DNA from: Verrucomicrobiota bacterium
GTDB lineage: Bacteria > Verrucomicrobiota > Verrucomicrobiia > Verrucomicrobiales > Akkermansiaceae
Length of the DNA: 47,105 nucleotides
Assembly (NCBI GenBank): GCA_004294095.1
Contig: RDZR01000044.1
Span: 1-47,105, forward strand
Direction of reading: 5' to 3'
This document shows, piece by piece, positions 1-47,105 of the stretch; the stretch's first letter is position 1, and every line of letters begins with the position of its first letter. The translations under genes and the position numbers were made by a program. The notes under the pieces were generated by a model that worked only from the letters and a program-made list of their open reading frames with translations, had not been told where the DNA came from and made no database searches.

Positions 1-120
1 CATTTGAGAATAGCGTTCAGCCGTGGCCAATGCCTGCTGCTGAGTGACCCCACTGGTGCCGCATGAGAGCAGGCTGGCCGGTGCTAGGATGGCCAACCAA
101 TGGTAAAGTCGAAAAATCAT
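1..120 (-). CDS. Lipoprotein N-terminus, partial
   Basis: An open frame of 40 codons starts with ATG at 120 and runs off the left edge of the window. The N-terminus has a basic start (MIFRLYHW), a hydrophobic stretch and the lipobox-like LLSC at residues 18-21 (Cys20), followed by GTSGV, so I infer export and lipid anchoring. The rest of the protein is outside the window and its function cannot be told. Upstream on the coding strand there is no good ribosome binding site, but the hexamer TATAAT ends only four bases before the ATG. That would place the transcription start almost at the start codon (a leaderless mRNA) if the hexamer is a real -10 box. The reading as a lipoprotein start is fairly secure; everything beyond that is open. 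Confidence 0.6.
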   Translation of the reverse strand, partial: MIFRLYHWLAILAPASLLSCGTSGVTQQQALATAERYSQM

Positions 121-590
121 GCATATTATATGTCAGAACCTAAAAGCTCTTCCCCACCGTAATCGAAGTCATAAAGATCATGTGCGGTTCCAAATATTTT
201 TGCATAGGAATTTGATGTGCTTGCTAATCTTCAATGATATCAGTTCGTCCAACGTTTATGGCATTGCCATCACCTAAAGAAGTTGGGCCGGGCAAGGCAC
301 CGGCGGCTGGAGACCGATAAGGGAGCTGTCATTGCTCTACGCAACAATGGAAGATCGTATGACGTGTGCAACTCTTTGTATGGTGTTAGCACAATAGTCT
401 GGCAACATCGAAATGGAGCTTGGTGCCAAAGATTTTTTTTGGTGAAGGGGTTTGAAACTCCTTTTACCAATGCTCTGGAAAAATTCTTGCCATTGAAAAG
501 GGTTTTAAACCCCTTCTCCATAGAGCAGTTGCTGAAGCGTATCGCGAGACGATAAAGCAAACTGGGGCACTATCGCTGACAAGCACGGAT
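121..590. other. Gene-poor intergenic stretch
   Basis: About 470 bases between the lipoprotein start and the CPBP protease. Opposed open frames of 90-96 codons overlap each other here, but neither resembles a known protein and part of their apparent repetition comes from the inverted repeat at 441-519. Apart from that repeat I see nothing I can name. Confidence 0.5.
441..519. repeat. Paired imperfect palindromes, BIME/MITE-like
   Basis: The arm at 441-472 (begins GGTGAAGGGGTTTGAAACTC) and the arm at 491-519 (begins CATTGAAAAGGGTTTTAAAC) are inverted copies of each other, separated by an 18-base spacer. Each arm is also an imperfect palindrome by itself (GGTGAAGGGGTTT against AAACTCCTTTTACC, with G-T pairs). 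Two such units head to head is the layout of REP doublets (BIMEs) or of a small MITE. No second copy was seen in the window. Confidence 0.55.
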
Positions 591-1544
591 ATGTCCCTTT
601 GCCATTGGCGGAGCATTGAGAATTCATCGATTATGATTGGCGCATTTACAATGGCGGCTCACGTTGCTGGAGTTCTTCGGTCCATGCCTGATCTCACTCA
701 AATTGTTATTTCAAGTGGATTTATATTATCCATCGCCATCGCGCTGATTGGTTTTTTGTGGCTCCGTAAGCGCTCGCCAATCGCGGATGAAGGAGAACCA
801 CCGCCACCGATGGCAAGTTGGGGGAAAGTCGCGATCGATATCTATCGGCCGTTAGATTTTGCCGGCGTGGCTTTGATCTGGTTGATTTTTTTGGGGTTAA
901 TTGTGTTAGGCTGGAGGATGGGTTCATCAGAAGAGCTGGTTTTAACAGTGGACTCGTTGCTCACCTCGATGATCATGCAAGTGATGCTCGCTGGCATCGC
1001 CATCGTGTGGATTTCACCTCGAATGGGACTTTCCGATTGGTTGGGCTTACGCTGGGAAAATTGGAAGTGGATCATGCTCATCGCGCCTGCGTGCGTGGTC
1101 GCGATGATGCTCTGCATGGCGCTGCTTTATGTCTCGGGAGTGACTCCGTGGATCCAATCTCTCGGGGTCGATCCGGTCCAGGATACGGTGAAATTGCTGC
1201 AAGAGACAGAAGACGTTCGATTGCTAGTGATGATGGGATTTCTCGCGGTGATCGTGGCGCCAATTTGTGAGGAAATTGTTTTCCGTGGTTTTATTTATCC
1301 CGTGGCAAAGTCCGCCTGCGGCTGGCCAGTGGCGATGCTCTGCTCGGGACTTTTTTTCGCCTGTGCACATTCCAGCGTGGTCACGCTGCTGCCGCTGTGG
1401 ATCTTTGGCTGCTTGCTTGCGTGGCTTTATGAAAAAACCGGATCGATCTGGGCACCCATCGCCACTCACGCTTGCTTGAATGCAACGACGGTTGTGGTCC
1501 AACTCGCTGCGCGTTATTTTAACATCCCCATCGATCCCCCATGA
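591..1544 (+). CDS. CPBP family intramembrane metalloprotease
   Basis: A polytopic membrane protein of up to 317 residues with the CPBP (CAAX protease/Abi) motifs. EEIVFRG supplies the EExxxR motif, FFACAHSS the second motif with its histidine, and HACLNA the third conserved histidine region. In this family these residues form the active site of an intramembrane glutamic or metal-dependent protease; bacterial members act in protein processing or bacteriocin immunity, and the substrate here is unknown. Several hydrophobic segments precede and surround the motifs. The start is uncertain: ATG codons at 591, 633, 651 and 684 are all in frame, and none has a convincing ribosome binding site. The stop overlaps the thiL start in an ATGA, so the two genes are probably co-transcribed and translationally coupled. 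Confidence 0.85.
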   Translation: MSLCHWRSIENSSIMIGAFTMAAHVAGVLRSMPDLTQIVISSGFILSIAIALIGFLWLRKRSPIADEGEPPPPMASWGKVAIDIYRPLDFAGVALIWLIFLGLIVLGWRMGSSEELVLTVDSLLTSMIMQVMLAGIAIVWISPRMGLSDWLGLRWENWKWIMLIAPACVVAMMLCMALLYVSGVTPWIQSLGVDPVQDTVKLLQETEDVRLLVMMGFLAVIVAPICEEIVFRGFIYPVAKSACGWPVAMLCSGLFFACAHSSVVTLLPLWIFGCLLAWLYEKTGSIWAPIATHACLNATTVVVQLAARYFNIPIDPP

Positions 1545-2443
1545 AACTCCTCTCGGATGTTGGCGAAGATGCATTGATCGCCGCGCTGATTGCGCATATG
1601 CCGCAGTTTGATGCAAAATCGGCGCAACCAAGCGATGATTGTGCGGTGCTTTCTCAGGCTGATTTTTATCTAACAGATTTATTATTGAAGACCGATGCCA
1701 TGATCGAGGGCATTCATTTCACTCAGGAAATGTCAGCACGCGCGATCGGCTGGAAAGCGATTGCACGGGTCTCTTCTGATTTTGCCGCGATGGGTGGGCA
1801 GCCTCACAGTTTCATGGTAACGGTCGCTTTGCCTGCCAGCACATCGCTCGCATGGATCGAAGAAGTTTATCAAGGAATGGCGGATTGCATGCATGCCTTT
1901 GGTGGCAAACTGGTGGGCGGGGAAACATCGCGCATGCCGTTGGGTGCGCCCTGCGTTTTTTCCATTTCTGCGCTCGGCACGGTGCCCAAAAATCGAGCGA
2001 TGCTGCGCAGCACCGCCAAGCCGGGTGATGTGATTTTTGTGACTGGTAAATTAGGTGGCTCATTCGCTGGCAAGCATCTGAGTTTTTCCCCGCGTATCGA
2101 GCATGGCCGATGGTTGCTCGATCATTTTCGCGTGACGGCGATGATGGATCTATCAGATGGCATCGCCAAAGACTTGCCGCGCATGGCACAAGCATCTGAT
2201 TGTGGATTTCAACTCGATCTAACAGCTATTCCGTTCACGACGGGTTGTGGGCTCAATGAAGCGTTGCATGATGGGGAAGATTACGAATTGCTGCTGGCAG
2301 TCGCTCCGAGTGATGCAGGCAATCTGTTAGAAGTGTGGGGTGTCCGTTTTCCTGAATTACCGCTCACCCGCATCGGGCATTTTGTCAAAGCTGGCAGCGG
2401 CGATGTGCTGAGCGGTGGCTGGGATCATTTTCCAGCTGTTTGA
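1541..2443 (+). CDS. thiL: Thiamine-monophosphate kinase ThiL
   Basis: A 300-residue ThiL that phosphorylates thiamine monophosphate to thiamine diphosphate in the cytoplasm, the last step of cofactor synthesis. Family motifs are visible in order: GEDA near the N-terminus, DDCAV, TDAMIEGIHF, the SDFAAMGG metal/ATP region, GGETSR, MDLSDG and DGEDYELLLAV. These are the acidic clusters that bind magnesium and ATP in the AIR-synthase/ThiL fold. The ATG overlaps the stop of the CPBP protease by four bases, pointing to translational coupling. The length is slightly below the usual 310-340, but all core motifs are present. No TPP riboswitch is seen upstream. Confidence 0.93.
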   Translation: MKLLSDVGEDALIAALIAHMPQFDAKSAQPSDDCAVLSQADFYLTDLLLKTDAMIEGIHFTQEMSARAIGWKAIARVSSDFAAMGGQPHSFMVTVALPASTSLAWIEEVYQGMADCMHAFGGKLVGGETSRMPLGAPCVFSISALGTVPKNRAMLRSTAKPGDVIFVTGKLGGSFAGKHLSFSPRIEHGRWLLDHFRVTAMMDLSDGIAKDLPRMAQASDCGFQLDLTAIPFTTGCGLNEALHDGEDYELLLAVAPSDAGNLLEVWGVRFPELPLTRIGHFVKAGSGDVLSGGWDHFPAV

Positions 2444-2522
2444 TCAAAGATTTCATCAGGCGACGATAGACTGCCCGCGAAGAGCGTTGACGAGAGCGAT
2501 ATTCCGCCATTTGATTTTCAGT

Positions 2523-2960
2523 ATGGAAATTCGATTTGTGGTTCAGAGCGATTTTGATCAATGGCAGAGCTTGTGGGATGGATATAACCAATTTTACGAG
2601 CGCACAGTGGCATCAGAAATCTCGAAACTAACGTGGTCTCGTTTTTTTGATGCCAACGAGCCGGTCTTCGCAATGGTCGCGGAAAAAGAGGGGCAGATTC
2701 TTGGCATGGTTCACTATTTGTTCCATCGCAGCACTTCGTTGATCGAGCAAACTTGCTACCTGCAAGACTTGTTTACGGTTGAGTCTGCTAGAGGCCAAGG
2801 AATCGGACGGGCCCTGATTGAAGCTGTCTATCATCAAGCAAAGGCTGCTAGCGCAGCACGCGTTTATTGGATCACTCATGAGACGAATCAAACTGCAATG
2901 AGGCTTTACAATCAGGTTGCAGAAAATACTGGCTTCGTCGTTTATCGCAAACAAATCTGA
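2523..2960 (+). CDS. GNAT family N-acetyltransferase
   Basis: About 145 residues starting MEIRFVVQSDFDQW. The frame is open further upstream, but the GNAT fold begins at this methionine, so I chose it. The acetyl-CoA binding motif A is seen as LFTVESARGQGIGRALIEAV, with the RGQGIGRAL pyrophosphate-binding loop, and the C-terminal part (YWITHETNQTAMRLYNQVAENTGF) matches motif B of small-molecule GNATs. The protein should transfer an acetyl group from acetyl-CoA to an amine; the acceptor cannot be told. It lies about 80 bases behind thiL on the same strand and may share its transcript. Confidence 0.85.
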   Translation: MEIRFVVQSDFDQWQSLWDGYNQFYERTVASEISKLTWSRFFDANEPVFAMVAEKEGQILGMVHYLFHRSTSLIEQTCYLQDLFTVESARGQGIGRALIEAVYHQAKAASAARVYWITHETNQTAMRLYNQVAENTGFVVYRKQI

Positions 2961-3017
2961 GCGTGCAGGATAGGCCGCTTGAGTTGGCCGTCATTTGCGG
3001 TGCTCGTGTGAGCTACC

Positions 3018-3037
3018 AAAAAACTCCATGAATGGAG
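3018..3037 (-). terminator. Intrinsic terminator fused to the tRNA-Gly 3' end
   Basis: Read on the minus strand, CTCCA-TTCA-TGGAG forms a five-base-pair stem followed by six T. The 5' arm is the last base of the tRNA acceptor stem, the discriminator and the encoded CCA, so the terminator hairpin and the mature tRNA end share the same bases. Confidence 0.6.
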
Positions 3038-3107
3038 CGGGCGATGAGATTCGAACTCACGACATCCACCTTGGCAAGGTGGCGCTCTACCACTGAGCTA
3101 CGCCCGC
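3033..3107 (-). tRNA. tRNA-Gly (anticodon GCC), CCA encoded
   Basis: The reverse strand folds as a full cloverleaf. The acceptor stem GCGGGCG pairs with CGCCCGC, the D-arm is GCTC..GAGC, the anticodon stem/loop is CCACC-TTGCCAA-GGTGG with anticodon GCC, and the T-arm holds GTTCGAATC. The discriminator is T (U in the RNA) and the gene itself encodes CCA (3033-3035). It reads GGC codons, and wobble would extend this to GGU. Confidence 0.95.
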
Positions 3108-3126
3108 AATGAAATTGCGTGGGGGC

Positions 3127-3154
3127 TTTCTACACCGGTAGAGCTTCTCGACAA
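3127..3154 (-). promoter_or_regulatory. Probable sigma-70 promoter of tRNA-Gly
   Basis: On the minus strand TTGTCG (3154-3149) and TAGAAA (3132-3127) are separated by 16 bases, followed by a GC-rich discriminator (GCCCCC) just before the tRNA. Each hexamer matches four of six consensus positions. A GC-rich discriminator is typical of stable-RNA promoters. Confidence 0.4.
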
Positions 3155-3215
3155 GCGAAAATTTAGAAATTTTCATTCTCATTGCCAAATCATCGCGCTT
3201 TGCTGTGCCTGCACC

Positions 3216-4004
3216 ATGTCCAACCAACTCGCGCAAATCATCGCCACCAAACAGTTAGAAGTCGATGCACTGATGCCGCGTGCGCAGTTGTTGCGCGCGG
3301 CGGCCTTGCAGAGAAATGATTTTGCGGGATTTCGTTCTGCATTGGACCGTGGGCCATCCCAACTAGGCGTGATTGCCGAGGTGAAAAAAGCATCTCCATC
3401 CGTCGGCCTGATTGATCCTAATTTTGACGCGGTGCGGCAAGCACAACGCTACATGGACGGTGGAGCGTGTTGTTTGTCCATTCTAACAGATCAGAAGTAT
3501 TTTCAAGGCTCGCTTTCGGATTTAGCGCAAATTTCAAAGGTGTCCTCAGTGCCGTTGCTGAGGAAAGACTTCATGATTCATGAAATCCAGATTCACGAGG
3601 CCGTCGTTTCCGGCGCGGATGCGATCCTGTTGATCGTCGCGGCACTGACCGATGATCAATTGCGCCGATTGTATGATGAGGCGCGCGCATTGATGTTAGA
3701 TGTGTTAGTCGAGGTGCATGATTTGCCAGAAATGGAGCGGGCGTTGCTGTTAGGGGCAGATTTGATCGGAATCAATAATCGCAATTTGAAAACATTTGAA
3801 GTCGATCTGGCAGTGACGGAACAACTGGCTGAAGAAGTGCCCGATGAGGTGCTGCTTGTTTCAGAAAGTGGGATTAAATCCACTGCCGATGCGCAACGTG
3901 TGTTAGAAGCTGGTGCCAATGCGGTGTTGATTGGCGAGGCATTCATGCGTGCTCACGATCCATCGCGCGAGATTGAAGCTTATATGGCTCTTACCTTAAA
4001 CTAA
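3216..4004 (+). CDS. trpC: Indole-3-glycerol-phosphate synthase
   Basis: A 262-residue TIM-barrel enzyme of tryptophan synthesis that closes the indole ring from carboxyphenylamino-deoxyribulose phosphate. Family signatures are clear: VIAEVKKASPS (catalytic lysine and substrate loop), LSILTDQKYFQG, PLLRKDFMI, ADAILLIVAAL, LVEVHD, IGINNRNLKTFEVD, LVSESGI and the phosphate-binding NAVLIGEAFM. The length is that of a stand-alone TrpC, not a TrpC-TrpF fusion. No other trp gene is next to it, so the pathway is scattered in this genome. The stop codon lies inside CTAACAGTTAG (4001-4011), which also contains the stop codon of the convergent peptidase gene. Confidence 0.95.
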   Translation: MSNQLAQIIATKQLEVDALMPRAQLLRAAALQRNDFAGFRSALDRGPSQLGVIAEVKKASPSVGLIDPNFDAVRQAQRYMDGGACCLSILTDQKYFQGSLSDLAQISKVSSVPLLRKDFMIHEIQIHEAVVSGADAILLIVAALTDDQLRRLYDEARALMLDVLVEVHDLPEMERALLLGADLIGINNRNLKTFEVDLAVTEQLAEEVPDEVLLVSESGIKSTADAQRVLEAGANAVLIGEAFMRAHDPSREIEAYMALTLN

Positions 4005-4011
4005 CAGTTAG
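4001..4011. repeat. Near-palindrome CTAACAGTTAG at two convergent stops
   Basis: Eleven bases, perfect except for the centre, made of two facing halves of the frequent TCTAACA/TGTTAGA word. It contains the TAA of trpC on the plus strand and the TAA of the M16 peptidase on the minus strand. Confidence 0.6.
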
Positions 4012-5240
4012 GGTCCAATTTCCGCCATCGCTGGTTTTTTACCTTTGAATATAAGCGCGGCGGCTTGCTGGACATCACGGCTGGTGACGGCGAGCACTTG
4101 TTCACGCCAATGGCTCACATCTGGAATGATCTGGTAGTTCAAAATTCCTTCGCCGACCCATGAGGCATGGCAACTGGTGGATTCAAATGCTAATTTGCTT
4201 TGCGTGATCGTGAGGCGTTGTGAGCGGATCAGTTCCTCCTCAGTGGGGCCATGAGCGACGAGTTGTTCAATGTGGTGAAAAATGCATGCGAGTGCTTCCT
4301 CGCGTGATTCAGGATCGAGACCTGCGCTGATTTCAAACGAGCCGGTGTCTGCGAAAAAACTCACATCACTCTGAATTTGATAACAAAGGCCACGTTCTTC
4401 ACGAAGATCGTTAAACAAGCGTGAGCTGGCACTTCCTGCAAGCAAAGTGCTCAGTAGGCGGATTGCATGACGAGTCTCTGAGTGATGTCCGGGCGTGTGC
4501 CAAGCGAGAGCGAGATGCAATTGATCGGTCTCGCGCACTTCGCGAGATTCTAACGGATCGATCGTCATATCAACCATAGCCGGCGGATTGGGCACGGCGT
4601 AAAAATGTGGTGGGAGATGAGGCGCTAAGAGGGCTTTGACATCATCAAATGCATGGGGCCCTGCGATGGCGATGACGACATCATCGCGGAAATGATGGGA
4701 ATCCCGAAACGCGCACAACACGCTGCGATCAATGCGTGCGATCGATTCATGCGTGCCTGTGATCGGATTGCCCAACGGATGCTGCGGCCAGAGTGCTGAA
4801 GAAATCATGTCTTCAATCGCATCGCTGGCAGACTCCCGATAGAGCGTGATTTCTTCACCGATGACATCGCATTCTAACGGAATTTCAGACTCCGGAAAAA
4901 TCGCATGCCAGACCATATCGCAGAGCACATCGAGGATCACGGGCAATGCATCTGCATCGCCACTCGCTTCGTAAACCGTATGTGATTCGCTGGTGCAGGC
5001 GTTGATCTGGCCGCCTATCGCTTCAATCTCGGTATTAAGATCGCGGCTGCTGCGGCGGCTAGTGCCTTTGAAAACCATATGTTCCACAAAATGGGCCAGC
5101 CCGTTGACTGCGTGCGGCTCATCGCGGCTGCCTGCTGGAATATAAATCGATACGGCAGTGCATTCTGAGTGGGGCAGGGTGGCGACGGCCAATGTCGAGC
5201 CCTGCGGCAGCTTCTCGGCATGATAGATGGTTGGCTTCAT
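4008..5240 (-). CDS. M16 family zinc metallopeptidase
   Basis: A 410-residue member of the insulinase/pitrilysin superfamily, close to the bacterial processing-peptidase subgroup (M16B). The inverted zinc motif HxxEH is at residues 50-54 (GLAHFVEHMVFKGT), and the third ligand is a glutamate around 129-130 (VIGEEI). The C-terminal half keeps the RLFNDLREERGLCYQI motif that carries the substrate-binding Arg/Tyr pair. No signal peptide is seen, so it should be cytoplasmic, degrading or processing peptides. Its start overlaps the ispD stop in an ATGA, so the two are co-translated. The gene converges on trpC with only three bases between the stop codons. Confidence 0.9.
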   Translation of the reverse strand: MKPTIYHAEKLPQGSTLAVATLPHSECTAVSIYIPAGSRDEPHAVNGLAHFVEHMVFKGTSRRSSRDLNTEIEAIGGQINACTSESHTVYEASGDADALPVILDVLCDMVWHAIFPESEIPLECDVIGEEITLYRESASDAIEDMISSALWPQHPLGNPITGTHESIARIDRSVLCAFRDSHHFRDDVVIAIAGPHAFDDVKALLAPHLPPHFYAVPNPPAMVDMTIDPLESREVRETDQLHLALAWHTPGHHSETRHAIRLLSTLLAGSASSRLFNDLREERGLCYQIQSDVSFFADTGSFEISAGLDPESREEALACIFHHIEQLVAHGPTEEELIRSQRLTITQSKLAFESTSCHASWVGEGILNYQIIPDVSHWREQVLAVTSRDVQQAAALIFKGKKPAMAEIGP

Positions 5241-5905
5241 GATTGAAGAGACGCAACGAGTGCCTTGGCCATGGCGAGATCACTCGGTGAGGTGATTTTG
5301 ATGTTAGGAAAAGTTGATTCTAACAATTTTGTCGGGAAATTAGCAAGCTGCATCGCGGAAACTTCATCGGTGATGATGTGCTGCTCATCTGCAACTAACT
5401 GATAGGCTTGGCGCAAATTTTCCGTGAGGGCGATCTGCGGTGTTTCCATCGCCCATACGCCATCGCGGTCGATCGATTCTCTAACAAAACTGGCATTGTC
5501 TGCACGCTTGAGTGTGGCGGTAATGCGGCTTGCGAGCGCGGCTGCTCCGGTGGCCATGGCTTGGTTGAAGCAGCGTTGAATATCATTTGGTTGAATGAGT
5601 GGCCGTGCGCCATCGTGCACGGCAGCCCATGTGCCTCGTGCGAGGTTCAAGCCACAAGCCACCGATTCCTGCCGTGTCGCGCCACCGTCCACTCGGCGTA
5701 GCAATTCGTGTTCTGAGAGCGATCCAAGTGCTTGCCATAGACGTTCGGGACAAGCGACGATAATTTCTAACACATCTGGTAGGCTGAGAAATGCTTCGAT
5801 TGACCAAGCAAGCACCATTTTACCAGCAAGTGGCTCGGATAATTTATCAAAGCCCATGCGCTGGCTAGTTCCAGCGGCGACGATGATGACGGATAGAGCG
5901 GCCAT
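5237..5905 (-). CDS. ispD: 2-C-methyl-D-erythritol 4-phosphate cytidylyltransferase
   Basis: About 222 residues from the start MAALSVIIVAAGTSQRMG. Twelve upstream codons are open but precede the nucleotide-binding loop that normally opens the protein, so I used the internal methionine. The enzyme joins CTP and methylerythritol phosphate in the non-mevalonate isoprenoid pathway. Seen are the CTP-binding AAGTSQRMG with FDKLSEPLAGK, the VDGGATRQESVACGL segment, VHDGARPLI and TPQ. The C-terminal DEVSAMQ and NIKITSPSDLAMA match the family closely. It is translationally coupled to the peptidase gene that follows. The usual partner ispF is not adjacent. Confidence 0.95.
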   Translation of the reverse strand: MAALSVIIVAAGTSQRMGFDKLSEPLAGKMVLAWSIEAFLSLPDVLEIIVACPERLWQALGSLSEHELLRRVDGGATRQESVACGLNLARGTWAAVHDGARPLIQPNDIQRCFNQAMATGAAALASRITATLKRADNASFVRESIDRDGVWAMETPQIALTENLRQAYQLVADEQHIITDEVSAMQLANFPTKLLESTFPNIKITSPSDLAMAKALVASLQS

Positions 5906-5986
5906 GTTTTTTCTAGCGCTCAAACTGCTAGGCATCGCCAAGATTGGCCAGAATGAATTCCTGCCAAGCGTTTGTTAGATGAAAAA

Positions 5987-6901
5987 CTAAGGCACGGGCA
6001 CGTATAGCTCAGAGCCTTTCGCAAGCAGTGTATTTTCTTTTAGATCCAGTCCGTTTAGTGCGTTTAAACGTGCCACATCGGCTTTGTGGGTTCTTGCGAA
6101 GTCCATAAACGTCATATCCTTCTGAATGGTAACGGCACGAACTTTAGGTTCTGCTGGGCTGATGATTGGCTTTGGACCTTGAGTGGGAGATGGCGCTGAG
6201 GTTGCCCGATTGATCACAGGCATCGATGTCGCAATTTCTTGAATATTCAGAGGCGTTGAGGCTGTTGGTGGCGTAGGCTTGCGAAAGCCAGTTGGAGTCT
6301 CAACTGTGGTCACTCGGATCGTTTGCCCAGGGCGTAATTGGTTGGCTTTTGTCTCTGGATTGGCAGCCATCAGAGATTCGGCGCTTACATTCAATTTTTT
6401 AGCAATTTTAAGGTAAGTATCGCCTTCTTTGACGACATAACCGCTGCTTTGAGCGACCTGCTTAGGTGCTTCAGCCCGGGCAGGCGCTGGTTGAGGCTTG
6501 ACTGCGGCATGGGTGGCGGGAGTGCTCGGTAGCTTGAGTGTATCTCCCGGATGCAGCAATTTGCTGAGCTTCATACCATTTGCCTTGGCTAGTTTGGCCG
6601 AGGTTGTGTTATTTTTCCGAGCAATTTTATCCCAACTGTCACCCGGTTTAACAGTGTAAGTCGCAGCTTGGGGACTCGCCTTTGTGGCAGGCGGAGCTTG
6701 ATTCACTTGTGCGTCGTCCTGTGCAGTTTGTTTTTTTTCGAGATTTGCTAATTGTTGCTTAAGCTGGACCACTTCTGCTTCGTGCCTTGCAATTGTTGCC
6801 TTAAGTTCAGCGATTTCTGGCGCAGCATTCAGGCTGAGTGTGCTCGCGATCATGGCAATACCTGCCCATACAAATGCTGTCTTCATGAATGGAAATTCCA
6901 T
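5987..6901 (-). CDS. Secreted LysM-repeat protein
   Basis: Up to 304 residues. The N-terminus has a signal peptide (MKTAFVWAGIAMIASTLSLNAA), then a coiled-coil segment rich in E/K/Q (about residues 30-62). Two clear LysM domains follow, TYTVKPGDSWDKIARKNN at about 82-125 and GYVVKEGDTYLKIAKKLN at about 153-198, and a weaker third repeat lies at the C-terminus (about 258-304). LysM domains bind the N-acetylglucosamine backbone of peptidoglycan, so an envelope or division-related role is likely. No catalytic domain is present. Two starts are possible: the outer ATG (6901) has GAGGGG eight bases upstream, and the inner one (6886) gives a more standard signal peptide. Linkers rich in Pro, Ala and Thr separate the repeats. 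Confidence 0.85.
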   Translation of the reverse strand: MEFPFMKTAFVWAGIAMIASTLSLNAAPEIAELKATIARHEAEVVQLKQQLANLEKKQTAQDDAQVNQAPPATKASPQAATYTVKPGDSWDKIARKNNTTSAKLAKANGMKLSKLLHPGDTLKLPSTPATHAAVKPQPAPARAEAPKQVAQSSGYVVKEGDTYLKIAKKLNVSAESLMAANPETKANQLRPGQTIRVTTVETPTGFRKPTPPTASTPLNIQEIATSMPVINRATSAPSPTQGPKPIISPAEPKVRAVTIQKDMTFMDFARTHKADVARLNALNGLDLKENTLLAKGSELYVPVP

Positions 6902-7003
6902 GAAAATAACCCCTCGGGCAAGTAAAAAGTCAATTTATCTTAACTTTATCGATGCACTCGTTAGGCACGCAGAAAAAGAAATCTGATTTTACCAAAAGTG
7001 GTG

Positions 7004-7031
7004 GTGGAGCGTAGCGGATTCGAACCGCTGA
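7004..7031. repeat. Left attachment site (orphan tRNA-Ala 3' end)
   Basis: A 28-bp perfect copy of 12346-12373 that covers the T-arm and acceptor 3' side of tRNA-Ala. Read on the minus strand it ends with discriminator A and then CCA (7004-7002), so the original chromosomal tRNA-Ala gene encoded CCA. Confidence 0.9.
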
Positions 7032-7050
7032 AAGGATTCCAACCCATTGT

Positions 7051-7060
7051 TTATCAATGA
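7051..7060. repeat. Subterminal inverted repeat, left copy
   Basis: TTATCAATGA here is repeated in exact inverted orientation (TCATTGATAA) at 12328-12337. The copies lie 19 bp inside the left att repeat and 8 bp inside the right one. They are candidates for integrase or excisionase binding. Confidence 0.5.
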
Positions 7061-7112
7061 CTTCCAATGATTTCAAGGGATTTAAAACGGGAAAAACTTG
7101 CGGAAATGGCAT

Positions 7113-7137
7113 AAATAGGACACAGTTTTGCACACAG
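7113..7137. repeat. Arm-type repeat, left copy
   Basis: AAATAGGACACAGTTTTGCACACAG resembles 12280-12304 in direct orientation (same AAATAGG, CACA, TTTT and CACAC blocks). Each copy holds two short CACA-type units. The position on both sides of the element, just inside the att cores, suits integrase arm sites. Confidence 0.45.
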
Positions 7138-7154
7138 TCAGGGGTGCAAGAGAC

Positions 7155-8456
7155 ATGGCCAGCATTTACAAGCGTTCAGAATCGGAAATCTATCAGGCTC
7201 AATTTTATGTTCCCGACGCAGTCACGGGCGATTTGAAGAAGGTGAGGAAGTCCACTGGACACACCAACAAAAAGAAAGCACAGGCATGCGCCGACGAGCT
7301 AGAGCGCACCTCTCAATCCGTGATGCAAGCAGGCAGCGACCGCGCACAGCGTGCAAAGGCTTTGCTAGCCGAGGCAGTGGCAGAAGTAGAGCGAGAGACC
7401 TTCACCGCGCCTACTGCTCGGAAATACATTTCCAAGCTCCTTGCCATAGCCACAGGGGAAGAGATGGAGTCTTACTGCATCGAGACATGGACAGAAGAAT
7501 GGTTGCGCCGCAAAGCCCGTGATTCCTCTCAGTCCACCATCACAAGATACCGCGCACACACTCAGGCCTTTCGCGCATGGCTAGGCGATAGCCGCCGCAA
7601 CAAGCCCTTGGAAAGCATCACGTCTCAAGATGCTCGTAGATGGCGAGAGTCTCTCCAAGATGCCGGACGCACTGGCAAGACCGTTCTCGCATACTGCAAG
7701 GACGTTGGCGCGGTCTATCGTGCCGCCATTCGTGAAGGGCTTGTCTCCTTCAATCCATTTTCAGCACTCGAAGCCATCGATACGAGCGATAGCCTAGAAA
7801 GAAAGCCGTTCAATGAAGAGGAAGTTTTCGCCCTTCTCAAAGCCGCCCCCACTGAGGAATGGCGAGGCCTGATTCTCGTGGCAGCATTCACAGGACTAAG
7901 GCTTGGAGATTCCGCCCGTTTGTCATGGGAAGCCGTCGATCTCAACGCCAAGCGAATCACGCTCATCCCATCGAAGACCAAAAAGAAAAAGCGTGAAGTC
8001 CGCATTCCCATTCATCCAGAGCTTTTCACCTTTCTAGAGAGCGTCACAGTTTATTCAGACAAACCAAATGCCCCCGTTTTTGAAACACTCTCAGCCACAA
8101 AGATAGGCGCACGCGCGGGACTCTCTCAGACTTTCAACAAGATCATGAGCAATGCCGGAGTGGAGCGCGGCAAGCCATCACGGGACATCCATGAGGAGTC
8201 TGTAAGTGACTCGAAAGAGAAGAAAGCTAGTGTCGGCCGTGTCACCTATGAGCGGGGATTCCACAGCTTGCGCCATACTTTTACCAGTTGGCTACGCAAT
8301 GCCGGTGTGAGCGAGGAAGACAGAATGGCACTCACAGGCCACACCACGCGCGAAAGCCATCAAATTTACAGCCATGGCGACGAAAAGACCTCCAAGGCAG
8401 CAATAGCGAAACTACCTTCACTATCCAACGCATCAAAGGAAGAGGACAAAGCTTAA
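7155..8456 (+). CDS. int: Tyrosine recombinase / integrase
   Basis: About 433 residues from MASIYKRSESEIYQ (an ATG nine codons upstream is also open). An N-terminal arm-binding and SAM-like core-binding region is followed by the catalytic domain. The residues are in place: Arg249 in FTGLRLGD, the lysine in PSKTKKKK, His370-xx-Arg373 in HSLRHTF, His396 in LTGHTT and Tyr405 in HQIYSHGD. The enzyme should insert and excise the element at the tRNA-Ala 3' end. It sits next to the left att site, as is usual for tRNA-targeting integrases. The insertion between the Lys region and HxxR (about residues 335-365, charged, with DSKEKKAS) is longer than in minimal family members. Confidence 0.95.
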   Translation: MASIYKRSESEIYQAQFYVPDAVTGDLKKVRKSTGHTNKKKAQACADELERTSQSVMQAGSDRAQRAKALLAEAVAEVERETFTAPTARKYISKLLAIATGEEMESYCIETWTEEWLRRKARDSSQSTITRYRAHTQAFRAWLGDSRRNKPLESITSQDARRWRESLQDAGRTGKTVLAYCKDVGAVYRAAIREGLVSFNPFSALEAIDTSDSLERKPFNEEEVFALLKAAPTEEWRGLILVAAFTGLRLGDSARLSWEAVDLNAKRITLIPSKTKKKKREVRIPIHPELFTFLESVTVYSDKPNAPVFETLSATKIGARAGLSQTFNKIMSNAGVERGKPSRDIHEESVSDSKEKKASVGRVTYERGFHSLRHTFTSWLRNAGVSEEDRMALTGHTTRESHQIYSHGDEKTSKAAIAKLPSLSNASKEEDKA

Positions 8457-8468
8457 AACCGAAAAATA

Positions 8469-9155
8469 ATGTTTTATTTTAGCCCTAAGCCTAAAGAAAG
8501 TTCGGGATTTCTAATGGGAGGAATCACATATCCAGAAGGATTTGAAAATGGAGGAAAGCGATTGATTGCCGAATGTCCAGAGTTCTCTCTTTGGGAAAAA
8601 TATGATGCTCTAGGGGAGGAAATACTGGAGATCTCAGACAGTATAAAAAACATCCTCACAAAAATATCACGCGGTATCAATGACGCTGATGATTTCGACG
8701 AGAGAATTAAACTCTCCACAGCGTTGTCACATCTCGCTGGCCACGCTCAAACTCTTCCCTCAGCAAAATTAAGTTTGGAACAATTCACAAGGCTTGACCC
8801 ATGGAGCTACGGAAATGCTCGTCTTTCTGGCGAGTTAGCGGAAACTTTAGGCAAACAAATTCTTGCCGTGATCTCTTCAACCGACCCAAAACAAAAAGCA
8901 GAGGAATGCGTTGGTAAATTTAGAAATGCATTAGACATGCTTATTCGTGAAAATTCGGCGCAATATGTTTTCGCCACAGAACATCTTTTAATTAGAGTAG
9001 CTATGTCTCAATTTTTTTCTTCTCGAATTCGGCCAAGTAAATCGAGTGTTAGAGCTGGTGTGGAGAGATTAGGAGTCAGTTATCGCGGTAAAAATGCCAA
9101 CGCCACATGGAAGGATAAATTCATGAAAGCTGGCTTAGGTGACTTGCCCTACTGA
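8469..9155 (+). CDS. Unknown protein, element cargo
   Basis: A 228-residue soluble protein with no motif I recognise. It is acidic in the middle, with mostly helical-looking sequence, and ends with a conserved-looking tail (SVRAGVERLGVSYRGKNAN, then ATWKDKFMKAGLGDLPY). Its base composition is more AT-rich than the replication genes behind it, and a hairpin at 9165-9191 separates it from them, so it may be an independent transcription unit. In small satellites the gene between integrase and replication module is often accessory cargo (defence, immunity or regulation), but nothing in the sequence proves that here. A second possible start is the ATG at 8514. Confidence 0.6.
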   Translation: MFYFSPKPKESSGFLMGGITYPEGFENGGKRLIAECPEFSLWEKYDALGEEILEISDSIKNILTKISRGINDADDFDERIKLSTALSHLAGHAQTLPSAKLSLEQFTRLDPWSYGNARLSGELAETLGKQILAVISSTDPKQKAEECVGKFRNALDMLIRENSAQYVFATEHLLIRVAMSQFFSSRIRPSKSSVRAGVERLGVSYRGKNANATWKDKFMKAGLGDLPY

Positions 9156-9164
9156 TAGGCTCTT

Positions 9165-9191
9165 CCCCTGACTTTAGGAATTAGTCAGGGG
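9165..9191. terminator. Hairpin without T-tract
   Basis: CCCCTGACT and AGTCAGGGG form a perfect nine-base-pair stem around a nine-base loop, directly behind the cargo gene. No T-run follows on either strand, so it may be a transcript-end stabiliser, a factor-dependent terminator or a replication/regulatory site rather than a classical terminator. Confidence 0.4.
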
Positions 9192-9221
9192 ACTGAATAA
9201 TCGCACGGCAAGTTACTTGCC

Positions 9222-9512
9222 ATGCCAGTAAAAACTGCAAAAACAGAACAAGAATGGGCGCGGGAGAAACAAGTCACCGCGCAGTTTGGCCTGAGCCACA
9301 TGATCCTCTTCAATCTGAGGAAGGAGGGGAAGATTCGCTCCCTATCGCTACGCGGCGAGCAGAAGCGATACGGGGCGAGGCTCTTCCATCTTCCAAGCAT
9401 TCGGGAATATCTTGCCAAACAAGAAGACCTCGAAAAGCAACAAGCAAAGGACGATCGCCTTGTTGAAAAACTTCGCAGAGAAAACTTCGAGGGGAAAGGG
9501 GCGAAGCAATGA
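9222..9512 (+). CDS. Small HTH DNA-binding protein (excisionase-like)
   Basis: A 96-residue protein. The segment EKQVTAQFGLSHMILFNL, continuing with RKEGKIRSLSLRGEQKRYGA, reads as a helix-turn-helix followed by a wing and then LFHLPSIREYLAKQ, the arrangement of AlpA/MerR-like excisionases and element regulators. The C-terminal third is highly charged and probably coiled. In P4-type satellites an AlpA-like protein controls integrase and excision; a similar task, or control of the replication operon it opens, is likely. The stop overlaps the next gene by four bases. Confidence 0.6.
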   Translation: MPVKTAKTEQEWAREKQVTAQFGLSHMILFNLRKEGKIRSLSLRGEQKRYGARLFHLPSIREYLAKQEDLEKQQAKDDRLVEKLRRENFEGKGAKQ

Positions 9513-9769
9513 GCAAGCACTTCAAGGAAAGGCAAAGCCAGCGCATGGAGCATCTCATTCAGCAGGAAAGAGCAGAGGCACGGCTCGAATGCGAAAGGCT
9601 TATTATCAAGCACCAAGGAAGAGAAGTATTTGAAGCCTTCCTCCACACAGAACAACCCGAATACAACGATCAGACAGGGCAAGAGATACTCGATAACATT
9701 CCAGAGACCATTCTCGAAAAGCTTGTTGCCGGTCTAACATCTAACGCTTTTGGGGAGGTGCGCGATTGA
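9509..9769 (+). CDS. Small protein of the replication operon
   Basis: 86 residues, strongly charged (MSKHFKERQSQRMEHLIQQE at the start) and predicted helical, with no family I can name. It overlaps the HTH gene before it (ATGA) and the primase gene after it (TTGA), so it is translated as part of the replication operon. It could be a helper of primase or helicase; this is inference from position only. Confidence 0.55.
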   Translation: MSKHFKERQSQRMEHLIQQERAEARLECERLIIKHQGREVFEAFLHTEQPEYNDQTGQEILDNIPETILEKLVAGLTSNAFGEVRD

Positions 9770-10743
9770 AAAAGCTTAGCAATTCTAACACAAAGCAAAG
9801 GGTTGATCTATTCAAGCAGGCAAGAGAACGCCTCAGCATTCCCGACGCATGGGCAATGCTAGGCTTACAGGGCGAGCCAAAAGCATCATGCCGAAGCCCT
9901 TTCCGTGAAGAGCGCAGCCCGTCATTCACCATCTATGACAATGGCACGAGGTGGAAAGACCATGGCGAGCAAATAGGCGGGGACGTTGTCGAGTTCATAA
10001 AGCACGGCCTAGGCAGCGATCACAAAGCAGTGAGGGAATGGCTACAAGAACGCCTTGGCTACACTGAAGCCCCACCATCTAGCCGCAAGGATCCTACCTC
10101 AACAAAGGCCATTCAATACCCATCAGCCTTCGCAGAAAGCACCGAGGCGCGATTGGCAGCAATGGCCGAGGCAAAGGAATTACAGATAGAGACAGTCAAC
10201 TTTCTTAGTCATCATGCAATGCTCCGTTTTCTAACAATTAGGGGCGCGGAGTGTTACGTTGTCACCGATGGACAAAACAAGAACGCCGAGATTCGCAGGC
10301 TCGATGCACAGCCGTTTTTCAATGGCAAGAAAGCCTATCCATTGACCGGCGTGGACAAGTCTTGGCTCATTGGTGCCGATTACCTCAGCGAGCAACCAGA
10401 AGCCAACGTCTTGCTTGTGGAAGGCGCAACGGACTTCCTAACAGCATGGGACATAGCCACAGCCTACGCCCATCACAAAGGCGGCAAAAAAGCATCATGG
10501 GTGCCGCTCGCCTTACTTGGTGCCTCATGCAAGGCCATTCACGCAGAATGTTTAAAAATCCTACAAGGCCGGCATGTCCGCCTAGTTCCAGATGGTGATG
10601 ATGCCGGTGATAAGATGCGAGAGCATTGGACAGCCTGCCTCGCAGCCAACGGAAGCAGCGTTGATCACGTCATCATTCCCCGAGGCAAAGACCTCACCGA
10701 CATCAAAAACCACATTCAACCCCATGACCTCTTTTCATCATGA
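9766..10743 (+). CDS. Toprim-domain primase with degenerate CHC2 finger
   Basis: 325 residues starting at TTG (9766), nine bases behind the strong ribosome binding site GGGGAGGTG. The N-terminal part has the outline of a CHC2 zinc finger domain (SCRSPFREERSPSFTIYDNG, later WKDHGEQIGGDVVEFIKH), but the usual His and the later Cys pair are missing. The Toprim domain has Glu219 in LLVEGATDF and the DxD pair Asp276/Asp278 in VPDGDDAGD. Primases of this type lay down RNA primers on the element's origin. The gene is coupled to the helicase downstream (10740). Loss of the finger residues suggests altered template recognition or a protein that no longer binds zinc. Confidence 0.85.
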   Translation: MKKLSNSNTKQRVDLFKQARERLSIPDAWAMLGLQGEPKASCRSPFREERSPSFTIYDNGTRWKDHGEQIGGDVVEFIKHGLGSDHKAVREWLQERLGYTEAPPSSRKDPTSTKAIQYPSAFAESTEARLAAMAEAKELQIETVNFLSHHAMLRFLTIRGAECYVVTDGQNKNAEIRRLDAQPFFNGKKAYPLTGVDKSWLIGADYLSEQPEANVLLVEGATDFLTAWDIATAYAHHKGGKKASWVPLALLGASCKAIHAECLKILQGRHVRLVPDGDDAGDKMREHWTACLAANGSSVDHVIIPRGKDLTDIKNHIQPHDLFSS

Positions 10744-12155
10744 ACTCTCCCATTTCCATTTCCTCGAAGACTCTACCCACACAGGAGACAAAACAAATTT
10801 CCCCCAACTCGAAAACATACTCCACCTCTCCACCTAACACTGAGAAGACTTGCTTTGATCCGAATCAGATTTTTTACGCCTCAGAAACTGGAAGCTACCT
10901 TGTGGAAACAGGGACACATTACAGAACCTATGGGAGAAAAAGCCCCGTCATTGCTGGAATCAAGAGACACCTACGCGCCGCCGGAGCTTCTGAGAATGAT
11001 TTAAAAGACCTCACTGGCGAACAGCTTGAGAACATCGAACTCGACCGCGCTTGTGATTGGACAGGCGGGCTTGCGGGATACCGCAGAGGAATCATGATTC
11101 ACGAAGGGCGGAAATTCCTTATCACCAGTGAACCCGACATGCTGGAAGTAAAAGACATTCCATGGCCAATGCTTCAGAGCATTTTCTCTCAAGCCTTCCC
11201 CGCAGCCGATGCACTCAACGTCTTCAAGGCATGGCTTCAAGGCGGAGTGAATGCCATACGCACCCAGACCCACCAGCCCGCGCCCATGCTAGTCCTTGCG
11301 GGTGATGCTAACGCCGGAAAATCACTATTGGCTCACATCACGAAAACAATTTTCGGAGGCCGATCATCAAACCCAATGACCTCTTGGACAGGCGGGATAG
11401 TATGGAATGACAACTTGGTAGCCTCTGAACTTCTATTGATTGACGACAGCGTCAGCAGCACCGATCCGAGAGCAAGGAAGACTTTCGGCTCTAACTTCAA
11501 AGAAGCCATCTATGCGGGGAATGTTTCGATCCATAAACGCCTGAAGTCATCACTCGATCTAAGACCAGTCTGGCGCGTCATGGTATGCTGTAACGAAACA
11601 CCGGAAAACCTCTCAGTGATTCCACCATTAGAAGAAGGCATTGAAGATAAGATCATGCTCTTGCAGGTGAGTAAGATTCAAACCCCCATGCCAGCCTCAA
11701 CACCAGAGGAGAAAACCGCCTTTGCCGACGCTATCCGCAAGGAACTGTCAGGCTTCTTGCATTACCTCAAAGGATTCACCATTCCAGAACATCTCAGAGA
11801 TACCCGCTCAGGCGTTACCGCATGGAAAGATCGAGCATTGCTCAATGCCGTCACTCAAATCTCACCAGAAAAGCAGCTAGAAAACCTCCTAGCCCTCGCC
11901 ATCAGCAAAGGATTTTTCAACATCGAAAAAGGAGCAAACCGTTGGATGTCCGCCGCCGAAGTCCAAAGCATTCTGGTAGATCGAAGTTCCCCCACATCGT
12001 CACAAGCTCAAACATTACTGAACTACCATGCCACTTGCGGGCGTGGCCTCACATACCTAGCAAAGCACGACAGCCCCTTTGTGACTAATACCCGCACACG
12101 AAACGGAACAGCTCATTACCTCATCACCCGCCCGCTAGGTGGAGAGGTGGAGTGA
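10740..12155 (+). CDS. SF3/P4-like replicative helicase
   Basis: 471 residues. After a low-complexity Ser/Thr/Pro N-terminus comes an AAA+-type core: Walker A GDANAGKS at residues 188-195, Walker B LLLIDD ending at Asp235-Asp236, and the sensor region RVMVCCNETPEN around residue 285. This is the motif set of phage/plasmid P4-alpha-like helicases, which unwind the element's origin and work with a primase. The primase here is a separate, overlapping gene rather than fused as in P4 alpha. The C-terminal part (about 380-471) resembles a winged-helix-rich region and may bind origin DNA. This is the last gene of the element. Confidence 0.85.
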   Translation: MNSPISISSKTLPTQETKQISPNSKTYSTSPPNTEKTCFDPNQIFYASETGSYLVETGTHYRTYGRKSPVIAGIKRHLRAAGASENDLKDLTGEQLENIELDRACDWTGGLAGYRRGIMIHEGRKFLITSEPDMLEVKDIPWPMLQSIFSQAFPAADALNVFKAWLQGGVNAIRTQTHQPAPMLVLAGDANAGKSLLAHITKTIFGGRSSNPMTSWTGGIVWNDNLVASELLLIDDSVSSTDPRARKTFGSNFKEAIYAGNVSIHKRLKSSLDLRPVWRVMVCCNETPENLSVIPPLEEGIEDKIMLLQVSKIQTPMPASTPEEKTAFADAIRKELSGFLHYLKGFTIPEHLRDTRSGVTAWKDRALLNAVTQISPEKQLENLLALAISKGFFNIEKGANRWMSAAEVQSILVDRSSPTSSQAQTLLNYHATCGRGLTYLAKHDSPFVTNTRTRNGTAHYLITRPLGGEVE

Positions 12156-12190
12156 GTTTGGCGCTTGGTGAAAATAGTTAGATGTTAGAC

Positions 12191-12222
12191 AGACTTAAAA
12201 AAATGATCAAAAGTCTCTTTTT
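12191..12222 (+). terminator. Possible terminator of the element operon
   Basis: AGACTT and AAGTCT form a six-base-pair stem with a long A-rich loop, followed by CTTTTTAT. It is weak but well placed, 36 bases after the helicase stop. Confidence 0.35.
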
Positions 12223-12279
12223 ATGGCCCCCATAAACTCAATGACCTGACTTTGAAGTTGATCAACCGAGGGAAATTTC

Positions 12280-12304
12280 AAATAGGCCACATTTTAGGAC
12301 ACAC
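12280..12304. repeat. Arm-type repeat, right copy
   Basis: A direct, imperfect copy of 7113-7137 (AAATAGGCCACATTTTAGGA at its start). See the left copy for interpretation. Confidence 0.45.
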
Positions 12305-12327
12305 TTGGAACCCACTAAAACCCTAAA

Positions 12328-12337
12328 TCATTGATAA
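12328..12337. repeat. Subterminal inverted repeat, right copy
   Basis: TCATTGATAA, the exact reverse complement of 7051-7060, close to the right att repeat. Confidence 0.5.
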
Positions 12338-12345
12338 TGAATGAA

Positions 12346-12373
12346 GTGGAGCGTAGCGGATTCGAACCGCTGA
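12346..12373. repeat. Right attachment site inside tRNA-Ala
   Basis: A 28-bp perfect copy of 7004-7031. It lies inside tRNA-Ala and, after integration, supplies the 3' part of the working gene. It lacks an encoded CCA: the bases after the discriminator read CTT. Confidence 0.9.
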
Positions 12374-12419
12374 CCCCTTGCATGCCATGCAAGTGCTCTA
12401 CCAACTGAGCTAACGCCCC
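12347..12419 (-). tRNA. tRNA-Ala (anticodon GGC), integration target
   Basis: The reverse strand folds as a complete tRNA: GGGGCGT pairs with ACGCTCC (one G-U pair), the D-arm is GCTC..GAGC, the anticodon stem CTTGC/GCAAG closes a loop with anticodon GGC, and the T-arm contains GTTCGAATC. The discriminator is A (12347). CCA is not encoded, unlike tRNA-Gly in this window and unlike the orphan 3' end at 7002-7031, so the present 3' end comes from the inserted element. Confidence 0.95.
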
Positions 12420-12437
12420 AATAATGGGTGGGCGCGA

Positions 12438-12466
12438 TGTGTATCGATGTGGCATCTCGTCGGCAA
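12438..12466 (-). promoter_or_regulatory. Candidate tRNA-Ala promoter
   Basis: TTGCCG (12466-12461) and TACACA (12443-12438) lie 17 bases apart on the minus strand, followed by a GC-rich stretch before the tRNA, as for tRNA-Gly. The -10 box is a poor match. Confidence 0.3.
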
Positions 12467-12494
12467 GCGGATTTTTTGTAATTTTTTAGTGGTG

Positions 12495-13181
12495 ATGATC
12501 GATCCACGCTTGGCTGATGCTTGGCAGGCCCATAGAACTAGGCTCATGTCGAAATACGATGGCGAGCAAGTATTGGTGGTGCCTAGAGCACTGTTAGAAA
12601 AAATTGGCATATTTGATGGCATTCGCGTGGAGCAGGTTGATGCGGCGGTGACGGAATTGTTAGATCCGAAAAACCATTTTTTCATGGATCGTGGTGCGGC
12701 GGAGGAGGATCCATCGTTCAAGCAGTTGATTCCTTATTGCATTTTTCGCTGTGGCCATCGTGTCCTTCATTACACGCGGGGAAAATCGGGTGGGGAGAGC
12801 CGCCTGCATGCGAAAATTTCGATCGGCGTCGGAGGCCATGTGAATCCAGTGGATATGGAATGCGGTCGGACGGGTGCAGAGGCATATCATGCAGCGGTCA
12901 CGCGAGAAATTGATGAAGAGCTTGTTCTCTCATCGCCAATTGAGCATCGTATCATCGCGCTATTGAATGATGAGAGCCATGCCGTCGGCCAAGTGCACTT
13001 GGGCATCGTCCATTTGATCGATTTGGCGGATGAAAATGTGCGGGCAAAAGAAGATGCTCTTGCGGATTTAAGTTTTGCCGATTTAGAGGAGCTCGGTGGA
13101 CCACTGTCAGATCGGTTAGAGACGTGGTCGCGCTATTGTGTGCAGCATCTTTGCGCAACAATTGGCACGATCTACGCATAA
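12495..13181 (+). CDS. NUDIX-family hydrolase-like protein
   Basis: About 228 residues from MIDPRLADAWQAH; an ATG 16 codons upstream is open but lacks sense as a protein start. The centre shows GVGGHVNPVD followed by EAYHAAVTREIDEELVL, which fits the E-x7-REUxEE part of the NUDIX box; the glycine before it and the one after it are not in canonical places. NUDIX enzymes hydrolyse nucleoside diphosphates linked to another group; the substrate here is open. An N-terminal domain of about 100 residues (VLVVPRALLEKIGIFDGIRV) precedes the box and is typical of the phosphoesterase-like NUDIX group. The gene stands alone, 65 bases before glgA on the same strand. Confidence 0.8.
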   Translation: MIDPRLADAWQAHRTRLMSKYDGEQVLVVPRALLEKIGIFDGIRVEQVDAAVTELLDPKNHFFMDRGAAEEDPSFKQLIPYCIFRCGHRVLHYTRGKSGGESRLHAKISIGVGGHVNPVDMECGRTGAEAYHAAVTREIDEELVLSSPIEHRIIALLNDESHAVGQVHLGIVHLIDLADENVRAKEDALADLSFADLEELGGPLSDRLETWSRYCVQHLCATIGTIYA

Positions 13182-13246
13182 TACCGTTTGCCAACATGCC
13201 TTCTCTAAGTAGAATAAATTTCCAGCTTGTCTAAGATTTTATCTCG

Positions 13247-14815
13247 ATGCCAAAAGCCAATTCGCCAACCAAGCCTCGCATTCTAATCGTGACTCCTGAG
13301 ATCACGTATTTGCCTTCTGGAATGGGCAATATGACACAGAGAATGTCTGCGAAGGCGGGAGGGTTGGCTGATGTTTCGGCATCGCTTGTATCGGCATTAT
13401 TTGATCTTGGGGCGGATGTGCACGTCGCGATGCCGAATTATCGGAAGATGTTTCAAGGCGATATTTTCAACCTGCACGAAAGGGAATTACGTAAGTATCA
13501 TGAAGTTCTACCTGATAGTAATATTCATCTAGCAGAAGATCGGATTTTTTACTACCGCGAGCAAGTTTACAGCAACCGCTCGGATGAAGCGATGCGCATT
13601 GCTTTGGTTTTCCAGCGGGAGGTGATCAATCACATCGTGCCAGTGGTGCGGCCGGATTTGATTCACTGCAATGATTGGATGACGGCATTGATTCCGGCGA
13701 TGGCGCGCCGCCGTGGCATTAAGAGTTTATTTACCGTTCATAACATCCACACGCGTCAGGTGACGTTGGCGCAGATTGAAGAATCCGGCATTGATGCAGC
13801 GGAGTTTTGGAAAAATCTGTATTTTTCAGACCTGCCTCACAATTATGATCACGCGCGTTCACATGTGCCGGTGGATCTTTTGACGTCGGGGATTTTCGCT
13901 GCTCATTACATCAACACGGTGAGTCCGAGATTTCTCTGGGAAATTGTCGAAGGATGGCACGCAGTGGTGCCCGATTCGGTGCGCGCTGAGTTGCGGCATA
14001 AATATTACTCGGGATGCTCGACCGGAATTTTGAACGCGCCGGATGTTTCTTATGATCCTGAAACGGATGATGCCTTGGTGGCGAACTTTGGCATTGATGA
14101 TTTCATGGCTGGAAAGGCGATGAACAAGCAGGCGTTGCAGCGTGAGTTAAAATTGTTAGAAGACCCGAATGCGCCGATTTTCTTTTGGCCATCTCGATTG
14201 GATCCAGTGCAAAAAGGTCCTGAGCTGCTGACGAATATATTGCACACTTTAATTACGGATTATTGGGATCGCCGTTTGCAAGTTGTGGTGGTGGCCAACG
14301 GCCCGCATCAACATTGGATCTATCAGATTGTTCATCATTTTGAGCTGCATGATCGAGTGGCCGTGGTGGACTTTGACGAAGGAGTTTCGCGCCGCGCTTA
14401 TGCAGCGTCGGATTTCATGCTAATGCCATCACTCTTCGAACCGTGCGGTCTGCCGCAGATGACGTCGCCACTTTATGGATCTTTGCCTGTGGTGCATTCC
14501 ACTGGCGGGCTCTACGATACGATCCGGCCTTTGGATGTGAATCAATCACACGGCAATGGCTTTCGATTTGATCATTACGGCGCGGCTGGATTTCGCTGGG
14601 CCATTGATCAGGCGATGGAATTTTACGCATTGCCTGTGGAAATTCGTGAGCGAGAAATCCGCCGCGTGATGATCGAAAGTAAGGAAGAATTCAGCCATCA
14701 GGAAGTTGCCCGCCGTTATATTTCCATTTACGAGGAAATGCTGGCACGGCCATTGGTGGAAAAAGAATCGGGAGAAATGCTCATGCCGCATGATCAGACC
14801 GTGAGCTCTGAATAA
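13247..14815 (+). CDS. glgA: Glycogen synthase (GT5)
   Basis: 522 residues. A glycosyltransferase family 5 enzyme that extends alpha-1,4-glucan from ADP- or UDP-glucose. The N-terminal domain has the donor-loop motif AKAGGLADVSASL, preceded by the usual PEITYLPSGMGN region, and HCNDWMTALIP plus FTVHNIHTRQ. The C-terminal domain has WPSRLDPVQKGPELL and LMPSLFEPCGLPQMTSPLYG with STGGLYDTI, the acid/base and nucleotide-sugar site. A tail of about 25 residues after the fold is likely disordered. No other glycogen gene is adjacent. The substitution of the classical KTGGL by KAGGL is found in several starch-synthase-like branches, so the gene symbol is a family-level call. Confidence 0.93.
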   Translation: MPKANSPTKPRILIVTPEITYLPSGMGNMTQRMSAKAGGLADVSASLVSALFDLGADVHVAMPNYRKMFQGDIFNLHERELRKYHEVLPDSNIHLAEDRIFYYREQVYSNRSDEAMRIALVFQREVINHIVPVVRPDLIHCNDWMTALIPAMARRRGIKSLFTVHNIHTRQVTLAQIEESGIDAAEFWKNLYFSDLPHNYDHARSHVPVDLLTSGIFAAHYINTVSPRFLWEIVEGWHAVVPDSVRAELRHKYYSGCSTGILNAPDVSYDPETDDALVANFGIDDFMAGKAMNKQALQRELKLLEDPNAPIFFWPSRLDPVQKGPELLTNILHTLITDYWDRRLQVVVVANGPHQHWIYQIVHHFELHDRVAVVDFDEGVSRRAYAASDFMLMPSLFEPCGLPQMTSPLYGSLPVVHSTGGLYDTIRPLDVNQSHGNGFRFDHYGAAGFRWAIDQAMEFYALPVEIREREIRRVMIESKEEFSHQEVARRYISIYEEMLARPLVEKESGEMLMPHDQTVSSE

Positions 14816-14883
14816 ATCCGCGATTGCTCGAATGGCAGCGATGTGAAAAATAGCGGTGATGCGAGACGTAGCATCATTGTCTT

Positions 14884-16434
14884 ATGACAGAAACCCAACC
14901 CATTCCCGCACCGCGCAGCAGACCATGGATTTTAAGTTTGCTCGCATTGATTGGCATGGTCGGCGTTTGGTTTTTGCCAAGCAGTGTCGGAGCAATCGGC
15001 AAAATCACGTATCCAGATTGGGTGCGCTTCATCGGGCATTTCCATCCCGTCATTTTGCATCTGCCAATTGGCGTGTTCACGCTCATCGTAGCGCAAGAGC
15101 TATGGGCGATTTTTCGTAAATCATCGGATGATTCCGCTCAGACTGCAATTTTCCCCTACCTCTTTGGCGCGCTCACTGCCGCGGCATCCGTGCTCACTGG
15201 CATGCTGCTCTACGCCGGTTCTGGCGATGATTATTTGGGAAATCCAACCGCGGAGCGGCACATGTGGCTGGGCCTCGCCTTCACCAGCGGCGCGTTCCTC
15301 ACACTTTTGCTCAAGGCGTGGGCCGGGGCCGTTGCTGCCAATCCGGCATTTTACCGCAGTGCTCTTTTTCTCAGTGTGGCAAGCATGAGTCTGGCAGGCC
15401 ACGATGGCGGCACCATGACGCATGGCGAGGGATTTCTAACACGTTATGCACCTGAGCCGTTGCGCCGCATGCTTGGCTTGGAAATTAAGGGAAAAATTGA
15501 AAAGACGATACCTGCCGTGAAAGAGGAGCTCGTCGCCTTCAATCATTTGATAAGCCCAATCCTTGAGCGCCGCTGCGTGCAATGCCATAAGGCAGAAAAA
15601 TCCAAAGGTCGCTTGCGAATGGATACATACGAATTGCTGCTCAAAGGCGGCAAAGAAGGCCCCGCGATCGTTGCCGGAGATGCTTCTAACAGTTTGATCA
15701 TCCAACGCATCCAACTCCCGATGGATGACGAAGAGCACATGCCACCGGAAGGCAAGCCGGACATCACAGACGATGAACTCAAAGTGCTCACCTGGTGGAT
15801 CAACTCTGGTGCCGATCCGCACGCGCTTCTCAGCTCGCTATCCACTGCGCCGGATGTGGCGCAAGCGATCGAAAAAATCAGTCAAATCGCGCCATCCGCG
15901 AGTGATGAAAAATCAGACTCGGCCCCGCAGGTGGATTCGACGAATGATGCCCGCGCCAAGCTGCAAGTGGAGATGCAGAATGTCGCCAAGGATTTCCCAG
16001 GAGCGTTGTTGTTTGAATCCCAAGTTTCTCCGGCACTCACTTTTACAGCAGTATCCTATCGGCAAGCCTTTGACGATGCGGCGCTCGCTCGCTTGGAACC
16101 ATTCTTGTCCCATTTGGTCAGCATTGATCTTTCTTCCGCAAAAATCACCGATCGTGGCATTGAGATGTTAGACGAACGTGCTGCTTCGCTGGTGAAATTA
16201 AATCTCGCGCAAACCGCCGTGAGCGATGCGGCGCTTGAAATCATCCGCAAACTGCCCGCGCTCGAATCCCTCAATCTATTCGGCACCGCCATCAGCGATG
16301 CGGGCATCAGTAAAATTGAATCGATGCCCACATTGAAAAATCTCTACTTGGGCGAAACCGCAGTCACTCCTCAAGCGATGCAGACGCTGCGGCAAAAAAT
16401 GCCTCACTGCCAAGTGCACGGTGGCATCGACTAA
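14884..16434 (+). CDS. Membrane protein with DUF2231, haem c site and LRR
   Basis: A 516-residue multi-domain protein of the type common in Planctomycetes and Verrucomicrobia. The N-terminal part is a membrane domain like DUF2231 (FIGHFHPVILHLPIGVFTL, several hydrophobic helices, residues 20-190). A periplasmic planctomycete-type cytochrome c domain follows with CVQCH as the haem site (around residue 235) and the MPPEG segment that supplies the axial-ligand methionine region. After a Ser/Ala linker come short leucine-rich repeats (LVSIDLSSAKITDRGIEMLD, VKLNLAQTAVSDAALEII, LESLNLFGTAISDAGISKIE). The architecture suggests an electron-transfer or sensing role at the outer face of the membrane. 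It converges on aguA. Confidence 0.85.
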   Translation: MTETQPIPAPRSRPWILSLLALIGMVGVWFLPSSVGAIGKITYPDWVRFIGHFHPVILHLPIGVFTLIVAQELWAIFRKSSDDSAQTAIFPYLFGALTAAASVLTGMLLYAGSGDDYLGNPTAERHMWLGLAFTSGAFLTLLLKAWAGAVAANPAFYRSALFLSVASMSLAGHDGGTMTHGEGFLTRYAPEPLRRMLGLEIKGKIEKTIPAVKEELVAFNHLISPILERRCVQCHKAEKSKGRLRMDTYELLLKGGKEGPAIVAGDASNSLIIQRIQLPMDDEEHMPPEGKPDITDDELKVLTWWINSGADPHALLSSLSTAPDVAQAIEKISQIAPSASDEKSDSAPQVDSTNDARAKLQVEMQNVAKDFPGALLFESQVSPALTFTAVSYRQAFDDAALARLEPFLSHLVSIDLSSAKITDRGIEMLDERAASLVKLNLAQTAVSDAALEIIRKLPALESLNLFGTAISDAGISKIESMPTLKNLYLGETAVTPQAMQTLRQKMPHCQVHGGID

Positions 16435-16455
16435 CAGTTTCTAACAATTTTTAAC

Positions 16456-17511
16456 CTAGGCTGGTTGTTGTTGAGAAATGCAATGCAGCGTGCCGCCTTC
16501 CTCAACAAGATCCAAGCAATCAATCCCGACAATTTCGCGCCCGGGAAACAACTCACGCAAGATATCCAACGCGCGTTGATCATTCTTCGTTTGGCGGAAC
16601 GTCGGCACCAGCAGCCCGTCGTTGACGATGAGGAAATTGACGTATGAAGCTGGCAACATAGGCAATCGCCAACCAGCCACTTCACAAGCCTGTGGGCAAT
16701 GAATTTCTAACACATTTTTGATTTGTGAAAAATTCAAAAGCCGTGAAAAATTATCTGTTAGAATGCGATGGTTCGGAGATTGGCGGTCTTTTTCGACACA
16801 AGCGACCACTGAACTTTCATCGATAAATCGTGTAAGATCATCAATATGGCCGTCGGTATCATCGCCTTCGATGCCGCGTTCTAACCAAAGAATTTCCTCC
16901 ACGCCAAGGCCTTGCTTGAGCTTGTCTTCGATCTGCTCGCGCGAGAGCGATGGATTGCGATTTGGGTTCAGCAGAACTGCCTCGGTGGTGAGCAGTAAGC
17001 CACGGCCATTCACTTCAATGGCGCCGCCTTCTAAAATCATGCCTCCCTCAAAAAGCCGCATGTTCAGGGCGTTGGCGATCTTGCGTGGAATCGCATCATC
17101 GAGATCCCAAGGTGGGAATTTACCGCCCCATGCATTAAAATCCCAATCACTAATGGCGATTTCTCCGCTGTTTGCGTGCTTCAAAAATATCGGCCCATGA
17201 TCGCGGCACCACACATCATTGTGCGGGTGATCGAAGCACTCGATGCGTTCCGGAACCGCTTTCTGCATTCCACAGTGGCGAAGAATTTCTGCATGTTCGT
17301 TGCCGGGTGCATTGATCCGCACGGTCTCGAATCTGGAAATGGCCGCTGCAATTTCGGCAAATTTTTTCCAAATGATTTCCTGTTTCGTGCCGCCCCAGTG
17401 ACGAGGATCATTCACTGGCCATGACAGCCAAACGGCCGCTTGGGGCGACCATTCTGCCGGCATGGAAAATCCTGACTGAGCTGGGATGAGCGATGAGGGT
17501 AAATCTAACAT
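16456..17511 (-). CDS. aguA: Agmatine deiminase
   Basis: About 351 residues from MLDLPSSLIPAQSGFSMPAEW. The open frame extends 39 codons further, but that part is histidine-rich sequence that overlaps the permease in another frame. The protein belongs to the porphyromonas-type peptidyl-arginine deiminase family and should convert agmatine to N-carbamoylputrescine and ammonia. Motifs: WLSWPVNDPRHWGG, HNDVWCRDHGPIFL, ILEGGAIEVNGRGLLLTTE, NPNRNPSLSREQIE, GDDTDGHIDD and the catalytic EEGGTLHCISQQ near the C-terminus. The ATG lies inside the last codons of the ABC permease (7-base overlap), so it is translated with the importer. No N-carbamoylputrescine amidase (aguB) is next to it. Confidence 0.93.
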   Translation of the reverse strand: MLDLPSSLIPAQSGFSMPAEWSPQAAVWLSWPVNDPRHWGGTKQEIIWKKFAEIAAAISRFETVRINAPGNEHAEILRHCGMQKAVPERIECFDHPHNDVWCRDHGPIFLKHANSGEIAISDWDFNAWGGKFPPWDLDDAIPRKIANALNMRLFEGGMILEGGAIEVNGRGLLLTTEAVLLNPNRNPSLSREQIEDKLKQGLGVEEILWLERGIEGDDTDGHIDDLTRFIDESSVVACVEKDRQSPNHRILTDNFSRLLNFSQIKNVLEIHCPQACEVAGWRLPMLPASYVNFLIVNDGLLVPTFRQTKNDQRALDILRELFPGREIVGIDCLDLVEEGGTLHCISQQQPA

Positions 17512-18443
17512 AACGTGTGACGTTGACGAAGCCGATCCACGACGACGGCAATGATGATGATGATGCCGGTGATCACTTCTGTCCATGGCGTAGGGATGCC
17601 ATGCATGACGCAGCCAGTGCGGATGCACGTCATCAGCAGCGCTCCAATCACGGCTCCGATCACGCTGCCTTGTCCGCCGGTGAGTCTGGCTCCGCCCAAG
17701 ACCACTGCGGCAATGATGTCCAATTCCAGACCGAGTGCCGTCGTCGGATCACCTTGAGATGATTTTGCCACATTCATCATGGCAGCGAGTCCAGCCATTG
17801 CGCCACCGATTACGTAAACAAAAATTTGAGTTCTTAGCACCGGAATGCCACACAGGCGCGCGGTGGCTGGGCTCGAACCAATCGCGATCGCATGCCTGCC
17901 AAAGCGGGTGTAGTGCAAGATCCACGAAGTGAAAATACAGATCACTAACAGCAAAAAAATCCCGTAAGGAAATCCAGTGCCGCCCATCCAAAGTTGGTAG
18001 CGAGTTTCATCAAACGGTAAATTGATCGGTGTGCCGCCAGTGAAAATTTTTGCACTGCCGCGGTAAATTTGCATCGTGCCTAAAGTGACGATGAAAGGCA
18101 TCAAGCGTAGCCAGATGCTCAAAGATCCATTGAGAAATCCGCAAAGGCCACCGCAGAGAATTGCTGTTAGAAAAACCAAAATGGGCGAGAGTGATTGATC
18201 GATCAAAAACGCCGCAATGACTCCTGTCCACGCGATGATGGATCCAACCGATAGATCGATGCCGCCTGAAATGATGATCAGAGTCATGCCGACCGCTGCG
18301 ATGCCGACGATGACGGACTGGCTCAGAATGTTGATGATCACCGTGCGGTTGAACATCGCAGGCTCAGAAATGCCGAAGCCGAAATAGACGACGAGCAGAG
18401 CGACGAGTGGTCCTAACATTTTAAGCGAAGCGCGGAGGTTCAT
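17505..18443 (-). CDS. ABC sugar-type permease (RbsC-like)
   Basis: 312 residues, almost entirely hydrophobic, the BPD_transp_2 type. Typical segments are VGIAAVGMTLIIISGGIDLSVG and the loop region GGARLTGGQGSVIGAVIGALL, both hallmarks of ribose/galactose-type permeases. It should form a homodimeric channel in the inner membrane with the double ATPase upstream. The start overlaps the ATPase stop by four bases, and the stop codon (TAG, within TGTTAGA) overlaps the aguA start. The substrate cannot be told from sequence: the family mostly carries pentoses and hexoses but also autoinducer-2, nucleosides and other small polar molecules. Confidence 0.9.
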   Translation of the reverse strand: MNLRASLKMLGPLVALLVVYFGFGISEPAMFNRTVIINILSQSVIVGIAAVGMTLIIISGGIDLSVGSIIAWTGVIAAFLIDQSLSPILVFLTAILCGGLCGFLNGSLSIWLRLMPFIVTLGTMQIYRGSAKIFTGGTPINLPFDETRYQLWMGGTGFPYGIFLLLVICIFTSWILHYTRFGRHAIAIGSSPATARLCGIPVLRTQIFVYVIGGAMAGLAAMMNVAKSSQGDPTTALGLELDIIAAVVLGGARLTGGQGSVIGAVIGALLMTCIRTGCVMHGIPTPWTEVITGIIIIIAVVVDRLRQRHTLC

Positions 18444-19987
18444 GCTCTCGTGTGGGCTAGAAAATCTGGCTGGCTGCCGGTCGCGATGCGCATGACTTCG
18501 TGAGCATCCGTGCTCGCAATCTCCACCGTAGAGCTGAGTTGGCCATCATGCATCACCGCGATGCGATCACAGAGCGCGAATAGCTCTGGCAAGTAGCTGG
18601 AAACCATCAGCACCGCGCGCGGCTTCTCCGCATCATCGACGAGTGTGCGGATGATTTCATACATGCTCGCCTTGGCGGAGATGTCGATACCGCGAGTCGG
18701 TTCGTCTAACAAAAAAATTTCTACGCCATGATCTAACAACCTAGCAAAAGCAATTTTTTGTTGATTGCCGCCTGATAGATTGCGGGTCGTTTGATTGTGG
18801 CTGGCGCACTTGATCTTGAGTTGTTTGATCCAGTGCTGGGTGCCTTTTGCTTGCGAGCGTGGGGAAAGCACGCCGCACCTCGAATAGGCGTGCAGGTGGC
18901 TGAGGGTGAGGTTTTCAGAAATGGGTAAATCAAGCGCGAGGCCTTCTTCTTTGCGATTTTCGCTCAAATAGCCAATGCCGTGCTGCCAGCCGATGCGATG
19001 GCATGGATCGATGACCTTGCCATCGAGAGTGATATTGCCAGAGTGAGGTTTCGCCAATCCAAAGAGGCAGCGCAGCAATTCAGTGCGGCCGGAGCCAATC
19101 AATCCGGCAATCCCTAACACTTCTCCTCGATGCAATTCAAAACTCGTGCAGCCAGCGTGATGGTGGGTGCGAATGCTTTCGGCGCAGAGAATTTTACTTT
19201 GTCGGTTTGATTTTTTCTGAGGGTAGAGGTCATCGATTGCGCGGCCAACCATGTGGCCGATGATTTGATCATCGTTGCTTTGGGAAGTTGTTAGAGTCGC
19301 GACTGATGCGCCATCGCGCAAAATCGTGATGCGATCACTGATGGCGTGAATTTCTTCCAAATGATGAGAGATGTAGAGTATGGAAACTCCTTGAGCCTTG
19401 AGTCCGCGGATCACTCGGAAAAGTTGCGAGATTTCTTCTTTGCCGAGCGAAGAAGTCGGCTCATCAAAAATTAGCAGCCGACATCCGCTGGCGAGGGCGC
19501 GGGCGATTTCGACGAGTTGCTTGACGGCGAGTGAAAGCGATCCTGCGAGGTGGTTGGGTTGCAGATCGGGATGTTGAAAGTGAGCAAGTGCCTTGAGTGC
19601 GCGTTGCCGCAGAAGAGATTTCCGAATGACAGGCCCGCACATCGGTTCGTTGCCGAGCATGATGTTCTCCTCCACGGTGAGATCAGGGACGATCGATAAT
19701 TCCTGATAGATCATGCCGATGCCCACTTCGCGAGCTTGCCGTGGATGGCGTGGGGCATAATTTTTTCCATCGAGAAACATCTGGCCTCTATCAGGTTTGA
19801 TCGCACCTGATAGAATTTGCATCAGGGTGCTTTTTCCCGCGCCATTTTCACCGACGATGGCATGGACTTCGCCCGGAAGCACTTCGAGATCGACATCGCG
19901 CAACGCATTTGTGGAGCCGAAGGTTTTGGCGATGCCTTGCATCACAAGTCGGCTTGTGGTGGATGCGAGGCGAGGGGATTCCATCAA
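18440..19987 (-). CDS. ABC sugar-type ATPase, two ABC domains (RbsA-like)
   Basis: 515 residues with two nucleotide-binding domains in tandem. The first has GENGAGKST (Walker A), a signature-like LSLAVKQLVEIARAL and LLIFDEPTSSLG (Walker B). The second has the degenerate GLIGSGRTELL, the signature LSGGNQQKIAFARLL and IFLLDEPTRGID. One canonical and one degenerate site is the family norm for RbsA/MglA. It energises import through the adjacent permease. Four-base overlaps with both neighbours show an operon read as one translational unit. Confidence 0.93.
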   Translation of the reverse strand: MMESPRLASTTSRLVMQGIAKTFGSTNALRDVDLEVLPGEVHAIVGENGAGKSTLMQILSGAIKPDRGQMFLDGKNYAPRHPRQAREVGIGMIYQELSIVPDLTVEENIMLGNEPMCGPVIRKSLLRQRALKALAHFQHPDLQPNHLAGSLSLAVKQLVEIARALASGCRLLIFDEPTSSLGKEEISQLFRVIRGLKAQGVSILYISHHLEEIHAISDRITILRDGASVATLTTSQSNDDQIIGHMVGRAIDDLYPQKKSNRQSKILCAESIRTHHHAGCTSFELHRGEVLGIAGLIGSGRTELLRCLFGLAKPHSGNITLDGKVIDPCHRIGWQHGIGYLSENRKEEGLALDLPISENLTLSHLHAYSRCGVLSPRSQAKGTQHWIKQLKIKCASHNQTTRNLSGGNQQKIAFARLLDHGVEIFLLDEPTRGIDISAKASMYEIIRTLVDDAEKPRAVLMVSSYLPELFALCDRIAVMHDGQLSSTVEIASTDAHEVMRIATGSQPDFLAHTRA

Positions 19988-20970
19988 GGAACTTGGCTTT
20001 GGATTAAGTCAGCGATGTCCGGTTGCTCTAAATTTTCGAGGGTGAGCATGGTGGCTCCAGTATCGATGATCGCTTCGTAGGGTTCGCCTTTGAGCTTGGC
20101 GTAGGCAACTTTGATGCCGAGATAGCCCATCCGAGCAGGATCTTGCAATAAGGTGCCTTGCATTTCTTTTTTCTTAATCGCATCGATGAACGAGGCATCG
20201 CCATCAAAGCCGATGAATTTCACGTTGCCTGCGTGTGACATCGCGCGCAGCGATTGCAGCATGCCGTAGGTGCTCGATTGGTTGCTGGTAAAAATGCCGT
20301 CAATCGTGAGTTTTCCGTCGCGGGTGAAACGGGTGAGCAAATTCGTCGCCGTGTCTTGTGCTTGGCTGGCAGTGGCTCCGGCGTATTGCTCGGAGCTGAC
20401 TACGCTGATGCTCGGATGTTTTTTGATCTCCTCGAGAAATCCTTCTTCACGCTGCTCGGTGGACGCACTGCCTTGCAAATAGCGCATCATGGCAACATGC
20501 CCATTGCCATCTAACAGTTCTGCAATTTTTCGCGCCGCCATGCGTCCAGCTTCGCGATTGTCGGTAGCGATGTAACTGGTGATGAAGCTGTCTGAATCTG
20601 CTAGACTTGAATCGATAATGACAACGGGTTTGCCCATTTGCGCCACTTGGAGCGCGACCCCACGGAGGGCGACGCGATCGAGTGGAGCTAAAACAACAGC
20701 ATCATTTTTTTGCGCTTGATTGGTCACAAGGTCAATTTGCTGCGAGCGATCATCTTCGCGCTGCGGGCCGATGAAGGTGAGATCGATGTCGTGTTCCTTC
20801 GCCGCTTGCTTGGCGCCGGTCTCGACGGATTTCCAAAATAAGTGAGTGGTGCCTTTGGGAATCATCACGATGCGCGTCCGCTTCTCATCTTTGGTTGTAG
20901 AATTGCAACCCAAGCCAAGCGCGCAAATGGCAGATAAAGATGCGATTTTTGTTAGATGAAAAATGCGCAT
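19984..20970 (-). CDS. Substrate-binding lipoprotein of the ABC importer
   Basis: About 328 residues from MRIFHLTKIASLSAICALGL, with lipobox LGLGC; the frame is open for 60 more codons upstream, but these overlap the preceding gene and carry no signal peptide. The mature part is a type-1 periplasmic binding protein (Peripla_BP_4): IVMIPKGTTHLFWKSVETGAKQ, the hinge segments NDAVVLAPLDRVAL and PVVIIDSSLADSDSFITSYI, then GIFTSNQSSTYGML and VKFIGFDGD. Such proteins bind sugars or similar small polar ligands. The whole importer (binding protein, double ATPase, permease) is followed by aguA with overlaps throughout, which raises the possibility that its ligand feeds or is linked to polyamine metabolism. 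Confidence 0.9.
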   Translation of the reverse strand: MRIFHLTKIASLSAICALGLGCNSTTKDEKRTRIVMIPKGTTHLFWKSVETGAKQAAKEHDIDLTFIGPQREDDRSQQIDLVTNQAQKNDAVVLAPLDRVALRGVALQVAQMGKPVVIIDSSLADSDSFITSYIATDNREAGRMAARKIAELLDGNGHVAMMRYLQGSASTEQREEGFLEEIKKHPSISVVSSEQYAGATASQAQDTATNLLTRFTRDGKLTIDGIFTSNQSSTYGMLQSLRAMSHAGNVKFIGFDGDASFIDAIKKKEMQGTLLQDPARMGYLGIKVAYAKLKGEPYEAIIDTGATMLTLENLEQPDIADLIQSQVP

Positions 20971-20996
20971 GGGTTGTTTCCAAAAAATGATGATCG

Positions 20997-21692
20997 TCAC
21001 CGCACCCAACTGCCGCGCACGGCGGGGAGTTGTCCTTGGCCGACGACAGTGTAGGTGGTGGGGCCGCGAGCCCCTTCGAGTGGCAGGCCCAGCGCACTTT
21101 GCCAGCGAGCGCTCATGCTCTCGCCGGTGTGGCAGCCCCAGCTTTTGCAATAGGCATTCGGAGCAAAGATGGATGATCGGATGCGTGAAAGATCATTTTC
21201 ATGAAGCCATGCGGTGGAGGCGGCCATGATATCGGCACCGTAATCAAACATGAAGGCATATTTGTTAGAGTGGCCAAAAAAATCGAATGATTGCACAGAT
21301 CCGCGCGGGCGAGCATTGAGGCTGGAAATGAAGCCGCCGCCGCTACTAAACCAGATCAGAGAGACGCGGCGCTCGGCGGCAAGTTTCGTAATCCAAGCGG
21401 TGTATGGCTTGCCATCTTCACGGGCACGAGCCGCGTATGACGGCTGATAGACCATCCAGACGATCGCGGCATCGGGTCCGTAGGCCTTGCGAATTTCCAC
21501 CATGCGCAGCGTGGATGCGCGGATGAAATTAGCCCACCAGCGGTCGTGCTGATCTTCGGTGACTCGATAATTTTCCCATTTCCGCAGAGCGGGGCCACCG
21601 GCGACGATGACGTGCTCTGCTAGAAGCAATTGGCTGCATGGAAGCAGAAGAAAGATGATGGCAACAAGGCGATGAAGCATGCGTCCATTCAT
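20997..21692 (-). CDS. Secreted protein of unknown function
   Basis: About 231 residues from MNGRMLHRLVAIIFLLLPCS, an obvious signal peptide ending near LLLAE; GGGGAAG lies nine bases upstream of this ATG. The mature part begins HVIVAGGPALRKWENYRV and contains VWMVYQPSYAAR, LIWFSSGGGFISSLN, VQSFDFFGHSNKYAFMFDYG and CKSWGCHTGESMS. I recognise no family by name. Conserved-looking Ser, His, Asp and Cys residues (GHSN, HTGES) could be a hydrolase or binding site, but this is speculation. It lies 26 bases upstream of the binding-protein gene of the ABC importer on the same strand and may share its promoter. Confidence 0.7.
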   Translation of the reverse strand: MNGRMLHRLVAIIFLLLPCSQLLLAEHVIVAGGPALRKWENYRVTEDQHDRWWANFIRASTLRMVEIRKAYGPDAAIVWMVYQPSYAARAREDGKPYTAWITKLAAERRVSLIWFSSGGGFISSLNARPRGSVQSFDFFGHSNKYAFMFDYGADIMAASTAWLHENDLSRIRSSIFAPNAYCKSWGCHTGESMSARWQSALGLPLEGARGPTTYTVVGQGQLPAVRGSWVR

Positions 21693-21720
21693 ACGTTTCT
21701 TCCCCATGGATGGGAAGCGG

Positions 21721-22509
21721 TTATTGCGCAGATCCGTTTTTTATGATTTCCAGAAAACTTTGAGCATCGAGTGCCGCACCGCCGATGAGTGCGCCATCGA
21801 TGTCTGGGCATGCCATGAGTTCGGCGGCGTTGCCGGGCTTGACGCTGCCGCCGTATTGAATGCGAATTTTCGCAGCAGCGTCCGCGCCGTAGAGATCGGC
21901 AATGACCGAGCGCACGAAGGCGTGGGCATCTTGTGCTTGCTCTGAAGTGGCAGTGACACCGGTTCCGATGGCCCAGACGGGTTCATAAGCGATGATGATT
22001 TCGGAGAGGTCTTTTTCAGAAACTTGATGGAGGCCGCCGGAGATTTGAGTGCGCAACACCGCTTCGAGTTTGCCCGCTTCGCGCTCGGCTAATGTTTCGC
22101 CGATGCAGAAAATTGGTTTCAAATTGGCATCGCGCGCTTTGAGGATTTTTTGGTTAATCACGGCATCGACTTCGCCGTAGAGTGAGCGCCGCTCGCTGTG
22201 GCCCAAAATCACGTAATGCACAAAAAACTCGCGCAACATCATCACGCTAATTTCGCCGGTGAAGGCACCCGAGTCGTGCTCAGAGCAGTTTTGCGCCGCG
22301 ATCTCGATGGTGGGTGAGTTGGCACCCGCCGTGCGAGTGTGGAGAACATCTGCCAGCTTGGATAATGAGACAAACGGCGGAGCGATGACGATGTCACTGC
22401 CGAAGTTTTGTCCTTGGATTTTTGAGAGAAAGCTTTTCAAAAAGTCCTCCGTTTCCGAAGGGCCTTTGTTCATTTTCCAGTTGGCGGCGAAGATCAATTT
22501 ACGGTTCAT
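21721..22509 (-). CDS. tpiA: Triosephosphate isomerase
   Basis: A 262-residue glycolytic TIM barrel that interconverts dihydroxyacetone phosphate and glyceraldehyde 3-phosphate. Seen are AANWKMNKG (catalytic lysine), AAQNCSEHDSGAFTGEIS, VILGHSERR (catalytic histidine), IAYEPVWAIGTG (catalytic glutamate and the start of loop 6), IQYGGSVKPGN and the phosphate-binding DGALIGGAALDA. It lies 38 bases behind pgk on the same strand, the common pgk-tpiA pairing, and is probably transcribed with it. Confidence 0.96.
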   Translation of the reverse strand: MNRKLIFAANWKMNKGPSETEDFLKSFLSKIQGQNFGSDIVIAPPFVSLSKLADVLHTRTAGANSPTIEIAAQNCSEHDSGAFTGEISVMMLREFFVHYVILGHSERRSLYGEVDAVINQKILKARDANLKPIFCIGETLAEREAGKLEAVLRTQISGGLHQVSEKDLSEIIIAYEPVWAIGTGVTATSEQAQDAHAFVRSVIADLYGADAAAKIRIQYGGSVKPGNAAELMACPDIDGALIGGAALDAQSFLEIIKNGSAQ

Positions 22510-22547
22510 AGGGGCGAGAAAAATGAGTGTGTTAGTTAGTTGTTAGA

Positions 22548-23744
<1,197 letters not shown>

Positions 23745-23897
23745 AGCGGCGAGAATCCCGCATCACTGTTAGCCTCGTGTCAAGCGATGCGTGCATCAGG
23801 CGAGTTGAATTTTTTCTAAGAATTCATCGAGATCTGATTGATAAGGAATAAACTTCGCACTTGTGGCGAGGCGTGTGCAATTCCATGCTCACCGCGA

Positions 23898-24899
23898 ATG
23901 AGTGAAGACAAATCTGTCACGGATGTTTGTATTGCGGGGACTGGCAGCTATGTGCCGGAGAAAATTTTGACCAATGAGGAATTGGCCCAAATGGTGGATA
24001 CCAGCGATGAATGGATTTTTACGCGCACCGGCATCCGCGAGCGACGCATCGCCGCAGATGGGGAATTCACCTCTCACATGGCGACTCACGCCGCGCGGCG
24101 GGCACTCGAGCAGGCGGGCATGGAGGCCAGTGAGTTGGAGCTGATCATCGTCGCCACCATCACGCCAGACACATTTACGCCCGCAACGGCTTGTTATGTG
24201 CAGCAGGCACTCGGCTCTTACAAGGCGGTGGCCTTCGATATTTCTGCCGCGTGTTCCGGATTTTTATATGCCATGAAATTGGCCAAACGCCTGATCTCTG
24301 ACGGTGCTTTTCAAAACGCTCTCATCATCGGCGCCGAAAAATTATCCGCCGTCACCAATTGGCAAGATCGCAGCACCTGTGTGCTCTTCGGCGATGGTGC
24401 GGGCGCGGCAGTTTTGCGGCCATCCAAGCCATCCGAAGGTGCGATTCTGGCGACGGAGATGGGCACCGATGGCAGCTTGACTCACTTGCTCAATATCCCC
24501 GGAGGTGCGATTGCTTGCCCGACGACTGCTGCCAATGTGGATCAAAACTTGCACACCTTAACGATGCTCGGCAAAGAGGTTTTCAAACACGCCGTCAACC
24601 GTATGAAAGATGCTGCGGAAAAGGTCATCACGCGCGCGGGATTGCAGCCAGAGGACATCGCTTGTGTGATTCCTCACCAAGCAAACCTACGCATCATTGA
24701 CGCGATAGCCGACCGTCTTGCCGTTCCGAACGATCGGGTATTTGTGAATTTAGACCGCTATGGAAATACCTCGGCGGCGGCCGTTGCCATTGCGCTGGAT
24801 GAGGCGCATCGCACCGGAGCATTCAAGCGTGGAGATGCGATTGTGATGGTCGTCTTCGGCGCGGGACTCACGTGGGCTGCCGCCGCAGTCCGTTGGTAA
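23898..24899 (+). CDS. fabH: 3-oxoacyl-ACP synthase III
   Basis: 333 residues from MSEDKSVTDVCIAGTGSYVP; an upstream TTG is open but adds 20 residues not seen in the family. The thiolase-fold enzyme condenses acetyl-CoA with malonyl-ACP to start fatty-acid synthesis. The catalytic triad is intact: Cys119 in AACSGFLYA, His260 in PHQANLRI and Asn290 in YGNTSAAAV. DTSDEWIFTRTGIRERRI is the standard N-terminal signature. It stands alone here, away from other fab genes, and is divergent from pgk. Confidence 0.95.
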   Translation: MSEDKSVTDVCIAGTGSYVPEKILTNEELAQMVDTSDEWIFTRTGIRERRIAADGEFTSHMATHAARRALEQAGMEASELELIIVATITPDTFTPATACYVQQALGSYKAVAFDISAACSGFLYAMKLAKRLISDGAFQNALIIGAEKLSAVTNWQDRSTCVLFGDGAGAAVLRPSKPSEGAILATEMGTDGSLTHLLNIPGGAIACPTTAANVDQNLHTLTMLGKEVFKHAVNRMKDAAEKVITRAGLQPEDIACVIPHQANLRIIDAIADRLAVPNDRVFVNLDRYGNTSAAAVAIALDEAHRTGAFKRGDAIVMVVFGAGLTWAAAAVRW

Positions 24900-24917
24900 A
24901 TGGTTAGATAGAGGTGC

Positions 24918-26690
24918 ATGCTAAAGTGCGAAATGGACATCCAGATCGCAGGCCGCTCTCGCATCATCGGAATCGAAGCGGCAGGGCAATTTGCATTCTT
25001 TGCGATGCAGGTGATTCCGTTGGTTCTGCTCGCGAAGTATTTTGCACCGGTGGGGAATGGCAGCGGGCCGTGGGAAAGTTCCTTTGCGCAGGCCGCTTAT
25101 CAACATTGGCTTCAGTGGATTTTGCTCGTTCCGCTGGTGGGGGCTTTTCTAGCAGATGTGTTGTTAGGAAAACGTGTCTGTCTGCTGGTTTCATGCGTGC
25201 TCTGCGCGCTTGGCCTTGGGTTGCTGGCATGCACAGGGCAATTCCCGCAGCCTCATCTGACATTTCTAGTTGGCCTCGTGCTGGTGGCTTTGGGTTTTGC
25301 TGGGATCAAGCCATGCACGCTAGCTCTCCTTGGAGATCAAGCGTCAATTGGCGGCAGTGAATGGGTGTCCCGTGCGTATCATCAGCTTTATTTTTTCGCT
25401 CAAGTCGCATGTTGCGCCTCGCTGTGGATGACTCCAAAAATGTTAGAGAATCACGGCTCGCAATGGTCGTTGGTCCTGCCGTGTTTGTTGCTCTGTTTAG
25501 CACTTGCCTATTTTTTGTTAGGTTGGCGGCGATTCAAATCTCTTCCTACGACTGATTCAGGTTTCTTTCGAGAAATCTTCAGCCTGAGTTTCATCGCCAA
25601 ATGCCTGCGGTGCGCTCCCGTGATCGTTTGCCTTGTGTTCTTTTGGGCATTTTCTTCACACATTGAAACAGCATGGCTCCGACAAGCACAACAAACGAAC
25701 TTGAAATGGATCGGCTTCGGTCATCTGCCACTCCAGATTGGTGCGATTAAGCCATGGCTCGTCATTTGCCTTATTCCGGCGCTGAGTTTGGGAATCTATC
25801 CGCTGTTAGAAAAACGCCGCCCAATTTTTCCGCTCTGGAAAATGGTATGCGGCATGTTCTTGCTGGCAGGTGCTTTGGCATTGATGCCAATCCTCAACCG
25901 CTCGTTAGATGCCGATCAATTTCCGGCGCCCTGGATGCAATGGCTTGTGATCGCATTGCTCGCCGCAGCGGAAGTGATGGTGGTGATTACGGCCTTGGCC
26001 TGGCTTTATCGCAACGCACCTGCCTCAATGAAGTCATGCGCCATGGCACTCGCCATCGCATCGATTTGGGCCGGAGATCAATTCCTCTTGAGCATTCAAA
26101 AAGCCATGACAGTGCCATCCGCCGCCGCACAGCAATGGGCCGCTGCACATCAGGCGATGCCGCTCGCGTGGCAAAAATCTCCGCGCAGTGTGGTGCTGCC
26201 GGGTTACTCGGATGACCCTCAAGACGACATCATCGCCAGAGGGAAAAACGGAGTGATCCATCAGTTAGATATTCCTGGAAACTCAATCTATCAGGAAGCG
26301 ACTAACAGAATTGATGCCATCAGCCGCGGTGGGTTTCCTTCTAACAAAAATGGTCAAATCATGATCAATGAGCTGCGTGATTTATGGGGGAATCCATTGA
26401 TCTATCAGCGAGTGCATCGAGATCAGGCGAAAATTTTCAGTGCCGGGCCTGATCGTCAAATGGGCACGCAGTGGGATTTGGGATTGGTGCTGAATCGCAA
26501 GCAAGTGCGCTGGAACGCAATTTCTGCGCAGCCAGATGCTCAAATCACTCACCAACCTATTTCAGGTGGCGGTGGGAAGCAGCTGTTAGACATGAATGAG
26601 GATCGGTTTTTAACCATTTTTCTCGCTGCTTTTGCGTTTGTTTTTCTAGCCTATACTCAAATTTTTCGATCAAGGCTGTCTCAAGGTTGA
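24918..26690 (+). CDS. POT-like transporter with pseudopilin-like insert
   Basis: 590 residues, with GAGGT three bases upstream of the ATG. Residues 1-400 are polytopic and resemble proton-dependent oligopeptide transporters (GAFLADVLLGKR, SHIETAWLRQAQQTN, PALSLGIYPLLEKRRP). The ExxER signature of helix 1, needed for proton coupling, reads EAAGQ here. A soluble stretch of about 140 residues then precedes a last hydrophobic segment. It contains ELRDLWGNPLIYQR (around residue 487) and KIFSAGPDRQMGTQWDLGL (around 507), the pattern of the C-terminal domain of type II secretion pseudopilin GspG. The insert should face one side of the membrane as a folded domain. Function unknown; a degenerate transporter turned scaffold or sensor is possible. 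The 3' end overlaps the convergent subtilase gene by ten bases. Confidence 0.7.
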   Translation: MLKCEMDIQIAGRSRIIGIEAAGQFAFFAMQVIPLVLLAKYFAPVGNGSGPWESSFAQAAYQHWLQWILLVPLVGAFLADVLLGKRVCLLVSCVLCALGLGLLACTGQFPQPHLTFLVGLVLVALGFAGIKPCTLALLGDQASIGGSEWVSRAYHQLYFFAQVACCASLWMTPKMLENHGSQWSLVLPCLLLCLALAYFLLGWRRFKSLPTTDSGFFREIFSLSFIAKCLRCAPVIVCLVFFWAFSSHIETAWLRQAQQTNLKWIGFGHLPLQIGAIKPWLVICLIPALSLGIYPLLEKRRPIFPLWKMVCGMFLLAGALALMPILNRSLDADQFPAPWMQWLVIALLAAAEVMVVITALAWLYRNAPASMKSCAMALAIASIWAGDQFLLSIQKAMTVPSAAAQQWAAAHQAMPLAWQKSPRSVVLPGYSDDPQDDIIARGKNGVIHQLDIPGNSIYQEATNRIDAISRGGFPSNKNGQIMINELRDLWGNPLIYQRVHRDQAKIFSAGPDRQMGTQWDLGLVLNRKQVRWNAISAQPDAQITHQPISGGGGKQLLDMNEDRFLTIFLAAFAFVFLAYTQIFRSRLSQG

Positions 26691-29600
26691 GTCACCATCA
26701 TCCGAATATACAGCATGGTTGCGGTGCCTTGAGTGATTTCTGCGGTCACTTCAATTTCGTCATTGGCCGGGGCGCTCAGATCATTGATGACGGCTGTGGT
26801 GATCGTCACTTGACGTCCGTCTTGGCTGCTCGCGCTTGCATGCCAAGCATTCAAATCAGTGGACCATTGGTAAGCGCGCTGTAAATCCGTGGCAGGCTCA
26901 TTACTCAACGAGTGACGGAAAATGATTTTGTTAGGCATGTGGCGGACCATTTGAATGCCGCTGTTAGGGATCGCAGGGGAAGTTCCTAACATATTTTCAA
27001 CTGCATTTGCCAATCCATCGTCATCAAAATCATCCCTCACGCCGTCTCGATTGGGTAGTGAGAATCCAGCAACCCAAGATGCGAATTGATTGCCGCCGAT
27101 GATTAAATTGAAACTTAACGAGACCACCTCGCCAAGAGTGTTGTAGCGCTCTAACAAGATGGGATAGCTGCCGTTCGGCACCAAATTTCCGATGATGCCT
27201 GAAATCTCGCCCGTGTTCGGATTCAAGCTAAGGCCAGCGGGAAGATTGCTGCCGCTACCAAGGCGGAATAACGATGGATTGCTCAGATTTCCGCTGCGGA
27301 GCGCGCTGATCCATACGCTATTTTCAGGTCCATTCGGTGCGGCAGGAGTCACTCCATCTAAGGTCGGCTCGTTATCGGTGACTTCGATGTTGGAACTGCC
27401 AGTCGTGTATCCTACCGCCGAGGCAGAAATGATCACAATCTGTGTGCCATCACTTTGATCATCGTCCACAGCACTGACGCTGAAGGTGGCAGTGCTTTGG
27501 CCTGCGAGCACCGTGACGGTCGCCGGCGTGGTGGCTTCGTCCGTTTGTGAAGAAGAAAGGCTGATCAATGTATTGCTCGCGACAGGTGAGGGGAGGGTGA
27601 TTGAGCCTACCGCGGCAGCAGCTCCTGCCGCTTCCGAGAATGATGCGGGATTCACTTGCACCTGAATGCCGTTGGCCGCGCCCGCAGTGATCAATACTTT
27701 ATCTAACTGAATATTGCCTGTCACTTTTGTCTGATATCTGAAGCGGACGAAGCGGGTGCTTGCCGCGAGTAAATTCGAGTAAAAAGTATCTTCCGCGCTC
27801 TGATTGGTGATGGTCCTGATGGTATTGTAGGTGGTTCCGTCGGGCGATTCTTGAACGACGAAGGTGCCTGTGGTCGCGGCCGCAGGGGCATTGCCTTTTA
27901 ATTGGAAACTAAGCGTGTTTGGTGTTTCTAAAAAGGCGATGTCGAGGCGGTCGTTCGATGAATCGAATTTTGCAGAACCTGGCCGGGTGTCGTCACCTAA
28001 ACTGGTGCCATAGGGCGTGCCCAAGCCGAGGCCCGAAAAGCCTGAAGGTAGCGAGCTCCACGGGCCGCCGAAATCGATGGGCACGGTGGGTCGTGTTTTT
28101 ATGGCCATTCTGCGCGAAGTGAGCGAGGTGGTTGTGCGCCAATCATCGCTATTATTCGCTTTGAGATCATCATCACCGATAAAAAACGCCGCTCGGGTGC
28201 TGCCGACATTGCCGACGTTGAGCGGCGAGCTCGAATCATTTCCATACGAGAGCTGATGGATGGTTGTGCTATCTGCATCATTCAAAGAGATAGAGTCCCC
28301 ACTATTTCCCAACGAGATCCAGTCGTCACCTTCGTCATCAAAAAAACTTCGATTGGTGCTGCTGAGCACCATTTTCCTATCGCTTGGATCACTATCGTTG
28401 ATAGGAAGCATCGGATCTTTGGTGGCTCCATTATAAATGACGATGAGAGTGCCGGCAGGAATGTTATCCCAGATTGGCAGGTCTTGGAAAATGAGCATGC
28501 TACCGCCTGAGTCTTGCAAATCCCAGAAGGCGAGGCTGGTTTGTCGAAGGGTGAGAATTTCGATCCACTCGCTGCTTTGTCCACTCGGGCCTTGGCTGAA
28601 TTCGTGAATAATCGCATCTCGGGTCACTTGCTTGATCTGCCCACGCAAAACGAGGCCACTACTATAATTGTAGTTTTGACCTGCAAGTGCACTTGTAATC
28701 GGGCGATTGAGTAGATTGACCTGTTCTGTTAGGAAAGTCGTCGGTGCCGGATTCGCATCCGATGCGGAAATTTTGCAACGCCAAATTCTTCCTGCGATGG
28801 CAGGTGCGGTGATCGTGGTGGCACCCGGCTCATCGGTAAAAGTGAATCCATCGGTGCTCGATTGCCATTGATAGTCGATTGTAAACGGATCGCTGTCAGG
28901 ATCCACCGCTGTCACGGATGTCACGCTTAACGCTTGATCCACATAAGTATTGCCGCTGCGGTTCAAGACGGCGGCGGAAATCGTAGGGCTTTGATTTCTA
29001 ACAGATATATTGATCGATACCGAATTTGCAGAAACTCCTTCGTTGTCTGTTGCCCGTGCTAAGAGGATGTGATTGCCGACGAGTGGCTGATAAGTCCATT
29101 GATAAGGAGCACTGGTATCGACACCTAACGATATGCCGTTGGCAAAAAATTCAACGCTCGCGACGTTACCAGGACCACCACCGAGTGCTTTATCGCTGGC
29201 ATCCGCAAGGATTGTTAGGTTGCGATTGGGGGTGATGACCTCTCCGGCACTCGGTTGGGTAATGCGAACGAGCGGGGCAGGGTTCGTCGCTACAGCAGGC
29301 GTGCCGAAAATTTGCAACTGAACACTGTTGAGAGTGCCGCCGACATTGTTGCGTGTGCCGCGATCCGCAATACGCAAGGTCCATTGCCCGGTGGATAGCT
29401 CGCCCCAGTTTCTAACAGAACTAAATTTCCAATTTGAGTAATGATCTCCTGTATCAGATCGGACCTCTGCAAGGCGGCTGATCATTCCACTTGGGCTAAT
29501 GAGGCTGATTTGCAAATCGCCGCGGGCGGTGTGACTGGCATTCAGCGTGAGTGTCACATGCTCGACTCGGATGTCACTAGCAGATAGATCAAAGCTGCGC

Positions 29601-31381
29601 ACGAGGCCGTTTGGGTTGCTTTCTGGAATGGTTAGATTGAGTGCCGTTTGGCTGGAAACAACCGAGACTTGCGCCGGAAGATTGAGCCAAGTGGTTGCCA
29701 GATTGACGGCTGCGGTGGCATCAATGAGTCCCGCGCCGAAGTCGTGATTGAATTGAAGTCCGGCACTGTTAGTCACCCAGTCTGGATCTGTCGGTTTAAA
29801 CTTAGCAGCAGAGCGGATTAAAATTTCCTGAACATCTCTCCAGCCGAGATTAGGATTTTTTTCTAACATTAAAGCAATGATCCCCGCTGCGGTGGGAGTT
29901 GCAGATGACGTGCCGCCGAAGTCATCGGTATAGTCACCGCCACTGGTGCTCGTCGCGGTGTTGTAACCAAGGCTGCCCGAGCGATCCACGGTGGTGATAC
30001 CAAGCGCGGAATTATTACCATCAGACGGCGCGCAGACGATGATGTTGCTACCAGGCTCGCTGTAGTAAGAACGATTGCCACGACTATCGATCGCGCCGAT
30101 GGCGATGGTGTAGATGGAATTGGCGTAGCCATCGTAGTTGGAATTATCTTGGAGGTGGCCGCCATTCCCGCCGGCCCAAACAAAAATGCTGCCTCGTCCA
30201 GAGCGTCCTGTGAGGCATGAATTTTCGAGTGCGCTGAGTGTGAGTGGACCGGGTGCTTCCAGAAGTTTTCCGGTATCAGCCGGGCCCCAACTGTTTGATT
30301 TGATTTGGATTAGATCGGGTAAATAGGCCATCGCTTGCGCTTCTTGAGCATCGGTGGCGGCACCGGCGATCAAACGCATGCCAACGAGCGTGGCTTGGGG
30401 AGCGCTGCCAGCAACACCGATGTTGTTATTGCCGCGGGCGGCGGCGTTACCTGCGCAGGCCGTGCCATGATCATCACCGACTTCAGGGCTCGGGTTTGAG
30501 TCATTTCCGTTCCAATCCTTATCGTTGGTCGTATCTGCATTGGAGCTTAGATCGGGGTGAGTGGTCTCCATGCCATCATCGACGATGCCGATTCGAATGC
30601 CGGTGCCCAACACGCCGGCGGCTTCGCCATACTTCCAAGCGTTCTCGATATTGACGTCGGTGCCGGCCTGAGAGCTGGCTGTTTTTTTCAAATGCCATTG
30701 GGAATTGACGAGTGGATCATTTGGCATGGCGCGCCGTGCTTGCTGCTGCGCTGTTAGAACGTCGGCACGATTGACATCCGGCTCCGCGCGCAGCTCGACC
30801 ATGGCAGCGAGCGCTTCAAATGGACCTGCCGCGCTGAGAATCGCCCACTCCGGCGCATAGACTGGACGCTCGATCAGCTTAAGCCGATGTTGCTTGATGA
30901 GCTTGCTAACCGTGGCTTCATCGGCCTTGACGCGGAGATCGCGCGTGATGATGAGCCGTCCACTTGCGGCACGCGGGCGATCTAACAGATAGGCGATGGG
31001 CAAAACTTCGGCAGTGGTGTCAATTTCCGCAAGGCGCTGCGGCAGCGATGCCAGCGTGGCGGGCGGCGTGATAGGCACGATGCGATCTTTGCCATTGGCC
31101 TCGCGAACGACGGCTTCGTCTAACGCAAGAACGATGTCAACTGGCTGCTCGTCAATTTGCAGAGTCCATGATTCACGAGTGGTGACGGCGCTCGCTGCAG
31201 GATCATGCTGGCTGCGCTTTTCTAACAGGCGTTGAGGACGCTCAGCAGCAGATTGGCTAGGAGGTGTGGTGCTGACATCGGATTGGCGCACTGTTTTAGC
31301 TGCACGGTGAAAAACGAGGAGAAAGCCAAGTGCGATCAGAAAAACAAGAGCAGCGACGGTTAGAGTGCGGCGATAATTCAT
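26681..31381 (-). CDS. Large secreted subtilase (S8) with P-domain and Ig-like repeats
   Basis: About 1566 residues from MNYRRTLTVAALVFLIALGF, a signal anchor or signal peptide. A prodomain-like region (to about 220) is followed by the S8 peptidase: Asp in RIGIVDDGM (about 268), His in DDHGTACAGNAA (about 304) and Ser in GGTSSATPTAAG (about 490), with Asn in WAGGNGG. Then come a proprotein-convertase P-domain (VRSFDLSASDIRVEHVTLTL to VQLQIFG), an Ig-like domain (VEFFANGISLGVDTSAPYQW), a lamin-tail-like segment (SQGPSGQSSEWIEI), a Calx-beta-like domain (FSEAAGAAAA), a putative-Ig (He_PIG) module (LPAGLSLNPNTGEISGI) and a calcium-binding tail (DDFDDDGLANAVENMLGT). No PEP-CTERM signal is seen at the end. 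Likely an extracellular protease that digests proteins or glycoproteins. It follows infA by 15 bases. Confidence 0.9.
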   Translation of the reverse strand: MNYRRTLTVAALVFLIALGFLLVFHRAAKTVRQSDVSTTPPSQSAAERPQRLLEKRSQHDPAASAVTTRESWTLQIDEQPVDIVLALDEAVVREANGKDRIVPITPPATLASLPQRLAEIDTTAEVLPIAYLLDRPRAASGRLIITRDLRVKADEATVSKLIKQHRLKLIERPVYAPEWAILSAAGPFEALAAMVELRAEPDVNRADVLTAQQQARRAMPNDPLVNSQWHLKKTASSQAGTDVNIENAWKYGEAAGVLGTGIRIGIVDDGMETTHPDLSSNADTTNDKDWNGNDSNPSPEVGDDHGTACAGNAAARGNNNIGVAGSAPQATLVGMRLIAGAATDAQEAQAMAYLPDLIQIKSNSWGPADTGKLLEAPGPLTLSALENSCLTGRSGRGSIFVWAGGNGGHLQDNSNYDGYANSIYTIAIGAIDSRGNRSYYSEPGSNIIVCAPSDGNNSALGITTVDRSGSLGYNTATSTSGGDYTDDFGGTSSATPTAAGIIALMLEKNPNLGWRDVQEILIRSAAKFKPTDPDWVTNSAGLQFNHDFGAGLIDATAAVNLATTWLNLPAQVSVVSSQTALNLTIPESNPNGLVRSFDLSASDIRVEHVTLTLNASHTARGDLQISLISPSGMISRLAEVRSDTGDHYSNWKFSSVRNWGELSTGQWTLRIADRGTRNNVGGTLNSVQLQIFGTPAVATNPAPLVRITQPSAGEVITPNRNLTILADASDKALGGGPGNVASVEFFANGISLGVDTSAPYQWTYQPLVGNHILLARATDNEGVSANSVSINISVRNQSPTISAAVLNRSGNTYVDQALSVTSVTAVDPDSDPFTIDYQWQSSTDGFTFTDEPGATTITAPAIAGRIWRCKISASDANPAPTTFLTEQVNLLNRPITSALAGQNYNYSSGLVLRGQIKQVTRDAIIHEFSQGPSGQSSEWIEILTLRQTSLAFWDLQDSGGSMLIFQDLPIWDNIPAGTLIVIYNGATKDPMLPINDSDPSDRKMVLSSTNRSFFDDEGDDWISLGNSGDSISLNDADSTTIHQLSYGNDSSSPLNVGNVGSTRAAFFIGDDDLKANNSDDWRTTTSLTSRRMAIKTRPTVPIDFGGPWSSLPSGFSGLGLGTPYGTSLGDDTRPGSAKFDSSNDRLDIAFLETPNTLSFQLKGNAPAAATTGTFVVQESPDGTTYNTIRTITNQSAEDTFYSNLLAASTRFVRFRYQTKVTGNIQLDKVLITAGAANGIQVQVNPASFSEAAGAAAAVGSITLPSPVASNTLISLSSSQTDEATTPATVTVLAGQSTATFSVSAVDDDQSDGTQIVIISASAVGYTTGSSNIEVTDNEPTLDGVTPAAPNGPENSVWISALRSGNLSNPSLFRLGSGSNLPAGLSLNPNTGEISGIIGNLVPNGSYPILLERYNTLGEVVSLSFNLIIGGNQFASWVAGFSLPNRDGVRDDFDDDGLANAVENMLGTSPAIPNSGIQMVRHMPNKIIFRHSLSNEPATDLQRAYQWSTDLNAWHASASSQDGRQVTITTAVINDLSAPANDEIEVTAEITQGTATMLYIRMMVTQP

Positions 31382-31396
31382 ATGAATGTGCAAACT

Positions 31397-31612
31397 CTAT
31401 TCGATGGCTGCTAGAATTCGAGCTTTTTCAAAATCATAGGGCGTCATTTCCAATAGGACTTGGGCTCCAGCGGTGAGCGACCATTCAGTCTCAATGAGTT
31501 CTTTGGAAAGGTGAGCGATGATGCATTTTCCATTTAGGAGTTGAGCATGGCAATGGGATGAGCTGAGCACTTTAATAATGGTCCCCACTGTGCGTATATT
31601 GTCATCTGGCAT
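31397..31612 (-). CDS. infA: Translation initiation factor IF-1, divergent
   Basis: 71 residues, one S1/OB-fold domain. VGTIIKVLSSSHCHAQLLNG, then IIAHLSKELIE and VLLEMTPYDFEKARI, follow the IF-1 pattern (GxVxxxLPxxxFxVxLxNGxxxxAHxSGKxR, then PYDLxxGRI), but the usual GK-R segment of the loop and the basic C-terminus are altered (ends ILAAIE). IF-1 binds the ribosomal A site during initiation. The divergence and the location between acylphosphatase and a subtilase, away from ribosomal operons, suggest a second, specialised copy, or an IF-1-like RNA-binding protein. Only a genome-wide search would show whether a normal infA exists as well. Confidence 0.75.
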   Translation of the reverse strand: MPDDNIRTVGTIIKVLSSSHCHAQLLNGKCIIAHLSKELIETEWSLTAGAQVLLEMTPYDFEKARILAAIE

Positions 31613-31618
31613 GGTGAT

Positions 31619-31894
31619 TTAACGAATAATGCTGAAACGCTGGCAAGAGTGATCAATTGCGGCATCGCGAACAATCGAATTCCGAATGTGATGAGCCACG
31701 TTGGATTCTCCCATAATCTCATGAATCATCTGATCGACTTCGGTGGCTTCTCCTATCAGATAGAGTTTCACGCTTCCGTCTGGTAAATTTTGCACCGTGC
31801 CGCAGACATCAAAGCCTCGCGCGAGATCCTTCACGGTGTAGCGAAAGCCGACTCCTTGCACACGTCCTTCAAAGATGATTTCTTTGGCAATCAT
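31619..31894 (-). CDS. acyP: Acylphosphatase
   Basis: 91 residues, the normal size. GRVQGVGFRYTVKDLARGFD gives the phosphate-binding loop with Arg18, and GTVQNLPDGSVKLYLIGE contains the catalytic Asn36. It hydrolyses the mixed anhydride of acyl phosphates in the cytoplasm. The start overlaps the stop of the coiled-coil membrane protein upstream by four bases, and infA follows after six bases, so all four genes from 33204 down to 26681 look like one operon. Confidence 0.93.
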   Translation of the reverse strand: MIAKEIIFEGRVQGVGFRYTVKDLARGFDVCGTVQNLPDGSVKLYLIGEATEVDQMIHEIMGESNVAHHIRNSIVRDAAIDHSCQRFSIIR

Positions 31895-33204
31895 GGGGAT
31901 GGGGTGAGCTCAGAAAAAGTGACGGCACTGGCGCTGTTGATCAAGCGCAGGCGTTTTTCAGTTAGCCGTGTAACTCCCATGTGGCGGTCATCTTTGGTCA
32001 CGATTGGTTGATTCAGTGTGGCAATTTCTTCTTGGCCTGCGAGGGCGGCAACCAATTGCAGCATGTGGGATTCAAGTTGGGCTGCGCTTTCGGAATCTAA
32101 CAGTTCGACATCCCACAGCACGGCGGAAGATGCTTCACCATCGGCAAAAAATTGATAGCGATCGCCCTGCCATTTTTCGGAAAGCTCGATGGCAGTGGCA
32201 GAATCTCCGAGGCGGTCTAACCACAAGCGCAGGCCAAGCATGCCAAGTGAATCGCTAAAAATTACATCCTTTTTTGAAGTTGCTTGTGGCCCAAAGTCCG
32301 GAGCAATCGGCATTTCTTCTGCCGGAAAAAATATCTGATAGGTGGTGAGCGGGGGAGTGGCCAAGCGGCTGCGTAACTCTTCAAGAGATTTCACCCAATG
32401 GAATGTCGCGTAGCTCTTGCCCTCGATCCATGGGAACTGAGTGAGCCCTTGGATAAATGATGGTAAGGTCTCTAACACTTGTTCCCGCTCGTGATTGGGA
32501 TTCATCGCCAAAAATCCATCTGTTCGGGCTTTTTCTGATAGAAAACGTGCTTCAGATGCTGCTGCAATGCCGTAAAAAAGTGCGTCTCTCGCACGTGCGG
32601 CATCGTCTCCGGGATATTCCGTGGGTGGTGGATAATGCTGATAGAGAAGTGCCAGCGTGAGCAAGCGGATCAGCGCCCCTTGATCTGGAATGTGGTCCAC
32701 GCGGCTGCGATCTAACATCCACGATTCACCCGAAGTGCGATCAAACCAGCCGTTGATGCCGACTGCATCTCCAGCTGATAGATCGAAGAGTAGGGGATCA
32801 TCGTCTGCTATGATTCCCATCCAACGCCATGCTTCCTCGCGGTCCGCAATCGCCGATGGACCGTAGTGAATCTCCCATGACGCAGCAGCCCGATCGCGCA
32901 ATTCCTCTTTGCGTTGGCGTTGCACCACTGGCGGTGTGCGAAAGGTCAGCCCTAGTTCTTTTTCGACTCGTGCGATCAAGTCTGCTGGCACCGAGAGTGA
33001 GCCGCCACCTTGCGCGATCGAGCGCAGCGATTCATTTTCGCGGCGTAAAATCTCATTTTCTTCCGAAGCGACGCGCAGTTGGGACTCGATGGTTTCCAGA
33101 TCGGCAGGTGCTCGGCTGGCTCGCCAGTGCAGTCCTTGGATGATCCCCCCCGCACCAATGGCGAGGCCTAACAGCCATGGCAAAATCGTTTGCGGAGAAG
33201 CCAC
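31891..33204 (-). CDS. Membrane-anchored coiled-coil protein, unknown
   Basis: 437 residues. One N-terminal membrane segment (ILPWLLGLAIGAGGIIQGLHW) is followed by a coiled coil (ADLETIESQLRVASEENEIL, then RRENESLRSI) and a long soluble domain that I cannot assign to a family. The soluble part has WEIHYGPSAIADREEAWRWM, ARDALFYGIAAASEARFLSE and FPWIEGKSYATFHWV. With a single anchor the domain should be periplasmic. The pattern of helical segments with Glu and His (EREQVLETLPSFIQGL) recalls large zinc-peptidase-like helical proteins, but I see no HExxH, so no enzymatic call is made. It is translationally coupled to acyP. Confidence 0.6.
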   Translation of the reverse strand: MASPQTILPWLLGLAIGAGGIIQGLHWRASRAPADLETIESQLRVASEENEILRRENESLRSIAQGGGSLSVPADLIARVEKELGLTFRTPPVVQRQRKEELRDRAAASWEIHYGPSAIADREEAWRWMGIIADDDPLLFDLSAGDAVGINGWFDRTSGESWMLDRSRVDHIPDQGALIRLLTLALLYQHYPPPTEYPGDDAARARDALFYGIAAASEARFLSEKARTDGFLAMNPNHEREQVLETLPSFIQGLTQFPWIEGKSYATFHWVKSLEELRSRLATPPLTTYQIFFPAEEMPIAPDFGPQATSKKDVIFSDSLGMLGLRLWLDRLGDSATAIELSEKWQGDRYQFFADGEASSAVLWDVELLDSESAAQLESHMLQLVAALAGQEEIATLNQPIVTKDDRHMGVTRLTEKRLRLINSASAVTFSELTPSP

Positions 33205-33210
33205 AAAAAC

Positions 33211-33759
33211 TCAAGGGGACGGGCTATCCTGAAACGGATTGGATTCCAGCGATGATGATTTGACGCCGAAGGTCTCTTCAAATGTTCTGCCAGGTAGAAG
33301 ATTATACACGATCGGTGCACTCCGATTCCCCTCGGCATCGTAAAGATAAACGAGCACTTGGATGGGCATTTCTTCGCCCGTGTTGGGATCGGTGCGGCGC
33401 ACTCGGGCATCATACATGCGTTCTTTGAGCAATTGCCCGGTCGTTTTGTGATAGCCATAGCTCACTTTGAATAAGCGCTGATCTTGCCCATCAAAAATGT
33501 TGCAACTGATCGGGTTCCCGCTGCGGTCCATTTTGTAAATGGTGCGCATCGATAAATTGCCCGCAGGCGTGTAAGTTTTTTTCGTCAGCACTAGATTGTC
33601 TGGGCTGCGGGTAAAAATGGACTTTGATCCATCTTTTTGATGCAGCACCCGCACGTTTGCTCCATCGACCGCTTCTAGGTCATTGCCGTGGGCCGCCATG
33701 CAGAGCAGAATCAATGCGCTGAAGCACTTGAGAAAATTGAGTATTTTCATACCTTTCAT
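33211..33759 (-). CDS. Small secreted protein with YD-like repeats
   Basis: About 182 residues from MKGMKILNFLKCFSALILLC (starts at 33759 and 33750 are both possible). A signal peptide ends near MAAHG. The mature part has repeated aromatic/Gly strands (YTPAGNLSMRTIYKMDRSGN, FKVSYGYHKTTGQLLKERMY, VLVYLYDAEGNRS) reminiscent of MORN/YwqK-type or YD-type beta repeats. The function is not known. Six bases separate it from the membrane protein downstream, so it probably heads that operon. The promoter must lie in the 60 bases shared with divergent folP. Confidence 0.65.
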   Translation of the reverse strand: MKGMKILNFLKCFSALILLCMAAHGNDLEAVDGANVRVLHQKDGSKSIFTRSPDNLVLTKKTYTPAGNLSMRTIYKMDRSGNPISCNIFDGQDQRLFKVSYGYHKTTGQLLKERMYDARVRRTDPNTGEEMPIQVLVYLYDAEGNRSAPIVYNLLPGRTFEETFGVKSSSLESNPFQDSPSP

Positions 33760-33820
33760 TCTTCGTAAATTAGGTCTCGCCGCCGCATGATGCAAGCCAT
33801 CAGTTCGGCACGCACAGGAT

Positions 33821-34657
33821 ATGATTTGGAAATCACAGCAACGCACATTGGATCTCTCTCGCCAATCAAGAGTGATGGGCATTCTCAACACCACGCCCGA
33901 TTCGTTTTCTGATGGTGGAAAGTTCAACCACCATGCGTCGGCCATGGTTCACGCGCGCCGCATGATCGCGGAAGGAGCTACCATCATCGATGTGGGCGGC
34001 GAATCGACGCGCCCCGGTGCCACGCCCGTGGGTCAAGCGACCGAGCTGGCGCGCACCATTCCGATCATCCGTCAACTCCGCAGCGAGTGGGATGGCTGGA
34101 TCTCGATCGATACCACCAAAGCCGCAGTGGCTGAGGCAGCACTTCTGGCCGGCGCGGATATCGTCAATGACATCAGCGGCTTGTTAGAAGATCCGGAGAT
34201 GCCCCGCGTCTGCGCTCAATTCCGCTGTGCGATAGTCGTCATGCACCGGCAGGGAAATTCTCTAACCATGCAAAATGATCCGCGCTACGGAGATGTCGGT
34301 AACGAAGTCGCCAATTTTTTTCAACAGCGCCATCGTGATCTGTTAGGTGCTGGAATTTTTTCTGAAGCAATGTGTTTCGATCCTGGAATTGGTTTTGGAA
34401 AAACGTTAGAACACAATCTCACATTGTTGCGCAACTTGCCTGAATTTTTGAAAATAGGTCGGCCCATTTTGTTAGGCGTTTCTCGTAAATCGATGATTGC
34501 GAAATTGCTCGAAAATTCAGAGATCGGGCTGCGTGATTGGCCGACGGTGGCGATCAGTTCTTGGGCAAGGGCGCAAGGCATCACCTTGCACCGAGTTCAC
34601 GAGGTGAAACGGCATGTGGAAGCTTTAAAAATGGTGGATGCCGTTTTGAATTGTTAG
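33821..34657 (+). CDS. folP: Dihydropteroate synthase
   Basis: 278 residues. The TIM-barrel enzyme joins p-aminobenzoate to hydroxymethyl-dihydropterin pyrophosphate in folate synthesis, and is the target of sulfonamides. Motifs: VMGILNTTPDSFSDGG, IIDVGGESTRPGA, WISIDTTKAAVAE, VNDISG, IVVMHRQG, CFDPGIGFGK and LLGVSRKSMI. The MHRQG loop is usually MHMQG, and the final RVHEV (usual RVHDV) is preserved in character. The TAG stop is inside a TGTTAGA word, with a second copy nine bases later. Confidence 0.95.
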   Translation: MIWKSQQRTLDLSRQSRVMGILNTTPDSFSDGGKFNHHASAMVHARRMIAEGATIIDVGGESTRPGATPVGQATELARTIPIIRQLRSEWDGWISIDTTKAAVAEAALLAGADIVNDISGLLEDPEMPRVCAQFRCAIVVMHRQGNSLTMQNDPRYGDVGNEVANFFQQRHRDLLGAGIFSEAMCFDPGIGFGKTLEHNLTLLRNLPEFLKIGRPILLGVSRKSMIAKLLENSEIGLRDWPTVAISSWARAQGITLHRVHEVKRHVEALKMVDAVLNC

Positions 34658-34670
34658 ATATTTCTGTTAG
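34652..34670. repeat. Tandem TGTTAGA words at the folP stop
   Basis: Two direct copies of TGTTAGA separated by six bases; the first supplies the TAG stop codon of folP. They lie beside the GSII terminator. Confidence 0.5.
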
Positions 34671-34711
34671 AAATAAAAACACCCTTCCTCCAAACAATGG
34701 AAGAAGGGCGT
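34671..34711 (-). terminator. Intrinsic terminator of GSII
   Basis: On the minus strand ACGCCCTTCTTCC pairs with GGAGGAAGGGTGT (11 of 13 positions) around a seven-base loop and is followed by TTTTATTTCT. It ends the glutamine synthetase transcript 31 bases after its stop codon. Confidence 0.75.
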
Positions 34712-34741
34712 TCAAGATTGAATCGGTTAGGTCAAACTCAA

Positions 34742-35758
<1,017 letters not shown>

Positions 35759-35865
35759 AAGGATGGTAATTTAACGTTTGATCAGGATTTGGTGGTCTAA
35801 CAATCGGCGATTTCACGAGACGATCCCATGAGATCATTTGACGTGCAAAAGACCACTGATTGTGG

Positions 35866-35881
35866 AGCAAAATGCATGCCA
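35866..35881 (-). promoter_or_regulatory. Sigma-54 (-24/-12) promoter of GSII
   Basis: The minus strand reads TGGCATGCATTTTGCT. Against the sigma-54 consensus TGGCACG-N4-TTGCW this matches every fixed position but one (T for C), and the invariant GG and GC are exactly ten bases apart. It points towards the glutamine synthetase gene, leaving a leader of about 95 bases. The leader contains an inverted repeat GTGGTCT/AGACCAC (35792-35798 and 35850-35856). Sigma-54 with NtrC-type activators is the classical control of nitrogen assimilation genes. No activator gene is in the window. Confidence 0.7.
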
Positions 35882-35904
35882 AACTAGCCACTAAGTCGTA
35901 ATTT

Positions 35905-36729
35905 TCAAGATCCAATGCACCTGACTTCGATGAGCATGAGACTGGTGTCATCAATGCCAGAGGCTTCGAGGGCGCGGGCGAAGAGATTGGCAGCGATTTC
36001 GCTCAAGGAAGAATTTTTTGAATGCAAAGCCTCGCAGAGATGTTTTTCCCAAACGCCATCGACGAGCCCATCAGAGCAAATCAGAAATCGATCGCCCGCT
36101 TGGTAGGGCACAGCGGCAAAATGGGGATGCAGCATCGCATGGCCGCCGCCCATTACTTGATAGAGAGCTGCTCGCCGCGGGTGATTGCGGTATTCAATTT
36201 CCGAGATGGTGCCGCGCTTCCACTCGGCCCAAGCGAATGTATGATCGACGGAGAGCTGGGTGAGTTGGTCATTGCGGAATTGATAAATCCGCGAGTCTCC
36301 CGCATTGGCGAGATAGATATTTTCTGGGGAGAACCAAGCCAAGGCCAGCGTCGCGGCCATGCCATGGCACGCGGCATCTTTGCTGGCGGCCTCATTGAGT
36401 GAGGCGTGCAGATGCGCGAGGGTGCTTTTCAGGTAATTTAGGTGATCGGGAAAAAGCCCGGATGCGGCTGCTTGAAATGTTTCCCGAATGTGCCGCTCCA
36501 AATCGTGAAGTAAGATCTGAGATGCCAGCTCGCCGGCATTGCCGCCGCCCATGCCATCGGATATGGCAAAGATTAAGTCGTGAGCGGTGAGCTTCCAAGT
36601 GCCTGCCGCCGGTAGCGCCACGGCACCTTGTGGATTGCAGGCAAAATGAACCCAAGTGTCTTGATTGATGGGCTTGCGTTTGCCTTGCGCACTCAAGCAG
36701 CACCATTCCAATTCCAATCGGTCGCTCAT
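35905..36729 (-). CDS. PP2C-family serine/threonine phosphatase
   Basis: 274 residues. Metal-binding and catalytic motifs of PP2C appear in order: GKRKPINQDTW (Arg and first Asp), FAISDGMGGGNAGELAS, HGMAATLALAW, LANAGDSRIYQFR, FLICSDGLVDG and GIDDTSLMLIEV. All aspartates that hold the two metal ions are present. It is cytoplasmic, with no membrane anchor or sensor domain. It overlaps the small kinase-like gene upstream by four bases, so both are made together: a phosphorylation/dephosphorylation pair is likely. Confidence 0.92.
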   Translation of the reverse strand: MSDRLELEWCCLSAQGKRKPINQDTWVHFACNPQGAVALPAAGTWKLTAHDLIFAISDGMGGGNAGELASQILLHDLERHIRETFQAAASGLFPDHLNYLKSTLAHLHASLNEAASKDAACHGMAATLALAWFSPENIYLANAGDSRIYQFRNDQLTQLSVDHTFAWAEWKRGTISEIEYRNHPRRAALYQVMGGGHAMLHPHFAAVPYQAGDRFLICSDGLVDGVWEKHLCEALHSKNSSLSEIAANLFARALEASGIDDTSLMLIEVRCIGS

Positions 36730-37124
36730 GCTTGATTCGGAGGCGGTAAAATTTCAGCCAATTCAAAATCGATCACACAAAAACACCCGAGCTGATCGGA
36801 GTAGGTGATGTTGCGTGGCTCCGCATCCAAGTGGCGGACTCCATAATCTTTCTCTAACTGTTGGAAAAGTGAATTCGATTTTTCCCGCGAAAGATTAGGC
36901 GCTGGGCGGCCGCAATTGGTGCTGACAAAATAGAGCTCATCCGCATGCTCTTCTAACAATTTCGGAACGTAGGGGCATCCGCGCTCGGCGAGCACTTTAA
37001 GCACATTGACCTCTGTGGCGTAGCGCGTTTCTGCATCGCTGCCGCGAAACCGCTTATGCACGTGACCATAAAAATCGATGCGCACATTGGAGCGGATGCC
37101 GTCTTTGAGTGGTTGGAACGACAT
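36726..37124 (-). CDS. Minimal protein-kinase-like protein
   Basis: Only 132 residues, yet it shows a compressed kinase core: Lys24 in GHVHKRF (beta-3 lysine), Glu38 in YATEVNVLKVL (alpha-C), a hinge-like segment around 66-74, His98-Leu-Asp100 in RHLDAEPRN with Asn105 (catalytic loop HxD and Asn), and Asp119-Phe-Glu in VIDFELAEI in place of DFG. The activation segment and most of the C-lobe are absent, so it resembles the lipopolysaccharide-kinase/RIO-like small kinases rather than Hanks kinases. It is coupled to PP2C (ATGA overlap). The promoter may be shared with ssb 52 bases upstream. Activity is not proven by sequence. Confidence 0.7.
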   Translation of the reverse strand: MSFQPLKDGIRSNVRIDFYGHVHKRFRGSDAETRYATEVNVLKVLAERGCPYVPKLLEEHADELYFVSTNCGRPAPNLSREKSNSLFQQLEKDYGVRHLDAEPRNITYSDQLGCFCVIDFELAEILPPPNQA

Positions 37125-37164
37125 GGTAAAAATGGCACTGAATCATGCCGTTAGAAAAAGCGAA

Positions 37165-37181
37165 TCTAACAATTTGTTAGA
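37165..37181. repeat. Perfect inverted pair TCTAACA-ATT-TGTTAGA
   Basis: Two facing copies of the frequent heptamer with three bases between them, covering the stop codon of ssb (TAA at 37179-37177). In Neisseria and Haemophilus, inverted pairs of uptake words after genes double as terminators; the same layout is seen here, though the stem is short and AT-rich. Confidence 0.6.
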
Positions 37182-37647
37182 AAGGGATGTCATCCTCTTC
37201 TTGAAAATCGTGGGCCGCGGCAGGGGATGCGCCCATGGGAGACTGTGGGCGCTGCTCAGCCACGCGTGGGCTGCTGCTCGGAGCTGCCCCGCCGCCGTGA
37301 CTCGAGCCGCTATTGCGTGCACCTAACAGTTGCAGAATTTCTCCCACCACTCGCATTTTGCTGCGCTTTTGGCCCGTCGCCTTATCATCCCAAGTATCTA
37401 ACTGAAGGCGTCCTTCAATGTAAGCAGAGCTGCCTTTGTTAAGATATTGTTGAGCCACTTCCGCTTGGCGGCCCCAAAGAGTCACGTCCACAAAAGTCGT
37501 GTCTTCTTGCTTTTGATTTTGATCGTTATACCAAACGCGATTGATGGCCATGCTCAATTCGGCGACGGTCTTGCCACTCGGAGTATGGCGCAACTCGGGA
37601 TCGCGAGTTAAATTGCCAATGAGCATGACTTTGTTGAGATTGGCCAT
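37177..37647 (-). CDS. ssb: Single-stranded DNA-binding protein
   Basis: 156 residues. OB-fold domain (MANLNKVMLIGNLTRDPELR, with the TPSGKTVAELSMAINR, FVDVTLWGRQAEVAQQYL and GSSAYIEGRL segments), then a Gly/Ser/Pro/Ala-rich linker and the acidic tip EEDDIPF that binds partner proteins. The tetrameric SSB protects single strands in replication and repair. It lies directly behind rpsF, the conserved rpsF-ssb arrangement. Confidence 0.97.
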   Translation of the reverse strand: MANLNKVMLIGNLTRDPELRHTPSGKTVAELSMAINRVWYNDQNQKQEDTTFVDVTLWGRQAEVAQQYLNKGSSAYIEGRLQLDTWDDKATGQKRSKMRVVGEILQLLGARNSGSSHGGGAAPSSSPRVAEQRPQSPMGASPAAAHDFQEEDDIPF

Positions 37648-37669
37648 GGTATTATTCTGTTAGAAAAAA

Positions 37670-37957
37670 TTAAGCCACGCGCGAGTAATGTTGCAAGTGG
37701 ACGTGAGCATTCAGGCTCAAACGGCTTTGCAATTTTTTAATCGTATCTGGGCTGGCTTGGAACGTGTAATTCACGTAATGACCTGCCTTGAGATGGCGGT
37801 GCTCATAAGCAAATTCACGGCGGCCAAGTTGAGCGACTTTATCAATTTTAGCGCCCTCACTTTCAATTTCTTTGGAAATGCTGCTCACGAGATCATCTAC
37901 GGAACCGTCGATTGATTTGGTATTGAGAACAATTAGGCCTTGGTATTTACGACTCAT
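37670..37957 (-). CDS. rpsF: Ribosomal protein bS6
   Basis: 95 residues from MSRKYQGLIVLNTKSIDGSV; the frame is open upstream but overlaps pth. The protein is of the small-subunit S6 family: GAKIDKVAQLGRREFAYEHR and HYVNYTFQASPDTIKKLQSR are typical beta-alpha-beta segments. It binds the 16S central domain with S18. The start lies inside the last codons of pth (11-base overlap), and ssb follows after 22 bases. rpsR is not in its usual place behind ssb. Confidence 0.93.
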   Translation of the reverse strand: MSRKYQGLIVLNTKSIDGSVDDLVSSISKEIESEGAKIDKVAQLGRREFAYEHRHLKAGHYVNYTFQASPDTIKKLQSRLSLNAHVHLQHYSRVA

Positions 37958-38543
37958 CTGAAGCGAAAGGTGGTGTTTGATTTGAGGTGTGAAAACGGGC
38001 CGCAGCTGCGGCAATTCCGTGGGACAGGGAAAGTTGCACAGCTTGGCATGCTCTGGCAAGCGTGTTTTCCACCAATGGCATTTCGTGGGTTGAGAATTTC
38101 CCTAAAACGTGATCGACCATTTCTCCGGCATCACTGCCGCCAATGCCAACTTTGAGGCGTGGGAAAGCATCGGTTGATAGATGCTGGAGAATCGATTTGA
38201 TTCCGTTGTGGCCGCCGGCAGAGCCTTTTTCGCGAAATCGCAATTTCCCCAAAGGCAGCGCTGCATCGTCGTAAATGATCAAAATTTCGCTGGGTGGACA
38301 GCGGTAAAAATGCAGCACAGATTGGATCGCGCGGCCGCTGAGATTCATGAACGTCTGCGGCTTCATCAGCCAAGGGCCGTCGTTGGGCAGCTTGGCAAGA
38401 TGTGATTGCCATTTTGGCATGGATTGAAAGGTCGCGCCGTTTGTTGCTGCCAGTTGATCAAGCACCATGAAGCCGACGTTGTGGCGCGTCTGCTCATACT
38501 GCCTGCCCGGATTGCCCAAGCCGATGATCCATGAAATGGCCAT
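37947..38543 (-). CDS. pth: Peptidyl-tRNA hydrolase
   Basis: 198 residues. Frees tRNA from prematurely released peptidyl-tRNA. The active-site histidine and asparagines are visible: WIIGLGNPGRQYEQTRHNVG, LMKPQTFMNLSGRA, IIYDDAALPLGKLRFREKGS and GGHNGIKSI. It is the gene behind rplY in the same direction, as in many bacteria, but a terminator lies between the two and only about 12 bases separate its T-tract from the pth start codon. Expression must therefore come from read-through or from a promoter overlapping the terminator. Confidence 0.95.
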   Translation of the reverse strand: MAISWIIGLGNPGRQYEQTRHNVGFMVLDQLAATNGATFQSMPKWQSHLAKLPNDGPWLMKPQTFMNLSGRAIQSVLHFYRCPPSEILIIYDDAALPLGKLRFREKGSAGGHNGIKSILQHLSTDAFPRLKVGIGGSDAGEMVDHVLGKFSTHEMPLVENTLARACQAVQLSLSHGIAAAAARFHTSNQTPPFASDES

Positions 38544-38555
38544 TTTGAAAATTCT

Positions 38556-38595
38556 CTAACAAAACGCCCGATCCGCAAGCATACGAATCGGGCGT
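38556..38595 (-). terminator. Intrinsic terminator of rplY
   Basis: On the minus strand ACGCCCGAT and ATCGGGCGT form a nine-base-pair GC-rich stem around a 14-base loop, followed by TTTTGTTAGA. It lies 24 bases behind the rplY stop. Confidence 0.75.
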
Positions 38596-38619
38596 GGTAA
38601 ATCTTTTGCTGCGCAAAAA

Positions 38620-39213
38620 TTATGCGGTGGCTGTAGCTGCCTCTGAGAGTGCCGCACCCGGAGCGCCGATGTGCACGACGACGACATCTGCCGCATGGGT
38701 GGCGCGCACGCCTGCCGGTAATTTCAACTCGCCAATGTGGAGAGATGAGCCAACTTCGAGGCTTGAAATATCCACCTCGATCATTTCTGGGAGATCATTT
38801 GGCAAGCAGGTGATTTCAATCGCATGCACGTATTGCTCGACCACGCCACCGGCTTTCACACCTGCGGATTCGCCGTGCAAGTGGGTAGGAATATGCGCGG
38901 TGATTTCGGTCTTTTCATCAATCGAGCGGAAATCTGCATGCAATACGCTGCCGGAAATTGGATCGTGCTGGATTGATTGCACGAAGGCCAGCCGAGTGGC
39001 TTCGCCCTCAATTTGCAAATTCACCACAATGCTTTCCGAGGTGCTGTGAGCCAGCAATTCTTGGAACGTTTTGGCATCCACCTTGAGATTGAGATTGGAC
39101 ACTCCTCGTCCATAAATCACGGAGGGAATCCAGCCTTCGCGGCGCATTTGGTTGAGCGGCCCTGAGCCAGTGCGTTTGCGGAGTGCTGCTTTGAGATTTG
39201 TTTTCTTAGCCAT
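38620..39213 (-). CDS. rplY: Ribosomal protein bL25 (Ctc-type)
   Basis: 197 residues, the long TL5/Ctc form: an N-terminal 5S rRNA-binding domain (KAALRKRTGSGPLNQMRREG, WIPSVIYGRG, FVQSIQHDPISGSVLHADF) and a C-terminal beta-domain (THLHGESAGVKAGGVVEQYV, PEMIEVDISSLEVGSSLHIG). The Ala/Thr-rich tail is likely flexible. It lies between prs and pth, the conserved prs-rplY-pth order. Its own promoter and terminator flank it. The leader holds the palindrome GTAATATTAC just upstream of the start, a possible autoregulatory site. Confidence 0.95.
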   Translation of the reverse strand: MAKKTNLKAALRKRTGSGPLNQMRREGWIPSVIYGRGVSNLNLKVDAKTFQELLAHSTSESIVVNLQIEGEATRLAFVQSIQHDPISGSVLHADFRSIDEKTEITAHIPTHLHGESAGVKAGGVVEQYVHAIEITCLPNDLPEMIEVDISSLEVGSSLHIGELKLPAGVRATHAADVVVVHIGAPGAALSEAATATA

Positions 39214-39275
39214 ATTCGAGTGGACGTTGGTAGTAATATTACCGGCGGGGATTACTGCACCCAGCGCGGGGTGGC

Positions 39276-39304
39276 TCTTTAGCCCGCCGCCAGCGACTTG
39301 TCAA
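39276..39304 (-). promoter_or_regulatory. Probable promoter of rplY
   Basis: Perfect TTGACA (39304-39299) and TAAAGA (39281-39276) are 17 bases apart on the minus strand. The leader to the rplY ATG is about 55 bases. Confidence 0.5.
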
Positions 39305-39336
39305 AAAATTGTTGAAATTTTGCCTAGAAAAAATTC

Positions 39337-40263
39337 TTACACGGAGAAAAGTGAGGTGATCGAGTGGCCGCTATGAATGCGCCGGATCGCTTCGGCAAGC
39401 AACGGGGCGATGCCGACGACGCGCACTTTTTCACCCTTCGCTTGCGGCACAGAATCGGTGGTGATGACTTCCTCGATGGTGGAATTTTTAATGCGATCCA
39501 GCGCTGTTTGGCCAAGAATGGCGTGCGAGACTCCGGCGTAAATGCGCTTGGCTCCGTGTTTGTGTAAAATTTCCGCCGCAGCTTTGAGTGTGCCGGCCGT
39601 TTCAGTCATGTCATCGACTAACAGGACATCGCGTCCACTGACTTCGCCAATCACATTCATCGCTTCAACTCGCGTCGCGCTGATGCGGTGCTTGGCGACG
39701 ATGGCCAGCTCCGCTCCTAACGCATCCGCATACGCGCGGGCCATTTTCACCCCACCCACATCGGGAGAGACGACGGTGAGATTTGAAACATCGGGATGAC
39801 GCTCGCGCAGGTAGTTAATCAACACCGATTTCGCATAGAGATGATCGACTGGAATATCGAAAAATCCCTGAATCTGCGGTGCGTGCAGATCCATCGTCAG
39901 CACGCGATCGACTCCCGCTGAAGTCAGTAAATTGGCGACGAGCTTGGCCGTGATCGGCACCCGCGGTTGATCTTTGCGATCTTGACGGGCATAGCCGAAA
40001 AAGGGCATCACGGCGGTGATGCGTTCCGCGCTAGCTCGTTTCGCTGCATCCACCAAAATGAGCAACTCCATGATGTTGTGATTGGTCGGCGGGCAGCTCG
40101 GTTGGACGATAAAGATATCTGCCCCACGCACATTTTCGTTGATTCTAACAGATGTTTCGCCATCGGGAAAAGCCGAGACCTCGACATCGGCTAAGGGTTG
40201 TCCAACACAATCGGCGATGCGCTCGGCAAGCGCGCGGTGAGCAGTTCCACTAATAATTTTCAT
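39337..40263 (-). CDS. prs: Ribose-phosphate pyrophosphokinase
   Basis: 308 residues from MKIISGTAHRALAERIA. It makes PRPP from ribose 5-phosphate and ATP for nucleotide, His and Trp synthesis. Motifs: VEVSAFPDGETSVRINENVR, QPSCPPTNHNIMELLILVDA, MPFFGYARQDRKDQPRVPIT, MDLHAPQIQGFFDIPVDHL, VVSPDVGG, the catalytic flexible loop with KHRIS, and the PRPP-binding VLLVDDMTETAGT. All substrate-binding residues are kept. It is upstream of rplY and pth and divergent from the exosortase pair. Confidence 0.96.
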   Translation of the reverse strand: MKIISGTAHRALAERIADCVGQPLADVEVSAFPDGETSVRINENVRGADIFIVQPSCPPTNHNIMELLILVDAAKRASAERITAVMPFFGYARQDRKDQPRVPITAKLVANLLTSAGVDRVLTMDLHAPQIQGFFDIPVDHLYAKSVLINYLRERHPDVSNLTVVSPDVGGVKMARAYADALGAELAIVAKHRISATRVEAMNVIGEVSGRDVLLVDDMTETAGTLKAAAEILHKHGAKRIYAGVSHAILGQTALDRIKNSTIEEVITTDSVPQAKGEKVRVVGIAPLLAEAIRRIHSGHSITSLFSV

Positions 40264-40299
40264 GAGCAATAAATAGAATCCAGCGATGCGTCGCTATTG

Positions 40300-40328
40300 T
40301 TGACAGGCCAAGATCACTTCGCAATACT
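40300..40328 (+). promoter_or_regulatory. Probable promoter of the exosortase operon
   Basis: Perfect TTGACA (40300-40305), a 17-base spacer and AATACT (40323-40328, four of six). A transcript starting near 40335 would have a leader of about 65 bases before the exosortase ATG. Confidence 0.5.
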
Positions 40329-40398
40329 TTGCTGAGAAATCCTTCCTCTGGCGGTTTTTAGATGATCGCTAAGCAACTAATCCTTCCTCTTGCACGAC

Positions 40399-41385
40399 AT
40401 GAGCAACGCGCTTGCGAAAAAACCTGAATCTGAAGCATGGGCCTGGTGGCTCGCAGTTACCATTTCTGCGTTGGTGGTTATCTGGTTTTATGGTTTAGTC
40501 CCGCGTTACGGTTCAGGGCGCGAAATGGATGCTTTTGAGTGGATTTATCGCTCCTGGAATCACGAGTCGGATTACGAACATGGCATCATGTTTCCTTTCG
40601 TTATCGCGGGCTTGATCATTTACCGCCTCAAGGATTTGAAAGCTGCCGCTACGGGTGTGGATTATCGTGGGCTGATCGTGGTTTTGATTGGTGTTCTATG
40701 TTATCTTGCTGCTTACCGCACGTTGCAGCCGCGAATCGCCATGGGTGGGTTTCCCATCATCATGTGGGGGGCGGCGTGGTTTCTATCAGGCTGGCGAGTT
40801 GCGAAAATTTTAGTGTTTCCAATCTTCTTTTTTTGGCTGGCTATTCCACTGCCATCATTCCAACAGGCGACGACGTCTTTGCAGTTGATTGCCACAGAAA
40901 TGTCGCATCATGGGTCGGCACTCTTTGGGGTGAAAACTTACGTTCAAGGAACTACGGTTTTGCCAGTCCATGGGGATTGGAAGCCGTTGGACATCGCTGC
41001 TGGATGTAGCGGCATTCGCTCGTTGATGGCACTTCTAATGATTTCTGCCGCATGGGCCTACATCGCGAAAATAGCGATGTGGAAGCGGGTGTTGCTATTT
41101 TTGAGCGCGGTGCCGTTGGCCATTTTAGGCAACGCCCTGAGAGTGATATCGATTTTCGTTATCGCAGAATACGGCAACGCAGAGTGGGCTAGCACGACAT
41201 GGCATGATTGGTCTGGGCTGCTACTTTTTTACCCGTTTACATTGATCATTTTATTGTTGATCCATTCAGTGATGGAGGGTGGCTTGCCGTGGAACGCCGC
41301 TCGCAAGCGTAAACTAAAGCGCTCGGTCATTACGCGCACAGTGCCACCAAATCATTCGATAGAAGAATCATCCTCGCCATCATGA
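40399..41385 (+). CDS. Exosortase
   Basis: 328 residues, eight or so membrane helices. The predicted transpeptidase catalytic residues are present: Cys203 in AAGCSGIRSLMAL, Arg248 in LGNALRVISIF and His269 in TTWHDWSGLLLF. Exosortases cleave the PEP-CTERM-type tail of exported proteins at the membrane and pass them on to the surface or polysaccharide matrix. An upstream TTG is open, but the ATG at 40399 fits the first helix. The stop overlaps the EpsI-like gene in an ATGA. The nearby exopolysaccharide genes fit the usual association of exosortase with extracellular polymer export. Confidence 0.93.
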   Translation: MSNALAKKPESEAWAWWLAVTISALVVIWFYGLVPRYGSGREMDAFEWIYRSWNHESDYEHGIMFPFVIAGLIIYRLKDLKAAATGVDYRGLIVVLIGVLCYLAAYRTLQPRIAMGGFPIIMWGAAWFLSGWRVAKILVFPIFFFWLAIPLPSFQQATTSLQLIATEMSHHGSALFGVKTYVQGTTVLPVHGDWKPLDIAAGCSGIRSLMALLMISAAWAYIAKIAMWKRVLLFLSAVPLAILGNALRVISIFVIAEYGNAEWASTTWHDWSGLLLFYPFTLIILLLIHSVMEGGLPWNAARKRKLKRSVITRTVPPNHSIEESSSPS

Positions 41386-42104
41386 AAACTTTGTTATTAC
41401 CCATCGCTTTAGGCCTTGGATTGGCTGGTATTTATTTTTTGCCGACTGCTGGCAAGGTGGGTCAATCCGCGGTGAATATGACGCTGTCTGATTCTTTAGA
41501 CCAATGGCAGATGAATAAGATCCCGCCGACTGAGGCAGAAATTCTAACCCTCTCGAAAGATACCGAGTTTGCAAAAGCCGTCTGCTTGGCACCGCGGCCA
41601 GGAGAATTCACCCTCGATGGCATGCGAGTGCCAGATCGCGTCGATTTATCCGTGGTGCTCTCAGGCGCGGATTTGAATAACTCAATCCATCGCCCTGAGC
41701 GCTGCATGCCTGCCCAAGGCCATACCATTCTATCCAGCACCGGACTTACGATCGAATCTAAGGGTAAGCATTTGTTACCGGTGCGGCGGTTGAAATCCGT
41801 GCAGCGAGTTCCTACCAATGCCGAGCATACCGAATACTCAGAGTTTCCTTGTCTTACCTACTACTTTTTTGTCGGCCATAGCCGGGTCACGGACGACCAT
41901 TTGAAACGCACGATTTATGACATGAAAGATCGCTTGCTGCGCGGCATGGACCAGCGCTGGGCCTACATTTCAGTCACGATGGCGTATGGCAAAATCCCGT
42001 GGATTGAGGCTGAGGTGTCCGAACAAGAAGCTGATGAAAAGCTACAGAATTTCATTCGTAGTTTTGCCGATGAGCAAATTCGTTGGGAGGAAATCGATTC
42101 CTGA
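41382..42104 (+). CDS. Exosortase-associated EpsI-like protein
   Basis: 240 residues. One N-terminal membrane anchor (LLLPIALGLGLAGIYFLP), then a periplasmic DUF3485/EpsI-type domain with the hallmark HRPERCMPAQGHTI. The conserved Cys in RPERCMPAQG recalls that of the methanolan synthesis protein EpsI. In other genomes this domain sits fused to or beside the exosortase and is thought to help in sorting or polymer export; the mechanism is not known. It is coupled to the exosortase and ends seven bases from the convergent polymerase gene. Confidence 0.88.
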   Translation: MKTLLLPIALGLGLAGIYFLPTAGKVGQSAVNMTLSDSLDQWQMNKIPPTEAEILTLSKDTEFAKAVCLAPRPGEFTLDGMRVPDRVDLSVVLSGADLNNSIHRPERCMPAQGHTILSSTGLTIESKGKHLLPVRRLKSVQRVPTNAEHTEYSEFPCLTYYFFVGHSRVTDDHLKRTIYDMKDRLLRGMDQRWAYISVTMAYGKIPWIEAEVSEQEADEKLQNFIRSFADEQIRWEEIDS

Positions 42105-42110
42105 TTTAGG

Positions 42111-44378
42111 CTAAGAATCGAGCCTCTTTGGCATGATTGGAGTGATTTTTGCCCCTTTCAGAAAACGGATCGTGTCGTTAAGATACTCTTGGTAATCTAG
42201 CTTCATTGATGGCGTAACGCCCTGTGGGAGCTCTGCCGCTGCATCAATGTGGTTTTTCGCTTCAATGAAATACCCAAGGGCTTCGGCGGAGCGTCTTTTT
42301 TCCCATGCAGCTTTCCCTAATTTACCATAAACGACACCCATTCGGTAAAAAAGCGGCTTCGGGCGAAGGGGAATTTCACTTGCGAGGTGATATGACCTGA
42401 GTGCGGCATTCAAATCGTTGATTCCTTCACACGCCAGGCCATAGCTTTCATAAATAGCGACTAACTTCAGAGGAAATTGGTCAACAAACGTCCACATATT
42501 AACATTTTTGACCGCATTTTCTGATAAACGAATTGATGATTCGAGTGAACGACGTGCCTCATCATAGCTTTTCTCACTGAGCGAATTTTGGCCTTTTCGG
42601 AGCAAGTGAGATGCATACTCCATGCCTGCTTGGTAACTCTGTTCCATATTCCCTTGCAGATTGAGTGCCTCTTCGAAGGCCGCTTCAGCCGCTTGATTCT
42701 GGCCCATGTAGCTTAGCAAATTTGCTAGATTCACGGCAGATGCAGGGTCGTATGGGTGAAGTTTGCGAGCGAATTGATATTGGCGGAGCGCACTCTCAAG
42801 CGCACCAGGGTGATTCGCAGCTAGTTCGGGAGATTTTGCGATTTGCTGAAGAAGTGCAGCTTTCTCTGAATGCAAGTCATGGCTAGGCCATACCTTGATT
42901 GCTGATTCGTAGCAGGCTAGACGAGATGAGATGGAAATTGCATCGAAGTTTTTGAAATAAAGCGGCAAAAGAGACTGGCACACGATCGTGCCTTTTACCC
43001 CCATCGCCAATAAGCAGATAAAACTAGCAGCTCCACAGACTATCAGCGATAATTTACAAGCGTGGTATGATACTTGGCTCGGCTGGCTGACAGATGAATT
43101 GCTCCGGAGCATCTGCGCGAGACAACATCCCAACGAAAACACTCCCGGCAATGAGTGAAAAACGAAGCTGAAATTGGACTGCACAAACATCCCGAGTAGG
43201 GCACATAGACCGCCAATTCTCCATGCATCATCATGCGTGATCAAACTGGACTGCCGAGGATAAAACGTTTTGATCAAACAGGTAAAGCACCAGACACCCA
43301 GTAAGATTACAAGAAGCAGCCCGCCGATGATCCCATAGTCCGTGATCGCTTGGAGTAACTCGTTGTGCACGAATTCTGGCCTATGGCTGGCGAAATTAAA
43401 CGCTTCGATGTCCCAGAACCGATTGCATTCCCAACTAAAACTGTGACTGCCTCCACCATACCAAGGATGTAAAAAGATACATGATAAAACAATGTTGTAG
43501 AGGAATAAACGAATTTGATTATCTAATAATGTAGAAACACTCAGCCGAAGATCGTTTTCTAACAATTTTGCGGTGCTAGGATCATCCATCCGCACTGCTT
43601 GCGCACTTTGCCAACCAAATGCTAAAAAGCAAACTAGGCCGATAACGACGATAGGCAACGCAACCACTGCTGGAGCAAACCATTTAGCATTCTTCTTTTT
43701 ACCCAATATCAGGGCAAAGAATGAAAAAGCTGCTATGGCGATCGCTCCGGCTAAAATGCCACCGCGCGACCGTGTGTAAATTAGCGCAATCAGCCCCATG
43801 ATGGCAATCAACGCAAAAACAATACGAGTCGCTGACGAGTAATTTCCTAATAAACTTGCAGCGCCGATAATCATCGCCGCGGCGATAAAATAGTTTGCAG
43901 CTTCATTGTAGTGAGCGAAGAAACCCGATACGATGGTCGTGTTGTTTGGTGCCAAAAAAAGCAGCATGTAACCCGGAGAAATTACTTGCACAACCGCCAC
44001 CACCCCATTGGCGAGCAGCAACATCGCTAGGCCCCAAATCAGAACTTTCTCACCATGGCTGCCGCTCGGAATCGTGAGCACCGAGAGAAATACTCCCACG
44101 GCAACACATAAAAGAAGTCCGTCGCTTTGGCCAAATTGCCATACCGGCGAATAGATTGCTCGCAGCGAAAACCATCCGCACACAGCAACTCCTAACGCAA
44201 CCCAACTCAAATTCAGGTGAATCGATCGGTCTCGCCAGATCGTGATCATCGCACTTAACGTCGCTAAACTGAGCGGCACCATCGCCGGACCCCACGACCA
44301 CGGCCTTGTCTGCGGTCCTAACAAAAATGCCAAAAAAAAGGCAATCACCAAAAATGCAGATGTGATAACCGCCATCAT
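42111..44378 (-). CDS. O-antigen ligase/polymerase-like protein with TPR domain
   Basis: 755 residues. The first 430 residues form about a dozen membrane helices with the O-antigen ligase/Wzy_C-like motif region (periplasmic loop around YGGGSHSFSWECNRFWDIEA and HRPEFVHNELLQAITDYG; the H..E..Q pattern is typical). The last 300 residues hold TPR-like repeats (LRQYQFARKLHPYDPASAVN, QAAEAAFEEALNLQGNMEQS, ARRSLESSIRLSENAVKN, ALRSYHLASEIPLRPKPL). Such proteins polymerise or ligate exopolysaccharide repeats on the outer face of the inner membrane, and the TPR part binds partner proteins. It follows the sugar transferase gene by 19 bases on the same strand. Confidence 0.85.
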   Translation of the reverse strand: MMAVITSAFLVIAFFLAFLLGPQTRPWSWGPAMVPLSLATLSAMITIWRDRSIHLNLSWVALGVAVCGWFSLRAIYSPVWQFGQSDGLLLCVAVGVFLSVLTIPSGSHGEKVLIWGLAMLLLANGVVAVVQVISPGYMLLFLAPNNTTIVSGFFAHYNEAANYFIAAAMIIGAASLLGNYSSATRIVFALIAIMGLIALIYTRSRGGILAGAIAIAAFSFFALILGKKKNAKWFAPAVVALPIVVIGLVCFLAFGWQSAQAVRMDDPSTAKLLENDLRLSVSTLLDNQIRLFLYNIVLSCIFLHPWYGGGSHSFSWECNRFWDIEAFNFASHRPEFVHNELLQAITDYGIIGGLLLVILLGVWCFTCLIKTFYPRQSSLITHDDAWRIGGLCALLGMFVQSNFSFVFHSLPGVFSLGCCLAQMLRSNSSVSQPSQVSYHACKLSLIVCGAASFICLLAMGVKGTIVCQSLLPLYFKNFDAISISSRLACYESAIKVWPSHDLHSEKAALLQQIAKSPELAANHPGALESALRQYQFARKLHPYDPASAVNLANLLSYMGQNQAAEAAFEEALNLQGNMEQSYQAGMEYASHLLRKGQNSLSEKSYDEARRSLESSIRLSENAVKNVNMWTFVDQFPLKLVAIYESYGLACEGINDLNAALRSYHLASEIPLRPKPLFYRMGVVYGKLGKAAWEKRRSAEALGYFIEAKNHIDAAAELPQGVTPSMKLDYQEYLNDTIRFLKGAKITPIMPKRLDS

Positions 44379-44397
44379 GATATCAATTTACGAATGA

Positions 44398-45804
44398 TTA
44401 TTTAGCTCCGCGCGCCATCAGCACCGCAGGAATCGTTTTCAGAAGAATGCGCAAATCCAACCATAACGACCAATTGTCGATGTATTTAAGATCCATTTCC
44501 ACCCATTCTTCAAAACTAGTGATTGTATTGCGCCCGCCTGCTTGCCACTCGCAGGTGATGCCCGGCTTCACACTCAATCTTCGGCGGTGCGACATTTCGC
44601 AAAACGCTTCCACTTCGTAAATCGGCAAGGGCCTCGGCCCCACCAAGCTCATGTCGCCTAACAGAACGTTGAGCAATTGCGGTAGTTCATCGATGCTGAG
44701 CTTCCGCAAAAGTGCGCCGAAAGGAAAAATTCTAGGGTCATGATCCAGCTTGAAAACTGGCCCATTCATTTGATTGCCATGCTCCTGCTTGATCGTCTCT
44801 AACATCTCTTCCGCATTCGCAACCATCGTGCGGAATTTCCACATTTTAAAAGGTTGCCCGTAGCGCCCTGCGCGCATTTGCGAGAAAAACACCGGTGCTC
44901 CTGGGCTTTTGATGCGGATGCCGATGTAGGCAAAAATCCAAAAGGGCAAGGTCACCAAAATAATGGCTGCTGAGCCAACTCGATCCAACATTTCCTTGCC
45001 AAGAAGCTCCCACGAAAGTTCCGGCGTTGAGCGCAGCACCAGCATTGGTTTTTGCCCGATTGCGTCAAACACCGGTCTTGCAATTTGTGTGCGGATGAAC
45101 GACGCCGCCAGCCACGCTTCCACACCTTGAAGCTCACACGCTTCCACCGCCATGGCCACTTTATCAAAGGCCGAATTTTTTGTGGCAAACAACACCCGAC
45201 TTACAGACTGGTCTTTCAACAACGCAAACAATTCTTCAACGGGTTGATGATCTAAATCAAAGTGCTTAACCACTTTCCAGCCAGCAGTAATTTCTGGATC
45301 TAACTCATCTAACAATTCCTGCATTTCATCGCCTGTGCCTGCAATGATCACTCGTTCTTTGCTGTTATCTTGTCGCGATTGGTTGCGCAAGTAGTATCGA
45401 TAAATTTGATCGCGAACGAGCAAAAAGAGAGCTGCATAAACTAAGCCCACTCCTAAGATCAAGCGACGTGGATCGTCTTGGCGGGTGAAGATGTAAAATA
45501 TCCCCAAAATCAAGACCACAATCATCGTTCCTTGGATCATTTGCCAAATAGCCAAGCCAGTCGTCTTCGTCCGCAATTGTGAGTAAAATCCGAAGCGCTC
45601 CAATATAAGCGGCGTGAACGGAACCGCGATGTAAAGCATCCATTGTGTCGTCCCAAGCTTGTTGCCATCGACCCCCAAGTCCAAAGCCAAGCGGATAAGA
45701 TCGCGGGTCAAGCTGCCGATATAAAATGCACCGAAGACCAAACAGGCATCGATGATTTGGAGAACTTGGATGGTAAATGAATCTTTTCGGCTAAGTGTCT
45801 TCAA
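44398..45804 (-). CDS. Exopolysaccharide polyprenyl-phosphate sugar transferase
   Basis: 468 residues, the WbaP/WcaJ-type architecture. N-terminal part with four membrane helices, a soluble CoA-binding-like Rossmann domain (RVIIAGTGDEMQELLDEL), then a membrane segment (AAIILVTLPFWIFAYIGIRI) and the bacterial sugar transferase domain: SPGAPVFFSQMRAGRYGQPF, MWKFRTMVANAEE, FPFGALLRKLSIDELPQLLN, VLLGDMSLVGPRPLPIYE and RRLSVKPGITCEWQAGGRN. It starts a polymer repeat by moving a sugar 1-phosphate to undecaprenyl phosphate. It is the first gene of the minus-strand polysaccharide pair. Confidence 0.95.
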   Translation of the reverse strand: MKTLSRKDSFTIQVLQIIDACLVFGAFYIGSLTRDLIRLALDLGVDGNKLGTTQWMLYIAVPFTPLILERFGFYSQLRTKTTGLAIWQMIQGTMIVVLILGIFYIFTRQDDPRRLILGVGLVYAALFLLVRDQIYRYYLRNQSRQDNSKERVIIAGTGDEMQELLDELDPEITAGWKVVKHFDLDHQPVEELFALLKDQSVSRVLFATKNSAFDKVAMAVEACELQGVEAWLAASFIRTQIARPVFDAIGQKPMLVLRSTPELSWELLGKEMLDRVGSAAIILVTLPFWIFAYIGIRIKSPGAPVFFSQMRAGRYGQPFKMWKFRTMVANAEEMLETIKQEHGNQMNGPVFKLDHDPRIFPFGALLRKLSIDELPQLLNVLLGDMSLVGPRPLPIYEVEAFCEMSHRRRLSVKPGITCEWQAGGRNTITSFEEWVEMDLKYIDNWSLWLDLRILLKTIPAVLMARGAK

Positions 45805-45931
45805 GAGCGATGTTATGCTTAGGTGGTTGCAGCGACGGGATGCTGATTCATTCTAAAAAAATTCGCAATCTAAGAATTTCTATCAGCCGAAAATCAATGA
45901 ATTGATTCAAGCTTGCCGCAATACGCCGCTC

Positions 45932-46153
45932 TTAGGACCGGGATGAAAGCCTCTCATGGAGTGGGACAATCTGGATATCGCCACGTCGGCAGGCAAGGCG
46001 AAGGGTGGCGCAGCCTTCGGGGGCGAGGAGGTGATCCGCCTCGGAAAGGACCGACTCACAGGTGAGATCCACAGCGGAGGATGAAGCTGCCGCGATCAGC
46101 CGCCTCCGGGCGACTTCCGATTTTTGTCGGGTGGTTCTTCTTCGCCTCGGCAT
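45932..46153 (-). CDS. Small basic protein of unknown function
   Basis: 73 residues from MPRRRRTTRQKSEVARRRLI; the frame is open for 29 more codons, but this ATG follows directly on the repeat-rich upstream region. The N-terminus is strongly basic, and the rest (ECVLSEADHL-like helix, then CATLRLACRRGDIQIVPLHE) has no family I recognise. GC content and codon use are higher than in the genes to the left and similar to the helicase on the right. The upstream region has two ATTTGTATT repeats 22 bases apart, a possible operator. It may be a real small regulator, or a chance frame in GC-rich DNA. Confidence 0.35.
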   Translation of the reverse strand: MPRRRRTTRQKSEVARRRLIAAASSSAVDLTCESVLSEADHLLAPEGCATLRLACRRGDIQIVPLHERLSSRS

Positions 46154-46165
46154 GCAATTCTCTGC

Positions 46166-46196
46166 AATACAAATAGGAAGCAAATACAATACAAAT
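46166..46196. repeat. AATACAAAT repeats, possible operator
   Basis: Two perfect copies of AATACAAAT (46166-46174 and 46188-46196) start 22 bases apart, two helical turns, with a partial copy at 46183. They lie just upstream of the small basic ORF, at the border of the GC-rich tail. Confidence 0.4.
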
Positions 46197-46248
46197 TCTT
46201 GATTCGCCCACCTTGGGAAGCAAGTTTCAAAAAATAACAACTTTCAGA

Positions 46249-46284
46249 CTTTGCGCCCTCCGCACCCTTTGCGCCTTTGCGTCA
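46249..46284. repeat. CTTTGCGCC-type tandem, 'AKAQRRK' repeat
   Basis: The segment holds CTTTGCGCCCTCC, then CACCCTTTGCGCCTTTGCGT. Its minus strand would encode [14 protein letters not shown]. Similar short intergenic sequences that read as (N/D)AK(T/A)QRRKDAK in one frame are, as far as I recall, spread through many unrelated bacterial genomes. It directly precedes the helicase gene. Confidence 0.45.
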
Positions 46285-46310
46285 AACTCTTCTTGCCCCA
46301 TCCTCCCCGC

Positions 46311-47105
46311 ATGTCCGCCCCGCTCAGCCGCAACAATCTCCCCGAGAACCCATCGCCGGACGACATCCTCAACACGTTCCTCGACTACCTCGCCGCTACC
46401 GGCACCGAGCCCTACGACCACCAGGAAGAAGCCATCCTCGAACTCTTCGCCGGCAACAACGTTATCCTTAACACTCCTACGGGCTCTGGAAAGTCCCTCG
46501 TCGCGCTTGCCCTCCAGTTCAAATCCCTCTGCCAAGGCCGCCGTTCCTACTACACCGTCCCGATCAAGGCGCTCGCCAACGAAAAATTCCTCTCCCTCTG
46601 CCACGTCCTCGGCCCGGAAAACGTCGGCATGATCACCGGCGACGCCACCGTCAACCACGACGCCCCGGTCATTTGCTGCACGGCTGAAATTCTAGCAAAT
46701 ATGGCCCTCCGCGACGGCGCGAATGCCCCGGTAGACGACGTCATCATGGACGAGTTCCACTACTACTCCGACCACTCACGCGGCGCCGCCTGGCAAATTC
46801 CGCTACTCACATTGCCGCGCGCCCGCTTCCTCCTGATGTCCGCCACCCTCGGCGACTCCTCTTTTTTCTCCAAACAACTCACTTCACTAACAAGCGCACC
46901 CACGACCCTCGTCCAGTCCGACCAGCGCCCGGTCCCGCTCGAATTCGAATACTCCACCACCCAGCTCCAGGAAAAAGTCGCCGAGCTCAACGAACAAGGC
47001 CGCGCACCCGTCTATCTCGTCCACTTCACCCAGAACGCCTGCGCCGACACCGCCCGCGACCTGCTCTCCACCAACTTCTGCACCAAGGAGGAAAAACACG
47101 CCATC
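46311..47105 (+). CDS. Ski2-like DExH helicase, N-terminal part
   Basis: 265 codons are visible from ATG 46311 and the frame runs off the right edge without a stop. Superfamily 2 motifs: Q-like region ([15 protein letters not shown]), motif [13 protein letters not shown], Ia [17 protein letters not shown] (Ib region), motif [13 protein letters not shown] (DEFH, as in the Ski2/Mtr4 group) and motif [12 protein letters not shown]. After that comes the start of the second RecA domain ([20 protein letters not shown]). Bacterial Ski2-like helicases of this kind work on RNA or on DNA repair intermediates. The gene is rich in C-ending codons, unlike the rest of the window, a sign of transfer, of a different region type, or of high expression. 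Confidence 0.88.

What the first reader, a model, noticed from the sequence alone, without database searches (positions are those of the whole stretch)
7004..12373. Compact 5.4-kb satellite-like element with its own replication module
Exact 28-bp att repeats, subterminal inverted repeats and paired arm-type repeats define the element to the base. It carries integrase, regulator, primase and helicase but no packaging, capsid or conjugation gene that I recognise. It may be a phage satellite or other hitchhiker of Verrucomicrobiota, a phylum where few are described to my knowledge.
Basis: partly seen in the sequence, partly recalled or inferred. Interest (0 to 1): 0.7.

Follow-up and report, generated by a model that had tools for sequence, protein, structure and literature searches.

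The report
Minimalist phage-satellite-like island in Verrucomicrobiota
A 5.4-kb DNA element sits in an alanine tRNA gene of an Akkermansiaceae-type bacterium and carries little more than genes to insert, excise and copy itself; relatives at other tRNA genes often add a phage-packaging gene, so it is probably a tiny parasite of phages, in a phylum where I found no published example.

Summary
In detail: an exact 28-bp repeat (7004-7031, 12346-12373) bounds a 5370-bp element in the 3' end of an intact tRNA-Ala(GGC). Gene order: tyrosine integrase, unknown gene, excisionase-like regulator (weak match), small gene, DnaG-type primase, P4/DUF5906-type helicase; no terminase, capsid, tail or relaxase gene recognised. 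It belongs to a family: helicase relatives occur in 49 of 386 genomes of the order; ten elements, window included (5.4-11.4 kb), are bounded by tRNA-gene repeats and all have integrase and helicase; six of ten carry an orphan terminase small subunit, as some PICIs do. A same-genus species has a 7.2-kb element in the same tRNA-Ala with the same core and a 76%-identical integrase but another replication module. The gene order matches Vibrio PICMIs, but integration at fis, their hallmark, is absent. Best reading: a minimalist phage satellite (0.65); excision, replication and packaging are inferred. Against: helicase homologues occur in full phages, the window element has no packaging gene, three terminase models found no helper in its genome, and no strict empty site was available.

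The parts
7004..7031 (.). left attachment repeat, 28 bp (displaced copy of the tRNA-Ala 3' end)
   Evidence: exact direct repeat
12346..12373 (.). right attachment repeat, 28 bp, inside the intact tRNA-Ala(GGC)
12346..12419 (-). tRNA-Ala(GGC), target gene, intact
   Evidence: ARAGORN; Rfam tRNA
7038..7063 (.). left subterminal inverted repeat arm (weak)
   Evidence: I2, 77% complementary
12325..12350 (.). right subterminal inverted repeat arm (weak; overlaps att by 5 bp)
   Evidence: I2
7112..7136 (+). left arm-type integrase site (candidate)
   Evidence: 20 of 25 identical to 12279-12303; 1 of 300 shuffles
12279..12303 (+). right arm-type integrase site (candidate)
7155..8456 (+). tyrosine integrase (ATG 7155; TTG 7128 is the longer reading)
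   Evidence: PF00589 1.2e-17, phrog_1 9e-50; 76% identical to the L200 integrase, dN 0.17
8469..9155 (+). ORF2, unknown gene 12 nt after int (place of PICMI iolg/icg)
   Evidence: no significant family hit; one homologue, in G247, after an integrase
9164..9192 (.). inverted repeat ahead of the ORF3-ORF6 operon (terminator- or operator-like)
   Evidence: fold of 9150-9228, z -4.95
9207..9221 (.). palindrome directly before the ORF3 start: candidate operator
9222..9512 (+). ORF3, excisionase/AlpA-like regulator (weak)
   Evidence: PF06806 DUF1233 0.0011, below cut-off; L200 homologue 65% identical over 78 codons
9509..9769 (+). ORF4, small unknown gene, 4-nt overlaps on both sides
9766..10743 (+). 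ORF5, DnaG-type primase (zinc ribbon + Toprim), TTG start
   Evidence: PF13155 2e-6, PF01807 7e-5 (just below cut-off), phrog_47 2e-9
10740..12155 (+). ORF6, P4/DUF5906-type helicase
   Evidence: PF19263 1.8e-4 (below cut-off), TIGR01613 0.0025; family profile hits PDB chains named 'Primase' 6k9e/6k9c at 1.6e-7
12156..12345 (.). 190-bp right end with no recognised gene: no cargo, no terminase small subunit

Best explanation
It is an integrative mobile element and most likely a minimalist phage satellite. SHOWN from sequence: a bounded 5370-bp element in tRNA-Ala with integrase, primase, helicase and a weakly matched regulator. INFERRED: when a helper phage infects, the ORF3 regulator is switched on (candidate operators at 9164-9221); integrase and ORF3, perhaps with ORF2, excise the circle between the two 28-bp repeats and restore the tRNA gene; primase and helicase replicate it; the helper's terminase and capsid package it. 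With no terminase small subunit and no capsid gene, packaging would use a helper-like cos/pac site or concatemers in full-size heads, as in Vibrio PICMIs; for this last step there is no direct evidence here.
For: Boundaries and tRNA. Ten elements with tRNA-repeat boundaries, all with int and helicase. Orphan TerS in six of ten: E2, E4, E5, E7, E8, E9, among them E2, whose helicase is 70% identical. Defence genes beside the helicase in two relatives whose ends I could not find: type I RM in L054, PNP/Avs4-like in L058. Same site and core, 76% integrase, swapped replication module in G309/L200. dN far below dS for int and helicase (dS saturated in most pairs). Helicase tree: the window lies in a clade of nine chromosomal loci without any of the 15 viral rows (89/97). 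Gene order as in PICMI (PMC10803314, passages and section 10).
Against: The window element has no TerS; no TerS was found in E3, E6 and E10 (ORFs scanned), nor at PF03592 level anywhere in G309. Helicase relatives of 29-47% identity sit in viral contigs, at least one a tailed phage, so descent from a prophage is possible. No match to three terminase families in its own genome. The expected circular junction was not found in viral contigs, and the helicase scans there found no relative closer than 47% (the integrase was not scanned there). The regulator match is sub-threshold. The window's primase is only 27% identical to that of E2, so the modules do not travel as one unit. No strict empty site.
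Confidence: 0.65

Rival explanations
1. Remnant of a prophage: integrase and replication module kept, structural genes lost.
For: Helicase homologues in IMG/VR contigs, L072 with TerS, TerL and portal; ten further viral loci have a TerL like that of L072; viral and chromosomal helicases interleave in the tree (4 changes).
Against: Ten compact, repeat-bounded elements at different tRNA genes with no TerL or portal family among the hits shown; both att copies exact and no broken gene seen in the window element; low dN/dS; no viral row in the window's clade. In two viral loci read, primase and helicase form one frame of 745 and 807 aa, here they are split; but fused frames also occur in chromosomal relatives (E4 773, E8 737 aa; L058 783 aa), so this argument is weak.
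Confidence: 0.12
2. Autonomous integrative plasmid-like element, moved by transformation, generalised transduction or a conjugative helper acting on an oriT, not a phage parasite.
For: No TerS, capsid or cos found in the window element; sister element L200 has a DnaB-like helicase instead (phrog_243 2e-6); cargo of E3 and L200 is a Sel1-repeat/trypsin-like protein, not phage-related.
Against: Orphan TerS in six of ten relatives; no relaxase hit among the six genes.
Confidence: 0.18
3. Chance repeats around ordinary chromosomal genes.
For: Only the inverted repeat is near chance (33 of 300 shuffles at 25 nt).
Against: 28-bp exact repeat in a tRNA 3' end beside an integrase; the same core around a different element in G309.
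Confidence: 0.01

Closest known systems
PICMI (phage-inducible chromosomal minimalist islands, Vibrionaceae; PMC10803314)
   Same: Size (5.4 vs 6.1 kb for PICMI115); order int - overlapping or contiguous unknown gene - regulator - often a single gene - primase whose model includes DUF5906; no capsid-remodelling gene.
   Different: Site is tRNA-Ala, not fis; other phylum; primase and helicase are two genes; regulator matches DUF1233 weakly and no AlpA model; six of ten bounded relatives carry TerS; packaging untested.
PICI of Gram-negative bacteria (e.g. EcCICFT073, PmCI172; PMC6092414)
   Same: Integrase, excisionase/AlpA-like regulator, primase-replication module, no structural genes; some PICIs carry terS, others a cos site; relatives here carry TerS.
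   Different: Window element has neither TerS nor an identified cos; helper induction and small capsids not shown.
P4-like satellites
   Same: P4-type primase C-terminal (helicase) domain, weak (TIGR01613).
   Different: No hit to P4-specific genes in six proteins; P4's own gene set is recalled and was not searched for separately.
Tailed phages in IMG/VR with the same helicase (e.g. L072)
   Same: L072 helicase 42% identical to the window's and 45% to that of E5; TerS of six viral loci 48-50% identical to that of E9.
   Different: L072 carries TerL and portal; the tree places the window's clade apart.

Membership tests
Phage satellite (general) | bounded integrative element without its own structural genes | tested here: met
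Phage satellite (general) | mobilised in particles of a helper phage | not testable with these tools
   circular junction not found in viral contigs, which does not exclude it
PICMI | integration next to fis (hallmark per PMC10803314) | tested here: not met
   integrated in tRNA-Ala(GGC)
PICMI | integrase, AlpA regulator and primase in one element | tested here: inconclusive
   int and primase met; regulator only DUF1233 at 0.0011, no AlpA model hit
PICMI | concatemer packaging in full-size capsids, dependence on a virulent phage | not testable with these tools
   needs a helper phage
PICI | int, excision function, primase/replication module, no structural or lytic genes | tested here: inconclusive
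   int, replication module and absence of structural hits met; excision function rests on a sub-threshold match; divergent master repressor not identified
PICI | terS, or helper cos/pac site | tested here: inconclusive
   no TerS in the window element; no helper sequence for a cos/pac comparison; TerS in six of ten relatives
PICI | induction by and interference with a helper, small capsids | not testable with these tools
   experiment needed
cfPICI | own capsid genes (recalled; not read up) | tested here: not met
   no meaningful capsid hit in six proteins
Integrative and mobilizable element | relaxase | tested here: not met
   no relaxase model among hits up to E 1; oriT not tested
Prophage | terminase large subunit, portal, capsid | tested here: not met

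The most novel reading that the evidence does not exclude
A separate lineage of minimalist, TerS-less phage satellites in Akkermansiaceae/Verrucomicrobiales, convergent in gene order with Vibrio PICMIs, swapping replication modules and targeting many tRNA genes, mobilised by infecting (perhaps virulent) phages as concatemers in full-size heads.
Probability: 0.35. Interest if true: 0.75.

Novelty: new variant of a known kind. Interest (0 to 1): 0.55.

Why it matters
If true, it extends minimalist phage satellites to a phylum for which my literature searches found none (open-access papers, listings only). PMC10803314 did find 68 of 135 PICMI-like candidates outside Vibrionaceae (section 10), whose hosts I did not see, so some could be related. 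The family offers a comparable set: same site with another replication module; near-identical helicase with TerS (E2) or with none seen (L052, cut by a contig end); several tRNA sites. That makes testable whether TerS is a dispensable add-on to an int-regulator-primase core, and may show one route by which defence genes move in Verrucomicrobiota.

Tried and rejected
Single-protein scans with the helicase in viral contigs, phages and plasmids found nothing; an alignment was needed. phrog_2, which I took from memory for a terminase large subunit, matched 13 of 14 control genomes and was dropped (it gave 0 matches in the own genome and matches in 28 of 38). AlphaFold on ORF2 alone gave pLDDT 42, so no fold search was made. 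The genes after int in eight loci were compared pairwise; only ORF2 and L211 are related. Promoter and terminator scans were at or below chance (1 found against 4.5, 6 against 7.2); Rfam found only the tRNA. PADLOC's RTasDnaG-like hit of ORF5 (6.6e-17) covers residues 19-149 of 325, the primase part, and no reverse transcriptase was among the six genes' hits, so a DRT defence system was rejected. The left flank as empty-site probe failed: the LysM gene is found in 63 of 73 genus genomes, but ORFs of the left flank match none of the tRNA-Ala loci compared. Tail/Hoc-like hits in E9 lie on an LRR/Ig protein. The 3.2-kb Roseibacillus contig shows no terminal overlap. A fourth phrog_57 member was not identified (one search tested ten candidates; one search found no further homologue), so I count only E5, E7 and E9 for that family. 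In some searches two wrong-strand or neighbouring ORFs of E8 were tested and gave no clear TerS; the right ORF was found.
Full report
OBSERVATION. The 28-bp repeat is exact (7004-7031 and 12346-12373) and the right copy is the 3' end of an intact tRNA-Ala(GGC). The integrase starts 124 (TTG) or 151 (ATG) bp inside the left end and is read inward; after the helicase come 190 bp with no recognised gene. Arm-type direct repeats (20 of 25, 1 of 300 shuffles; 16 of 20, 3 of 300) and a weaker inverted repeat (16 of 20, 3 of 300; 17 of 25, 33 of 300) fit integrase binding sites. GC is 0.493 against 0.517 for the rest of the window, so composition says little.

GENES. Six genes lie on one strand. ORF3 to ORF6 are coupled by three 4-nt overlaps, so they look like one operon; two inverted repeats precede ORF3 (9164-9192 and 9207-9221; fold of 9150-9228 z -4.95, none of 200 shuffles as stable; the second occurs once in the window with up to 2 mismatches, 22 of 100 shuffles have at least one). 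They are a plausible switch. Integrase PF00589 1.2e-17; ORF3 DUF1233 0.0011, below cut-off; ORF5 zinc ribbon plus Toprim primase; ORF6 DUF5906 / P4 primase C-terminal domain, both sub-threshold, with a family-profile match to PDB chains called 'Primase' at 1.6e-7. ORF2 and ORF4 have no convincing family. ORF2 is found in 2 of 260 family genomes, one of them the window's own; the other copy, in G247, also follows an integrase.

FAMILY. The helicase finds relatives in 49 of 386 genomes of the order, own genome included. I held 41 loci of them (window included) and examined 36 for repeats (L015, L032, L035, L036 and L067, all short contigs, were left out). Nine of 36 have a repeat of at least 15 nt that overlaps an annotated tRNA and flanks the helicase; a tenth (L044) has a 40-nt repeat of tRNA-Met sequence with no whole tRNA annotated. 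The other 26 showed no such repeat; many are cut by contig ends, and some (L031, L066) have long repeats that are not tRNA. The ten (E1 window Ala; E2 Lys; E3 Cys; E4 SeC; E5 Asn; E6 and E10 Arg; E7, E8 and E9 Met) span 5.4-11.4 kb. In eight the repeat lies at the tRNA 3' end; in E7 and E9 it is the 5' half. All ten have an integrase at one end and the helicase. The window's primase is not the one of its closest helicase relative (27% identical to E2's; tblastn finds that primase in other, more distant members), so modules are shuffled. Of eight named genome-collection hits seven are Akkermansiaceae, Rubritalea, Roseibacillus or Verrucomicrobiales and one is labelled Robiginitomaculum, perhaps a binning error.

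PACKAGING GENE IN RELATIVES. Terminase small subunits: E2 PF03592 1.1e-8 and phrog_51 1e-18; E4 PF03592 1.4e-9 and phrog_5334 8e-25; E8 PF03592 1.8e-5 and phrog_5334 6e-10, on the strand opposite to the helicase; E5 phrog_57 1.3e-7 and E9 3.8e-5, the weakest, though the E9 protein is 48-50% identical to genes of six viral loci, in L072 the one just before TerL; E7 1.1e-9. That is six of ten. E1, E3, E6 and E10 gave none. A PHROGs scan of 71 non-core ORFs of E2-E10 (70 of the 76 of at least 60 aa picked, plus the E8 TerS) matched 36 families, of which 25 were shown; these include no terminase large subunit, portal or major head protein. Tail and Hoc-like matches belong to an LRR/Ig protein of E9.

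CARGO. Downstream of the helicase L054 has hsdR-hsdM-hsdS; L058 has, on the other strand, an 1839-aa PNP/nSTAND protein with Avs4-like matches. I found no ends for these two, so that the genes belong to the element is likely but not proven. E3 and the L200 element carry a Sel1-repeat/trypsin-like protein.

SAME SITE, OTHER MODULE. In G309 (L200) a 7.2-kb element lies between the same 28-bp cores in the same tRNA-Ala (9796-9823, 16969-16996). Its integrase is 76% identical and its ORF3 homologue 65%, its ends resemble the window's (18 and 19 of 20), but ORF2 is another gene and primase plus helicase are replaced by a DnaB-like helicase (phrog_243 2e-6). Its own left and right arms resemble each other little (11 of 21). 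The Nudix gene beside the tRNA is found in 63 of 73 genus genomes; of 30 loci read, 20 have tRNA-Ala(GGC) next to it, and 8 of these 20 have the TAGGnCACA motif (up to 1 mismatch) within 120 nt of the tRNA 3' end, against 3 of 405 background blocks. So this tRNA looks like a hotspot. In the other tRNA-Ala regions fetched (L201-L210, L212-L215) no integrase of this family was found, some being short or cut.

PHAGE KINSHIP. With an alignment, 60 IMG/VR loci encode helicase relatives (29-47%). L072 has TerS, TerL (GpA, 3e-62) and portal (3e-46) after its helicase; ten further viral loci have a TerL like L072's (L073-L078, L089, L090, L092, L094). The other 51 of the 62 viral loci examined gave no hit, but that search used one TerL and one portal as queries. 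In a 34-row tree the window lies in a clade of nine chromosomal loci (89/97) with none of the 15 viral rows; viral rows need four changes overall. So the helicase is shared between phages and small elements, as expected for satellites and equally for descendants of phages.

LITERATURE. PMC10803314 (passages and section 10 read): PICMI115 is 6.1 kb with int, an int-overlapping gene (iolg; contiguous, icg, in some), alpA, often a single gene, then prim (DUF3987 and DUF5906 in the search model); 135 PICMI-like candidates in complete genomes, 67 of them in Vibrionaceae; no complete PICMI outside Vibrio; fis is the hallmark. The window has this order, with ORF2 12 nt after int; in E6, E7, E10 and the L200 element the gene called after int overlaps it by 4 nt (coordinates; start codons chosen by script). 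PMC6092414 (passages read): PICIs carry int, xis, primase/replication genes and no structural genes; some have terS, others cos. Searches for satellites together with Verrucomicrobi* gave no such report (no paper; 60, 65, 87: listings and starts of abstracts only; open-access papers). Recalled, not read: virion-encapsidated elements of seawater (VEIMEs).

HELPER. The own genome (97% complete, 113 contigs) has no match to PF03592, PF05876 or PF03354. If it is a satellite, its helper would be an infecting phage, or a prophage with another terminase type or in the missing part.

MECHANISM, shown and inferred. Shown: integration into tRNA-Ala with a duplicated 28-bp core; a complete-looking replication module; constraint on int and helicase (dN 0.17-0.22, dS 1.5-2.0 and saturated; E2 against L052 helicase 0.061 and 0.665). 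Inferred: helper-triggered excision, replication and packaging. I put 0.65 on a phage satellite, 0.18 on a plasmid-like or otherwise mobilised element, 0.12 on a prophage remnant.

Noticed in passing
L200:9796-16996 (G309): Element with a closely related integrase and the same core but a swapped replication module and a Sel1-trypsin-like cargo gene, in the same tRNA-Ala.
   Followed up: yes
L145, L146, L151, L155, L159, L165, L166 (tRNA-Ala 3' flanks): Arm-type motif next to the tRNA suggests elements at this tRNA in seven other same-genus genomes; only L165/L200 was bounded.
   Followed up: partly
L056:5821-5913 (G317): Element E4 is integrated at a selenocysteine tRNA gene; it carries TerS and a GHKL-ATPase gene.
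   Followed up: partly
L054:10719-17032: Type I restriction genes hsdR, hsdM, hsdS directly after a family helicase.
   Followed up: partly
L058:1960-7479: 1839-aa protein with PNP and nSTAND domains, Avs4-like, beside a family member.
   Followed up: partly
L044:10601-12964: 788-aa protein with TOP6A/Spo11 Toprim and GHKL ATPase domains inside element E9; no PADLOC hit.
   Followed up: partly
L136 (NZ_JAENIO010000079.1): Helicase relative in a named strain, Roseibacillus ishigakijimensis KCTC 12986: a possible laboratory model.
   Followed up: no
L129 (IMGVR_UViG_3300010370_000149): A 31-kb IMG/VR contig with an E7-type helicase (69% identical) and the E7 gene next to TerS; phage or host contig with a satellite, not decided.
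   Followed up: no
window 9164-9221: Two inverted repeats between ORF2 and the regulator gene, possible operators.
   Followed up: partly
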